From Oscillospiraceae bacterium (GTDB lineage Bacteria; Bacillota; Clostridia; Oscillospirales; Oscillospiraceae): a stretch of 49,255 nucleotides of DNA. Shown here one piece after another: positions 1-49,255 of the stretch. The notes beneath the pieces were generated by a model. That model was not told where the DNA came from. It ran no database searches and worked only from the letters and a program-made list of their open reading frames with translations. The DNA is taken from the NCBI GenBank assembly GCA_902787755.1, contig CADAHL010000032.1, forward strand, positions 1 through 49,255. The letters run 5' to 3'. How positions within the stretch are numbered: position 1 is the first letter of the stretch; each line of letters begins with the position of its first letter. Made by a program: the position numbers and the translations under genes.

Positions 1-297
1 GTTCAGCGCCACGGAGACATACTGACTGGCCCGGAAGTAGGCCATCTCCTTGGTGCCCTTTGCCGCGTCCGGAACCAGCGTGAAGCTCTTGGCGTCGCCG
101 TGATCCTCGACCTTTTGAATCAGGCAGTGCTGCACCGCCGGATGCAGGCGCTTTGCCAGAATGTTCGGGTTGTAAACGGATTTGGGAAGTGTGGCCGGGG
201 CAGCCTCGATGGCGGCAGTCCGTGTCTTTACCTCGCCAAGAAAGGGGAACGGCGTCAAGCCCTTCAGGGCCTTCTTGTCATAGTTGTATTTCGCCAT
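1..297 (-). CDS. 2Fe-2S/flavin oxidoreductase, copy 2 (N-terminal part, runs off the left edge)
   Basis: The first 99 residues are present. They begin MAKYNYDKKALKGLTPFPF and reach the start of the FAD-binding beta barrel (YFRASQYVSVALN). The same region of the protein at 4966-6168 reads YFRAGQYISLKLP, so this is a paralogue of that ferredoxin-reductase-type electron-transfer protein. The ATG at 297 lies one base after the TAA of the upstream FAD gene, and a GGAGG sits inside the end of that gene, so translation is probably coupled. The NAD-binding and 2Fe-2S domains are expected to the left of the window but cannot be seen. The order FAD enzyme then reductase repeats the order at 6168-7715. 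Confidence 0.8.
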   Translation of the reverse strand, partial: MAKYNYDKKALKGLTPFPFLGEVKTRTAAIEAAPATLPKSVYNPNILAKRLHPAVQHCLIQKVEDHGDAKSFTLVPDAAKGTKEMAYFRASQYVSVALN

Positions 298-298
298 C

Positions 299-1849
299 TT
301 ACTTGCCCTCCTTCTTCATGTCCAGCAGCATGTATCTGGCCTGCTCCGCGCCGGACAGGTAGGCCTGGGAGTAGCCGTCCATCTGGGTCCCGTGGCCCCC
401 GGCAAAGCGCAGACCGTGGATCGTGTAATCTTCATGATGGCCGCTCTGGACCCGGGGGAACATGCCGTCCCAGCCTGCCGGCTCGTAGCCGTAGACGTCG
501 CCCTTCGGAGTGCCCAGATAACGCGCCCAGGTCATGGGAGAGGCGACCACGATCTCCTCGATATGGCCCTGCAGACGGCAGCCGGTGACCTCCTCGTAAC
601 GCTCCACACAATCCCGTGCGATCCGGTCCTTGACCTTGAAGTATTCCTCCTCGGTGATCTTTTCGAAGGCGTCGCCGGTGTAGAACTTGGAAAACTGGAT
701 AAATGCCCTGTTCTTTCCCGCCGCGTCCGGCAGCGCATTGGTCAGCACGGTGCAGGTAATATCCCGGTGAGTCTCGATGCTGTCGGAGGAGAGGTACTGC
801 TTGCGGTTGTCGGGCGTATAGCGCATGAAGGTGTCGTAGTTCTTCAGGCCCAGCTCTTCCGCGGAGGCGTCCAGGCCGAGATAGACCGTGAAGGCGGCCT
901 GGGCCAGCTTCTGCGCGTTCATCATTTTCAGGTTGCGCTCCGGGATCTCCTTCGGATCGACCATGCGGTCAATGACCACATGGGGCATGAGGTTGGAGAT
1001 GACCCACTCGCAGGGGATATAGCTGCCGTCGTCCAGCTCCACGCCATGGACTTTGTTGTCCCGGATGTCGATCTTTTTGACCTCGGTATTGTACCAGATG
1101 TCCCCGCCCAGCTCTCGGATCCGCGCGTCGAAGGCCATGGAGATCTCATGGCTGCGGTTCTTGGCAAACCAGGGCAGGTGCGTCAGATACACATAGGTCA
1201 TATAGGTGTAGACGGCAAAGCTCATGTTGGTGGAATCAGCTGATACATAGGTCCAGTAGGATTCAAAGATCCTCTTGGCCTTTTCCGGCACGCCGATCCG
1301 ATCCAGCATTTCCTCCGTGGACACAGGCACCACGCGCATCAGATCGTAGTATTTGAGCAGCATCTCCACCTTGGCGGGCGGGGAGGGCTCATTGTCGTGG
1401 GCGGCCAGCCAGTCCACACCGTCATGCAGCATCCGGCCCAGCTCCAGCACCGTGGTCATGGATTCCCGGCTGCCGGGCACCTGGCGCTCCATCTCGTCGA
1501 TAAACTCCTGTACCCCGGCGGGCATGGAGACGTTGAAGCCGTCCGGATCCGTGGCTACCGAGGCAAAGGATTCGTGGGCGGCACACCACTCCACATCCAG
1601 CTTGTACTGATCCTCCAGCAGCTTGCGCACCGCGCCGCGGGGCCGCCCCTCTTTGCCGTCGCCCATCTGGCACAGCTCGTGCAAGGTCGCCTCGAACTCA
1701 TACGCGCCGCGTCGGAAGCTGGTGGCGCAGCCGCCGGGAAGGTTGTGCTTCTCCAGTACAAGCACCTTTTTCCCCGCCGTTGCCAGGTAAGTCGCCGCAG
1801 ACAGGCCTCCGTTGCCTGCGCCGACGACAATGACATCGTACTTTTGCAT
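299..1849 (-). CDS. FAD-dependent oxidoreductase, phytoene desaturase/carotenoid isomerase-like (COG1233 type), copy 2
   Basis: A 516-residue flavoprotein. The N-terminus carries the dinucleotide-binding fingerprint VVGAGNGGLSAATYL, followed by an acidic strand end (VLEKHNLPGG) and the GGCATSF stretch typical of phytoene-desaturase and retinol-saturase-like proteins. Near the C-terminus GLRFAGGHGTQMDGYSQA is the second FAD-contacting motif. Proteins of this superfamily move hydride or reduce and isomerise C=C bonds of hydrophobic substrates; the substrate here is unknown. The protein is co-linear with the 515-residue product of 6168-7715, so the operon holds two paralogues. The start is supported by AAGGAGG a few bases upstream, and the preceding hypA stop is 11 bp away. 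Its partner reductase follows after one base. No signal peptide is seen, so it should be cytoplasmic. Confidence 0.85.
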   Translation of the reverse strand: MQKYDVIVVGAGNGGLSAATYLATAGKKVLVLEKHNLPGGCATSFRRGAYEFEATLHELCQMGDGKEGRPRGAVRKLLEDQYKLDVEWCAAHESFASVATDPDGFNVSMPAGVQEFIDEMERQVPGSRESMTTVLELGRMLHDGVDWLAAHDNEPSPPAKVEMLLKYYDLMRVVPVSTEEMLDRIGVPEKAKRIFESYWTYVSADSTNMSFAVYTYMTYVYLTHLPWFAKNRSHEISMAFDARIRELGGDIWYNTEVKKIDIRDNKVHGVELDDGSYIPCEWVISNLMPHVVIDRMVDPKEIPERNLKMMNAQKLAQAAFTVYLGLDASAEELGLKNYDTFMRYTPDNRKQYLSSDSIETHRDITCTVLTNALPDAAGKNRAFIQFSKFYTGDAFEKITEEEYFKVKDRIARDCVERYEEVTGCRLQGHIEEIVVASPMTWARYLGTPKGDVYGYEPAGWDGMFPRVQSGHHEDYTIHGLRFAGGHGTQMDGYSQAYLSGAEQARYMLLDMKKEGK

Positions 1850-1860
1850 GCTTTTCCTCC

Positions 1861-2217
1861 TTACGGTTCCGGATTTTCCGGTACTAAAATCTCCCGAACG
1901 GTAAAGTCCTTTCCGCTCAGGACGGTTTTCTCAAAGCTGCCGCAGTTGGGGCAGTAGCCCTTGTGCTGCACCACGTTGAAGATCTCGTCGCACTCCTCGC
2001 ACTCGGCCAGGCCAGGGACGATGTTCACCGTGAGCTTTGCTTGCTCCAGGATGCTGCCTTTGACCACCGGCGGATACAGCTCCTGCACATATTCCGGGAT
2101 CACCAGGGACAGCTCCCCACAGTCCACGACGACCTCGCGGATCTCTTTGATCCCATTTTCCTCCGCAAAGGCGGTGACCGTCCGCAGAAGCTGGCGGACG
2201 ATGCCGATCTCGTGCAT
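1861..2217 (-). CDS. hypA: HypA/HybF-like nickel metallochaperone
   Basis: A 118-residue protein that starts MHEIGIV. This places His2 and Glu3 where HypA binds nickel. The C-terminal half has two CxxC pairs (CEEC and CPNC) that form the family's structural zinc site, and the length is normal for HypA. In known systems HypA delivers Ni to [NiFe]-hydrogenase, together with HypB, or to urease. No hydrogenase, hypB or urease gene is in the window. Here the gene sits inside an FAD/Fe-S redox operon: its ATG is one base after the stop of the GltD-like gene, and the FAD enzyme follows 11 bp later. The family call is firm. The client enzyme is unknown and may lie outside the window or be non-canonical. 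Confidence 0.85.
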   Translation of the reverse strand: MHEIGIVRQLLRTVTAFAEENGIKEIREVVVDCGELSLVIPEYVQELYPPVVKGSILEQAKLTVNIVPGLAECEECDEIFNVVQHKGYCPNCGSFEKTVLSGKDFTVREILVPENPEP

Positions 2218-2218
2218 C

Positions 2219-4908
2219 TCAGCCTCCGTATTTCCCGATGTGCTTCCTGACGACGCCGACGCCGATCTTCGGGACGTTCTTCACGATCCGGCCCAGGGTG
2301 TGGAAATACTCCTGGTTGTCCGCGTCGTAGACCTTCTCCAGATGGATGGCGTCAAACTTGCACTTGGTGGTGCAGATGCCGCACCCGACGCACATGAACT
2401 GGTCCACCACCGCAGTGCCGCATCCGAGGCAACGGGCGCACTCGGTTTTGATCTGCTCTTCCGTAAAGGTTGCGCGCAGATCGTTGAAGCTGGACTTTGC
2501 CGCCGCGCCCTCCGCCTTGGCGGGCTTCTGCCGAGGCGCGCTGTCAAAGCCGCCCAGACCGATCTGTACCCCAGACCGATCTGTACCGTGGCCTTGTCGA
2601 AGGCGCGGTAGTCCCGATGGTCGCGGCCAAGGGTCAAGGTCTGGCCCGCGTGGACAAAGCGGTGGATGGAGACCGCCGCCTCCTTGCCCGCCGCAATGGC
2701 GTCGATAACGAACTGGGGTCCGGTGACCACATCCCCGCCGGCAAACACATCCGGCACCGCCGTCTGACAGGTGACGGGGTCGGCCTCCACAGTTCCCCGC
2801 TTGCCGGTCGCAAGGCCGATGCCGCCCAGGTCCACTCGCTGACCCGTGGCGGAAAGCACCGCCGTGACAGGGACAGCCTCAAATTCTCCGCTGCCCGTCA
2901 CGCTGCGGCGACCCTTCCCATCAGGCTCGCTCAGCTCCATTTTCTCCAGCTTCAGGGCAGTGGCAGCGCCTTCGCCCAGGATCTCAGCAGGCGCCTCCAG
3001 GAAGCGGAAGGCAACGCCCTCTTCTCTGGCCTCAGCCAATTCATCCCGGTCGGCGGGCATCTCCGTCTCACTCCGGCGGTAGTAGACTGTAACCTCCGCT
3101 CCCAGGCGGAGGGCGGCTCTCGCCACGTCCATGGCTACGTTGCCGCCGCCAATAACAGCGACCTTATCCCCGATCTCCGGGCGCTGCCCCTGATTGATTC
3201 TGCGCAGGAAGTCGACGCCGCTCATGACGCCGTCCAACTCCTCGCCGGGAATCGAGAGCTTTGCGCCTTTCGACGCGCCGACAGCCAGATAGAAGGCTTT
3301 GAAGCCGAGGCCGCGGAGAGAATCCAGCGTCACGTCCTTCCCGACCTCGATGCCGGTTTTGAATTCCACGCCCAGTTCGCGCAGTACGTCGATCTCTGCG
3401 TTGATGACGTCCTTTTCCAGGCGGAAGGAGGGGATGCCCAGCGTGAGCATGCCGCCCAGCACCTGTTCTTTTTCAAAGACCGTAACAGGATAGCCTTTGG
3501 CCGCCAGATAATAGGCGCAGCTCAGACCCGCGGGGCCCGCGCCGATGACGGCAATTTTCTCGGGATAGGGTTTGCCCAGTTGGTTGATCATGGGCGGAAC
3601 ATAACGGGTGGCGCTGTTGAGCTCCCGCTCCGCAATAAACTTCTTGATCTCGTCAATTGCCACGGGGGCGTCCATCTCGCCGCGTGTGCAGGCCTCCTCG
3701 CACTTCTTGTTGCAGATCCGGCCGCAGACCGCCGGGAAAGGGATCTCTTTCTTGATAAGCTCCAGCGCCTCACCGTAGCGGCCCTGGGCGGCCAGCCTGA
3801 TGTAGCCCTGCACCGGCACATGGGCAGGACATGCAGCCTTACAGGGGGCCGTGCCCTCCGGCATGACGTCGGTGCGGTTAGAACGGAAGTCTGGGTTGTA
3901 GCGCTTGCTGCTCCAGAGCGTGTTGCGCGCCGTCTCCTCCGGCCGCTCCTCGTTGGCCGGACGGGGACACAGCTTCTGCCCCAACTTCACCGCGTTGAGC
4001 TGGCAGTTTTCCACACACTGGCCGCAGGCCACACACTTGTCCTTGTCCACCCGGGCGACGTAGTTGGTGCGGATGGCATCGGGGGTGCGAAAGTACTCCG
4101 CGATGCGCAGGGCAAAGCAGGAACAGCCGCAGCAGTTGCAGATCGCGGTGGTGTCGTCATAGCCCGGGGTCACGTTCAGCTCGTGCACCAGGCCGTTGTC
4201 CTCGGCGCGCTTGAGGATCTCGTAGGCCTCCTCTTTGCTGATCAGGCGATGCGCGCCGGTCTCGGAATAGTTCTTGGCGTTGTCGTTGAGGTACATGCAC
4301 ATGTCCTCTTCCAGGTGGCCGCAGCCCTCGCCCATGAGCCTGCGGGCTCGCCGGCAGGAGCAGGGACCGACCGAGACGGCCCAGGCGTCCTCAATGAGCT
4401 TGTGCACCTCGTCGTAGCTTGCTTTGCGGGAATTGTTCTCGATGGCACTCTGCACCGGGATGACGCGCATCAGGTTCATACCAACGTCCATAAAAGGCGC
4501 CAGCATGGACACCCGTTCGCGGGTATAGCGCTCAAAGCACTCGCCCAGCACGGGATACTTGTCGCACTGCTCCCGGTTGGAGAGCACGCCCTCCATAATT
4601 CCCGGCACCCAGATGGGGTAGTACCAGCAGAGTCTGCCATCCACCACGCGGCTGCGGATGACGCCAGCGATCTTGAGCTTATCCAGCTGCTGCTGCGTAA
4701 AGGCCAGATCCTTCTTGGCGCGATGGGCGATCTCCTCTGCCGTGCGGTTGGCCTCCAGGCGCATGTGCATCATGATCGTACACATGTCGTCATCCACAAT
4801 GGGCTCCAGCAGCTTATATTCCGGGTCGTCGTAAGTGATGCCGGTGTATGTCAGGCTTTCCAGACTGATCTTGGTCGCAAGCTTTAAAATGTTTGGTCTG
4901 TGCGCCAT
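2219..4908 (-). pseudogene. GltD-like FAD/NAD(P) Fe-S oxidoreductase, frameshifted near its C-terminus
   Basis: The protein starts MAHRPNILKLATKI behind GGGAGG. Residues about 1-290 form a Cys-rich Fe-S module (GPCSCRRARR, CGHLEEDMC, CNCCGCSC). A 4Fe-4S ferredoxin motif follows (CVACGQCVENC). Next come a glutamate-synthase small-subunit-type domain with a Cys-rich helical linker (CKAACPAHVPVQGYI, CGRICNKKCEEAC), an FAD motif (VIGAGPAGLSCAYYLA) and an NAD(P) motif (VIGGGNVAMDVARAA). After KATVQIGLG the frame is lost at a 17-bp tandem duplication (2554-2587) and reads into unrelated Arg/Ser-rich sequence. Removing one repeat unit restores an 890-residue protein ending with a further Cys cluster (CARCLGCG, CVGCGICTTKC) and stopping at 2219, one base before hypA. 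Such proteins usually pass electrons between NAD(P)H and ferredoxin. Whether the lesion is real or an assembly error cannot be told here. Confidence 0.8.
2554..2587. repeat. 17-bp perfect tandem duplication
   Basis: The unit CCAGACCGATCTGTACC occurs at 2554-2570 and again at 2571-2587 with no intervening base. Seventeen is not a multiple of three, so it shifts the frame of the GltD-like gene. Deleting one copy joins KATVQIGLG to GFDSAPRQKPAK and restores the C-terminal ferredoxin motifs. Confidence 0.95.
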
Positions 4909-4965
4909 GTTGTCCTCCCTTCTGTCACACGGGCCGAGGGTGTCAAGCCCTCGGCCCTGAATGGA

Positions 4966-6168
4966 TTAAAAGAATTCTCCCGGAATCTCTATCGTGAGGT
5001 CGCTGGTGGGGAAGCTGCAGCAGGGATGAATGTATCCGTAATGAACATCCGCCCACCGGCGCATTTCATTCTCCTGCGGGATGAACACAGTGCCCACAAG
5101 CAGGCGGGAGCGGCACCAGCCGCATTCGCCCGCGCGGCAGCGGGACGGCGCTTTGATCCCGGCACGCTCGATCGCCACCAATACGGGCTCGTCCGCATTG
5201 GCGGGAATACTGCATTCCTGCGGGCCCTGACGTACCGTGATCGTAAACTGTTTACCCTTGACTTCCTGAGGATAGCCCTCGCACTCCCAGGGGGTCTTGG
5301 TCACGTCGATGAGCTTGCGGCGGAACAGGCGCTCCGGCAGGCCCAGCTTTTCAATCTCCGGCTTTAAGAACTTATACATGGCCTCCGGCCCGCAGAGGAA
5401 CACGGAGTATTCTCCCGGGGCGTACTTTCCGATCAGCTCAGCCGTGATAAAGCCGTGCTCAAAGCCTTCCTTTTCCTCGTCAGAGAGCACATGCACCACC
5501 TTGAATTTCGGGCAGACGCGGGCAATCTCGTCCAGCTCTCCGCGGAACAGGATATCCGCTTCCGTGCGGGAGCCGTAGAGCAGCGTCAGCTCAAAATCCT
5601 CGATCCCGTCGCAGATCGCTCTGGCCATGGAGAGGAAGGGCGTGATGCCGGAACCGCCTGCCAGACCGATGACCTGCTTTTTATCCCGCAGATCCTCATA
5701 GTAGAAGAAGCCCTGTGGAGCGGAAGCAATGATTCTGTCTCCTATCTTCTTTTCACTCAGCAGCCGATCCGCCACAAATCCGCCGGGATTGGCGCGCACC
5801 GTGATCGCGTATTTACCCGATAAGGCCTCCTTAGGGGAGGAGCAAAGGGAGTAGGAGCGCGTGACAAGACTGCCGTCCATAGGGAGCTTCAAAGAGATAT
5901 ACTGTCCGGCACGGAAATAGGGCAGGGGCTTGCCGTTAACGCCTTTGAGCACAAAGGTCTTGGCGGCATTCCGCTCGATGATGCTCTCAATCTCCAGCTC
6001 CAGGAAATCCGGGTGAAGGGCTTTCGCGTTCTCGTTTATCGGGAACACGCCGCTGATTTCCTTGGCCGGCGCAGCTTGGATCGCTTTTTCGCGGACCTTG
6101 CTCATGTTTTTAAACTTGAGCATGTCGAATTTGCCGATCAGGCCGACTTTTACATTCAGATCAGACAT
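4966..6168 (-). CDS. 2Fe-2S ferredoxin/flavin/NAD(P)H oxidoreductase, copy 1
   Basis: A 400-residue electron-transfer protein of the ferredoxin-NADP reductase superfamily with a fused plant-type ferredoxin. After about 60 leader residues comes the FAD-binding barrel (YFRAGQYISLKLP, then RSYSLCSSP, the flavin-binding signature). The nucleotide-binding domain follows (GLAGGSGITPFLSMA and later FLCGPEAMYKFL). The C-terminal 2Fe-2S domain has CRAGECGWC with the fourth Cys in HPCC near residue 385. I chose the ATG at 6168 (MSDLNVK) over one at 6189 because GGAGGG lies at the right distance for it. This ATG overlaps the TAA of the upstream FAD gene (TAATG), which implies translational coupling. It should relay electrons from NAD(P)H to the partner FAD enzyme; that pairing is inferred from context. 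Confidence 0.88.
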   Translation of the reverse strand: MSDLNVKVGLIGKFDMLKFKNMSKVREKAIQAAPAKEISGVFPINENAKALHPDFLELEIESIIERNAAKTFVLKGVNGKPLPYFRAGQYISLKLPMDGSLVTRSYSLCSSPKEALSGKYAITVRANPGGFVADRLLSEKKIGDRIIASAPQGFFYYEDLRDKKQVIGLAGGSGITPFLSMARAICDGIEDFELTLLYGSRTEADILFRGELDEIARVCPKFKVVHVLSDEEKEGFEHGFITAELIGKYAPGEYSVFLCGPEAMYKFLKPEIEKLGLPERLFRRKLIDVTKTPWECEGYPQEVKGKQFTITVRQGPQECSIPANADEPVLVAIERAGIKAPSRCRAGECGWCRSRLLVGTVFIPQENEMRRWADVHYGYIHPCCSFPTSDLTIEIPGEFF

Positions 6169-7715
6169 TATTTGTTCCCTCCTTCCCACTCTTTCAGATC
6201 TTTGAGGGCGTTTGCTGCCATCAGCTGGCCACAGATGATGGTGGCGGAATAACCGTCGCCGCGCGGACCGGCCGCACCGATGGGCCGCAGGCCTTTGATG
6301 GGATAGTCTGCTCCCAGCATCATCATGCGGGCCATCATGCCGTCCCAGTCTCTCGTCTCATAGCCGTAGACGGAGCCCTCGGGCACACCCAGGAAGCGGG
6401 CGAAGGTCCAGGGCGAGGCGATTTCCATCTCTTCGATGTGGCCGACCAGGTCGATGCCGGTCTTGTCTTTGAGGTTTTTGAGGATCTTTTTAGCAAAGTC
6501 TGTCTTGAATTTGAAGTAGTCTGCCTGCTTCAGTTCGCCCCATTCATCCGGCGCGCCAAAGGTGGTGAAGGAGCAGACACAGGTGCCCTCCGGCGAAAAC
6601 TCAGGATTCGCGATGTTGTAGCAGAGGAAGATAGAGTACTCATTGGATTTAGTACCCTTGAGGATGTTCTGATACTCCACGGCCGAGTCTGCTGTGCCGG
6701 AGAGGAAGATACTATAGTCCTTGATCCCCAGCTCCTCGGGAGACACATCCAAGCAGAAGTATGCCGTGAACATGCGGCCGCCCATGATGCGTCCACGGGC
6801 AGCGGAAAGCTTCTTTTCACGCTCGGGGATCAGGTCCTTCGGCATCATCTTTCCGTAGATGATATCCGGGTTGATGTTGGCCAGCACGTAATTGCACTCG
6901 ATGTCGCCCAGGTTTGTGCGTACGCCGCAGAGCCTGTCGCCGTTAAAGAGGAATTCCTCCGCGCGGCAGTTGAACCAGACGTCGCCTCCCAGTTCCCGGA
7001 AGCGCTCCACCATGGCGGTGGACAACTGATGGGAGGTATGAGCCGGGATATAGGCGCTGCGGGAGATGTACTTATGCACCATGGCTGCATAGTGGATAAA
7101 GGCCAGATGCTCCATGTCCACGCCCAGATAGCTCCAGTAGGTGGACAGAATGTCCTGACATTTCTGGGGCAGCTTCAGCGCGTCAAACACCTTTTTCGTG
7201 CTGTAAGCGCCGGTGCGGAGCATGTTGGGATAATCCGCCTGCAGCACCTTGGAGTCCGCGTGACCCTTGGAGGCTGTGATGTAGGCGATGCCGTCCAGCA
7301 CCTCCTGGAACAGGTCAAAGAGCGTCGTCATTTTCTCCCGGGAGCCGGGTACATACTCCTCCATCTTGTTGATGAAGTTTTCGATTCCCGAGGGCATCGT
7401 CACATCCATGGGACTGCCATCGGAATACTTGGATACGATGCGGAAACAGTCCTTACACTCATACCAGTCCAGTTTTACGCCGTATCCGTCCAGAATGTTG
7501 CGAACATCGCCGGGGTTGTCCTCGGGACCGAAGTCGCACAGCTCGTGCAGAGAGGGCTCAATCTCAAAGCGTCCGCGTACAAAGCTCGTCGCCGCACCAC
7601 CCGGCACATTGTGCTTTTCAATCAGCAGAGTCTTCCTGCCGGCGAGCTGACATTGCAGGGCCGCAGACAAACCGGCGTTGCCAGCGCCTACGACCACAAC
7701 ATCATATTTGGGCAT
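6168..7715 (-). CDS. FAD-dependent oxidoreductase, phytoene desaturase/carotenoid isomerase-like (COG1233 type), copy 1
   Basis: A 515-residue flavoprotein and the first gene of the redox operon. The FAD fingerprint VVGAGNAGLSAALQ begins at residue 8, LLIEKHNVPGGAATSF follows, and the C-terminal FAD motif is GAAGPRGDGYSATI. It is collinear with the product of 299-1849. The ATG is preceded by AAGGAGG at 8 bp. A good sigma-A-type promoter (7778-7806) and a FadR-type operator lie directly upstream, and a GntR gene is the next gene in that direction. It lacks a signal peptide and membrane segments. The family reduces, oxidises or isomerises unsaturated lipophilic compounds; no substrate can be assigned from sequence. 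Confidence 0.88.
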   Translation of the reverse strand: MPKYDVVVVGAGNAGLSAALQCQLAGRKTLLIEKHNVPGGAATSFVRGRFEIEPSLHELCDFGPEDNPGDVRNILDGYGVKLDWYECKDCFRIVSKYSDGSPMDVTMPSGIENFINKMEEYVPGSREKMTTLFDLFQEVLDGIAYITASKGHADSKVLQADYPNMLRTGAYSTKKVFDALKLPQKCQDILSTYWSYLGVDMEHLAFIHYAAMVHKYISRSAYIPAHTSHQLSTAMVERFRELGGDVWFNCRAEEFLFNGDRLCGVRTNLGDIECNYVLANINPDIIYGKMMPKDLIPEREKKLSAARGRIMGGRMFTAYFCLDVSPEELGIKDYSIFLSGTADSAVEYQNILKGTKSNEYSIFLCYNIANPEFSPEGTCVCSFTTFGAPDEWGELKQADYFKFKTDFAKKILKNLKDKTGIDLVGHIEEMEIASPWTFARFLGVPEGSVYGYETRDWDGMMARMMMLGADYPIKGLRPIGAAGPRGDGYSATIICGQLMAANALKDLKEWEGGNK

Positions 7716-7756
7716 TCGTCATTCCTCCTTCGTTGATCATTCACTCGGCTTGTTGG

Positions 7757-7767
7757 TGGTTATACCA
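7757..7767. promoter_or_regulatory. Putative FadR/GntR operator
   Basis: TGGTTATACCA has two perfectly symmetric half-sites (TGGT and ACCA) around a 3-bp centre. It matches the TNGTNNNACNA consensus known for the FadR subfamily of GntR regulators. It lies about 4-14 bp past the predicted start point of the redox-operon promoter, a position suited to repression, and the GntR gene at 7895-8608 is adjacent. Confidence 0.6.
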
Positions 7768-7777
7768 GCTTATGAAT

Positions 7778-7806
7778 ATTTTAACACAGCGCGTCCTCTC
7801 ATTCAA
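7778..7806 (-). promoter_or_regulatory. Promoter of the redox operon
   Basis: On the minus strand a -35 TTGAAT (7806-7801) and a -10 TAAAAT (7783-7778) are separated by exactly 17 bp. The predicted start is near 7771 and the first ATG is at 7715. Confidence 0.7.
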
Positions 7807-7863
7807 TTGCCTGCCCAGCCTCCGGATCACAAAAATGAGAGAGAAAACTTGGTAAAAATAACG

Positions 7864-7887
7864 AAAGCACCGGAAAACCGGTGCTTT
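7864..7887 (-). terminator. Terminator-like hairpin after the GntR gene
   Basis: A perfect 10-bp stem (AAAGCACCGG / CCGGTGCTTT) with a 4-nt loop starts 7 bp after the GntR stop codon. The tail on the minus strand is CGTTATTTTTACC, a moderate U-rich run. It would insulate the regulator from the redox operon. Confidence 0.6.
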
Positions 7888-7894
7888 TCTGGCA

Positions 7895-8608
7895 TTATCT
7901 ATCTTGTTTGTATTTTCTCTCCAGCACATTCACACCCTGGGCAAGGATCCGCTCCACACAGTTTGCAGCTGCATCTTCATCCTTTGCTTCGATATGATCC
8001 AGCAGCTCCTTGTGCATGGCAGCAGCCTCTTGAAGATCCACGGCCTGGAGGCTGTAATGCCGTGTGATCAACACCATCAGTACCGGCTCGAAAGCGCGGA
8101 ACATCATGGCGAAAATACTGTTTCCCGACGCCTGTGTCAGCATGTAATGATATCTGTAAATGAGCTGCGGGACGCCCGCGTTTTCTGTAGCCAGGCGATC
8201 GGCGATCTCCCGCATTTCTCTGAGCGTGCTCTCATAGATGTTGGTGCAGGCTCTGCGGGCGCTTTCAACTTCGACCCAGCGGCGGATGTCCATCAAATCG
8301 TGAAACAGGGGCTCGTCCAGCTCTTCTGAGCCATAGGTCATAATTGCGGACAAGGATTGGGGCGTAGGCTTTTTTCGATAATCAGCAACCTGTGTGCCCC
8401 TTCGCGGCAGAACATATACGAAGCCGTCTCTTTCTAATTGAAGAACTGCGTGGTGAAGGGAACTGCGGCTGACACCCATCTGCTCGGCAATATCTCTTTC
8501 AGCGGGAAACCAGTCGCCGGGCTTCCACTCACCGGAGAGTATTTTCCCAAGAAGACTTTTATAGATAGTATCTGTAAGTGATGTCGCTCCGATTTTTTCA
8601 AATTCCAT
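7895..8608 (-). CDS. GntR-family transcriptional regulator (FadR subfamily)
   Basis: A 237-residue regulator. The N-terminal winged helix is clear: ILSGEWKPGDWFPAERDIAEQ then SRSSLHHAVLQLERDGFVYVLPRRGTQV, the standard GntR signature. An all-helical FCD-type ligand domain follows (DIRRWVEVESARRA, then MHKELLDHIEAKDEDAA). I chose the ATG at 8608 (MEFEKIG) because GGGAG lies 6 bp upstream; an in-frame GTG at 8662 would add 18 residues that look unlike the family. It is transcribed in the same direction as the redox operon, whose promoter carries a FadR-type operator, so it probably controls that operon in response to a small carboxylate-like ligand. The ligand is unknown. Confidence 0.85.
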   Translation of the reverse strand: MEFEKIGATSLTDTIYKSLLGKILSGEWKPGDWFPAERDIAEQMGVSRSSLHHAVLQLERDGFVYVLPRRGTQVADYRKKPTPQSLSAIMTYGSEELDEPLFHDLMDIRRWVEVESARRACTNIYESTLREMREIADRLATENAGVPQLIYRYHYMLTQASGNSIFAMMFRAFEPVLMVLITRHYSLQAVDLQEAAAMHKELLDHIEAKDEDAAANCVERILAQGVNVLERKYKQDR

Positions 8609-9217
8609 ATAGTACTCCCGAAATGTTTCACTCTTGCAGAAATGAAATTCGATAGGCTTCACATATTGGGCGCTGGATGCAGCATGCCTCCGCCGTTATA
8701 AGAAATTGATTTATTTAGTAGGGTGCAAAGGCCTCAACCTCAGTTTATCCTACGAGAAGAATAGCGCAGATTTCAACAAATCGCAAGTGTTATGCTATTT
8801 CTATTGAAAAAAGGTTTTCAGGAGCGCGACAAGCGGGAGCGACGAATCGCTCCCGCTTGTGCTTTAGCTTCAGCCCAGGCGAAAGCGGCAGCGGAAATAG
8901 AACTCTGGTCAAGCTTCTACTGGGCCTACTGCCGGACGATCAGTCCCGACCTGCAGGATGATTTGTTTAGCGGGAATTACTCTCTGTCAGCAATAACGAA
9001 GGAATAACGCGTACAAATATATTGCTATTCTTTTCACGGGTTAGGATAAAACGAAGGCCTGGCGATTTGTCATGGGTTCAAACGATAAAATCAGCAGTAC
9101 TCCTTCTTGACAAGGCTGTATTTGTGTGACATCCTTGTAATGGTCAACAGGATAATCCAGGCTCCTTCAGATGTACGTTCTGCAGCGATTGCGGTTGATG
9201 GTGAGAAAGGAGAAAAA
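8609..9217. other. Gene-poor stretch between the GntR gene and the PrsW-like gene
   Basis: I see no convincing gene. A 71-codon open frame at 8792-9007 spans the strong hairpin at 8829-8860 and has no recognisable family or good ribosome binding site. A TTGACA at 9108-9113 could be the -35 of the PrsW-like gene, but no good -10 follows at the proper distance. The stretch is more A/T-rich than the flanking operons. Confidence 0.5.
8829..8860. repeat. Perfect 14-bp inverted repeat
   Basis: ACAAGCGGGAGCGA and its exact reverse complement flank the 4-nt loop CGAA. Neither strand has a following T-run, so it is not a classical intrinsic terminator. It lies alone in the intergenic region. Confidence 0.8.
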
Positions 9218-10012
9218 ATGGGTATTTTGTGCGCGATCTTATCTCTTCCGATTTCTATTCTTCTGGTCAGATGGCTGATGAAAAAGAAAACGGAGAATCC
9301 CTTTGAGAAGGGTGAGGTCTTCAAGCTGGTTCTCGTCGGTATGCTCAGCATGGTGGCGGCCGCGGCGGTTTCCCTGCTGATCCTTTGCGTTCGGGCATAT
9401 CGGGTGATCGGAATTGATACGCTGAAGCTGTGGATGAACAATCCGGATCCGGAAACGATCAAGAACAGTCTGGAAGAAATTCGCTCAAGAAGTTCCAACC
9501 GAACATACTGGTCAACCTTTGCCGGTACTTTCCTGTCGATCGGAGCGGTGGAGGAACTGAGCCGGTTTCTGTTCATTCAGCTCGCTACCAGAAAGAAAAG
9601 ATTCGCGAAAACATGGCTGGATCTGGTGATCTGCGGCGGGATCATAGGCGTCGGTTTTCAGCTGCTGGAAGATATCACCTACGTCAACGGTGACCTGCTC
9701 ACGGCAATATTCCGGGCCGTTACTCCTTTCCACTTTACCTTTGGCGCTATCATGGGGTTCTTCATCGGAAAGGCGCTGGAATCGGGACAGAAAGGCTACT
9801 ACCTTCCGGCCGTCATGATTCCCGCACTTCTGCATACGCTGTTTGACAGTTCCATTTCCGCCCTCACGATGGATGATCTGTTTTTTGTGCTTGTCCTCGC
9901 TTCCGCGCTGTTGCTGATCGGGCTTACCATATTCATGATCGTAAAAATCAACAAGTGGGCAAAACGGCAGCCGATTCAGGAACCGAAGATGGAAGATTCT
10001 GCGGCCGACTGA
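9218..10012 (+). CDS. PrsW-like glutamic-type intramembrane protease
   Basis: A 264-residue polytopic membrane protein with about seven hydrophobic segments. The family motifs are in order: EELSRFLF (the EE pair of the active site), FQLLEDITY (conserved E/D in the next helix), TPFHFTFGAIMGFF and LLHTLFDS (conserved His and Asp). PrsW proteins cleave membrane-bound anti-sigma factors or similar targets inside the bilayer; no target gene is evident here. I chose the ATG at 9218 (MGILCAIL) because AAAGGAG lies 5 bp upstream, whereas the open frame further upstream lacks a binding site. The N-terminal residues form a first membrane helix. CorA follows after 48 bp and may share the transcript. Confidence 0.75.
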   Translation: MGILCAILSLPISILLVRWLMKKKTENPFEKGEVFKLVLVGMLSMVAAAAVSLLILCVRAYRVIGIDTLKLWMNNPDPETIKNSLEEIRSRSSNRTYWSTFAGTFLSIGAVEELSRFLFIQLATRKKRFAKTWLDLVICGGIIGVGFQLLEDITYVNGDLLTAIFRAVTPFHFTFGAIMGFFIGKALESGQKGYYLPAVMIPALLHTLFDSSISALTMDDLFFVLVLASALLLIGLTIFMIVKINKWAKRQPIQEPKMEDSAAD

Positions 10013-10060
10013 GGACGGCAACAGCTTTATCATTGGATCAATCATAAAGGAAATATATCT

Positions 10061-10984
10061 ATGAGCTATTACTTATTGAAAGAGACCATACAGCCTTGTG
10101 AAAAGCCGGATATTCTCGGAAAACCGGCCGCGCAGTTCGTTGCCGTGCTGACGACGCCTGAATGGGAGCGGGAGCGGGAGAGCTTCGATATGGGGATCGA
10201 TCTGGAGCTGGATACCCGGGATATCCACAACACCAAAGCGGAGGTCAACTATGACTCGCTGACCGGATCTTTTCAGATCCCCGACCGGGAAGATCTGAGA
10301 GGGAAAGAATTCTGCTTTGCCTTCGCCCTGGATGAAAAAGGCATCGTTTTTATTGATGACAGCGGCAAAGCGGAACAGATGATCGATTCCATCCGCCGCA
10401 CCAAGCGATGGAGGGAGCCAAGCCTGGAACGCTTCCTGCATGATTTTCTGGAACAGATCGTTGTACGTGACTTGTCGATCCTGGAGCGCTATGAATCTGA
10501 GCTGAATCAAATCGAAGACGAGGTCCTAACCCCCGACGGGCAGGGGAATCTGGCGCGGGTCAACGAGATTTGCAGCGATATCCGCAGACTGCTTGTGCAC
10601 TATGAGCAGCTCATCGATATGACGCAGGAACTGGAGGAGAATGAAAACGGCTTCTTTACGGAGGAAAATCTGCGCTATATCCACCTTTTCATGAATTATA
10701 TGATCAGGCGGCACAGCACGGCAACGTCCCTGCGCGATTATACGATCCAGGTACGGGATCTTCACAATACCCAGCTGGAAGTTCGTCAGAACAAGACCAT
10801 GACGCTGCTTACCGTCATTACGACCATCTTTATGCCGCTGACGCTCATCGCGGGATGGTACGGAATGAATTTTCGATACATGCCCGAGCTGGAATGGCGT
10901 TTTGGTTACCTGGCCGTTCTTGTGTTGAGCGTTGCGGTAATCGTCTGCTGCCTGATCCTTTTCAAAAGAAAAAAGTGGCTGTGA
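10061..10984 (+). CDS. CorA-like magnesium/divalent cation transporter
   Basis: A 307-residue protein with the CorA layout: a cytoplasmic alpha/beta N-domain, long helices (LSILERYESELNQIEDEV and onward) and two C-terminal membrane segments. The first segment ends in the selectivity signature YGMNF (Gly268-Met269-Asn270), and the C-terminus is the basic FKRKKWL. CorA channels work as pentamers in the inner membrane and import Mg2+. The N-domain is short compared with E. coli CorA, as in many Clostridia. AAAGGAAA precedes the ATG. A strong terminator follows at 11005. Confidence 0.88.
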   Translation: MSYYLLKETIQPCEKPDILGKPAAQFVAVLTTPEWERERESFDMGIDLELDTRDIHNTKAEVNYDSLTGSFQIPDREDLRGKEFCFAFALDEKGIVFIDDSGKAEQMIDSIRRTKRWREPSLERFLHDFLEQIVVRDLSILERYESELNQIEDEVLTPDGQGNLARVNEICSDIRRLLVHYEQLIDMTQELEENENGFFTEENLRYIHLFMNYMIRRHSTATSLRDYTIQVRDLHNTQLEVRQNKTMTLLTVITTIFMPLTLIAGWYGMNFRYMPELEWRFGYLAVLVLSVAVIVCCLILFKRKKWL

Positions 10985-11004
10985 GAGAATGGAGCAAGGA
11001 TCAT

Positions 11005-11038
11005 AACAGCGTCAGTCAAACGGGCTGACGCTGTTTTC
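11005..11038 (+). terminator. Intrinsic terminator after corA
   Basis: An 11-bp perfect stem (AACAGCGTCAG / CTGACGCTGTT) with a 9-nt loop, followed by TTC. It lies 20 bp after the corA stop. Confidence 0.75.
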
Positions 11039-11229
11039 ACGCCCGGCGTGATCCGGTTTTTCCATGATCGGAGGGAGGCAACGCGCATCTCCTGCAGGCA
11101 GAGGCGGCTATCAGATGGGGAAACGCCATAAGGCGCGGCGCCATAGAGTCATGAGAAAGCGTCTTCCGAAAGCCTGAGATTTATGGTATACTTCATCTTG
11201 ACAGCTCGAAATTTGCGGGAGGCAAACAC

Positions 11230-11925
11230 ATGAAACGGTTCAGAAAACGAGATGAAGATGAAAAGGATATAAGGGATCTCAATCTGGTTTCCCGTTATGG
11301 GCTGGTCAAACCGGGATATAGACAGGATTTGAGCAGGAAAAGGCTCCTTGAGTTCGCATATCTGCCGGATGACGAAACGCTGGTTTTGCTTGGCAGTATG
11401 GACGGCTCCTATCCGTATTGGATCTCAGAAACCAAGATTGGTGACATAGAGACGAACACAGCCGTCGTGGAAAGCATACTTCACAAGGACTTTTCCGCTT
11501 TTACCGGAATGAGCGGGGAAATATTCCGGAAACTGAAGAACTGTTACAGGCGCAGGATCCTGGTATCGGGCAATGATGTAAACACACCGTTTGATCACGG
11601 ATATGCGAAAGAACAGCCGCAATACTGGAGCAGGTTTATCGCCGGGGACATTTGTTCTTATTATCAACGTCTCAGAAAGCTTTGTCAGGAAAGAGAACTG
11701 GACGGAAGATACCTGGAATTTTTACGAGCTTATCTAGAAAAGATAGAAACAGAAACGGTTTCCGACCCGGTCAAAGAATACGAAAGCAAGAAGAGCTTGA
11801 TGGATCTGATCAGATCCGAGGATTATCTTCTTCTGTCGGATCACAGAGATATCAGAGACACCTATATCCGGATCCGGGACGCTATCAGCGAACTGTATAA
11901 CACCTACATGAGCATCGTGAGGTAA
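11230..11925 (+). CDS. Hypothetical protein, 231 aa
   Basis: I do not recognise a family. The product is soluble and rich in charged residues, with no signal peptide or membrane segment. The N-terminus is strongly basic and acidic (KRFRKRDEDEKD). The C-terminal half is predicted to be helical (ICSYYQRLRKLCQERELD, YLEFLRAYLEKIE, DTYIRIRDAISELYNTYM). GGGAGG precedes the ATG at 7 bp, which supports translation. Codon use is more A/T-rich than in the operons before and after, in line with an accessory or transferred segment. A DUF218 remnant follows directly. Confidence 0.6.
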   Translation: MKRFRKRDEDEKDIRDLNLVSRYGLVKPGYRQDLSRKRLLEFAYLPDDETLVLLGSMDGSYPYWISETKIGDIETNTAVVESILHKDFSAFTGMSGEIFRKLKNCYRRRILVSGNDVNTPFDHGYAKEQPQYWSRFIAGDICSYYQRLRKLCQERELDGRYLEFLRAYLEKIETETVSDPVKEYESKKSLMDLIRSEDYLLLSDHRDIRDTYIRIRDAISELYNTYMSIVR

Positions 11926-11932
11926 GAGAAAA

Positions 11933-12244
11933 CGGGTCAGGCGCACGGAAGCGGCTGTCATGTATGAAATTCTATCTGAGCGCGGTGTGACGGAAGATCG
12001 GATGATTCTTGAGGATCAGGCGGAGAGCGCCAAAGACAATTTCCAAAACACAGCGCAGATCATCGAGTCCGATAAACCGGTCGTGCTGATCAGCAGCAAT
12101 TACCATACGGACAGGGCTGTTCAGACAGCGGAGAGCGTCGGCGTTTCCCGGATCCCGCGCCTGCCGTCGTTCTTCCTCGGGTATGGTGCCGATGTCATGT
12201 GCGAAATCGTCCTGGAATTGAATGATTTGACCTTCAAGCGCTAA
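11933..12244 (+). pseudogene. C-terminal remnant of a DUF218 (YdcF/SanA-like) protein
   Basis: From the ATG at 11960 the sequence reads MYEILSERGVTEDRMILEDQ, then ESAKDNFQNTAQII and VVLISSNYHTDRAVQTAESVG. This matches the second half of DUF218 proteins (SEAE-MxxYL, RIxLEDxSxxTxEN, VTSNYHxxRA). In-frame codons before the ATG (RRTEAAV) also look like the family, but no N-terminal half with the usual GGG/DE motifs is present. The upstream sequence belongs to the unknown gene at 11230-11925. It is best read as a truncated remnant. No ribosome binding site is visible at the ATG. Confidence 0.6.
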
Positions 12245-12325
12245 GGAAAGCAAGCAGATTCCGCTTTTTTGGAAGAACCCATGGAGGAATCATAAAAATA
12301 TGCTGCTATGGAGGAGAAACGATTG

Positions 12326-12913
12326 ATGTTTATGAAAAAGGAAAAAACAGTAGTACTGACCATTTTATGCCTGGCCATGCTCTTAACCGCATGCGGCCAA
12401 GGGAACACGGCGGAGCCAAGCGCGCCGGCCGAGACGATGGGAGCGGAGACGACAATATCGCCGGAAGTGTCAAATCAGGCCGGGCAGATGAACGAGAGTT
12501 CTCCTTCTGAGCAGGAGCCTTCTGCGCCGGTTGAATATGAAACGGCAGACGGCTTTATGAGCGCGTTCCTCCTGGCCTCTGACAGGGATCTGATCGACAC
12601 CACAAACGAGTATGGCGTTTTCTACAGAATCGTCTATGAGGCGTCCCTGGAAGGGGATGAACTGAGAGCGTGCGGCTCCATGGATTACAGGAACTTTAAG
12701 GGCCAGGATTCGATCACCATCTCCTCTGACCTGACGCATATTTTTAAAGTGGATGAGCAAACCGAGTATCGGAAGGGCACGGAAGTCGGAGATCAAATCA
12801 TTTCGAAGGAAGAATTTGCAGAACTTCTGGAGAGCAGAAAAGATTCCGGCATGTTCTTTGAAGTGGAGATCAGCGACGGAGTCGTCAAGACGGCCTACCT
12901 TACTGCGCAATAA
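12326..12913 (+). CDS. Putative secreted lipoprotein
   Basis: A 195-residue protein with a lipoprotein signal. A basic start (MFMKKEKT) is followed by a hydrophobic core (VVLTILCLAMLL) and the lipobox LTAC, with the Cys near residue 24. A Ser/Pro/Glu/Thr-rich linker follows, then a globular domain of about 110 residues (YETADGFMSAFLLASDRDL, then DSITISSDLTHIFKVDE). The ATG at 12326 is preferred because GGAGGAG lies 9 bp upstream; the ATG at 12308 overlaps that site. The protein should be anchored to the outer face of the membrane. The function is unknown. Confidence 0.75.
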   Translation: MFMKKEKTVVLTILCLAMLLTACGQGNTAEPSAPAETMGAETTISPEVSNQAGQMNESSPSEQEPSAPVEYETADGFMSAFLLASDRDLIDTTNEYGVFYRIVYEASLEGDELRACGSMDYRNFKGQDSITISSDLTHIFKVDEQTEYRKGTEVGDQIISKEEFAELLESRKDSGMFFEVEISDGVVKTAYLTAQ

Positions 12914-13172
12914 AAACCCGCGGATCATGCGCTGCGGTTTCGCTGGATCCAGAGCTTCATCGGCATAGGCAGGTGAGTTCGAGGCGGCGGATTAGCCATT
13001 CGGCCTGTGATAGGATAAGCAGCGGGCGTATCCGTACTTCAGACAACTCCCGGCTTGCCGGGCAGACGGCGGGCAGCGATAAACAAGGCAAGCGTATCTG
13101 CAAGAGCATAGGACCGTCGGGCTTTTGGCCATCAGGCATTGCCTGTCATATTGAGGTGAGTGGAGGAACGAT

Positions 13173-13607
13173 ATGAACGAACCCATTTCCAAAACCGCGG
13201 AAAGCACCGTGCGCGAAAAAATACAGGAAGGCGCCCGCATCGAAATGCCGCTTTACCGGCGCTGCAAGGGAAAGGCGTTCCACGCCTCGGGCAGCTGGCA
13301 GACGACAAAGAGCGAAAAACGCCTGATAGAGACCTTCGGCTATCTGTTCTTCTTCGGCGTCTTTCTTGGACTCATACTGCTTATGATCCATCCGGGAACG
13401 CTGGCCGCGGTCCTGCTGGGGATCGGTGTTACAGGCGCTGTCGGGACCTTTATCTCCCTGTTTGCAGTCGCATTTCACAAACATAGGCAGAAGCCCATGG
13501 AAGGGCACTACTACGACACCGACTATAAATACAATGCCCTTACCGGAGAGGAGACGGACAATACCCGGGAGATCACAAAAGATGAGTTTTTCGGGGAAAA
13601 GGAATGA
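13173..13607 (+). CDS. Hypothetical membrane protein, 144 aa
   Basis: A hydrophilic N-terminal half with a possible small basic/cysteine patch (YRRCKGKAFHASGSW) is followed by two adjacent membrane segments (about residues 56-75 and 78-100: YLFFFGVFLGLILLMI and VLLGIGVTGAVGTFISL). The tail is acidic and soluble (EGHYYDTDYKYNALTGEE). GGAGG precedes the ATG. The MBL-fold gene starts 12 bp after the stop, so this is probably the first gene of the small-enzyme run. No family is recognised. Confidence 0.6.
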   Translation: MNEPISKTAESTVREKIQEGARIEMPLYRRCKGKAFHASGSWQTTKSEKRLIETFGYLFFFGVFLGLILLMIHPGTLAAVLLGIGVTGAVGTFISLFAVAFHKHRQKPMEGHYYDTDYKYNALTGEETDNTREITKDEFFGEKE

Positions 13608-13619
13608 GAGAGGCGCAGG

Positions 13620-14201
13620 ATGATAAAGCTCCGATACGGCAACACCAATACGTTTTACATCCCGGGAGCAGACGGCGGTCTGCTGGTGGACACGGACTGG
13701 GCCGGGACGCTGCCGCAGTTTTTCAAGGCGATCAAAGCGGCCGGGATCGAGTTGAAGGCGATCACGGCCCTGCTGGTGACCCATTATCATCCGGATCACA
13801 TGGGCCTGGCCGGCGAGCTCCAGCAGCTCGGCGTGAAGCTGCTGATCGTGGACGTGCAGCGTCCGTTCGTGCACGTCCCGGACGGGATCTTTGCCCGGGA
13901 CAGGCGGCTGTCTTACCGGGCGGCGGATGAAAACGCGGCGACGGTCATCTCCTGCGAAAGGAGCCGGGAGGTCCTGAAGGCGCTTGGCATCGACGGCGAG
14001 ATCCTCCCCACGCCGAGCCACAGCGAGGACAGCGTTTCCCTGATCCTTGACGATGGGAGCTGCCTTGTGGGCGACCTGGAGCCGCTTGCGTACCTGGAGG
14101 CTTATGACGCAAACCCCGGGCTGAAAAGCGACTGGGAGCAGATCCTGAGCCGACACCCGAAACGGATCCTGTACGCCCACGCCAATGAACAGAGACTGTG
14201 A
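13620..14201 (+). CDS. MBL-fold (metallo-beta-lactamase superfamily) hydrolase
   Basis: A 193-residue protein with the complete metal-binding signature THYHPDHMG (His55, His57, Asp59, His60). A later His (TPSHSEDSVSL) and Asp (CLVGDLEPL) complete the usual two-metal site. The short length resembles small glyoxalase II-like or uncharacterised hydrolases rather than RNases of the fold. It is cytoplasmic. The substrate cannot be told. The gene ends 23 bp before the deformylase start. Confidence 0.8.
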   Translation: MIKLRYGNTNTFYIPGADGGLLVDTDWAGTLPQFFKAIKAAGIELKAITALLVTHYHPDHMGLAGELQQLGVKLLIVDVQRPFVHVPDGIFARDRRLSYRAADENAATVISCERSREVLKALGIDGEILPTPSHSEDSVSLILDDGSCLVGDLEPLAYLEAYDANPGLKSDWEQILSRHPKRILYAHANEQRL

Positions 14202-14224
14202 AGGTCGGAAGGGAAGGAAACACG

Positions 14225-14635
14225 ATGATCAGACCCATTATGAAAGACCCGATCTTTCTTTCGCAGAGATCCGCGCCGGCCACAGCGGCGGATCTGCCGG
14301 TCGCGCAGGATCTGCGGGACACGCTTGAGGCGCACCGGGACGGCTGCGTGGGCATGGCGGCCAATATGATCGGCGTGGCCAGGAGGATCATTATCTTTGA
14401 CGACAACGGCGGCGCGACCGTGATGTTCAATCCGGAGATCCTCAAGTGTTCCGGGGCTTTTGAGGCCGAAGAGGGCTGTCTGTCCCTGCCCGGAACGCGC
14501 AGGGCCAAGCGATACCGTTCCATCAAGGTGCGGTACCGGAACGAGCGGTTTGAGACCCGGCTCAAGACCTACACGGGCTTTACGGCACAGATCATCCAGC
14601 ACGAGATCGACCACTGCGACGGGATCCTGATTTGA
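14225..14635 (+). CDS. def: Peptide deformylase family protein
   Basis: A 136-residue protein with all three deformylase motifs: GCVGMAANMIG (motif 1, with Asn where most enzymes have Gln), EEGCLSLPG (motif 2, metal Cys85) and QHEIDHCDG (motif 3, HExxH with His126, Glu127 and His130). The enzyme removes the N-formyl group from nascent proteins and uses a metal bound by Cys and two His. The length is shorter than the housekeeping enzyme (about 150-190) and matches a clostridial paralogue group. I chose the ATG at 14225 because GGAAGGAAA lies upstream. It sits among small enzymes rather than next to fmt, so it may be a second copy. Confidence 0.85.
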   Translation: MIRPIMKDPIFLSQRSAPATAADLPVAQDLRDTLEAHRDGCVGMAANMIGVARRIIIFDDNGGATVMFNPEILKCSGAFEAEEGCLSLPGTRRAKRYRSIKVRYRNERFETRLKTYTGFTAQIIQHEIDHCDGILI

Positions 14636-14652
14636 GCAAGGGGGTAAACGCC

Positions 14653-14988
14653 ATGACCATCCGGGAATACATTGACAGCCGGGACGAGAGCATCCGGCCC
14701 AGGCTGAACGCGGTCTACGATACGATCCGCGCCGCGATCCCCGAGGCGGAGGAGCGCCTGTCCTGGGGGATGCCTACCTTCTGGAAGGGCCGCAACCTCA
14801 TTCACTTTGCCCCGGCGAAGGCCCACATCGGGTTGTATCCCGGCGCGGAGGCTGTAGAGTTTTTCGCGCCGCTTCTGACAGAATACAAGACCAGCAAGGG
14901 CGCGATCCAGCTCCCCAACAACCGCGAGCTGCCCCTGGGGCTGATCGCCGAGATCGCCCGCTGGAGCTGGGAGCGGAACAGAAAATGA
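14653..14988 (+). CDS. DUF1801 family protein
   Basis: A 111-residue protein: REYIDSRDESIRPRLNAVYD, then LSWGMPTFWKGRNLIHFA and HIGLYPGAEAV, and a C-terminal region (KGAIQLPNNRELPLGLI) typical of DUF1801/YdhG-like proteins. Some members have been linked to iron handling; the role here is unknown. The ATG at 14653 lies 8 bp after GGGGG; a TTG at 14632 overlaps the deformylase stop and lacks a site. The end overlaps the next gene by 4 bp (ATGA). Confidence 0.8.
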   Translation: MTIREYIDSRDESIRPRLNAVYDTIRAAIPEAEERLSWGMPTFWKGRNLIHFAPAKAHIGLYPGAEAVEFFAPLLTEYKTSKGAIQLPNNRELPLGLIAEIARWSWERNRK

Positions 14989-15284
14989 GCGAGATGAAAT
15001 ACGAATACGACGCCGTACTGCAGGTCGAGCCCGACAGCGGCGGGGCCTGGGTGGCCTTCCCCTGGGACCTCCGACGGGAGTTCGGCAAGGGGAGGATGAA
15101 GGTACACGCCGGCTTTGACGGCATTCCCTATGACGGCAGCATCGTCAACATGGGCGTGAAAAACCCGGATGGCTCGGTCTGTTATGTGATCGGCGTACGG
15201 AAAGCGATCCGCCAGGCGCTGGGCAAGGGCGACACGCTCCACGTCGTGATCACGATCGGGAAAGAAGGAAGCAGTAGAGCATGA
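14985..15284 (+). CDS. DUF1905 family protein
   Basis: A 99-residue protein with the DUF1905 pattern: YDAVLQVEPDSGGAWVAFP, then KVHAGFDGIPYDGSIVNMG, then YVIGVRKAIRQALGKGD and VVITI. This predicts a small beta-barrel-like fold. DUF1905 often occurs near or fused to YdeI/OmpD-associated or DUF1801-type domains, which agrees with the preceding gene. ATGA overlaps join it to both neighbours, so all three are probably made from one coupled message. Confidence 0.8.
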   Translation: MSEMKYEYDAVLQVEPDSGGAWVAFPWDLRREFGKGRMKVHAGFDGIPYDGSIVNMGVKNPDGSVCYVIGVRKAIRQALGKGDTLHVVITIGKEGSSRA

Positions 15285-15772
15285 ATCGCAATCGGGACAA
15301 AGAGGATCGGGCGGATCCGCGCCGCTATGACGATCTGGTGGAAGAACTTCTGGAGGGCCCCTGTTGGATCGTGGATATTCTGCCCGAGCAGGTGGGCGCG
15401 GACGCGGCCGGGCAGTATGCCGCCGTGGAGCGCTACTTCCGGCAGCGGCCGCGGATCGTCCCCCTGCGCCGCCGGTACGCCGAGCTGCTTCTGCGGCTGA
15501 ACTGCTATTTTGACATGGCGGCGTCCTTCGATTTCGGCGCGTCCTGGGAGACGAATCCGGAGCCGGAGAACTTCGCGGAGCGGGTGGCCGGGCTCTCCGG
15601 AAAGAATTTCCTCCGGGCGGTATTTCCCCGGCAGAACGCGATGATCGACTACGACCACAACGACACCTACCTGACGGTCTATGATCCGGGTGCGGCGCTG
15701 CTGGACAAGGTCCGGGCGCTGGCCATGGCGGAGGGACTGTTCGTATGGAGTCCGCCCAGGAAGGAAGGGTGA
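15281..15772 (+). CDS. Hypothetical protein, 163 aa
   Basis: I recognise no named family. The product is soluble and acidic to neutral. It has an N-terminal helical region (YDDLVEELLEGPCWIVDILPEQV) and a block rich in Arg and aromatic residues (VERYFRQRPRIVPLRRRYAE), then LNCYFDMAAS and MIDYDHNDTYLTVYDP. It starts with ATGA overlap with the DUF1905 gene and ends 7 bp before the hydrolase start, so it belongs to the coupled run. Confidence 0.65.
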   Translation: MNRNRDKEDRADPRRYDDLVEELLEGPCWIVDILPEQVGADAAGQYAAVERYFRQRPRIVPLRRRYAELLLRLNCYFDMAASFDFGASWETNPEPENFAERVAGLSGKNFLRAVFPRQNAMIDYDHNDTYLTVYDPGAALLDKVRALAMAEGLFVWSPPRKEG

Positions 15773-15779
15773 ATCAGCC

Positions 15780-16538
15780 GTGCAATTTCATGAATACGGC
15801 GCCCAACAGGAGCAGACGCTCCTGCTGCTCCACGGCGGGGGCCTGTCCTGGTGGAACTATCGAGAGGCCGCGGAAAAGCTGCAGGAAGAATACCGTGTGA
15901 TCCTTCCGATCCTGGACGGCCACGCGGGAAGCAATCGCCCGTTTACGACGATCGAGGACAATGCCTCCGAGCTCCTTTCCTTCATCGACGAGCGGCTCGG
16001 CGGCTCCGTTCTGCTGATCGGGGGACTGTCGCTGGGCGGGCAGATCCTGCTGGAAATGCTGTCGCAGCGCGCGGAGCTTTGTTCCTATGCCCTGGTCGAA
16101 AGCGCGGCCGTGCTCCCGTCCGGGCTGACGAACGCACTGATCGGCCCGGCCTTCGGCAGCAGCTACGGACTGATTCAAAACAGGGCCTTTTCCAGGCTGC
16201 AGTTTCAGTCCCTGCACATCAAGCCGGAGCTTTTCGAGGACTACTACCGGGACACCTGCCGGATCCGGAAGGGGGACATGATCGCCTTTATGAAGGCGAA
16301 CACCTCCTATGCATTGAAGACTTCTTTCCGGGATACCGGGGCGGAGGTGCATGTTGCTGTCGGAGAAAAGGAGACCGGCGAGATCCTGCGCTCCGCGGAC
16401 GCGATCTGCCGCGCGCTTCCGTCGTGCAGGCTGCATCGTCTGTCGGGGCTGCGGCACGGAGAGTTTTCCATCAACCATGCGGACCGGTACGCGGACGCCA
16501 TTCGGCAGATCGTCCGCAAAGAGAGGAAAATGATATGA
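15780..16538 (+). CDS. Alpha/beta-fold hydrolase
   Basis: A 252-residue hydrolase: LLLLHGGGLSWW carries the oxyanion-hole HGGG, GGLSLGGQILLEM the nucleophile elbow (GLSLGG), and LRHGEFSIN probably the catalytic His. ILDGHAGS resembles the usual DxxGHG loop after strand 4. The reading frame remains open upstream inside the previous gene, but the GTG at 15780, about 8 bp after AAGGAAGGG, gives a proper N-terminus (VQFHEYG). The substrate is unknown (ester, lactone or similar). The stop overlaps the next ATG by 4 bp. Confidence 0.8.
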   Translation: MQFHEYGAQQEQTLLLLHGGGLSWWNYREAAEKLQEEYRVILPILDGHAGSNRPFTTIEDNASELLSFIDERLGGSVLLIGGLSLGGQILLEMLSQRAELCSYALVESAAVLPSGLTNALIGPAFGSSYGLIQNRAFSRLQFQSLHIKPELFEDYYRDTCRIRKGDMIAFMKANTSYALKTSFRDTGAEVHVAVGEKETGEILRSADAICRALPSCRLHRLSGLRHGEFSINHADRYADAIRQIVRKERKMI

Positions 16539-16945
16539 AACACGAATGCAGGATCACGGTGCTGGACACCAAATGCTTCCCGGAATATCAGCAGGCCTAT
16601 CTGGCCGATCCCGGGTCCGGCCCCTGCCCGTTTTTCAAAAAGGGCGATACCTTCCTGCTCAGACGCACGCCCCAGCAGGACGACTTCTATCATCTCATGA
16701 ACGGCAAATTCTGCGGCGAGGCCTGGGATGCCGTCAGCCGTTATGTGTATGCGGCCCTGCAGGGCGGCTCCATTATGAAGGGCTGGACCAATGACGACCG
16801 CATGATGATCGCCTGCTGCAACGACGGCACCCGCCCGGTCATCTTCAAGATCGAGCGCATCGACATTCCGGAGACGGACGAGGAGCGGGAGTGGCTCTCC
16901 AGGCAGGACTTCCGCAATACAGCCGAGGACGCCTATATGGGCTGA
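16535..16945 (+). CDS. TIGR04076 family protein
   Basis: A 136-residue protein that begins MKHECRITVLDTKCFPEYQ and contains GPCPFFKKGD, DDFYHLMNGKFCGEAWD and MIACCNDGTRPVIFKIERI. This is the TIGR04076 pattern, with several conserved Cys. The family is small, cytoplasmic and of unknown function, common in anaerobic Firmicutes. Its ATG overlaps the hydrolase stop (ATGA) and GAGAGG lies upstream. Confidence 0.85.
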   Translation: MKHECRITVLDTKCFPEYQQAYLADPGSGPCPFFKKGDTFLLRRTPQQDDFYHLMNGKFCGEAWDAVSRYVYAALQGGSIMKGWTNDDRMMIACCNDGTRPVIFKIERIDIPETDEEREWLSRQDFRNTAEDAYMG

Positions 16946-16993
16946 GTCCCGGTCCGGGAACAGCGAACAGTGAAGAAGGGAGTCTCAAATCAG

Positions 16994-17941
16994 ATGAAAA
17001 GCCTCGACAGCTTTCCCAGGGTGAGCCTGGGGATCTTCCCCACGCCGATCCGGAAGCTGGAATCGATCAGCCGGCTGCTGGGCCGGGAGGTGTATATCAA
17101 GCGGGATGATCTGACCGGGCTCGGGCTGGGCGGAAACAAGATCCGGAAGCTGGAATTCCTGCTGGCCCAGGCCAAAGCCCAGGGGGCCGAGATCGTGTTT
17201 ACCACCGGAGGCGCCCAGTCCAATCACGCCATGCTGACCGCCGCGGCCGCGGGCAAGCTGGGGATGAAGGCGATCCTGGTGCTCAAACAGCGCGGCGTGA
17301 CCGCGTGCGTGGGCAATCAGCTGCTGGAACGGCTGATGGGGACCGACGTGCGCTTCGTGGATACCGACGACTATGCCGACATCTACGAGGAGATGGATCG
17401 GATCGGCAGAGAGCTGGGCAGACCCTACTACAAGATCCCCTGCGGCGGCTCCAACGCCCTGGGAGCCCTGGGCTATGTGGACTGCGCCCGGGAGATCGCC
17501 GGACAGGGGCTGCACTTCGACCATATCGTGTGCGCGGAGGGCAGCGGCGGGACCATGGCGGGCCTGGCCCTGGGCGCCAAGCTCTTCCTGCCGGGGACGA
17601 AGGTCCACGGGATGATGGTGGACACCGATCCCTTCGATCAGATCACGCCGGAGCTGATGCGGCAGGCGGCGCAGCTGCTGGAGGCGCCCATCGAGATCAC
17701 GCCCCGGGATTATGCCCTGCGGGACATGTGCGGGCCGGGCTATGCCATCCCTTCGCCGGCGGGAAACGCCGCGGTGGCGCTGATGGCGGAGCGGGAAGGA
17801 ATTTTCCTGGATCCGGTCTATACGGGGAAGGCCTTCGCGGGACTGCTGGAGATGGCGGAGGAGGGCGCTTTCGCCGAAGGCGAGCGGGTGCTTTTCCTCC
17901 ATTCGGGAGGGGCCGGAGGGCTCTTTGCCCTGGGTGGATGA
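16994..17941 (+). CDS. dcyD: D-cysteine desulfhydrase / ACC deaminase-like PLP enzyme
   Basis: A 315-residue fold-type II PLP enzyme. PTPIRKLESISRLLG and VYIKRDDLTGLGLGGNKIRKLE place the PLP lysine at Lys49. GGAQSNHAMLTAAAAGKLG is the substrate-binding loop, AEGSGGTMAGL the phosphate-binding glycine loop, and FLHSGGAGGLFAL the C-terminal motif. Members split D-cysteine to pyruvate, sulfide and ammonia or deaminate ACC; D-cysteine desulfhydrase is the usual call in gut anaerobes, but the sequence alone does not fix the substrate. I chose the ATG at 16994 behind AAGGGAG over a GTG at 16970. CyuA, another cysteine-degrading enzyme, lies at 45920. Confidence 0.82.
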   Translation: MKSLDSFPRVSLGIFPTPIRKLESISRLLGREVYIKRDDLTGLGLGGNKIRKLEFLLAQAKAQGAEIVFTTGGAQSNHAMLTAAAAGKLGMKAILVLKQRGVTACVGNQLLERLMGTDVRFVDTDDYADIYEEMDRIGRELGRPYYKIPCGGSNALGALGYVDCAREIAGQGLHFDHIVCAEGSGGTMAGLALGAKLFLPGTKVHGMMVDTDPFDQITPELMRQAAQLLEAPIEITPRDYALRDMCGPGYAIPSPAGNAAVALMAEREGIFLDPVYTGKAFAGLLEMAEEGAFAEGERVLFLHSGGAGGLFALGG

Positions 17942-17990
17942 GCGGGGTCTCCGACCGGAAGTACTACTGCTGTAAGAAAAGAGCGAAGCG

Positions 17991-18884
17991 ATGAAAGCGA
18001 TCTATCATCTCCCGGGCCTGTTCGAGTTCTGTGAGCTGTACCGCCGGTTTTTGCCGCTGTATCGGGAGCACCGGGAGTATTTCTACGACTGGTGTGAGAT
18101 CGGCTCCATCTACGGGGCCCCTGCCGGCTGCCTCTGGGGCGGCGGCCGGGTAGGCTTCGGGGAGGATCGGCCGGAGGAGGCCGCGGCGCTGCTGCGGGAT
18201 ACCGGGATCTCCGCCCGGCTCACCTTTTCCAACTCCCTGCTCCGGAAGGAGCATCTGGCGGACCGGGAGTGCAACCGCCTCTGCGCCTTGTTCGAGCACA
18301 GCGGCGGGGTTCCCGGCGGCGTGATCCTGAGCTCGGACCTGCTGCTGGAATATCTGCGGCGGAACTATCCCGACTTCTACTTCGTCTCCTCCACCACCAA
18401 GGTGCTGACGGATTTCCGCCTTCTGGAGGCGGAGCTGGCCCGGCCGGAATTCCGCTTCGTGGTGCCGGATTTTCGGCTGAACAGGGCCTTTGACCGGCTG
18501 GATACTCTGCCGGAGAGCCAAAAAGAGAAGCTGGAATTTCTCTGCAACGAGTGCTGCTGGTTCGGCTGCCCGGACCGGAGGGCCTGCTACGAGAACGTCA
18601 GCCGGAAAAGCCTGGGGGAGGATTGCCCGGATCATATCTGCGCCTCGCCCACGGCGGCGAGAGGCTATCGCTTCTCCGACGCCATGGAAAACCCGGGCTT
18701 CATCGGAATCGGGGAGATCCGGAAGGACTACCTGCCCCGGGGCTTCAGCCAGTTTAAGCTCGAGGGCCGGAGCCTGGGCAGCGCCGTGGTTCTGGAGCTT
18801 CTGCTGTATTACCTGACCAGGCCGGAATATCAGCTGAAGGTCCGGGAGGAGATCTACCTGGACAGCAGCCTGGATCTGTTTTGA
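17991..18884 (+). CDS. Unknown protein with a Cys-rich cluster, possibly TIM-barrel-like
   Basis: A 297-residue soluble protein I cannot assign. The middle alternates strands and helices (GVILSSDLLLEYLRRNYPDF, FYFVSSTTKVLT, FRFVVPDFRLNRAFDRLD), somewhat like the barrel of U32-type peptidases. A Cys cluster follows near residues 185-220 (CNECCWFGCPDRRACYE and then DCPDHIC), suggesting a metal or Fe-S site. The C-terminal part has FIGIGEIRKDYLPRGFSQFK. The ribosome binding site is weak (AGAGCGAAG). It lies between dcyD and a 73-codon gene. A redox or metal role is inference only. Confidence 0.6.
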   Translation: MKAIYHLPGLFEFCELYRRFLPLYREHREYFYDWCEIGSIYGAPAGCLWGGGRVGFGEDRPEEAAALLRDTGISARLTFSNSLLRKEHLADRECNRLCALFEHSGGVPGGVILSSDLLLEYLRRNYPDFYFVSSTTKVLTDFRLLEAELARPEFRFVVPDFRLNRAFDRLDTLPESQKEKLEFLCNECCWFGCPDRRACYENVSRKSLGEDCPDHICASPTAARGYRFSDAMENPGFIGIGEIRKDYLPRGFSQFKLEGRSLGSAVVLELLLYYLTRPEYQLKVREEIYLDSSLDLF

Positions 18885-18897
18885 GGAGGGGATCGTG

Positions 18898-19119
18898 ATG
18901 TTTGAAGACTGGCAGCTTGCCATGATGGAGGACTATGGCCTGATGGACACCAGCACCGGACTTGTGAACCGGGTGGCCCGGGTCCTGGCCCGGAGTCCCA
19001 ACGATACCATCGATACGGCGGAGTTTCGCAGCGCTTGTTATTCCTACGGCGTGGATCCGGATTCCTTCACGCAAAGCGATCTGGACCAGCTGCAGCGCAA
19101 GCTCAACGAGATCACCTGA
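18898..19119 (+). CDS. Hypothetical small protein, 73 aa
   Basis: A small acidic helical protein (MFEDWQLAMMEDYGLMD, then FRSACYSYGVDPDSFTQSDL). GAGGAGGGG precedes the ATG at 18898 well, and the gene starts 13 bp after the previous stop. There is no membrane segment or known motif. Position and spacing make it a likely real gene of the same operon. Confidence 0.6.
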   Translation: MFEDWQLAMMEDYGLMDTSTGLVNRVARVLARSPNDTIDTAEFRSACYSYGVDPDSFTQSDLDQLQRKLNEIT

Positions 19120-19146
19120 TTTGCGGGGAAGGAGGGCCGAGGCGCT

Positions 19147-19533
19147 ATGGACAATACGGACCTGGAGCCGCTACAGCTCCCGGACGGGCCTTCGGCGGCG
19201 CTGCCGCTGATCCTGGCCTTTGAGCAGCTGCTGTTCCGGCGCTTCCCGGAGACGCACAGGCGGGTCAAAAAGACGCAGATCAGCTATTCCGCCCGCTATG
19301 TGTTCGCCTGTGTCTCCTTTGCCCGGGTGAAGCGAAAGGCGGAACTGCCGGCGGCCTGGTTCACCCTGAGCCTGGGCCTGCCCGGGCCGCTGGATTCGCC
19401 CCGGGTCGCGGCCCAGAGCCAAATCCGTCCGGGGCGCTGGACCGTCCATCTGGTGATCGGCTCGGAGGAAGAGCTGGACGGAGAACTGCTGGGCTGGCTG
19501 GAACAGGCCCGGACGTTTGCAGAAAGGAACTGA
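19147..19533 (+). CDS. DUF5655 domain protein
   Basis: A 128-residue protein with RRVKKTQISYSARYVFACVS, TLSLGLPGPLDSPRV and RWTVHLVIGSEEELDGELL, the pattern of DUF5655. The fold is small alpha/beta and the function is not established; the domain often appears alongside DUF1801/YdhG-like domains, a further link to the gene at 14653. AAGGAGG lies upstream of the ATG. Confidence 0.75.
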   Translation: MDNTDLEPLQLPDGPSAALPLILAFEQLLFRRFPETHRRVKKTQISYSARYVFACVSFARVKRKAELPAAWFTLSLGLPGPLDSPRVAAQSQIRPGRWTVHLVIGSEEELDGELLGWLEQARTFAERN

Positions 19534-19536
19534 AGA

Positions 19537-20202
19537 ATGAGAGAGAAAAAAACCGTCCGCGGCAATACGGACGAACAGGAGAAAAACCGAAAGCTGTCCG
19601 AAGCGGAGCAGCGCCGCCTCCGGGTCTTTGAAGCGCTGTCCGAGACCATGCTCTCCCAGGGCTGGCGTCGGAAGGAGCTGACGGTGAGCATCGTCAAGGC
19701 GAACATTTTTGCCGTCGTACTGCTGATCCCACTGCTGATCCTGGGCTTCGGGCTGCTTCTGCTGTGCGGGCCCGACCGGGGAGAGAGCTTGCGCAGCCTC
19801 AACCCGCTGCTGTTTCTGGTGCTTTTCGTGGCCCTGATCGTAGCCCATGAGCTGATCCACGGGCTGAGCTGGTCGATCTTTACCCCGCGGCACTGGAAGG
19901 ACATTGAATTCGGCTTTATGAAGCAGTACCTGACCCCCTACTGCACCTGCCGGGTGCCTCTGGCGAAGGGGCAGTATATCTTCGGCGCGCTGATGCCCCT
20001 GGTGCTGCTTGGGCTGATTCCCATGGTGGCGGGGATCCTGACGGGCTCCATAAGCCTGATGCTGCTGGGGGTCGTCATGACGGACTCGGCGGCGGGGGAT
20101 ATCCTGATCGTGTGGAAGATCCTGCGCTACCGGAGCGACGCCGGGGAGATCGTCTACGTGGACCATCCCACCCAGGCCGGCGGTGTGATCTTTGAGCGAT
20201 GA
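19537..20202 (+). CDS. DUF3267 family membrane zincin-like protein
   Basis: A 221-residue membrane protein with about four hydrophobic segments. The segment at residues 95-115 carries AHELIHGLSW, an HExxH-type zinc motif (HELIH). It is followed by GFMKQYLTPYCTCRVPL and ALMPLVLLGLIP, as in DUF3267, which groups putative membrane metallopeptidases. The hydrophilic N-terminal 40 residues are highly charged. It starts 3 bp after the DUF5655 stop. Peptidase activity is inferred from the motif only. Confidence 0.8.
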   Translation: MREKKTVRGNTDEQEKNRKLSEAEQRRLRVFEALSETMLSQGWRRKELTVSIVKANIFAVVLLIPLLILGFGLLLLCGPDRGESLRSLNPLLFLVLFVALIVAHELIHGLSWSIFTPRHWKDIEFGFMKQYLTPYCTCRVPLAKGQYIFGALMPLVLLGLIPMVAGILTGSISLMLLGVVMTDSAAGDILIVWKILRYRSDAGEIVYVDHPTQAGGVIFER

Positions 20203-20271
20203 GGGGAGAGAGAATGGCGGACCGGAGAGGCCCCAATGCGCCCGGAGCCGGCGCGGAGAGGAGCGAGGGAA

Positions 20272-20670
20272 ATGAGATTTAAACACACCCATCGGCCCGG
20301 CTTTCTGTTGGGCTTCCTCGATTTCTTCACCGCGGGCCTGTTCTTCCTGGTCTATATGCAGCTGGGCCTTCAGGACGAGCTGGACGAGATCCTGGGCAGG
20401 CGGACCCAGCGCTACTGGGTGGCCTACCTGCTGGGCATCCCCACCCTGTTCGTCTATACCCTGGTTTGGATGGCCAGGATCGCCGAGGAATTGAAGGCCA
20501 GGGCGCTGGAACTGGGGATCGAAGGAAAGCTGACCTCCTTCCGGCACATGTTCGACTGGAACGTGTTCGGTTTGCTGCTGATGGGCCCGGCGGTGGCCAC
20601 GCAGCGCTTCTTCGATACGCTCAACAAGGTGGAGGCCGAGCTGAACCGCCGGGAAGCGAGAGAGATATAA
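20272..20670 (+). CDS. DUF4234-like small membrane protein
   Basis: A 132-residue protein with three hydrophobic segments: FLLGFLDFFTAGLFFLVYM, then YLLGIPTLFVYTLVWMARI, and VFGLLLMGPAVATQRFFD. A short soluble loop carries DELDEILGRRTQRYW. The layout resembles DUF4234 proteins. The ATG at 20272 (MRFKHTH) is chosen because GAGAGGAGCGAGG lies directly upstream; an earlier in-frame ATG at 20236 lacks a good site. It is the last gene of the run and converges on the AraC gene. Confidence 0.6.
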   Translation: MRFKHTHRPGFLLGFLDFFTAGLFFLVYMQLGLQDELDEILGRRTQRYWVAYLLGIPTLFVYTLVWMARIAEELKARALELGIEGKLTSFRHMFDWNVFGLLLMGPAVATQRFFDTLNKVEAELNRREAREI

Positions 20671-20680
20671 AACAAAACGG

Positions 20681-20722
20681 GAGCGCCCGGGGATCTGTCA
20701 AAGGACGGATCCCCGGGCGCTC
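20681..20722 (-). terminator. Terminator between convergent genes
   Basis: A perfect 15-bp GC-rich stem (GAGCGCCCGGGGATC / GATCCCCGGGCGCTC) with a 12-nt loop. On the minus strand it is followed by CCGTTTTGTTTT, so it best terminates the AraC gene. It may also stop transcription from the plus strand. Confidence 0.75.
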
Positions 20723-20736
20723 GGTCTGTCCGGGCT

Positions 20737-21975
20737 TCAGCGGAACTTTTTCCGGTACTGGGCGGGGGTGTAGCCGGTGGTCTCCCGAAAGCTCTGGATG
20801 AAATAGTTGACGGTGTTGAAGGCCAGCTGCTCGGCGATCTCCCGGACGCTCAGCTCCGTGGACTCCAGCAGGACCTTGGCCCGCTCCACCTTGGCATAGC
20901 GGATATAGCTGCTGACGGACTGGCCGGTCTCCTTCTTGAATTTCTCCGTCAGATAGTATTCGGTATAACCCACCAGGGCTGCCAGCTCCGCGGTCCGAAT
21001 CTTCCGGTCCAGGCTCAGCTCAATGTAATCGCAGCATTTCTGGATGGCGTGGGAGTAGTTGGGATTGGTGCGCAGGTGGTGGACCCGGTAGACAAAATCG
21101 TGGTACATGGTATAAGCCAGAGACGAGAGCTCTCCGGAATCCCGGCAGTCCTCCACGGACTGGATGTAGGAGTCCCCCAGGGAGTAGGCCACGTCCGGGC
21201 TCAGCCCGCCCTCCATGGCGGCGCGGCAGACCAGAGAGGTGAAGACGATGATGCTGGTCTTGGCCTGGCGCAGTGGGTCCTGACCCTGTACCGGCACTCC
21301 CGGGCTGCCGCTGACCACATTCTGGAAGATGTTCTGGTAGTTGATATCCCCGTTGCGCACCATCTGAAGCATGGCCCGCTCGGCCAGGTAGATCTTGTCC
21401 CGATCCCGCTGCGGGACTGGCCCCGACGATTCCCGTCCCCGTCCCCGCCACGAATCTCCGTCGTCCAGCGCGTCCAGCCCCAGCTGCTGCCCGGTGAGGG
21501 TGTTGTGCACCATCAGCACGTAGCGGGTAAAGACGGCATAGGACATCACCGGAAGCTCCGGTAGCAGGCGGAAGAGCTCCACCGACCAGGCGGCGTTTTC
21601 CCGGCTGTGGGTGTAGGGGCGCAGCGCCAGACGCAGCTGGCGCTCGGTGGGGGCGGTATAGAACACCGGACCGATCACGAAGATCAGCCGACGGCTGCGC
21701 TCAGACTCATAGCTGAGCGCCCACTGCATCCCGATGGGGGAGCCTATGATCCGGGGCCGGGCATTGTCCCGCTCCCCGGCGTACTGCAGCAGCTTCTCCA
21801 TCCCGCCCAGGATCCCGAAGCCCTGGTCCAGGACCGCCCGTTCTCTCTCCGGGCAGGAGGTGGCGATGAAGCGCCCCTCCGCGTCGTAGCTCCAGACGTA
21901 GAGCTTCTCTCCGCTGGAGATGAAAGACTGCAGCAGCAGCAGGTTCTGTTCGGCCCGGGTCATCTGTTGATCCAT
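20737..21975 (-). CDS. AraC-family transcriptional regulator
   Basis: A 412-residue regulator. The N-terminal 300 residues are a poorly conserved sensor region (FISSGEKLYVWSYDAEGRF onwards). The C-terminal 100 residues hold the two HTH motifs of AraC: IRTAELAALVGYTEYYLTEK and LSVREIAEQLAFNTVNYFIQ, then SFRETTGYTPAQYRKKF. The ATG at 21975 is chosen because AGGGGGG sits 6 bp upstream; the ATG at 21981 abuts that site. It diverges from the glycan operon starting at 22150, so it is the likely activator of that operon in response to a sugar. Confidence 0.88.
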   Translation of the reverse strand: MDQQMTRAEQNLLLLQSFISSGEKLYVWSYDAEGRFIATSCPERERAVLDQGFGILGGMEKLLQYAGERDNARPRIIGSPIGMQWALSYESERSRRLIFVIGPVFYTAPTERQLRLALRPYTHSRENAAWSVELFRLLPELPVMSYAVFTRYVLMVHNTLTGQQLGLDALDDGDSWRGRGRESSGPVPQRDRDKIYLAERAMLQMVRNGDINYQNIFQNVVSGSPGVPVQGQDPLRQAKTSIIVFTSLVCRAAMEGGLSPDVAYSLGDSYIQSVEDCRDSGELSSLAYTMYHDFVYRVHHLRTNPNYSHAIQKCCDYIELSLDRKIRTAELAALVGYTEYYLTEKFKKETGQSVSSYIRYAKVERAKVLLESTELSVREIAEQLAFNTVNYFIQSFRETTGYTPAQYRKKFR

Positions 21976-22067
21976 GTGCATCCCCCCCTGGGATCCATTC
22001 TACCACAGTGCCGGGAGCAGCACAAGAAAGGTTCCCGAATTATTGTAATTTTCTCCGAGTTTTTGAG

Positions 22068-22096
22068 TTTACGGATCCCGTTCTCTCCTTTACAAT
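22068..22096 (+). promoter_or_regulatory. Promoter of the glycan operon
   Basis: A -35 TTTACG and a -10 TACAAT are separated by 17 bp, 54 bp before the ATG at 22150. The weak -35 fits activator dependence. The region between it and the AraC start would hold the AraC sites, which I cannot define. Confidence 0.6.
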
Positions 22097-22149
22097 GAAC
22101 GCAGAAACAGGGGAGAAGTCCCTGAAAACTGAGAAAAGAGGAACGACTT

Positions 22150-23645
22150 ATGGCAAAGGAAAAATTGACCCAGAGCGAGATCGACGGCGTGCAGTATCGC
22201 CGCGCAAAACTGTGGCAGATCATTCTGGTGGCCTGCAACGCCCTCAACGGCATGGCCATCTACTCCCCAGCATCGGCTTCGGCATCTCCACCCTGATCGT
22301 GGGCGGCCTGCTGACCTTCACCCGAATCTTTGACGCGATCACCGACCCCCTGCTGGCCTTCCTGTATGACCGGGTCAACACCAGATGGGGCAAGATCCGT
22401 CCCCTGATGCTCCTCGGCTGGGCGATCCAGTCCCTGGGCATCATGGCCATGTTCTCCTGGGCGGCCAGCAAGGGCTTCGGCATCCCCATGTTCCTGATCA
22501 CCTACATGATCTACGTCATCGGCTACACCATCGTGAACATGACCGCCCAGACCCTGCCCGCCCTGCTGACCAACGATCCCAAGCAACGCCCCACCGTGGG
22601 CGTGTGGCAGACCGTGTTCAACTACCTGGTCCCCATGGCCTTCACCATCATCCTCAATACCGTGCTGCTGCCCAAGTACGGCCAGATCACCGTCACCGAA
22701 GCCGGCGGCTATGCCGTCAACTACAGCCAGGCCTACCTGACTGCCGCGGCCGCCTTTACCGTGATCGTCTCCCTGGTGGGGGTCATCCTGGTCTGCATCG
22801 GCATCTCCGCCTATGACAAGCCTGAGAACTTCGAGGGCACCAACAAGTCCGGCGAGCGGCTGAAATGGAAGGATATGTGGGCGGTGCTCTCCAAGAACAA
22901 GCCCCTGCAGGCCTACATCATCGCCGCCTCCTCCGACAAGATCGCCCAGCAGGCCGGCTCCGCCGCCATCGTGGGCACCATGCTCTCCGGTATCCTGATC
23001 GGCAACATGACCATCGCCACCTACCTGTCCGTGGGCGGCATGCTCCCCTCCATCATCTTTGCCATCATTGGCGCCCGCTACTGCGGCAAGCACGGCAACA
23101 AGGAATCCATTGTGAACTGGGCCAAGTACTGCATCTACGCAAACCTTGCCATCATCGCCTTCTTTACCGTCACCTGGTACACCGTTGGCACCCACACCAT
23201 CGCAAACCTTGGCCTGACCATGGTCCTCTACATCCTGCTCACACTGATCTGCAACGGCTTCATGATGGCCGGCACCACCGCCAACACGGCCTTCATGGCG
23301 GACATCATCGACTACGAGCTGGACCGCTCCGGCAAGTACATCCCCGCGGTGGTTTCCGGCACCTACAGCCTGGTGGACAAGATCGTCTCCTCCTTCTCCG
23401 CTCTGATCGCCACCGGCTGCGTGGCCCTGATCGGCTACACCAACACCATGCCCCAGCCCGGCGACACGCCCACCGGCGCCATCTTCTGGGTCACCATGTT
23501 CCTGCGCTACGGCCTGGCCATTCTGGGCTGGCTGTGCACCCTGTGGGCCATGCGCACCTGCAATCTGGGCAAGGCCGAGATGGTAGAGGTCCAGAAGCGC
23601 ATCGCCGACAAGAAGGCCGAAGCCAAGGCTGAGATGGCCGAATAA
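22150..23645 (+). pseudogene. GPH-family sugar permease (MFS), frameshifted after codon 40
   Basis: From the ATG at 22150 (behind AGAGGA) the frame reads MAKEKLTQSEID to LVACNALNGMAIYS and then hits a stop at 22294-22296. The family sequence resumes in another frame from about 22269 (SIGFGISTLIVGGLL, TRIFDAITDPLLAFLYDRVN with the conserved ITDPLLA/R-W-GK-RP motif) and continues to 23645 with about eleven membrane segments. Comparison with GPH permeases suggests that roughly ten residues of the first membrane segment are also missing, so this is a small out-of-frame deletion rather than one slipped base. It would import glycosides for the downstream hydrolases. It may be inactive, or an assembly error. 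Confidence 0.8.
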
Positions 23646-23663
23646 TCCGAAAGGACACAAAGA

Positions 23664-25853
23664 ATGATGCGTACGATTACCACGCTGACAGAGGGATGGC
23701 GGTTTCTCAAGGCCGCCGTCCCCGCGGAGACTGCTCTGAACTGGGCCGCCCGGGGCGAGGAAGTGACCCTGCCCCATACCTGGAACGCCGTCGACGGCCA
23801 GGACGGCGGCAACGACTACCACCGGGGCACCTGCTGGTACGTCCGGGAGCTGACGGAAGAGGAGTGTGCCGGGGAGAGGCTGTTCCTGGAAGTCAACGGC
23901 GCCGCCATGACAGCCGAGGTCTGGCTCAACGGCGAGAAGCTCGCCCGTCATGAAGGCGGCTATTCCACCTTCCGGGTGGAGCTCACCGGGAAGCTGCGGG
24001 AGAAAAATATCCTTGCCATTTCCGTCAATAACGAGGATAATACGGTTGTGTACCCCCAGAAGGCGGACTTCACCTTCTACGGCGGCCTGTACCGGACGGT
24101 GAATCTGATCTCGGTTCCCGCGGAGCACTTCGAGCTGCTCAAGGACGGCACCCCGGGCATCAAGGTCACGCCGGTGGTGGACCTGGAGAAGAAGACCGCC
24201 ACGGTCACCGTGGAGACCTGGCACAACGGCAAATCGGTCGACATCACCGTAAACGGCGAGACCAGGACCGTGGAGAAGACGGCCGTGTTCACCATCGAGA
24301 ACGTCCACCTCTGGGACGGCGCGGAGGACCCCTATCTCTACACCGCCGAGGCCAGACTTCCCTCCGGCGACGCCATCCGCACCCGCTTCGGCTGCCGGGT
24401 CTTTGCCTGCGATCCCGAGAAGGGCTTCTTCCTCAACGGCCGCAGCTATCCCCTCCGGGGCGTGAGCCGGCACCAGGATCTCAAGGGCAAGGGCAACGCC
24501 CTCAGCTATGAGGATCACGCGGCCGATATGGCCATCATCCGGGAGCTGGGCGCCAACACCCTGCGCCTGGCCCACTATCAGCACGCCCAGGAGTTCTACG
24601 ATCTCTGCGACGAGAACGGCATCGTGGTCTGGGCGGAGATCCCGTACATCACCATGCACATGTCCGGCGGGCGGCAGAACACGCTCGACCAGATGCGGGA
24701 GCTGATCACCCAGTGCTATAACCACCCCTGCATCGCCGTCTGGGGCCTGTCCAATGAGATCACCGCGGCCAGCGCCGTGAACGAGGAGCTGCTGGAAAAC
24801 CACCGGGCTCTCAACGAGCTGTGCCACCGGATGGATCCCACCAGGCTCACCACCATGGCCGACGTGTTCATGCTGGAGATCGACAGCCCCATCCTGGAGA
24901 TCCCGGATATCAACAGCTACAACCTGTACTTCGGCTGGTACCTGGGCGAGCTGGAGCAGACCGACGAGTTCTTTGACGAGTACCACGACAAATACCCCGA
25001 CCGGGTCATCGGCTTCTCGGAATACGGCGCCGACGCCAACCCCGCTTTCCACAGCAGCCGGCCCGAAAAGGGCGACTACACCGAGGAGTACCAGGCCCTG
25101 TACCACGAGCACATGCTCAAGATGATCCAGGCCCGGCCTTACCTCTGGGCCACCCATGTGTGGAACCTGTTCGACTTCGCCGCCGACGGCCGGGACGAGG
25201 GCGGCAAGCACGGCGAGAACCAGAAGGGTCTGGTGACCTTCGACCGTTCTCTGCGCAAGGACGCCTTCTATCTCTACAAGGCCGCCTGGAACAAAACGGA
25301 ACCCTTCGCCCATCTCTGCGGCAAGCGTTATGTTAACCGCTGCGAGGAGGAGACCGAGATCAAGGTCTATTCCAACCAGCCGGAGGTTCGCCTCTACGTG
25401 GACGGCACCCTGATCGGAACGCAGCGCGGCGAGACCGTGTTCCGCTTCCGCATCCCCCTGCTGGGCGAGCATCTGATCCGGGCCGAGGCGGAGGGCTGCA
25501 GCGATACCATGTGCATCCGCCGGGGATCTGAGCCGGACGAGAGCTACATCTTCAACAAGGCCGCCGCCTCCGTCACCAACTGGTTCGACGCCGACGACGT
25601 GGATCCCAGCTGCTTCTCCGTGAGCGACACCCTGGGCGAGATCCGATCCAACCCCCAGGCCGGCGCCATCGTGGACGCCATGATGGCCAGGGGCGCCTCC
25701 GAGCGGGGCGACGTGGCCGACGCGGTGAAGGATAACCCCGCGCTGCAGCGGATGATGGGCCGCATGACCATGCTGAGCCTTCTCAAGCAGGGCGGTGCCG
25801 ACGAGGAGAGCATCAAACAGCTCAACCGGATTCTGCAGGGGATCAAAAAATAA
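23664..25853 (+). CDS. Glycoside hydrolase family 2 protein (beta-galactosidase/glucuronidase type)
   Basis: A 729-residue enzyme. It has the GH2 jelly-roll domain (LPHTWNAVDGQDGGNDYHRG, GLYRTVNLI), an Ig-like middle domain and a catalytic TIM barrel. The catalytic acid Glu365 is in GLSNEIT and the nucleophile Glu453 in GFSEYGAD. RGVSRHQD and RLAHYQHAQEFYDLCDENG are the usual barrel motifs. No signal peptide is present, so it acts in the cytoplasm on imported oligosaccharides. The last 100 residues, after the barrel and a beta domain, form a helical extension (AGAIVDAMMA, ALQRMMGRMTMLSLLKQ). It starts 18 bp after the permease. The exact glycoside is not assignable. Confidence 0.9.
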   Translation: MMRTITTLTEGWRFLKAAVPAETALNWAARGEEVTLPHTWNAVDGQDGGNDYHRGTCWYVRELTEEECAGERLFLEVNGAAMTAEVWLNGEKLARHEGGYSTFRVELTGKLREKNILAISVNNEDNTVVYPQKADFTFYGGLYRTVNLISVPAEHFELLKDGTPGIKVTPVVDLEKKTATVTVETWHNGKSVDITVNGETRTVEKTAVFTIENVHLWDGAEDPYLYTAEARLPSGDAIRTRFGCRVFACDPEKGFFLNGRSYPLRGVSRHQDLKGKGNALSYEDHAADMAIIRELGANTLRLAHYQHAQEFYDLCDENGIVVWAEIPYITMHMSGGRQNTLDQMRELITQCYNHPCIAVWGLSNEITAASAVNEELLENHRALNELCHRMDPTRLTTMADVFMLEIDSPILEIPDINSYNLYFGWYLGELEQTDEFFDEYHDKYPDRVIGFSEYGADANPAFHSSRPEKGDYTEEYQALYHEHMLKMIQARPYLWATHVWNLFDFAADGRDEGGKHGENQKGLVTFDRSLRKDAFYLYKAAWNKTEPFAHLCGKRYVNRCEEETEIKVYSNQPEVRLYVDGTLIGTQRGETVFRFRIPLLGEHLIRAEAEGCSDTMCIRRGSEPDESYIFNKAAASVTNWFDADDVDPSCFSVSDTLGEIRSNPQAGAIVDAMMARGASERGDVADAVKDNPALQRMMGRMTMLSLLKQGGADEESIKQLNRILQGIKK

Positions 25854-25876
25854 GAAGAAATAAGAGGAAACAGGAC

Positions 25877-26686
25877 ATGAAAAAGAAGAAAAAGGCCATG
25901 TGGATCATTGGAATCATCGTAGTTCTGCTCCTCCTGGAAAATCTCTTCATTGGCTATCGGTTCAGCTGGGGTCTGTTCAAAGGCCTGGGCGATATCCGGA
26001 TGGGAAAGCTCCCCGGGAACGCCCCGGAGTATAGCATGGATCAGGTGGAGCCGCTTCCGGGAAATCCCCTGGAGGGCAAAAGCGTTCTGTTTCTCGGCTC
26101 TTCCGTGACCTACGGGGCGGCCTCCGTCCGGGAAGGGATACCGGAGTACTTCTCCGCCCGGCTGGGCTGTGAGGTCACCAAGGAAGCCGTCAGCGGGACC
26201 ACCCTGGTGGACAACGGCAGCAGCTCCTATGTCCAGCGCCTGCTGAAGAATGTGGATCCCACCACGCCCTATTCCCTGGTGGTGTGCCAGTTGTCTACCA
26301 ATGACGCAACCAAGAAGCTGCCGCTTGGCGAGATCAGCCAGGGCACCGACAGAGATTCCTTCGACACTGCTACCGTCACCGGGGCCATGGAGTTCATCAT
26401 CGCCTACGCCCGGGAGACCTGGAATTGCCCGGTGGTGTTCTATACCAACGCTCGCTACGACAGCGCGGAATACGCTGCCATGGTCCAGCGCCTGTTCGAG
26501 CTGCAGGACAAATGGGGTCTGGGCGTGCTGGATCTGTGGACCGACGAGGTCTTCAACGCCATCGACGATGACGCCCGGGCCCTGTACATGAATGACGCGA
26601 TCCATCCCACCAAGGCCGGCTATCGGGACTGGTGGTGCCCGGTCATGGAGCAGCAGCTTCTGGACTATCTGAACAGCATTGGGTGA
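25877..26686 (+). CDS. SGNH/GDSL-type hydrolase with N-terminal membrane anchor
   Basis: A 269-residue protein. A basic start (MKKKKKA) and a hydrophobic segment (MWIIGIIVVLLLLENLFIGY) make an uncleaved membrane anchor. The SGNH domain has block I VLFLGSSVTYG (nucleophile Ser75/76), VCQLSTNDATK (block III Asn) and DAIHPTKAGY (catalytic Asp and His). Such enzymes often deacetylate sugars, which would fit a pectin-type substrate. It is the only operon product here that appears to be membrane-attached. The catalytic domain could face either side; the basic N-terminus favours outside. Confidence 0.82.
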   Translation: MKKKKKAMWIIGIIVVLLLLENLFIGYRFSWGLFKGLGDIRMGKLPGNAPEYSMDQVEPLPGNPLEGKSVLFLGSSVTYGAASVREGIPEYFSARLGCEVTKEAVSGTTLVDNGSSSYVQRLLKNVDPTTPYSLVVCQLSTNDATKKLPLGEISQGTDRDSFDTATVTGAMEFIIAYARETWNCPVVFYTNARYDSAEYAAMVQRLFELQDKWGLGVLDLWTDEVFNAIDDDARALYMNDAIHPTKAGYRDWWCPVMEQQLLDYLNSIG

Positions 26687-26690
26687 GAAC

Positions 26691-27536
26691 ATGAAAAAAG
26701 CAGTACAGCAGATCATGCTGGGCACGGTGACGGGAAGCGAGTCACAGGCCCGGGAAACTTTACACAGAATCAAGGCCGCCGGTTACGACGGCCTTGAACT
26801 CAATCGCTTCATGATCCATCCCTCCTCGCTGATGGTGCGCCTGATGACCCGGGCCGCCGGGATGCCCACCGGCAACGGCGGCAAGCTGGACTGGCCCGGC
26901 CTTCTGAGGGACAGCGGCCTGGAGGTGCTGAGCCTCCACGCCGACCTGGGCTCCCTGGAACGGGAAGGGGAGGCGGTGGCCGCTGAGGCCGGTCGCTTCG
27001 GCACCGACACGGTAGTGATCACCGGCATGTACCGCTTCGATTACGGCGACGAGACCGCCGTCCGGGAGCTGGCCCGCCGCCTGAACACGGCGGGGGAGAA
27101 GCTGAAGGGGCAGGGGATCGAGCTGCTCTATCACAACCACAACGTGGAATTGCTCTCCGTAAAGCCCGGCCTCAGGGCCTATGAGGTGCTGCTGGAGGAC
27201 ACGGACCCGAGTTATGTAAACTTCGAGTTCGACAGCTTCTGGTTCACCGACGGCGGCGCCGACGCCAAGCTCTGGATGCGCAGGCTGGGGGAGCGGATGA
27301 AGCTCTGGCACGTGACCGACCGGGGCAGCCGCCAGGCCGGCCCGGCCATGACGCCGATCCTGAAGGCCGACAGCATGGAACTGGGCACCGGCAACATGGA
27401 TCTGGAGGGCCTGCGGGAGATCGCGGCGGCCAACGGTGTCCGGGGTGTGGTGCTGGAGAGCCACCGGAACTGGATCGACAAAGACCCCCTGAAGAGCATC
27501 GAAGTGAGTGCAAACTGGCTGAAGGAGAGAATCTGA
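26691..27536 (+). CDS. Sugar phosphate isomerase/epimerase (xylose-isomerase-like TIM barrel)
   Basis: A 281-residue AP-endonuclease-2-type TIM barrel. Metal-site regions are ELLYHNHNVEL, NFEFDSFWF, KLWHVTDRG and VVLESHRNW. The length and motifs match the broad isomerase/epimerase family used on keto/aldo sugars. The ATG at 26691 is four bases after the SGNH stop. In the operon it could convert a released monosaccharide or act on an oxidised sugar; the substrate is unknown. Confidence 0.85.
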   Translation: MKKAVQQIMLGTVTGSESQARETLHRIKAAGYDGLELNRFMIHPSSLMVRLMTRAAGMPTGNGGKLDWPGLLRDSGLEVLSLHADLGSLEREGEAVAAEAGRFGTDTVVITGMYRFDYGDETAVRELARRLNTAGEKLKGQGIELLYHNHNVELLSVKPGLRAYEVLLEDTDPSYVNFEFDSFWFTDGGADAKLWMRRLGERMKLWHVTDRGSRQAGPAMTPILKADSMELGTGNMDLEGLREIAAANGVRGVVLESHRNWIDKDPLKSIEVSANWLKERI

Positions 27537-27537
27537 G

Positions 27538-29799
27538 ATGAGCTTGATTCATGATCGGATGCCCGCCGCCTGGCAGGCCAGATGGATCGACCCGGAGCTG
27601 CCCCATGAGAAGACGGAGCGCCAGCCGGCCTCGGTCCTGCGCAGGCGCTTTTCGCTGGAGCGGACGGAGGACGCCGTCCTCTACATCACCTGTCACGGCC
27701 TGTATGAGGCGGTGCTGAACGGAAAACGGGTGGGCGACTTCGTTCTGGCCCCGGGCGTGGGGGATTACAACAAGCGCCTGACCGTGCAGGCCTACGCGGT
27801 CTCCGAGCTGCTGCGGGAAGGGGAGAACGAGCTGATCGTCACCCTGGGCGACGGCTGGTACCGCGGCAACAACGGCATCGACGGTCTGAGCTGCCTGTAC
27901 GGCGAGGACCTGGCCCTGCTGTGCCAGCTGGAGATCGGCGGCGAGATCGCCCTGGTCAGCGACCTGAGCTGGCAGGCCAGCCAGGAGGGCCCCACCCGCC
28001 TGAACGACACCGAGCTGGGCGAGGAATACGACGCCCGGCGGGAGGAGATCCGGGACTGGCACAGCGTGTGGGTCCGGGATTTCGGCTTTGCCAACCTGGC
28101 CCCCACCGAGAGCGTGCCCATCCTGGAGCAGGAGCGCTTTGAGGGCAGGCTCCTGACCACCCCCAACGGGGAGACGGTCATCGACTTCGGCCAGAACCTG
28201 GCGGGCTATACCGAGCTGCGCCTGAGCGCCCGGGCCGGACAGAAAATCACCCTCTGGCACGGGGAGACCCTGGACGAAAACGGCAACTTCACCCAGAAGA
28301 ACTTCGAGCCCGGGGATCGGAACAAAAACGGCGGCATCCCCCAGAAGCTGACTTATATCTGCAAAGAGGGGGAGAACGTCTGGAAGCCCCGCTTCACCAT
28401 CTTCGGCTTCCGCTACGCCAAAGTGGAGACCGACGCGGACCTGTCCGGGGCCGGCTTCACCGCCATTGCCGTCTACTCTCAGATGCCTCAGACCGGCTTT
28501 TTTGAATGCGGCAATGAGGACGTGAATCAGCTGTTCCGCAACAGCCTGTGGAGCATGCGCTCCAACTTCTGCGATATCCCCACCGACTGCCCCACCCGGG
28601 AGCGGGCGGGCTGGACCGGCGACGCCGGGGCCTTCACCCCCACTGCGGTGTACCTGATGGACTGCTATCCGGTGCTGCGCAAGTGGCTGGGGGAGTGCCG
28701 CTTCCTCCAGGGGGAGGACGGCCTGGTCCATAACATCGCCCCGAAAAACGACGCGGGCGGCATGATCTCCAACATGCTCCAGGGCTCCGCCGGCTGGGGC
28801 GACGCCTGTGTGCTGGTGCCCTGGGCCCTATATCAGGCCTACGGACAGAAAGAGATCCTGGAGGAGAACTACGACATGATGTGCCGCTGGCTCTCCTTCT
28901 GCGAGAAGCGGGCGGCCAAGACCCGGCCCCAGAACCTGCTGAACCCCTACCATAAATACCTGGTGGACCAGGGCTTCCACTTCGGCGAGTGGTGCCAGCC
29001 CGACGTGGACAACGGCGCGGAAATGAAGAAGGTCATGCTCTCCGGCATGCCCGAGGTAGCCACGGCCTACTTCTTCCGCTCTGCCGCGCTGCTGAGCCGG
29101 ATCGCCGGGATCCTGGGCAAGCCCGAGGAGGAAAAGAAGTACGCCGAGCTTGCGGAGAACGCCAGAAAAGCCTATCGCTGCTGCTGCGTGAAGAAGGGAC
29201 GGATCGAATCCGCCCGGCAGTGCGAGTACGTCCGGCCCATCGCCTTCGGACTGCTGGACGGCGACGAGATCCCCGCGGCCGCCGACGCGCTCAACGAGCT
29301 GGTGGTGAAAAACGGATACCATCTGAACACCGGCTTCCTCTCCACCCCGGATCTGTGCCGGGTGCTGGCGGAAAACGGCCACAGCGACACGGCCTACCGG
29401 CTGCTTCTGCAGACCGGGTGCCCCTCCTGGCTCTATGCCGTAAAGAAGGGGGCCACCACCATCTGGGAGACCTGGGACGGCGTGCGGGAAGACGGCACGG
29501 TGCACGATTCCCTGAACCACTACTCCTACGGCGCCATCTCCGGCTGGCTCTTCGGCGGCGTCTGCGGCATCCGGCTGGAGGCCGGGAAGCTGACGATCCG
29601 GCCGTACCCGGACAAGGCGCTGGGCTGGGCGAAAGCTGAATGGCACTCCCCGGTGGGGATCATTCGCAGCGCCTGGGAATACCGGGACGGGAAGCTGCGC
29701 TTCGATTTCAGCCTGCCCGTTCCCGCGACCATCATTCTGCCCGACGGAAGAAGCTATGAGGCTAAAAAAGGAGAACATCACGATGAAGTACTTCTGTAA
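27538..29799 (+). CDS. Alpha-L-rhamnosidase (GH78)
   Basis: A 753-residue enzyme with N-terminal beta domains (ARWIDPELPHE, VLNGKRVGDFVLAPG) and an (alpha/alpha)6 barrel. DCPTRERAGWTGDA places the acidic residues Asp350, Glu355 and Asp362 at the positions known for GH78, and TTIWETWDG supplies Glu644. YSYGAISGWLF is also typical. It hydrolyses terminal alpha-L-rhamnose from rhamnogalacturonan or plant glycosides. It has no signal peptide, so it is intracellular. The ATG is one base after the isomerase stop and AAGGAGAG lies inside that gene. The 3' end overlaps the GH43 gene by 17 bp. Confidence 0.92.
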   Translation: MSLIHDRMPAAWQARWIDPELPHEKTERQPASVLRRRFSLERTEDAVLYITCHGLYEAVLNGKRVGDFVLAPGVGDYNKRLTVQAYAVSELLREGENELIVTLGDGWYRGNNGIDGLSCLYGEDLALLCQLEIGGEIALVSDLSWQASQEGPTRLNDTELGEEYDARREEIRDWHSVWVRDFGFANLAPTESVPILEQERFEGRLLTTPNGETVIDFGQNLAGYTELRLSARAGQKITLWHGETLDENGNFTQKNFEPGDRNKNGGIPQKLTYICKEGENVWKPRFTIFGFRYAKVETDADLSGAGFTAIAVYSQMPQTGFFECGNEDVNQLFRNSLWSMRSNFCDIPTDCPTRERAGWTGDAGAFTPTAVYLMDCYPVLRKWLGECRFLQGEDGLVHNIAPKNDAGGMISNMLQGSAGWGDACVLVPWALYQAYGQKEILEENYDMMCRWLSFCEKRAAKTRPQNLLNPYHKYLVDQGFHFGEWCQPDVDNGAEMKKVMLSGMPEVATAYFFRSAALLSRIAGILGKPEEEKKYAELAENARKAYRCCCVKKGRIESARQCEYVRPIAFGLLDGDEIPAAADALNELVVKNGYHLNTGFLSTPDLCRVLAENGHSDTAYRLLLQTGCPSWLYAVKKGATTIWETWDGVREDGTVHDSLNHYSYGAISGWLFGGVCGIRLEAGKLTIRPYPDKALGWAKAEWHSPVGIIRSAWEYRDGKLRFDFSLPVPATIILPDGRSYEAKKGEHHDEVLL

Positions 29800-31582
29800 T
29801 CCCCTGAACGTCAATTACCGCTATCAGTTCAATGCCGATCCCCGTCGTCACGGCCAGCTGCAGATCTGCCGGGAGGCGGCGGATCCGTCGATGATCTGCT
29901 TTGAGGGGCGCTACTACATCTTTGCCTCCATGACCCTGGGGGTCTGGGTCTCCGATGACCTGGTGAACTGGGAAAACCACCGGCTGCCGGAGGAGCTGCC
30001 CCTGTACGACTACGCCCCCGACGTGCGGGTGATGAACGGCTGGGTCTACTTCTGCGCCTCCAACCGGGATCACAACTGCGACCGCTGGCGCACCCGGGAT
30101 ATCCTGAACGGGCCCTATGAGAGGATCGAGGGGACTTTCCCCTACTGGGATCCCAACCTGTTCGTGGACGACGACGGCCGGGTGTACTTCTACTGGGGCT
30201 GCTCCAACATCACCCCCATCTACGGCGTGGAGCTGGATCCGGAGACCATGCTGCCCAAAACCGAGCCGAAAGCCCTGGTGGAGGGCCATCCCTTCGAGAT
30301 CGGCTACGAGCGCGTCGGCGAGAATAACAGCCTGCTGCCCGCCACCGAGGAGGAGATCGACGCCAAGTACGCCGCCTTCCACAAGGCCCAGGGCATTCCC
30401 GAGAGCATGGTGCCCGAGGAGGTCAAGCCTCTGATCCGGGGCATGTTCTCCAACAAGCCCTATATCGAGGGCGCCTGGATGGACAAGCACTGCGGCAGAT
30501 ACTACCTCCAGTACGCCGCCCCCGGCACCCAGTTCAACAGCTACTCCGACGGCGTCTACGTGGGCGAGAGCCCCCTGGGGCCCTTCCGTCTGGCGGAGAA
30601 CAACCCCTATTCCTACAAGCCCGGCGGCTTCCTGCCCGGCGCCGGTCACGGCTCCACCATGCAGGACGAGCAGGGCAACTGGTGGCACACCGCCACCATG
30701 CGCATCTCCAAAAACCACGACTTCGAGCGCCGTGTGGGCCTGTGGCCCGCGGGCTTCGACGCCGACGGGGAGCTCTTCTGCAACCAGCGCTACGGCGACT
30801 GGCCCCTGTCCGTCTCCGGCCTGCGGCAGGATCCCTGGCGGCAGCCGGAATGGATGCTGCTGAGCGCGGGCAAGGCCGCCACCGCCTCCTCCTACCTGCC
30901 CGGCCACGAGCCGGAGAAGGCCACCGAGGAGAACGTGCAGACCTGGTGGCAGGCCGCCTCCAACAGCCGGGACGAGTGGCTCTGCGTGGATCTGGGCGGG
31001 GTCTTTGACGTGCGCGCCGTGCAGGTGAACTTCGCCGACGATAAGATCGACATTCCCTGCCCCGGCGAGATCCGCCCCGGCTCCCAGGCCCGGTATATCG
31101 AGGAGGCCGAGGGCCTGACCCAGTGGAAGCTGGAGGGCTCCGTCGACGGAGAGAGCTGGTTTGGCATCGAGGACAAGTCCGCCGCGCAGACCGATCTGAG
31201 CCACGATCTGATCGTCCGGGAGGAGGGCTTTGCGGCTCGCTTCCTGCGCCTCGGCGACATGGCGGTGCCCTACGGACAGAAGCCCTGTGTCTCCGGCCTG
31301 CGGGTCTTCGGCCTGGGCCACGGCGAAAAGCCCGCCGCTCCGGCCTTCACCGCCCGCCGCTCCGGTGATCTGGATCTGCTGGTGGAGATCGCGCCTCAGG
31401 AGAACGCCCTGGGCTTCAACATCCTCTTCGGCAGCAGCCCGGAGAAGCTGTATCACAGCGCCATGGTTTTCGCCTCCGGGGAACACCGCATCGGCGCGCT
31501 GATCAAGGGGAGAAGCTATTTCGTCCGGGTGGACGCATTTAACGAAAACGGAATTACGGAAGGTGAGGTCATCGCCTTATGA
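29783..31582 (+). CDS. GH43 family glycosidase with discoidin-like and C-terminal domains
   Basis: A 599-residue protein. The N-terminal five-bladed propeller has the GH43 features ADPSMICFEGRYY (catalytic base Asp), FPYWDPNLFVDDDG (pKa-modulating Asp) and YIEGAWM (acid Glu). Residues about 360-510 look like an F5/8-type discoidin domain (YLPGHEPEKATEENVQTWW, WLCVDLGGVFDVRAVQV, LEGSVDGESW). The last 90 are a fibronectin-III-like tail. The ATG at 29783 follows AAAGGAG. There is no signal peptide. GH43 members remove arabinose, xylose or galactose; the subfamily is not assignable here. Overlaps at both ends imply coupled translation. Confidence 0.85.
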   Translation: MKYFCNPLNVNYRYQFNADPRRHGQLQICREAADPSMICFEGRYYIFASMTLGVWVSDDLVNWENHRLPEELPLYDYAPDVRVMNGWVYFCASNRDHNCDRWRTRDILNGPYERIEGTFPYWDPNLFVDDDGRVYFYWGCSNITPIYGVELDPETMLPKTEPKALVEGHPFEIGYERVGENNSLLPATEEEIDAKYAAFHKAQGIPESMVPEEVKPLIRGMFSNKPYIEGAWMDKHCGRYYLQYAAPGTQFNSYSDGVYVGESPLGPFRLAENNPYSYKPGGFLPGAGHGSTMQDEQGNWWHTATMRISKNHDFERRVGLWPAGFDADGELFCNQRYGDWPLSVSGLRQDPWRQPEWMLLSAGKAATASSYLPGHEPEKATEENVQTWWQAASNSRDEWLCVDLGGVFDVRAVQVNFADDKIDIPCPGEIRPGSQARYIEEAEGLTQWKLEGSVDGESWFGIEDKSAAQTDLSHDLIVREEGFAARFLRLGDMAVPYGQKPCVSGLRVFGLGHGEKPAAPAFTARRSGDLDLLVEIAPQENALGFNILFGSSPEKLYHSAMVFASGEHRIGALIKGRSYFVRVDAFNENGITEGEVIAL

Positions 31583-33228
31583 TTCCGCACATTGAGAGAC
31601 AGAACGGCCATCCGGTGCTGGTAGTCCGGGACAAGCCCTTCATCCTCCTGGCCGGGGAGGTCCACAACTCCGATTCCTCGTCCCCCGGGTACATGGAGAA
31701 GATCTGGGACATCGCCGAAGAGCTGGGCATGAACACTCTGCTGCTGCCCGCCACCTGGGAGATGGTGGAGCCGGAGGAGGGGAGCTTCGACTTCTCCGTG
31801 CCTCAGGCGCTGATCGACCAGGCCAGGGAGCGGGATATGCACATCGTCTTCCTGTGGTTCGGCAGCTGGAAGAACGCCGAGTGCATGTATGCCCCCGCCT
31901 GGGTCAAGCGGGATCTGAAGCGCTTCCCCCGGGCCCAGATCGAAAAGGGGAAAAACAAGGCTGGCCGTCAGGTCTCGCCCACGATCCCGGTGAAGATCCC
32001 CTATACCAGCCTGTCCTACCTGGGACAGGAGACCATGCGGGCCGACGCGAAAGCCTTCGCCGCCTTTATGGGCTTCCTGAAGGACTATGACGAGGCGCAT
32101 CAGACCGTGGTTGCCGTACAGGTGGAGAATGAGACCGGCCTGCTGGGCGCCGCCCGGGAGGTCTCCGACGAGGCCGACGCCCTCTTCGCCGGCCCGGTCC
32201 CGGCGGATTTCGCCGCGTATATGCGCACCCACACCGACACCATGACCGAAGAGATCCGCGGCGCCGTTCTCGCCGGAAAGCCCGAGGGCAGCTGGAGCGA
32301 GGTCTTCGGCGAAGCCGCCGAGGAGCTGTTCTCCGCCTATTACGTATCCCGCTTCGTCAATACCGTGGCCGCGGCGGGCAAGGCGGTGTACCCCCTGCCC
32401 ATGTCCGCCAACTGCTGGCTGGACAAGGGCGGCAGGCCCGGCAGCTATCCCACCGGCGGCCCCGTATCCAAGGTCCACGAGGTCTGGAACTTCTGCGCTC
32501 CCAACGTCGACGTCTACTGCCCGGATATCTATGTGCCGCAGTTCAAGGCGGTCTGTGACGAGTACACCCGCCGGGGCGGCGCGCTGTTCATCCCGGAGAG
32601 CGCCACCCACAGCTACTGCGCCCCCCGCCTGGTCTACACCGTGGGCCATTATCACGCCATGTGCTATTCGCCCTTCGGCTTTGACGATATCGGCAAGCCC
32701 TTCACGGCCACCCAGGCCTTCCTCTTCGGCGTGGACGTGACGGATCCCGCCCTGAAAACGCCCCAGAACCTGGAGGAGTACGCCTTCTTCGGCCACGCGC
32801 TCCGGGAGATGATGCCCATGCTGGCCTCCGCCTACGGCACGAAGCGGCTCCAGGCCGTCTCCGCCGAGACCGATCCGGCCATCCCCGCCGCCAACGGCAA
32901 TCCCTTCGGGGCGATCCCGCCCACTATGGACTTCGGTTCCTTCCGGCTCAGCGCCGCCTTCCAGAGCCCCATGAATCCCCGGAACGACGGCGTGTGCCTG
33001 TGCCTGGCCACCGGCGAGGACGAGTGCTGGATCCTGGGCAGCGCCTGCAGCGTGACCTTCTCCTCCGGCCGGGCCGACGCGCCTAACCTGGATCTGCTGC
33101 TTCTGGAGGAGGGCCGCTTCGAGAAGGGCCGGTGGATCCCCGGCCGCCGTCTCAACGGCGACGAGAGCGCCCACCTGTCCCTGGATGGCCCCGCGGTCCT
33201 GCATGCGAAGTTCTTTACCTACGAGTAA
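31579..33228 (+). CDS. GH35-like beta-galactosidase (DUF5597-type clan GH-A hydrolase)
   Basis: A 549-residue enzyme. KPFILLAGEVHNSDSSSP and NTLLLPATWEMVEPEEGSFDF match the N-terminal barrel of GH35/GH42-like enzymes. VQVENETG gives the acid/base Glu185 and FIPESATH the nucleophile Glu340. The C-terminal 200 residues form a beta domain (DUF5597-like). It lacks a signal peptide. The ATGA overlap with the GH43 gene couples the two. Removal of beta-galactose side chains would fit the rhamnosidase and GH43 activities of the operon. A terminator follows. Confidence 0.85.
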   Translation: MIPHIERQNGHPVLVVRDKPFILLAGEVHNSDSSSPGYMEKIWDIAEELGMNTLLLPATWEMVEPEEGSFDFSVPQALIDQARERDMHIVFLWFGSWKNAECMYAPAWVKRDLKRFPRAQIEKGKNKAGRQVSPTIPVKIPYTSLSYLGQETMRADAKAFAAFMGFLKDYDEAHQTVVAVQVENETGLLGAAREVSDEADALFAGPVPADFAAYMRTHTDTMTEEIRGAVLAGKPEGSWSEVFGEAAEELFSAYYVSRFVNTVAAAGKAVYPLPMSANCWLDKGGRPGSYPTGGPVSKVHEVWNFCAPNVDVYCPDIYVPQFKAVCDEYTRRGGALFIPESATHSYCAPRLVYTVGHYHAMCYSPFGFDDIGKPFTATQAFLFGVDVTDPALKTPQNLEEYAFFGHALREMMPMLASAYGTKRLQAVSAETDPAIPAANGNPFGAIPPTMDFGSFRLSAAFQSPMNPRNDGVCLCLATGEDECWILGSACSVTFSSGRADAPNLDLLLLEEGRFEKGRWIPGRRLNGDESAHLSLDGPAVLHAKFFTYE

Positions 33229-33260
33229 GCGGAAGCTCCGGCCAAAAGAAAAATAAGATC

Positions 33261-33307
33261 GCGGCAAGGATCCGCATAAGCCATAGGCTTTGCGTTTTCC
33301 TTGCCGC
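33261..33307 (+). terminator. Terminator of the glycan operon
   Basis: An outer 10-bp stem (GCGGCAAGGA / TCCTTGCCGC) encloses a second hairpin around ATA (AAGCC / GGCTT). It is followed by AATTCTGTTTG and lies 32 bp after the last stop. Confidence 0.65.
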
Positions 33308-33371
33308 AATTCTGTTTGTATGAGAAAGATTGGAAGCGTGCGAAGACAGCACTGCCGGGACGGGAGATGCC

Positions 33372-33845
33372 CTAGCCCTTCTCCCCGGTCGGCTCCTCCC
33401 GCAGCACTTCGATCGCGTAGTCAGGCAGCAGGAGAACCCGCTCGGGGACGCCGTTTGTCAGCAGCACCTTGCACACATTCAGCCACACAGGGAACAGCAC
33501 CTGGCAGAAAGGCCGGAACTCCGGCTCGTCCGGCAGGGCCCAGACGTTCCGGCATCTCAGCGAGATATGGCGCTCCCCGTCGGAGAAGCTGAAGCTTTCG
33601 GCGCTGCCGTCACAGACCCAGTAGGCGTCCTGATCCTCCAGAGAGAACAGGCGGGGCTCCCCGGCGATGATGCCGCGGATCTCCCGGATGGCCTCCGGCG
33701 GGAGAGTGAAGCGCTGCTCCGGCTCCAGCTCGGAAGCGAGCTTTCGGCAGCCAAAGATCACGTTGTCCTTCTCGGCGTCGGTAACGGTCAGATGCGCGTG
33801 TATCATGGAGAGCACGCCGGTCACGCCTTGCTCAAACAGTGTCAT
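33372..33845 (-). CDS. Hypothetical protein, 157 aa
   Basis: No family is recognised. It is a soluble acidic alpha/beta protein: MTLFEQGVTGVLSMIHAHLT, NVIFGCRKLASELEPEQRFTL, ERHISLRCRNVWALPDEPEF. The ATG at 33845 follows AAAGGGGCGA; the open frame further upstream reads through promoter-like DNA and is unlikely to be coding. It converges on the glycan operon terminator and diverges from the EFR1 gene. Confidence 0.6.
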   Translation of the reverse strand: MTLFEQGVTGVLSMIHAHLTVTDAEKDNVIFGCRKLASELEPEQRFTLPPEAIREIRGIIAGEPRLFSLEDQDAYWVCDGSAESFSFSDGERHISLRCRNVWALPDEPEFRPFCQVLFPVWLNVCKVLLTNGVPERVLLLPDYAIEVLREEPTGEKG

Positions 33846-33990
33846 AGTCCATCGCCCCTTTTCTTTTACTGTACACCATATCGACGCGCAGGGGAAGCAT
33901 TTGTTCCCCCGGAGGGAAACCCGAGCGGCGGAATGGGGGACAGGTGCCGGAGACACGCCGCGTTTTTGTCACCGGGGTCCCTTTTGTCGC

Positions 33991-34019
33991 TTGCGTGAGC
34001 GAGGGGGCTGTGATACACT
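33991..34019 (+). promoter_or_regulatory. Promoter of the EFR1 gene
   Basis: A -35 TTGCGT and a -10 TACACT are 17 bp apart, 49 bp before the ATG at 34068. Confidence 0.55.
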
Positions 34020-34067
34020 GGAGCCATCGGCGAAACGAAACTACATTACATAAAAGGAGTGTATGCC

Positions 34068-34850
34068 ATGAGCGAAAACGTGATCTTTTGCTACTCCGGC
34101 ACCGGCAACTGCCTGGACATGGCCAGAAATATCGCCCGTTATCTGGGCGATACGGACATCATCATGATGCGCTCCGCCCCGGCGAAGACCGACGTGCGCG
34201 ACGCCAAACGGGTGGGCTTTGTCTTTCCCTGCTTCGGCGGCGGCGCTCCGGCGGATGTGCTGACCTATGCCAGGACCATTCAGGTCTCCCCGGAGGCCTA
34301 CACCTTCGGCGTCAGCCAGTCGGCCAGCTATCCCGGTGTGGGCCTGGCGGATCTGGACGCCATCATCCCCCTGAAGTACTGGCGCGCCGTCACCCATCAG
34401 TGCAGCTGCATCTGGCTCTTCCCTCACAATCTGATGGTCCCGCCCCTGAGCGCCGAGAAGGCCCAGGAGCGCAGCGAGGGCCTGGCCCACGTGATCGGCA
34501 CGGAGCTGATGGCCGGGATCCTGACCGGGAAGAAGCCGCCCCGCAATCCCCTGAACGCGGCGGAGAACAAAGCCTGGCCCATGATCGCCCGGAAGAAAGC
34601 CGCCCAGTTCAAGGTCAGCGACGCCTGTATCGGCTGCGCCCAGTGCGTCAGGCTCTGCCCCAGGGGGAACATCCGCCTGGAGAATGGCCGGGCCGTCATC
34701 GGCACCGACTGTATCCAGTGCCTGGGCTGCCTGCAGTTCTGTCCCCAGAGCGCCATCTCCATCGGCAGCATCACCGACAAGCGGGAGCACTATCACAATC
34801 CCAACGTGAAGGCCGCCGATCTGATGGAGAAGATCATCCACATCGATTGA
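34068..34850 (+). CDS. EFR1-family flavodoxin/ferredoxin protein
   Basis: A 260-residue two-domain electron carrier. The N-terminal flavodoxin-like domain starts IFCYSGTGNCLDMARNIA (the FMN phosphate loop SGTGN) and continues GFVFPCFGGGAPADV. Residues about 185-235 hold two 4Fe-4S motifs, CIGCAQCVRLCP and CIQCLGCLQFCP. Such EFR1 proteins are frequent in gut Clostridia and transfer low-potential electrons; the partner is unknown. The ATG at 34068 follows AAAGGAG; an in-frame GTG at 34059 overlaps that site. It is monocistronic and has its own promoter. Confidence 0.87.
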   Translation: MSENVIFCYSGTGNCLDMARNIARYLGDTDIIMMRSAPAKTDVRDAKRVGFVFPCFGGGAPADVLTYARTIQVSPEAYTFGVSQSASYPGVGLADLDAIIPLKYWRAVTHQCSCIWLFPHNLMVPPLSAEKAQERSEGLAHVIGTELMAGILTGKKPPRNPLNAAENKAWPMIARKKAAQFKVSDACIGCAQCVRLCPRGNIRLENGRAVIGTDCIQCLGCLQFCPQSAISIGSITDKREHYHNPNVKAADLMEKIIHID

Positions 34851-35024
34851 GACTGTTTTCGTGAAAAAGTACCGCGTTTCACAAAGATTTTACAAAGTCC
34901 AAATACGGAGGAAATACCCCTGAGGTATGATAACAATGAGCTGAGGGGATGGCGGGACCCGAAGCTTGCAAGAGTGAGTGCTTTTTCATTTTTCCTCTCT
35001 TTTCTCCCTTTTTCTTTTTGAAAC

Positions 35025-35060
35025 GAGCCACGATCGGTTTCTCGATCGTGGCTCAACTTT
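35025..35060. terminator. Bidirectional terminator-like hairpin
   Basis: A perfect 12-bp stem (GAGCCACGATCG / CGATCGTGGCTC) with a 6-nt loop and AACTTTTT on the plus side. It lies 23 bp past the end of the truncated LysR gene on the minus strand and 170 bp past the EFR1 gene. A 40-nt pyrimidine-rich run precedes it at 34981-35020. Confidence 0.65.
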
Positions 35061-35083
35061 TTGGCTGTCTATTTGACGCGCGC

Positions 35084-35731
35084 TCAGCACAGCAGCTTGA
35101 ACAGCTCGCGCTGCTCCGCCATGGCGCAGAGATAAAAGGACACAAAGGTGCCTTCGTCCGACAGGGGAATATTGCTCCGCCCGCTCAGGCCCTGAAAACG
35201 GTGGCTGACCAGATCGGAGGAGAAGCTCGGCAGCTCGGAGGCCTGGATCAGCTCAAGCAGGGCTTCCAGGTCGTTCTGGACCAGATAGTGCGGATGAGGA
35301 TCTTTTGCTAAAACGCGGTGCCAGATCCCCATATCCTGGTACTGAAGAACGCTCTGGTTTTCCAGCTCGGATAAGGAAATACTCGTTCGGCCGCTGAGGG
35401 GATGAGAAGGGGCCAGCGCGATGCATAGCTGTTCTTCCGTGTATTTTTTGCACAGGACGCCCTCCTGCTGCAGGGGACGGTCGATCAGGATCAGCTGATA
35501 ATTGCCAAGCATCAGGCCGCCGATGAGTGTGTCCGTCTCTCCCAACTCGCTGGAGATGGTCTTGCCGGGGAAACGCTCGGCCAACTCCGAGGCCAGATCC
35601 CACATAGGGGCCGGACCGCAGGAGCCAACGGCAATCGTGGACAGACGGGCCTCGTAGAGCCGCAGTTCATCCGCCATTTCCCGGACGGAATCCAGAATGC
35701 CCCTGGCCTTTGCCACGGCCAGCAGCCGCGC
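35084..35731 (-). pseudogene. LysR-type regulator lacking its DNA-binding domain
   Basis: The open frame reads ARLLAVAKARGILDSVREMA, which is the linker helix that follows the HTH in LysR proteins. The periplasmic-binding-protein-like ligand domain follows (IAVGSCGPAPMWDLASEL, GLMLGNYQLILIDRPL, CIALAPSHPLSGR). The reading frame ends upstream at a TAG (35734-35732). There is no HTH domain and no ATG, only an internal GTG at 35716 without a binding site. At the same point the plus strand becomes the end of a different gene, so the 5' part was lost at a junction. It should be non-functional as a DNA-binding regulator. Confidence 0.8.
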
Positions 35732-35732
35732 C

Positions 35733-35870
35733 TATGCCAATGGCGGCGCCAACGGCATGGCCAAGTGGGAGGTCGTCAAGAACGTGATTCTGGCTGCTGT
35801 CCTGCTGCTGCTGGCTCTGTGGGAGTTCCTGCTGATCAAGAACTACCTCAAGCGGAAAAAAGCTGCGTAA
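35733..35870 (+). pseudogene. C-terminal fragment of a membrane protein
   Basis: An open frame that starts at the junction reads YANGGANGMAKWEVVKNVIL and continues through a hydrophobic stretch (AAVLLLLALWEFLLI) to a basic end (KNYLKRKKAA) and TAA. It looks like the last membrane segment of a transporter or other integral protein. The upstream part is missing because the sequence changes to the truncated LysR gene. The family is not identifiable from 46 codons. Confidence 0.6.
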
Positions 35871-35904
35871 GCAGATCCGCAAGCGGTCTTCGTGAAATGA
35901 TTCC

Positions 35905-35945
35905 GGGGCTGTCACCGTTCTCCGTCCGGGGACAGTGACAGCCCC
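35905..35945 (+). terminator. Terminator-like hairpin
   Basis: An 11-bp perfect stem (GGGGCTGTCAC / GTGACAGCCCC) with a 19-nt loop, followed by a pyrimidine-rich but interrupted tail (TCTCTATTCTT). It lies 34 bp after the stop of the truncated membrane-protein fragment, as expected of its native terminator. Confidence 0.6.
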
Positions 35946-35995
35946 CTCTCTATTCTTCCCTTTCGCAAAAGGACGTTTTCCCGGCGTGACGGGGA

Positions 35996-36024
35996 TTTAC
36001 AAATCAGCCAAAGCCCTTTATAAT
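35996..36024 (+). promoter_or_regulatory. Promoter of the GH3 operon
   Basis: A -35 TTTACA and a perfect -10 TATAAT are 17 bp apart; the start codon follows at 36075. Confidence 0.8.
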
Positions 36025-36074
36025 AAAATCAGCTTAACGATACGCAGAATTCAGATAAAGGAGGAAGATGCAAG

Positions 36075-38501
36075 TTGAAACATCAGGATCTGATCTCCCA
36101 GATGACGCTGGAAGAGAAGTGCCACCTGCTCTCCGGCCGGGACTTCTGGCAGACCCAGAGCGTCAGACGTCTGGGGATCGAGAATATGACCCTGTCCGAC
36201 GGCCCTCACGGGATCCGCAAGCAGGAAGGTGCCGGCGACCAGCTGGGCCTGAACGGCTCTGTCCCCGCCACCTGCTATCCCACCGCCGCCACCATGGCCA
36301 ACTCCTGGGATCCCGCCCTGGGTGAGGAGCTGGGCCGTCATCTGGGGACCGAGGCCGCCGCCCAGGACGTGTGCGTGCTGCTGGGCCCGGGCCTGAACAT
36401 CAAGCGCAGCCCCTTCTGCGGCAGAAACTTCGAGTACTTCGCCGAGGATCCCTACCTGGCGGGCAAGATGGCCGCCGGATACATCCGGGGCATTCAGGCC
36501 AACGGCGTTTCCGCCTGCCCCAAGCACTTTGCCGCCAACAATACGGAGCTGCGGCGCATGGCCTCCAACTCCGTCATGGACGAGCGGACCCTGCGGGAGA
36601 TCTACCTCACCGGCTTTGAGATCGCGGTGAAGGAGGGCCACCCCCGGTCCATCATGTCCTCTTACAACATGGTAAACGGCGTCTACGCCAACGAGAACGC
36701 CCATCTGCTGCAGGAGATCCTGCGGGATACCTGGGGCTTCGACGGCTTCGTGGTCTCCGACTGGGGCGCCAACAACGACTTCGTCGAGGGCGTGCGGGCC
36801 GGCTCTCATCTGGAGATGCCCTCCACCGGCGGCGACGGTCCCCGGCAGCTGATGCAGGCCGTGGCGGACGGAAAGATCACCGAGGCGGAGGTGGATACCC
36901 GTGTGGACGAGCTGCTGGACGTGATGCTTGCCACCCGCAAGGCGGTGGATCCCCTCAAGGGCAAGGGCTTCGACAAGGACGCCCACCACGCCTTCGCCCA
37001 GAAGGCCAGCGAGCAGTCCATCGTCCTGCTGAAGAACGACGGCAATATCCTGCCCCTGAAGAAGGGCAGCAAGGTGGCCGTGATCGGCGAGTTTGCCCAG
37101 AAGGCAAGATACCAGGGCGCGGGCTCCTCCGTGGTCAACTGCACGAAGCTGGACCACACCATGGACGTGATCGGCAATTTCGATCTGGACGTGGTGGGCT
37201 TTGAGCCCGGCTATCCCCGGCACGGCGCCCCCGATGCCGCCATGATGGCGAAGGCCTCCGAGCTGGCGAAGAAGGCGGACTACGTGCTGCTGTATCTGGG
37301 CCTGGACGAGATCAGCGAGTCCGAGGGCCTGGACCGCTCCACCCTGGCCATCCCCCAGTGCCAGATCGACACCCTGAATCTGGTGTCCCAGTCCAACCCC
37401 AACGTGATCATCGTGCTGTCCGCGGGCTCCAGCGTGGAAATGCCCTGGATCGACCGGTGCAAGGCCATGGTCCACGGCTATCTCTGCGGCCAGGCCGGCG
37501 CCTCCGCGGTGCTGAAGGTCATCCTGGGCGAAGTGAACCCCTCCGGCAAGCTCTCCGAGAGCTATCCCTACCAGTACGAGGACTGCTCCACCGCCCCCTA
37601 TTTCCCGGCCAAAGAGCGGAACGTGGAGTATCGCGAGGGCCTGTACGTGGGCTACCGCTACTACGATACCGCCCAGGTCCCCGTGCTGTTCCCCTTCGGC
37701 TTCGGCCTGAGCTATACGACCTTTGCCTACTCCGATCTGAAGCTCACCGACAAGGCCGCCACCTTCACTCTGACCAATACCGGCGACCGGGACGGCGCCG
37801 AGATCGCCCAACTCTATGTCCACGCGGTGGCCCCCACGGTCTACCGCCCGAACAAGGAGCTCAAGGGCTTCCAAAAGGTCTTCCTGAAGGCCGGGGAGAG
37901 CAAGGAAGTTACGATCCCGCTGGACGACAAGGCTTTCCGCTACTGGAACGACAAGACCGGCAGGTTTGAGATCGACGGCGGCGCCTATGAGATCCAGATC
38001 TGCGCCAATGTGGAGGACGTGAAGCTCTCCGGCATGGTCACCGTCAAGGGCACCGACGCCCCCGCCTGCGAGGATCTGACGAAGCTCCCCAGCTATGTCT
38101 CCGGCAGGATCAAGGCTGTGCCCGACGCGGAGTTCAAGGCCCTGCTGGGTCACGAGATTCCGGACGGCAAGTGGGCCGGCACCATCCAGCCCAACGACGC
38201 CATCGCCCAGCTCTACTACGCAAAGAGCCTGAAGGCCCGGCTGGTGTGGAAGGTCATGGACGCCCTGCTCCAGAAGAGCATCGACAAGGGCGAGCCGGAT
38301 CTGAACATCACCTTCATCTACAATATGCCGGTACGTGCCATCGGCAAGATGGCCGGCGGCCTGTGCTCCCAGGAGATGTGCGACGGTATCCTGGACATCA
38401 TCAACGGCCACGGCATCGCCTTCTGCAAGGGCCTGGGCAAGATCATTGGCGGCTTTGTCAAGCAGCTGGGTGTGAGCAAGAAGCAGAAAGCGCTGGAGTA
38501 A
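36075..38501 (+). CDS. Glycoside hydrolase family 3 beta-glucosidase-type enzyme
   Basis: An 808-residue cytoplasmic enzyme. The GH3 barrel has LSDGPHGIRKQ, GPGLNIKRSPFCGRNFEYF, KHFAANN and the nucleophile motif VVSDWGANN (Asp229). The second alpha/beta domain follows (VLLKNDGNILPL), then a fibronectin-III-like domain (GFGLSYTTFAYSDLKL, ELKGFQKVFLKAGE). The final 120 residues are a helical extension (LYYAKSLKARLVWKVMDAL, FIYNMPVRAIGKMAGG) seen in intracellular clostridial GH3 proteins. The start is a TTG at 36075 placed after AAGGAGG; the ATG at 36068 is out of frame. It probably cleaves beta-glucosides or xylosides imported by the permease at 38704. Confidence 0.9.
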   Translation: MKHQDLISQMTLEEKCHLLSGRDFWQTQSVRRLGIENMTLSDGPHGIRKQEGAGDQLGLNGSVPATCYPTAATMANSWDPALGEELGRHLGTEAAAQDVCVLLGPGLNIKRSPFCGRNFEYFAEDPYLAGKMAAGYIRGIQANGVSACPKHFAANNTELRRMASNSVMDERTLREIYLTGFEIAVKEGHPRSIMSSYNMVNGVYANENAHLLQEILRDTWGFDGFVVSDWGANNDFVEGVRAGSHLEMPSTGGDGPRQLMQAVADGKITEAEVDTRVDELLDVMLATRKAVDPLKGKGFDKDAHHAFAQKASEQSIVLLKNDGNILPLKKGSKVAVIGEFAQKARYQGAGSSVVNCTKLDHTMDVIGNFDLDVVGFEPGYPRHGAPDAAMMAKASELAKKADYVLLYLGLDEISESEGLDRSTLAIPQCQIDTLNLVSQSNPNVIIVLSAGSSVEMPWIDRCKAMVHGYLCGQAGASAVLKVILGEVNPSGKLSESYPYQYEDCSTAPYFPAKERNVEYREGLYVGYRYYDTAQVPVLFPFGFGLSYTTFAYSDLKLTDKAATFTLTNTGDRDGAEIAQLYVHAVAPTVYRPNKELKGFQKVFLKAGESKEVTIPLDDKAFRYWNDKTGRFEIDGGAYEIQICANVEDVKLSGMVTVKGTDAPACEDLTKLPSYVSGRIKAVPDAEFKALLGHEIPDGKWAGTIQPNDAIAQLYYAKSLKARLVWKVMDALLQKSIDKGEPDLNITFIYNMPVRAIGKMAGGLCSQEMCDGILDIINGHGIAFCKGLGKIIGGFVKQLGVSKKQKALE

Positions 38502-38514
38502 GGGAGGAGAGAAC

Positions 38515-38685
38515 ATGAAAAACGCGAACGGCATTTCTCCCATCGTCGCCATCATCCTGACCGCGCTGGCGGCGGTGCTGACGGTGGTGTTCTTCACCGG
38601 CGGGCACGTGTTCTGGGGCATCGTCTTTGCCCTCATTACCATTGATTTCTGCGCAGACCTTGTACTTTCTTTCAAGCGAACATAG
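38515..38685 (+). CDS. Small membrane protein, 56 aa
   Basis: Starts MKNANGISPIVAIILTALAA behind GGGAGGAGAG, 13 bp after the GH3 stop, and ends 18 bp before the permease. Nearly the whole length is hydrophobic, with two predicted membrane segments (residues 8-27 and about 33-52) and a basic end (SFKRT). The spacing and binding site argue that it is real. It could modulate or stabilise the permease; this is inference from position only. Confidence 0.6.
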   Translation: MKNANGISPIVAIILTALAAVLTVVFFTGGHVFWGIVFALITIDFCADLVLSFKRT

Positions 38686-38703
38686 AAGGGAGTCAACTGA
38701 AAA

Positions 38704-40521
38704 ATGAGTGAAAAAGCAAATCCCCTGGGCAAGATCTTTGACAAGCTGCCCCCCAGCCTCATTAAGAAAAACAACGTGACCCTGATCCCCGAGGGCGCCA
38801 TCGGCTATCTGGTGGGCCCCACCCTGGCGCTGCTGGCCAACTCCGTCCTGTCCAACTACTTCAACAAGTACATGTCCGACGTGCTGCACGTCAACACCTG
38901 GGCCAGCGCCTTCTTCACCTGGCTGCCCGTGGTCTCCGTGATCTTCGTGGTCCTGGGCAATATCCTGGTGGGCAAGCTGATGGACAACTGCAAGTCCAAA
39001 AACGGCAAGGCCCGTCCGCTGCTGCTGCTGAGCCTTCCGATCAGCCTGCTGGCGCTGCTGTTCCTGTTCGTGTTCTCCCCCTATAACGCCAACAGCGACA
39101 GCTGGCACGTGGGCGCGCTCATCTGCATCGCCATCGGCTATAACCTGTGGTTTGCCTTCGCTTATCCCATGTACTACACCCCCCACGCAGGCCTGGTGTC
39201 TCTCTCCACCCGCAACTCGAAGGACCGGGGCCTGCTGGCTACCATCTCCAACGCCACCATGCTGGCGGCCATGGGCATCAGCTCCATGTTCCTGCCCTTC
39301 TTCCTGAACCTGCTGTTCGTCTACGACATGAGCGGCAAGGGCAGCCCCGTCACCAACGACGCGGGCAAGATCCTCTACTATGTGGATGAGTCCGGCGCGG
39401 CCATCTACGACTCCGCCGCCTCCTATGCCCACTGGAAGATCTTCGTCATCGCCCTGCTCATCATCACCGCCGTCGGCGTTCTGATCGAGTACTTCTTCAC
39501 CCGCGAGCGTGTCACCGAGGAGTCCCTGGGTCAGGAGACCGAGGCCAAGCCCACCCTGTCCACCGGCGCTCAGGCCAAGCTCTGCTTCAAGGACAAGTAC
39601 TGGATCATCATGATGGTGTTCTTCTTCCTGTACCAGTTCGGCGGCATGATCAAGAACGTCTCCCAGAACTATTTCTGCACCGCCATGTTCCCCGACGCCA
39701 TGGGCAACTACACCGTGGCCTACGGCGGTCAGCTCCAGGGCACCCTGGCCATCATCGGCGCCATCCCCACGGCCATCGGCATGGTCATCGCCCTGCCTCT
39801 GGCCAACATCCTGGGCAGCAAGTCCAAGGCCATCCTGGCCGGCGCGGCCCTGGCTGTGGTCGGCGGCGCGATCGGCATGCTGGCGCCCACCAACTTCATC
39901 ATCGTCACCATCTCCTTCGTCATCAAGGCCCTGGGCTCCACCCCGGCCATGTACCTGTCCCTGGCCCTGCTGGCGGACATCTTTGACCACCAGGAGGCGG
40001 TCCACGGTGTGCGGACCGACGGCTTCTCCATGACCGTCTACGGCGCGATCATCGCCGGCATGACCGGCCTGACCACGGGCGTTCTGAACATGGTGCTGTC
40101 CGCCACCAACTATGACGTGGCCACCCTGCAGACCAACGAGGCCCTCCGGGCCGCCATGCCCTGGGTGTTCATCGGCGGCGAGACCCTGTGCTACCTGGGC
40201 ATTTTCCTGATCTTCCTCTTCATGGGCGTGGAAAAGTTCTCTAAGATCGACCATCTGGCCATCGTTGCCGATCAGAAGGCAGCGGCCCAGGCCGAGGGCC
40301 GGGAGTACATCTCCGCCGAGGAGAAGATCCGCCGGGAGGAAGGCGAGGAGGCCTACCAGGCGGAGCTGAAGAAGCAGGCCGACGCCAAGGCGAAGGAAGA
40401 GGCCCGCGTCGCCAAGCTCTCCCCCGAAAAGAAGAAGGCCGAGGCCGAGCGTGAGGCCAGGATCGCAGAGGAGTTCAACACCCTGCGCAAGGCGGCCGGC
40501 AAGAAGGCCATCAAGCTCTGA
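38704..40521 (+). CDS. GPH-family glycoside/sugar permease with long charged C-terminal tail
   Basis: A 605-residue MFS transporter with about twelve membrane segments. The first is in LVGPTLALLANSVLSNYFN, and GNILVGKLMDNCKSKNGKARP is the cytoplasmic loop 2-3 motif of the GPH family. The core ends near residue 510. The remaining 95 residues are strongly charged and helical (ISAEEKIRREEGEEAYQAEL, AEREARIAEEFNTLRKAA), probably a cytoplasmic coiled coil; E. coli-type members lack it. The gene is coupled to the GH3 gene by position and is followed by a strong terminator, so it likely imports the GH3 substrate with a cation. Confidence 0.87.
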   Translation: MSEKANPLGKIFDKLPPSLIKKNNVTLIPEGAIGYLVGPTLALLANSVLSNYFNKYMSDVLHVNTWASAFFTWLPVVSVIFVVLGNILVGKLMDNCKSKNGKARPLLLLSLPISLLALLFLFVFSPYNANSDSWHVGALICIAIGYNLWFAFAYPMYYTPHAGLVSLSTRNSKDRGLLATISNATMLAAMGISSMFLPFFLNLLFVYDMSGKGSPVTNDAGKILYYVDESGAAIYDSAASYAHWKIFVIALLIITAVGVLIEYFFTRERVTEESLGQETEAKPTLSTGAQAKLCFKDKYWIIMMVFFFLYQFGGMIKNVSQNYFCTAMFPDAMGNYTVAYGGQLQGTLAIIGAIPTAIGMVIALPLANILGSKSKAILAGAALAVVGGAIGMLAPTNFIIVTISFVIKALGSTPAMYLSLALLADIFDHQEAVHGVRTDGFSMTVYGAIIAGMTGLTTGVLNMVLSATNYDVATLQTNEALRAAMPWVFIGGETLCYLGIFLIFLFMGVEKFSKIDHLAIVADQKAAAQAEGREYISAEEKIRREEGEEAYQAELKKQADAKAKEEARVAKLSPEKKKAEAEREARIAEEFNTLRKAAGKKAIKL

Positions 40522-40540
40522 GCAAGTCCATAATACCCTT

Positions 40541-40578
40541 CGCCGGATGGATCTGAGGATCCATCCGGCGTTTTTTTT
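40541..40578 (+). terminator. Intrinsic terminator of the GH3 operon
   Basis: A perfect 13-bp stem (CGCCGGATGGATC / GATCCATCCGGCG) with a 4-nt loop is followed by eight T. Confidence 0.95.
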
Positions 40579-40643
40579 GACGGAGGCCGATCGGGCAGCC
40601 CCGGGGAGATGGCGTGCCGGTCGGGGCCGGACTCCGCCGGGAC

Positions 40644-40672
40644 TTCCCATCCCGGGACTTTCGTGCTATACT
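40644..40672 (+). promoter_or_regulatory. Promoter of the acetyltransferase gene
   Basis: A weak -35 TTCCCA and a strong -10 TATACT are 17 bp apart, with TGC just before the -10 (extended -10). The ATG follows at 40717. Confidence 0.55.
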
Positions 40673-40716
40673 TACGCAGAAAACCGCCCGGAGGCTGGGC
40701 GGCTGGGGAGGGGACC

Positions 40717-41316
40717 ATGACTGAGAAAGAAAAGATGCTGGCGGGCCGGCTCTACGATCCCTCGGATCCGGAGCTGCTCAAACTGCGGGTGGAGGCCCAC
40801 GCTCTGAGCAAGGCCTATAACGACACCCTGGAGACCCAGGAGACGGAACGCGCGGAGATCCTGAAAAAGCTGCTGCCCGGACTGGGAGAGAACAGCTATA
40901 TCCAGGGCCCCATCCAGTTTGACTACGGCTGCTTTACCACCATAGGGCCCAGGTCCTATGCCAACTTCAACTTCACCGTGTTGGACTGCGCGCCGGTGAA
41001 GATCGGAGAGAACGTGTTCATGGGCCCCAATGTGTCCCTGCTCACGCCGGTGCACCCCCTGCGCTGGCAGGAGCGAAACCTGTTCCCTAAGCCCGACGGC
41101 GGGCTGACCGACCTGGAATACGCCAGACCCATTACCATCGGCGACAACTGCTGGATCGCCGGGAACGTGACCGTCTGCGGGGGCGTGACCATCGGGGAGG
41201 GCAGCGTCATCGGCGCAGGCAGCGTGGTGACCCGGGACATCCCCGGGGGCGTCCTGGCCGCCGGGGTCCCCTGCCGGGTGATCCGGCCCATCACCGAGGA
41301 GGACCGGATGAGATAA
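40717..41316 (+). CDS. Maltose/galactoside O-acetyltransferase-like protein
   Basis: A 199-residue left-handed beta-helix acetyltransferase. The N-terminal mac domain is EKMLAGRLYDPSDPELLKLR. Hexapeptide repeats follow (VKIGENVFMGPNVSLLTPVH with the conserved catalytic His, ITIGDNCWIAGNVTVCGGV, TIGEGSVIGAGSVVT). The end GVPCRVIRPI is typical of the family. It transfers acetyl from acetyl-CoA to sugars, and in gut bacteria may detoxify non-metabolised sugars. The ATG follows GGGGAGGGG. It has its own promoter and shares a bidirectional terminator with rfbB. Confidence 0.9.
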   Translation: MTEKEKMLAGRLYDPSDPELLKLRVEAHALSKAYNDTLETQETERAEILKKLLPGLGENSYIQGPIQFDYGCFTTIGPRSYANFNFTVLDCAPVKIGENVFMGPNVSLLTPVHPLRWQERNLFPKPDGGLTDLEYARPITIGDNCWIAGNVTVCGGVTIGEGSVIGAGSVVTRDIPGGVLAAGVPCRVIRPITEEDRMR

Positions 41317-41324
41317 AGTAAAAA

Positions 41325-41366
41325 ACGAGGCAGCTTCCTTTCCTGTGAAGCTGCCTCGTGCTTTTT
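41325..41366. terminator. Bidirectional terminator between the acetyltransferase gene and rfbB
   Basis: A perfect 13-bp stem (ACGAGGCAGCTTC / GAAGCTGCCTCGT) with a 9-nt loop has A-rich sequence before it and GCTTTTT after it, so it can act on both strands. Confidence 0.9.
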
Positions 41367-41374
41367 ATGACGGT

Positions 41375-42436
41375 TCAGGCCTGATGGCCGTACATCCGCG
41401 CGTAATAGTCCAGATAGTCGCCGCTGACCACGTGCTCCACCCACTGGGGGTGATCCAGATACCATTGGATGGTCTCGTGCATGCCCTGCTGGAAGGTGTA
41501 GGCCGGAGCCCAGCCCAGCTGGGTGGTGATCTTGGTGTTGTCGATGGCGTAGCGCCGGTCGTGTCCGGGCCGGTCCTGGACATATGTGATCAGGCTCTCG
41601 GGCCGGTCCAGCTCCTGGAGGATCAGGCGGACGATCTCAATGTTGGCCCGCTCGTTGTTGCCGCCGATGTTGTACACCTCGCCCGGAACGCCCTTCTCCA
41701 GCACCGTCAGAATGGCGGCGCAGTGATCCTTCACATGCAGCCAGTCCCGGATCTGCATGCCGTCGCCGTAGACCGGCAGAGCCTTGCGGTTCCTGGCGTT
41801 GTGCAGCATCAGCGGGATCAGCTTCTCGGGAAACTGGTTGGGACCGTAGTTGTTGGAGCAGCGGGTGATGTTCACCGGCAGCCCGAAGGTCTGATGATAG
41901 GCCCGGACCACCATGTCCGCGCTGGCCTTGGAGGCCGAGTAGGGGCTGTTGGGGGAGATGGGGGTCTGCTCGGTGAAGAGCCCGGTCTTGCCCAGAGCGC
42001 CGTAGACCTCGTCGGTGGAGACCTGTAGATACCGGACGCCCTCCCGGTACTCCCGGGAGTACTTGTTGTCCGGCTCCAGCTTCCAATGGCGCTTGGCCGC
42101 GTCCAGCAGCACCTGGGTGCCGATGACGTTGGTGGTCAGGAAGATCTCCGGCTCCACGATGCTCCGGTCCACATGGGACTCGGCGGCAAAGTGAACCACC
42201 GTATCGAAGCGGTATCTGGCGAACAGCTCCTCCACCAGAGCCCGGTCCCGGATATCTCCCCGGACGAACACGTACCGGGGATCGTTCTGCACCTCCAGCA
42301 GATTTTCCAGATTGCCCGCGTAGGTCAGAGCGTCCAGGTTGACCAGCAGCTCCGTCTCGGGACGCTCCGCCAATAGATATTTGACAAAATTGGAGCCGAT
42401 AAAGCCGGCCCCGCCGGTGACTAAAATCGTTTTCAT
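41375..42436 (-). CDS. rfbB: dTDP-glucose 4,6-dehydratase
   Basis: A 353-residue extended short-chain dehydrogenase. [15 protein letters not shown] binds NAD, STDEVYG carries the catalytic Thr-Asp-Glu, and YSASKA the Tyr and Lys. [19 protein letters not shown] and [16 protein letters not shown] are RmlB signatures. It makes dTDP-4-keto-6-deoxyglucose, the second step to dTDP-rhamnose. The start overlaps the rfbA stop by 4 bp. rfbC and rfbD are not in the window. Confidence 0.95.
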
Positions 42437-43305
42437 CTCTCGCCCTCCGCAATGCGCAGCAGGTATTGTCCGTATTCCGTCTTCAGCAGAGGCTGGGCCA
42501 GCCGAACCAGCTGCTCGGTGCTGATATAGCCCATGCGCCAGGCGATCTCCTCGATGCAGGCCACGTAATTGCCCTGGCGCTTCTGGATGATGGAGACGAA
42601 GTTGGCCGCCTCCAGCAGACTTTCGTGGGTGCCGGTGTCCAGCCAGGCCAGGCCCCGGCCGAAGAGCTTCACGCTCAGGTCGCCCCGCCGGAGATAGGCG
42701 TTGTTCACAGACGTGATCTCCAACTCGCCCCGGGCCGAGGGCGTGATGGTTTTGGCGATCTGCACCACGTCGTTGTCGTAGAAATACAGGCCCGGTACCG
42801 CGTAATGGGACTTGGGCTTTTCGGGCTTTTCCTCGATGGACAGCACGTTCCCGTCCTTATCAAATTCCACCACGCCGAAGGCGCTGGGGTTGGGCACCGG
42901 GTAGCCGAAGATCACAGCCCCGTGCTCCAGCCTGGCCGCCTCCCGGACGCCGGGGGTGATGCCGCCGCCGTAGAACACGTTGTCGCCCAGGATGAGACAG
43001 ACCTTGTCATTCCCGATGAAGTCCTCGCCGATCAGGAAGGCCTCGGCCAGGCCCCGGGGCTGCTTCTGCACCGCGTAGCTGAGCGCCAGACCCAGCTCCT
43101 CGCCGGTGCCCAGCAGCTCCTCGAAGGCGGCGATGTCCCGCTCGGTGGAGATGATCAGGATCTCCCGGATCCCGGCCAGCATCAGCACCGACAGGGGGTA
43201 GTAGATCATGGGCTTGTCGTAGATGGGCAGGATCTGCTTGGAGATGGAGCGGGTAATGGGGTAGAGCCTGGTCCCGGCGCCGCCGGCGAGAATGATGCCT
43301 TTCAT
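42433..43305 (-). CDS. rfbA: Glucose-1-phosphate thymidylyltransferase
   Basis: A 290-residue nucleotidyltransferase that starts [18 protein letters not shown] (GGxGTRL signature). It continues [28 protein letters not shown] and [15 protein letters not shown], all typical of RmlA. It makes dTDP-glucose for rhamnose or related 6-deoxysugars of cell-surface glycans. GGGAGG precedes the ATG. The upstream gene-free region holds an inverted-repeat element and structured repeat copy A. Confidence 0.95.
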
Positions 43306-43356
43306 ACGCTGCCTCCCGAATCGTGGTGTTCTGATACTAAAACCTAACAGAAATCA

Positions 43357-43473
43357 GACAATCTTTGCGGCTGGATTTGCGCCATACTGCGTTGCCTTCC
43401 TTGACCATATATCTCCATTATGCTCTGCGGAAGGCGCCTTGTCTGGCACAAATCCATCTCGCAAATCTTTGTC
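43357..43473. repeat. Large imperfect inverted repeat (about 117 bp)
   Basis: The left arm at 43364-43384 (TTTGCGGCTGGATTTGCGCCA) and the right arm at 43444-43465 are imperfect reverse complements, flanked by GACA / TTTGTC ends. An inner stem pairs GCCTTCC (43394-43400) with GGAAGGC (43429-43435). The apex is A/T-rich. It lies 52 bp upstream of rfbA. No coding frame is credible. It resembles a MITE-like or structured intergenic repeat. Confidence 0.65.
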
Positions 43474-43513
43474 TTCTTTAACCGAAACACACAGGCTTTG
43501 CAAGGCGCAAAAA

Positions 43514-43536
43514 GAGCGCTCCCGCCGGGAGCGCTC
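43514..43536 (-). terminator. Hairpin flanking structured repeat A (upstream copy)
   Basis: GAGCGCTCCC pairs with GGGAGCGCTC around a 3-nt loop. On the minus strand it is followed by TTTTT, so it reads as an intrinsic terminator for leftward transcription. A second copy (20 of 23 bases the same) lies exactly 238 bp to the right, next to the stop of the gene at 43783. Confidence 0.7.
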
Positions 43537-43540
43537 AAGC

Positions 43541-43721
43541 TGTCGACAAAGCCAAAAGGCTTTGCCGACAGAGGGGGATTCCGCCCTGCTGCGCGCACTC
43601 GCTCGCGGGGGACGCTCGCACACTTGCAGGGCGCAAAGTGTGTTTTCCGAGGTACACGCCCCCGGAAAACACGGATTCAATTTCTTTTTCGTGTTGTGAC
43701 GCGAAAAACTCTGCGAGGCTT
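43541..43721 (+). repeat. Structured repeat element, copy A (putative structured RNA)
   Basis: Four hairpins in order. P1: 43541-43553 with 43558-43570, 13 bp with one A-C mismatch. P2: GCCCTGC 43583-43589 with GCAGGGC 43626-43632, enclosing TGCGCGCACT and GCTCGCACACTT. P3: GTGTTTTCCG 43640-43649 with CGGAAAACAC 43663-43672, and the 13-nt loop AGGTACACGCCCC. P4: TTTTTCGTG 43685-43693 with CGCGAAAAA 43700-43708. It closes with AAACTCTGCGAGGCTT (43706-43721). Copy B at 48698-48882 has the same order and loops with different stem sequences. It lies between rfbA and the secreted-protein gene. No family is recognised. Confidence 0.65.
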
Positions 43722-43751
43722 TTTTGCCCTAACGGAGCTTGCCTACCATCT

Positions 43752-43774
43752 CGGCGCCCCCGCCGGGAGCGCTC
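43752..43774. repeat. Hairpin flanking structured repeat A (downstream copy)
   Basis: Matches 43514-43536 in 20 of 23 positions, including the exact 16-mer CCCGCCGGGAGCGCTC (43759-43774 and 43521-43536). It starts 8 bp after the stop of the minus-strand gene at 43783 but lacks the T-run that the other copy has. Confidence 0.8.
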
Positions 43775-43782
43775 GGGCCGGT

Positions 43783-44325
43783 TCAGCAGAGCTTTCCGTT
43801 GTTGTCCACGTAGATCACGGGGGCCATCCCGGTGATGAGCAGGATCATGTCCTCATAATTGGTCTGGGCGCCCTCCCGGCTGATGACCCGCCGGGTCTGG
43901 AGCCGGCCGCTGAGATTTCCCACCGCGGCGGCGTTGGGCATCTGATTCAGGATGGACTGGCGCAGCCGTTCAAACAGCTCCCGGCCATCCTCCACCGTCC
44001 CCAGACGGGTGCCGTTGATGAGCACCTCGTCGGCCGGGCACAGGCCCGGCACGGACAGAAGCAGGGCCTTCGTCAGCGCGGCCTCGTCTCCCCGGGCCGG
44101 CTGAAAGCGAAGGGCCAGCTTCCGCTCCGCCCGCGGAAGCTCCGCCGGGCCGGAGAGCAGCTCCTCCGCTGCCTCCAGAGCCTTCTGCTCACAGCGGCGG
44201 AGCTGAGCGGGGGAGTAGAGCTCCTCCAGCTCCGCTCCGTCCACCTGCAGGGCATAGCAGGGACGCAGGTTGGCCGACAGCAGCATCACCAGGGCCAGGG
44301 CCAACAGCAGCAGTTTTTTCTTCAA
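43783..44325 (-). CDS. Secreted hypothetical protein, 180 aa
   Basis: A signal peptide (KKKLLLLALALVMLLSANLRP, probable cleavage near CYA-LQ) precedes a domain of about 150 residues with Glu/Leu-rich helices (ELEELYSPAQLRRCEQKALE) and a region LINGTRLGTVEDGRELFERLR, which recalls stalk domains of clostridial cell-wall proteins. Two late Cys are present. The start is a TTG at 44325 behind GGAGGTGG; no ATG is available. The family is not identified. It should be exported. Confidence 0.65.
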   Translation of the reverse strand: MKKKLLLLALALVMLLSANLRPCYALQVDGAELEELYSPAQLRRCEQKALEAAEELLSGPAELPRAERKLALRFQPARGDEAALTKALLLSVPGLCPADEVLINGTRLGTVEDGRELFERLRQSILNQMPNAAAVGNLSGRLQTRRVISREGAQTNYEDMILLITGMAPVIYVDNNGKLC

Positions 44326-44433
44326 GGGATACCACCTCCGGCGGTTAACATAACACCAGGCCGAAGGGGCGTCAAGGCCTTCGACAAAAGTAGTGCGGAC
44401 TCCCGCAAAAGACCCGGGTTTCTCTGCGGCGGC

Positions 44434-45042
44434 TCAGTCCTCCAGCCGGAGCTGTCCCACGGAGACCTCATAGGCGGTCTTTTCCACCGGGCCCTCCTGG
44501 GTGAGCTTCACATAGGACCGACTCTGGAGTCTGCCCTCCAGCCGGACCCGGTCCCCGACCTGCCACTGTTCGGCCTGACGGGCCTGCCGCCCCCAGCAGA
44601 TGCAGGGCAGATAGTCCGAGCGGGCATAAGCCCGGTTTACCGCCAGCATCAGATCGCAGATCTCCCGGCCAAGGGGTGTGCGGCGAAACTTGGGAGGTTT
44701 ACATAACGTGCCGCACAGCAGGACCCGGTTTCGGTCCTCCTCCTCGCTGAAGCACAACTGCCGGACATAGACGCTCAGCACCAACCGGGCGCCCCGGCCG
44801 CTGCGGTTGTTGAAGCTCCGAAGCTGCCCCAGCACCTGCAGGCGGGAGGCGGTTTTCAGCTCCAGCTGGCCCAGAAGATCCCGCCGGACCAGCAGGGGGA
44901 TCCGGTCCGGGGTGCCGGACAGGCGGCGGATCTCCAGAGGGAAGGTGTCAAAATCCAGGCCGCGGCTGCTGTGGGAATAGAGAGGCCGGCCCGCGAGGGT
45001 GCCGATCAGCTCCACAACATTGTTCTCCGAACAGATTTCCAT
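44434..45042 (-). CDS. Single-stranded DNA-binding protein-like, tandem OB folds
   Basis: A 202-residue protein with two SSB-like OB folds. The first is NNVVELIGTLAGRPLYSHSS to VLGQLRSFNNRSGRGARLVL. The second is NRVLLCGTLCKPPKFRRTPLGREICDL reduced to its key part LGREICDLMLAVNRAY, then YLPCICWGRQARQAE and DRVRLEGRLQSRSY, which is a typical SSB core. It lacks the acidic C-terminal tail of housekeeping SSB and ends QLRLED. Such two-domain proteins occur as accessory SSBs in Clostridia. It diverges from deoC, and the promoters overlap. Confidence 0.78.
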   Translation of the reverse strand: MEICSENNVVELIGTLAGRPLYSHSSRGLDFDTFPLEIRRLSGTPDRIPLLVRRDLLGQLELKTASRLQVLGQLRSFNNRSGRGARLVLSVYVRQLCFSEEEDRNRVLLCGTLCKPPKFRRTPLGREICDLMLAVNRAYARSDYLPCICWGRQARQAEQWQVGDRVRLEGRLQSRSYVKLTQEGPVEKTAYEVSVGQLRLED

Positions 45043-45095
45043 GATGCTCGTTTCCCTTTCGCAGAAAGATATTCCAATCTATTCCGCAACCGTGC

Positions 45096-45124
45096 TTGAA
45101 TATGCCGGGAAAAGAAGGTATAAT
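45096..45124 (+). promoter_or_regulatory. deoC promoter
   Basis: A -35 TTGAAT and a perfect -10 TATAAT are 17 bp apart. The predicted start is near 45131, with the ATG at 45157 behind AAAGGAG. Confidence 0.85.
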
Positions 45125-45144
45125 GATGGCACAATCTATGTCAA
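45117..45144 (-). promoter_or_regulatory. Possible promoter of the SSB-like gene, overlapping the deoC promoter
   Basis: On the minus strand a perfect -35 TTGACA (45144-45139) and a -10 TATACC (45122-45117) are 16 bp apart. The -10 shares bases with the deoC -10 on the other strand, so the two polymerases would compete. Confidence 0.5.
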
Positions 45145-45156
45145 AGGAGAACCAAT

Positions 45157-45840
45157 ATGGAAATTAAAGATATTCTGGAAAAATGCGACCACACGCTGCT
45201 GCGGGTGGACTGCACTTCCGAAGAGATCCGCAAGCTCTGCGATCAGGCCATCAAATACAACTGCGCCAGCGTCTGCATCCCGCCCTGCCACATCCCCGGC
45301 GCCAAGCGCTACGTGGGCGATAAGCTGACCCTCTGCACGGTCATCGGCTTCCCCAACGGCTACATGACCTCCGCCGCCAAGGCCTTCGAGGCCGCCGACG
45401 CGGTGAAGAACGGCGCGGATGAGATCGACATGGTCATCAACCTCTCCATGGTCAAGGACGGCGCCTGGGATCAGGTGGCCGCGGATATCGCCGCGGTGCG
45501 CAAGGCCACCGAGGGCAAGCTCCTGAAGGTCATCATCGAGTGCTGCCTGCTGACCGAGGAGGAGAAGCTCCGTCTGTGCCGCATTGTGTCCGACAGCGGC
45601 GCGGAGTACATCAAGACCTCCACCGGCTTCTCCAAGGGCGGCGCCACCCGGGAGGACGTAAAGCTCATGCGGGAAAACTGCGATAGCCATGTAAAGGTCA
45701 AGGCCGCCGGCGGCATCTCCTCCCTGCAGGACGCGGAGGACTTCATCAACCTGGGCGCCGAGCGTCTGGGCACCAGCCGGATCGTGAAGCTGGCCATGGA
45801 GCTGGAGAACGCCGAAGGCGCTCCCAACGAGAATTACTGA
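45157..45840 (+). CDS. deoC: Deoxyribose-phosphate aldolase
   Basis: A 227-residue class I aldolase. CTVIGFPNG and EIDMVINLS form the barrel motifs. YIKTSTGF carries the Schiff-base Lys153, and VKAAGG the relay Lys182. It splits 2-deoxyribose 5-phosphate to glyceraldehyde 3-phosphate and acetaldehyde in deoxynucleoside catabolism. It is monocistronic with its own promoter and terminator; the usual deo partners are not in the window. Confidence 0.95.
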   Translation: MEIKDILEKCDHTLLRVDCTSEEIRKLCDQAIKYNCASVCIPPCHIPGAKRYVGDKLTLCTVIGFPNGYMTSAAKAFEAADAVKNGADEIDMVINLSMVKDGAWDQVAADIAAVRKATEGKLLKVIIECCLLTEEEKLRLCRIVSDSGAEYIKTSTGFSKGGATREDVKLMRENCDSHVKVKAAGGISSLQDAEDFINLGAERLGTSRIVKLAMELENAEGAPNENY

Positions 45841-45851
45841 GAACCAGGACA

Positions 45852-45894
45852 GGCCCCGGAAGGGAAGCGTATTCCCCGCCGGGGCCTTTCTTTC
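45852..45894 (+). terminator. Intrinsic terminator of deoC
   Basis: An outer stem GGCCCCGG / CCGGGGCC encloses a second pairing GGGAA / TTCCC, followed by TTTCTTTCC. Confidence 0.85.
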
Positions 45895-45919
45895 CAACAC
45901 AGACAAGCGGAGGAGTGCT

Positions 45920-47209
45920 ATGCAACGCCACGACAGAGAGTACCGGCAGTATGTCTCCGTCCTGGAGGAGGAGCTGCTGCCCGCCATGGGCTGCACCGAG
46001 CCCATCGCCATCGCCTATGCCGCCGCCCTGGCCCGGAAGACGCTGGGCGCGCTGCCGGAAAAGCTCCTGGTGGAGGTCAGCGGGAACATCATCAAGAACG
46101 TGAAGAGCGTGGTGGTGCCCCACACCGGCGGGCTCCGGGGCATACCCGCGGCGGCTGCCGCCGGGGCTGTGGCCGGGGATCCGGACCGGGAGCTGGAGGT
46201 CCTGTCCCGGGTGACGGAGGAACAGATCCGGGCTGTGGGCCGATATTTGAACGAGCATGAGGTAAAGGTCCTGCACGCCGACACGCGGCATATCTTCGAT
46301 ATCGCGGTCAGCGCCTGGGCCGGAGAGGATCAGGCCAGGGTCCGGATCGTGGGGCATCACACCAACGTGGTGTTGATCGCCCGAAACGGCCGGAGCCTTC
46401 TGGAGCGGGAGATCCGGGAGCAGGAGAGCGGGGACGGGCAGCGGGACTTCATGAGCGTGGAGGGAATCGTGGCCTTCTGCCAGTGCCTGGATCCGGAGGA
46501 CGTGCGAAAGGTGCTGGAGCGGCAGATCGAATATAATATGGCCATCGCCGAGGAGGGCCTCCGGGGCGATTACGGCGCCCGGATCGGCAAGACCCTGCTC
46601 CGGGGGCATGAGGACTGCCTGGACTACAAGCTCCGGGCCTGGGCCGCCGCGGCGAGCGACGCCCGGATGAACGGCTGCGAGCTGCCGGTGGTCATCAATT
46701 CCGGCAGCGGCAACCAGGGCATCACCACCAGCGTGCCGGTGATCGTCTATGCCCGGGAGAAGGGCCTGGGGCAGGAGGAGCTGCTGCGGGCCCTGGCCGC
46801 GGCCAATCTGGTGACCATCCATATGAAGACCGGCATCGGCCGGCTCTCCGCCTATTGCGGGGCGGTCAGCGCCGGCTGCGGCGCCGCGGCGGGCATCGCC
46901 TGGCTCCAGGGCGGCCGCTTCCACCACATCGCCCATGTGATCGTCAACGCCGCAGCCATCACCTCCGGCATCGTCTGCGACGGGGCCAAGGCCAGCTGCG
47001 CGGCCAAGATCGCCTCGGCGGTGGATGCGGGCCTGCTGGCCCTGGATATGTACCGGGACGGCAACCAGTTTTACGGCGGCGAGGGGATCGTGAAGAAGGG
47101 CGTGGAGAATACCATCGCCAACGTGGGAAGGCTGGCCCGCTTCGGCATGGAGCAGACCGACCGGGAGATCCTGCGCCTGATGCTGGACAGCGACGCGCCC
47201 GGAAAATAA
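45920..47209 (+). CDS. cyuA: L-cysteine desulfidase / serine dehydratase-like protein (UPF0597, CyuA)
   Basis: A 429-residue protein of the YhaM/CyuA family, normal length about 430-440. Conserved Cys for the 4Fe-4S cluster lie in LLPAMGCTEPIAIAYA, RLSAYCGAVSAGCGAAAG and ITSGIVCDGAKASCA. NSGSGNQGITTSVPV and TIHMKTGIG are family motifs. The enzyme splits L-cysteine into pyruvate, ammonia and sulfide. GGAGGAG precedes the ATG. A weak hairpin follows. The D-cysteine desulfhydrase type gene at 16994 would supply the complementary D-isomer reaction. Confidence 0.92.
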   Translation: MQRHDREYRQYVSVLEEELLPAMGCTEPIAIAYAAALARKTLGALPEKLLVEVSGNIIKNVKSVVVPHTGGLRGIPAAAAAGAVAGDPDRELEVLSRVTEEQIRAVGRYLNEHEVKVLHADTRHIFDIAVSAWAGEDQARVRIVGHHTNVVLIARNGRSLLEREIREQESGDGQRDFMSVEGIVAFCQCLDPEDVRKVLERQIEYNMAIAEEGLRGDYGARIGKTLLRGHEDCLDYKLRAWAAAASDARMNGCELPVVINSGSGNQGITTSVPVIVYAREKGLGQEELLRALAAANLVTIHMKTGIGRLSAYCGAVSAGCGAAAGIAWLQGGRFHHIAHVIVNAAAITSGIVCDGAKASCAAKIASAVDAGLLALDMYRDGNQFYGGEGIVKKGVENTIANVGRLARFGMEQTDREILRLMLDSDAPGK

Positions 47210-47265
47210 TGCCTGGAAAACCGGAATATTTTTCCGGAAAGAGCATATTTTCAGAGAGAAAACCC

Positions 47266-47294
47266 TTGACAGCGGGCGCAAAAGCTGATATATT
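47266..47294 (+). promoter_or_regulatory. Promoter of infC-rpmI-rplT
   Basis: A perfect -35 TTGACA and a -10 TATATT are 17 bp apart. A leader of about 150 nt follows. Confidence 0.9.
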
Positions 47295-47301
47295 ATCCAA
47301 G

Positions 47302-47438
47302 CTAAAACAAAGAAGGTACGGCATCCCCGGCCTCACCCGGCGGCCTTGAGCCAGCCGAGGTCAATAAAGGCAGCGTCCCCGGAAGGGGATAACGGTGTTT
47401 TTATGCGTGGATGCTGTGCGTCCGCGCTTTTAATTTTT
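47302..47438 (+). promoter_or_regulatory. infC operon leader with attenuator hairpin (L20-leader type)
   Basis: The untranslated leader of infC ends in a terminator-like hairpin: GCGTGGATGC (47405-47414) pairs with GCGTCCGCGC (47418-47427) through two G-U pairs, and TTTTAATTTTT follows. GC-rich upstream segments such as CCCCGG and CCGGAAGGGG could form an alternative fold. This is the arrangement known in Firmicutes, where free L20 causes early termination ahead of infC. That it responds to L20 here is inferred from position. Confidence 0.65.
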
Positions 47439-47452
47439 CGGAGGTGTTTCCT

Positions 47453-48025
47453 ATCGCAAACGCGGTTCATCAGATCAATGAGGAGATCAGAGACAAGGAA
47501 GTTCGTCTGATCGGGGACCAGGGCGAGCAGCTGGGCATCATGTCCGCTGACGAGGCTCTGAAGATCGCCGAGGAGAAGGAACTGGATCTGGTCAAGATCG
47601 CTCCGGGCTCCAACCCTCCCGTCTGCCGGATCATGGATTACGGCAAGTACCGCTTCGAGCAGACCAAGAAGGAGAAGGAAGCCAAGAAGAATCAGCGAAT
47701 CGTCGAGGTCAAGGAGATCCGCATGTCTCCCGGTATCGACACCAATGATTTCAACACCAAGCTGAAAAATGCCCAGAAGTTCCTGGCAGACGGGGACAGA
47801 GTGAAGGTGTCCGTGCGTTTCCGGGGCCGTGAGATGGCCCATACGGACATCGGCGTCACCCTGCTCAAGGACTTTGCCGAGCAGTGCGCGGAGATCGCCA
47901 ATATGGACAAAGCCCCCAAGCTGGAGGGCCGGAACATGTCCATGTTCCTCTCTCCCAAACCCACCACGCCGGCCAAGAAGCCCGGCAAGCCCAAAGCGCC
48001 CAAGGCAGAGCCTGCCGAGGGTTAA
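47453..48025 (+). CDS. infC: Translation initiation factor IF-3 (starts at ATC)
   Basis: A 190-residue IF-3. The N-domain has HQINEEIRDKEVRLIGDQG and SADEALKIAEEKELDLV, then NPPVCRIMDYGKYRFEQ and the C-domain VKEIRMSPGIDTNDF, KFLADGDRVKVSVRFRGREM. A Lys/Pro-rich tail of about 20 residues ends the protein. No ATG lies at the right place. GGAGGTG (47440-47446) is 6 bp before ATC (47453-47455), so the gene starts at ATC, as expected of the IF-3 self-control through rare start codons. The ATG at 47411 lies within the attenuator hairpin. Confidence 0.93.
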   Translation: MANAVHQINEEIRDKEVRLIGDQGEQLGIMSADEALKIAEEKELDLVKIAPGSNPPVCRIMDYGKYRFEQTKKEKEAKKNQRIVEVKEIRMSPGIDTNDFNTKLKNAQKFLADGDRVKVSVRFRGREMAHTDIGVTLLKDFAEQCAEIANMDKAPKLEGRNMSMFLSPKPTTPAKKPGKPKAPKAEPAEG

Positions 48026-48061
48026 AGAACGAGAGAACCCAACACGGAAGGAGAAAGTATC

Positions 48062-48259
48062 ATGCCCAAACTGAAGACCCACAGCGGTGCTAAGAAGAGA
48101 TTCAATCTCACCAAGACCGGTAAAGTCAAGCGCGCCCACGCGTATAAGAGCCATATCCTCACCAAGAAGGACACCAAGCGTTGCCGCCGTCTGCGCTCCG
48201 AGACCTATGCCGATGTGACCAACGCAGCTACGATCAAGAAAATGATCCCTTACAAATAA
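48062..48259 (+). CDS. rpmI: 50S ribosomal protein L35
   Basis: A 65-residue basic protein, [14 protein letters not shown] to [18 protein letters not shown], full length for L35. AAGGAG precedes the ATG. It is part of the large ribosomal subunit. The gene lies 36 bp after infC and 29 bp before rplT. Confidence 0.97.
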
Positions 48260-48288
48260 GGGCCGACGCGAAATAGGAGGATATATAA

Positions 48289-48645
48289 ATGGCAAGAGTT
48301 AAAGGCGCAATGATGACCCGCAAGCACAGAAACAAGGTGCTTGGCCTGGCAAAGGGTTATTGGGGCAACAAGTCCCGTCACTATAAGATGGCCAACGAGC
48401 AGCTCATGAAGTCCGGGCGCTATGCCTACGTGGGCCGCAAGCAGAAGAAGAGAGATTTCCGTCAGCTGTGGATCACCCGTATTTCTGCCGGCTGCAAGGC
48501 CAACGGCATGAACTACTCCACCTTTATGCACGGCTTGAAGCTGGCCGGCGTGGACATGAACCGCAAGATGCTCTCCGAGACTGCGATCCATGACGCCGCT
48601 GCGTTCACCGCTCTGTGCGACCTGGCCAAGAAGGCCATCGGCTGA
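48289..48645 (+). CDS. rplT: 50S ribosomal protein L20
   Basis: A 118-residue protein: [50 protein letters not shown] and [19 protein letters not shown]. The length and motifs are standard. It binds 23S rRNA early in 50S assembly and in Firmicutes represses its own operon through the leader. AGGAGG precedes the ATG. Its terminator begins 15 bp after the stop and is duplicated 238 bp downstream. Confidence 0.98.
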
Positions 48646-48659
48646 TCAGAAGCAAGCAA

Positions 48660-48692
48660 AAACTCCGTCGAGTTTCTCGGCGGAGTTTTTTT
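48660..48692 (+). terminator. Intrinsic terminator of rplT (first of two direct copies)
   Basis: AAACTCCGTCGAG folds onto CTCGGCGGAG across TTT and is followed by seven T. All 33 bases recur at 48898-48930, on the far side of structured repeat B. Confidence 0.95.
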
Positions 48693-48697
48693 AGGCC

Positions 48698-48882
48698 GTC
48701 AAAAAAGTCCTGCGGACTCTTTTGACGGAGGGGATTACAGCCCGGTGCGCGCACTTGCTGTCCGCCCAAAGCGGCCAGCTCGCACACTTCCGGGCTGAGA
48801 AGTATTATCTCCGACGTACACGCCGCCGGAGAAAATGAATTTTGACTATTTTGCGCCTGCGGGCGCAAACTCTGCGAGGCTT
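48698..48882 (+). repeat. Structured repeat element, copy B (putative structured RNA)
   Basis: Same layout as copy A. P1: 48698-48710 with 48714-48726, 13 bp with one A-C mismatch. P2: AGCCCGG 48739-48745 with CCGGGCT 48790-48796, enclosing TGCGCGCACT, an inner hairpin (48757-48765 with 48771-48779) and GCTCGCACACTT. P3: ATTATCTCCG 48804-48813 with CGGAGAAAAT 48827-48836, and the 13-nt loop ACGTACACGCCGC (11 of 13 as in A). P4: TTTGCGCC 48850-48857 with GGCGCAAA 48862-48869. It closes with AAACTCTGCGAGGCTT (48867-48882), identical in A. Stems differ in sequence but keep pairing. Confidence 0.7.
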
Positions 48883-48897
48883 CTTTGATTAGCCGCG

Positions 48898-48930
48898 AAA
48901 CTCCGTCGAGTTTCTCGGCGGAGTTTTTTT
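48898..48930 (+). terminator. Second direct copy of the rplT terminator
   Basis: Identical to 48660-48692 over 33 bp, including the seven T. The offset is 238 bp. It bounds structured repeat B on the right. Confidence 0.95.
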
Positions 48931-49048
48931 GAGCGGTCTTACAACCGACGGTTGGGAAATCTCCAACCAGGTTCATCTGGAAAAACGCAGGGGGATCGGT
49001 TATCCTGTAGACGAACCGGTTCACAGAATAGAAAAGGAGGATCAGAAC

Positions 49049-49174
49049 ATGGTCGGAGATAAAATCAAAAGCCTTCGGAAGGCGAAAAAACTGACGCAGG
49101 AGCAGCTGGCGGAATATCTGAACATCTCCTCCCAGACGGTCAGCAAGTGGGAGACGGGGGATTCATTTAGTTAA
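49049..49174 (+). pseudogene. XRE-family HTH regulator, truncated
   Basis: AAGGAGG precedes the ATG. The product reads MVGDKIKSLRKAKKLTQEQL then AEYLNISSQTVSKWETGDSF, a textbook XRE helix-turn-helix. It then stops at TAA after 41 codons, where relatives continue with a Pro-Asp stretch and a further 50-300 residues. The sequence past about 49163 is abruptly A/T-rich and carries a new binding site and start. The gene seems to have been cut by an insertion. Confidence 0.75.
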
Positions 49175-49237
49175 GGATACAAATAACCGAAACTCACGCT
49201 TACAATACTTCCAAATATTATTTTGGAGGTATATCCC

Positions 49238-49255
49238 ATGAAAACGCAGAAATCC
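49238..49255 (+). CDS. Start of a CDS cut by the window edge, possibly of a mobile element
   Basis: TTTGGAGG lies 7 bp before an ATG that opens MKTQKS. Only six codons are visible. The A/T-rich context and the interrupted XRE gene just upstream suggest an insertion-element gene, but the product cannot be identified. Confidence 0.4.

Follow-up and report, generated by a model that had tools for sequence, protein, structure and literature searches.

The two structured repeats in the window (the whole stretch of 49,255 nucleotides of contig CADAHL010000032.1 analyzed here) are very probably non-autonomous MITEs, mobilized in trans by a DDE transposase of the IS1182 family with duplication of a whole terminator hairpin. 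Each copy is flanked by two copies of a terminator hairpin specific to its locus, and the element shares its ends with IS1182 elements; these two features together indicate that the element is a MITE, and that an IS1182 transposase probably moves it. Inside, it carries a folded core of P2, P3, P4, and a 16-mer, which forms a module of its own (Table 1). An earlier note had recognized a repeated structured element, and this part of its interpretation stands, but it had missed that the element is a mobile one with IS1182-like ends and that the terminators are duplicated.

The coordinates of all parts were verified letter by letter, and the two copies with four hairpins, constant loops, and one 16-mer described in that note are real. 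Beyond the ranges given there (43541–43721 and 48698–48882), the element extends further on both sides. It is short, 217 and 205 bp, so that a transposase, with its roughly 480 aa, would not fit, and only mechanical open frames cross it. By a pairing check, the arms of P1 and P2 pair in both copies; the pairing proposed for P2 thus holds for its arms, but in the lowest-energy folds (copy 1 with its flanks) the P2 base stem forms in copy 2 and not in copy 1. Likewise, in the 10-bp stem of P3 that was said to be kept, an A.A mismatch leaves 9 of 10 pairs in copy 2. The structure exceeds what chance would give: folding z-scores are −5.6 for 43514–43780 and −5.9 for 48690–48932, both spans taking in terminator sequence. 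When the window was searched with a covariance model covering P3, P4, and the 16-mer, these two places and no others were matched (E about 2e-21 for each); copy 1 (L006) was itself among the 50 sequences from which the model had been built. With up to two mismatches, the 16-mer occurs 12 times in its own genome versus 0 for the reversed pattern. No Rfam match at or above the gathering threshold was obtained in the window, and permissive searches with both copies gave only weak matches (best E, 0.27), in agreement with the earlier note, which named no RNA family for the pattern.

Table 1. Features of the two loci in window coordinates (a dot in the strand column, no strand assigned).
Feature	Position	Strand	Remarks
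Left terminator hairpin copy, locus 1	43514–43536	.	Preceded by A-run
Element copy 1, full extent	43537–43753	+	217 bp
P1 hairpin, copy 1	43540–43571	+	Overlap of its 5′ arm with the terminal inverted repeat at the 5′ end (CAAGCTGTCGACAAAGCC)
P2, copy 1	43583–43632	+	Conserved inner parts TGCGCGCACT / GCTCGCACACTT
P3 hairpin, copy 1	43640–43672	+	10-bp stem; conserved loop around GGTACACGCC, inner covarying pair
P4 hairpin, copy 1	43685–43708	+	
16-mer AAACTCTGCGAGGCTT, copy 1	43706–43721	+	Includes GAGG, a Shine-Dalgarno core
3′ tail, copy 1	43722–43753	+	Terminal inverted repeat decayed
Right terminator hairpin copy, locus 1	43754–43774	.	20 of 21 letters identical to 43516–43536
rplT (presumed)	48289–48645	+	Its terminator is the target at locus 2
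Left rplT terminator copy with T-tract, locus 2	48660–48692	+	
Element copy 2, full extent	48693–48897	+	205 bp
P1 hairpin, copy 2	48696–48728	+	
P2, copy 2	48739–48796	+	
P3, copy 2	48804–48836	+	Single A.A mismatch
P4, copy 2	48850–48869	+	
16-mer, copy 2	48867–48882	+	
3′ tail/terminal inverted repeat, copy 2	48883–48897	+	
Right rplT terminator copy, locus 2	48898–48930	+	33 nt identical to 48660–48692

At locus 1, an A-run precedes the left hairpin, which is accordingly read as terminating the frame 43783–44325 on the minus strand. The target at locus 2 is the terminator of a gene which we take to be rplT, encoding ribosomal protein L20. A comparison of 30 rplT loci including this one (rplT was matched in 38 of 41 genomes) revealed the site without the element: both AAACTCTGCGAGG and the P3 motif are missing from the 260 nt downstream of the gene in all 29 congeners compared. 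Hairpin duplication was recognized at 48 of 177 distinct copies whose flanking sequence was long enough, versus 0 of 177 in a mispaired control; before later loci were added, the figures were 36 of 141 distinct sites versus 1 of 141, the counts covering copies away from contig ends and with an exact 14-mer. The duplicated hairpins align over 21–46 nt, plus one of 86 nt, and 19 of the 48 are letter-identical. The element has no preferred orientation at these terminators (14 sense, 11 antisense, and 23 ambiguous). Palindromes readily yield direct and inverted repeats, and one may ask whether these are just ordinary repeats between genes that came to look alike, and to lie between paired terminators, by chance or local tandem duplication; this is scarcely credible, because the mispaired controls are practically empty and the same layout recurs at unrelated hairpins in many genomes as well as at IS1182 genes.

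The link to IS1182 comes from the ends. Two copies in the same genome (L001 and L005) end with the reverse complement of CAGACTGTAGACAAACCC. Of the IS1182 ends in this genome, a left one reads CAGACTGTAGACAAAGTA (L205, with the N-terminus of a transposase) and a right one CAGACCGTAGACAAACCC (L195); both loci run into contig ends and, judging from an identical 21-nt hairpin, appear to be the two halves of one IS, which would then also lie between duplicated hairpins. The 3′ repeat of L001 and L005 agrees with L195 at 17 of 18 letters and with L205 at 15 of 18. The domains of IS1182 are NF033551, and DDE_Tnp_1_6 (PF13751) with DUF772 (PF05598); the partial frame at L205 scores 166.5 bits against NF033551 (cut-off, 270), and that of another locus, L168, 385.9 bits. 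When 40 IS1182 loci were scanned for a hairpin next to the end, five elements had one at both ends, and in three of them it was the same hairpin: L338, from a genome (G016) with 13 copies of our element, with 30 identical nt; L162, assigned to IS1182 by 69% identity over 70 aa, with 28 identical nt; and L168, with a 32-nt hairpin whose loop is reversed. The two ends of L331 and L179 carry unlike hairpins, and one end or none was found at most of the 40 loci, partly because the loci are short.

Furthermore, a second MITE (L193 and L194) has, by eye, similar ends and a hairpin duplication without the core, and three IS bodies show no similarity to the core, alignment scores being equal to those of shuffled sequences. 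The body of the element is therefore not derived from the interior of these IS, and the core is not needed for IS1182-type movement. A match to an insertion-sequence family, which the earlier note had named as evidence against its reading, thus exists for the ends and not for the core. There are also observations on the other side. The decayed 3′ repeat of copy 1 counts against the explanation by IS1182, and co-occurrence with IS1182 is not significant (6 of 14 carriers versus 12 of 46 others, p = 0.32); an IS1182 gene was not detected in the heavy carriers G003, G007, and G042, nor in the one Vescimonas replicon that was searched.

From these data we infer mobilization in trans and the following geometry of strand transfer. 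The transposase would recognize the terminal inverted repeats, of the CAAGCTGTCGACAAAGCC type at the 5′ end and the GGGTTTGTCTACAGTCTG type at the 3′ end, and would insert at an intrinsic terminator, whose palindrome serves as the target. Strands would be transferred where the stem-loop begins and where it ends, and the gaps, once filled in, would leave a whole hairpin on each side. In some cases (L008, L357, and L168), the loops of the two hairpin copies read as reverse complements of each other, which simple fill-in does not explain.

The element agrees with the IS1182 family in its terminal inverted repeats and its terminator-palindrome target, and IS1182 members with hairpin duplication occur in the same and related genomes; it differs in having no transposase and in its folded core, which three IS bodies lack. 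Long palindromic direct repeats are given in ISfinder for some IS1182 members, so that this family's duplication of hairpins may already be documented in part. REP elements are intergenic hairpins spread in trans by the RAYT transposase. Our element likewise consists of intergenic hairpins and would use a transposase in trans, but its partner is of the DDE type, its multi-hairpin body is longer, and it shows no co-distribution with Y1 transposases. Group IIC introns also insert beside terminators, and this identity was rejected on account of the hairpin duplication, the IS1182-like inverted-repeat ends, and the lack of an Rfam match.

Related systems have been described in staphylococci. IS1272 and TnSha1, both of the IS1182 family, target stem-loops, several of which are terminators confirmed by RNA-seq, without a primary-sequence target and in both orientations (PMC5678879; PMC4923244). 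Our element resembles them in the stem-loop or terminator target and in the use of both orientations, but there the stem-loop is removed wholly or partly without duplication, while here the whole hairpin is duplicated. Whole-hairpin duplication appears in PMC5678879 only as a possible pathway (pathway b in its Figure 13); the present insertions show an outcome that was drawn in this 2017 model and not observed for IS1272. BOX, RUP, SPRITE, and other MITEs are likewise short, repeated, intergenic, and structured; our element differs in its covarying multi-hairpin core, its spread over many genera of one order, and the duplication of terminator hairpins (PMC10969869). In the search listings of one open-licence library, we came across no account of the element or of an IS that duplicates a whole terminator. 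The system appears to pick intrinsic terminators by shape and to leave a whole terminator on each side, which amounts to a low-damage landing strategy. Because natural insertions are so numerous, one can test directly how targets are chosen, how hairpins are recognized, and what the core does.

The core itself is a structured module spread over genera of gut bacteria. As anticipated by the earlier note, relatives hold many further copies: the core is present in 42 of 295 genomes of Oscillospirales and in 26 of 149 sampled genera (16 of these with E below 1e-8), with up to about 40 copies of the element per genome; the contig scan contributed a sample drawn from the matches listed. In the isolate Vescimonas fastidiosa MM35, a single replicon of 861 kb has 45 near-matches of the 14-mer. 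After removal of near-duplicates (163 to 123 copies), 14 of the 123 without the P3 pattern were set aside and P3 and P4 were counted on 109 rows, 50 of which make up alignment A3. The core has retained hairpins that pair almost perfectly, and the compensatory stem changes with constant loops noted before are borne out: both sides have changed in 8 of 12 P3 pairs (48 distinct rows), and the covariation score is 0.388 versus 0.116 after shuffling. A consensus fold of 110 copies recovered P3 and part of P4, and not P1 and P2. CTCGCA of P2 could pair with TGCGAG of the 16-mer to form a pseudoknot, which agrees with subfamilies A and B but was rejected, the P2 half being missing, by eye, in the Vescimonas copies.

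The wobble pairs bear on whether the core acts as RNA. The ratio of G-U to A-C in the element stems is about 1:1 (3:6 in 30 sequences and 8:7 in 110), like that in short terminator hairpins (15:11), versus 141:7 in SRP RNA of the same order. An anchored count of P3 (10 pairs, 109 rows) gave 12 G-U and 4 A-C, with 8 of the 12 G-U at the outermost pair; a previous count of 105 A-C and 11 G-U was set aside, as the free hairpin search had run into the constant loop. A tRNA control (24 predictions; 463 Watson-Crick, 52 G-U, and 0 A-C) was also set aside because its brackets presumably omit mismatches and at least one prediction looked false.

Hairpin duplication is not recognizable in 129 of the 177 copies, and many of these also lack the 3′ inverted repeat. 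Among 83 copies without duplication, 41 lie within 12 nt behind a same-strand stop codon versus 14 in the mirror orientation (p = 0.0004), in a test that counted 119 copies, all with detected P1 and P3, and that is not fully symmetric, the 5′ distance being taken to the foot of P1 and the 3′ distance to GAGGC without the tail. Within 60 nt the excess is weaker (57 sense versus 38 mirror), and a rough count of neighboring genes shows little sense bias (upstream frame on the same strand, 49; opposite, 42). A sense start codon follows within 56 nt in 22 of the 41 copies, and in about eight of those, counted by eye without a control, GAGG stands at Shine-Dalgarno distance from the start. These copies might derive from IS1272-like transposition that replaces the stem-loop, so that one transposase would produce both classes. 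IS1272 and TnSha1 do enter the hairpins of terminators, which are then lost wholly or in part and not duplicated (PMC5678879; PMC4923244), many of the copies in question lie just behind stops, and several are followed by a T-run; we nevertheless lean against this origin, because many lack the 3′ inverted repeat and the 22 copies before a possible start stand where a terminator is not expected.

Alternatively, the core may be a functional structured RNA, a regulator in 3′-UTRs or between cistrons, which has spread as a MITE and whose conserved loops bind a protein or a small molecule. The compensatory changes with constant loops, the position behind stops, and the downstream starts with GAGG all speak for such an RNA, which we still consider doubtful in view of the wobble ratio, which is unlike that of SRP RNA, the unbiased orientation at terminators, the weaker sense excess within 60 nt, the small sense bias among neighboring genes, the lack of an Rfam match, and the loss or replacement of P1 and P2 (by eye) in L037 and L244. 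Hairpins with conserved unpaired bases, as in the core, resemble ends recognized as single-stranded DNA, and the core also occurs without IS1182 tails, behind stops, and dispersed within single genomes; it might thus act in cis as an end or origin for another mobility system, one of the ssDNA type (e.g., HUH/Y1-like), and the IS1182 ends would have been added later. This is unlikely, because a Y1 transposase (PF01797) does not co-distribute with the element and was rejected as its partner (9 of 14 carriers versus 22 of 46 others, p = 0.37), PF01797 is not matched in the heavy carriers G003, G029, and G042, and no gene-bearing version was accepted: L026, in which a lipoprotein-like frame lies between similar hairpins some 1 kb from each other, has no more of the element than P4, the 16-mer, and the tail, and the downstream candidate L097 spans ordinary genes.

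In our leading reading, the core would be a hairpin module that acts in cis and that can also be placed in another way, behind stop codons. A bolder version, which we hold to be improbable, makes it an independent nucleic-acid module without kinship to any named family. It would spread through Oscillospirales genomes both between IS1182 ends, into terminators that are duplicated whole, and alone, in the sense orientation, directly behind stops, where its 3′ GAGG could provide the next gene with a ribosome-binding site; if so, it could sit inside operons with little harm.

Each window copy of the element is flanked on both sides by a copy of the terminator hairpin of its own locus (see the table), and the target at locus 2 is the rplT terminator; no element lies within 260 nt behind rplT in 29/29 other congener loci examined. 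A duplicated hairpin, differing in sequence from locus to locus, was found in 48 of 177 distinct copies with enough flank, and in 0/177 when left and right flanks were mispaired as a control; the corresponding figures in an earlier set were 36/141 and 1/141. The aligned duplication is 21–46 nt long, with a single exception of 86 nt, and the duplicated-hairpin copies are oriented to the terminator in sense (14), antisense (11) or ambiguously (23). At L008 (also L354), L168, and L357, the loops of the paired hairpins are reverse complements of each other, or closer to that than to direct copies; such loops occur around non-autonomous mini-transposons (MITEs) and around one IS1182 (L168), a member of an insertion-sequence family with a DDE transposase.

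Hairpins at the ends of the element copies and of IS1182 elements.
Locus	Feature	Position	Hairpins	Remark
Locus 1	Element copy 1	43537-43753		
Locus 1	Duplicated hairpin	43516-43536 + 43754-43774	20/21 nt identical	
Locus 2	Element copy 2	48693-48897		
Locus 2	Duplicated hairpin	48660-48692 + 48898-48930	33 nt identical	
L338	IS1182 element		Same at both ends, 30 nt identical	Gene frameshifted; genome G016 with 13 element copies
L162	IS1182 element		Same at both ends, 28 nt identical	
L168	IS1182 element		Same at both ends, 32 nt	Loop reversed
L331, L179	IS1182 elements		Unlike at the two ends	

The element ends are imperfect inverted repeats, and the same ends, adjoining hairpins of the same type, also bound IS1182-family genes. 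In the same genome as the window, L205, which carries a transposase N-terminus, and L195 show the two end types, each beside an identical 21-nt hairpin; both reach contig ends, and we infer that they are halves of one IS. L209 in this genome provides an additional left end at a different hairpin. Among 40 IS1182 loci scanned, five elements have hairpins at both ends; the family assignment is by NF033551 and Pfam for L168 and L205, by model for L338, and by 69% identity for L162. Furthermore, a second MITE family of about 160–190 bp in the window's genome (L193 on contig C5 and L194 on C29) has ends similar to those of the element and a duplicated terminator hairpin. The folded core (P2, P3, P4, and the 16-mer) was not seen by eye in this MITE, nor was it found in the three IS bodies compared; the core is therefore not needed for hairpin-duplicating movement. 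IS1182 genes show no significant co-occurrence with the element (6/14 carriers, 12/46 others), which may be because repeats are missing from draft assemblies. It is well supported, and in our judgment very probable, that the element is a MITE mobilized by IS1182 and duplicating terminators.

The staphylococcal IS1182-family elements IS1272 and TnSha1 target stem-loops, several of which are proven terminators; their insertion deletes the stem-loop wholly or partly, without duplication (PMC4923244, PMC5678879). Duplication of the whole stem-loop is sketched there as a possible pathway for IS1272 (PMC5678879, Fig. 13, pathway b). While the stem-loop is removed in those systems, the whole hairpin is duplicated in many cases of the present element. 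Palindromic direct repeats are reportedly entered in ISfinder for some IS1182 members. At the edge of the window (49040-49255), a helix-turn-helix-like frame starts at 49050 and has an early stop at about 49174, and the DNA between about 49158 and the contig end is similar to DNA flanking an IS1182 fragment and a MITE end at L346 of the same genome; this similarity makes it probable that the contig breaks off within another mobile element.

As for the fold, the coordinates confirmed the earlier note in that both window copies carry P1 to P4 in identical order, with constant loops and a common 16-mer. The stems that it described as kept are less uniform: P3 is paired in both copies with an A.A mismatch in copy 2, and the base stem of P2 is missing from the lowest-energy fold of copy 1. 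Both copies, taken together with their flanking terminators, fold more stably than shuffled sequences, with z of -5.9 for copy 2 (48690-48932) and -5.6 for copy 1 (43514-43780). The covariation anticipated from two copies is borne out in P3, where 8/12 pairs vary on both sides among 48 distinct rows, the helix is 98.4% paired in these rows, and the score is 0.388 vs 0.116 (sd 0.012) for shuffled alignments and at most 0.112 for a slid helix. The inner loop pair of P3 is C-G in 68/109 copies and G-C in 41/109, and neither C-C nor G-G occurs among the 109, the search pattern having allowed C or G on either side. P4 cells comprise 959 Watson-Crick, 8 G-U, and 8 A-C. A consensus fold of 110 copies recovered P3 and part of P4, with P1 and P2 absent. 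Rfam gave no match at threshold across the window, and permissive searches only weak ones (best E 0.27), in agreement with the suggestion that no named RNA family is involved.

The earlier note took these features as the mark of selected RNA or single-stranded DNA structure. The wobble counts are unlike those of SRP RNA, which in 30 genomes of the order, by a common pipeline, has 141 G-U and 7 A-C cells. The element stems have 3 G-U and 6 A-C in 30 copies (8 and 7 in 110 copies), and 29 rplT terminator hairpins have 15 and 11; the stems therefore resemble short perfect hairpins, not classical structured RNA, but may still be RNA. The leading inference is that the core acts in cis as a hairpin module that can also be placed in a second way; the main rival is that it is an RNA regulator. 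Hairpin duplication is lacking in 83 of the 119 copies that have both P1 and P3. For 41 of these 83, no more than 12 nt separate the P1 foot from the stop codon of a same-strand open frame (0 to 5 nt in 31 of the 41), the open frames being mechanical ones of at least 100 codons, not annotated genes. The corresponding arrangement, mirrored to the 3′ end, is found in 14/83 (p 0.0004 vs 41/83), the 5′ and 3′ distances being measured somewhat differently, and the excess is smaller when the interval is widened to 60 nt (57 vs 38 of 83). In a rough count of neighbouring frames, sense orientation is hardly favoured (49 vs 42). TAA is moderately overrepresented (23/41 of these stops vs 555/1607 longer frames, p 0.007). 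A possible sense start lies within 56 nt in 22 of the 41 stop-adjacent copies, and GAGG of the 16-mer stands at ribosome-binding-site distance in about eight copies, counted by eye and uncontrolled (L052, L054, L076, L110, L125, L141, L152, and L363). The non-duplicated copies may derive from replacement of a stem-loop, from decay, or from another mobility system.

Two further cases are worth describing. L011 on contig C16 of the window's genome is a diverged sense copy without terminator duplication, between two genes that we take to be pheS and pheT. On a viral contig, L244 (1684-1747) has only P3, P4, and the 16-mer, between two frames and apparently right behind a stop codon.

The search for further copies proposed in the earlier note was carried out by 16-mer matching and with a covariance model, and found them in the same genome and in relatives. 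With up to two mismatches, the 16-mer occurs at 12 places in the window's genome (reversed control, 0); the exact 16-mer is present in 14/60 genomes, this one included, and in 13/37 genomes of the genus. A single genome has as many as 41 copies, while many close relatives lack the 16-mer altogether. A covariance model built on P3, P4, and the 16-mer, whose E-values are rough, detected the element at E 0.001 or better in 42/295 genomes and 26/149 genera of the order; E is below 1e-8 in 16 of the 26 genera, and the weakest are near the threshold. Of the 26 genomes of the same family that were listed, 19 have the element; 15 candidates were scored per genome, so counts of about 15 are lower bounds. 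A scan of public sequences gave at least 115 stretches with the element, and the 80 matches listed are nearly all from uncultured Oscillospiraceae, Ruminococcaceae, and Clostridia, plus Sporobacter termitidis. One 861-kb replicon of Vescimonas fastidiosa MM35 matches a 14-mer at 45 places when one mismatch is allowed. A faecal phage scaffold (MT836333, L348, about 4230-4480) harbors a copy with a hairpin duplication by eye.

Some copies are composite. L002 and L004 have a near-identical 45-nt insert within the conserved P3 loop, and L004 and L009 share another within P2; these are nested small repeats. Paired 16-mers 156 and 69 nt apart (L046 and L053, respectively) point to copies in tandem or to a P4/16-mer unit on its own. 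At L026 (genome G042), two similar terminator hairpins enclose a lipoprotein-like frame, and a solo P4/16-mer/inverted-repeat end follows.
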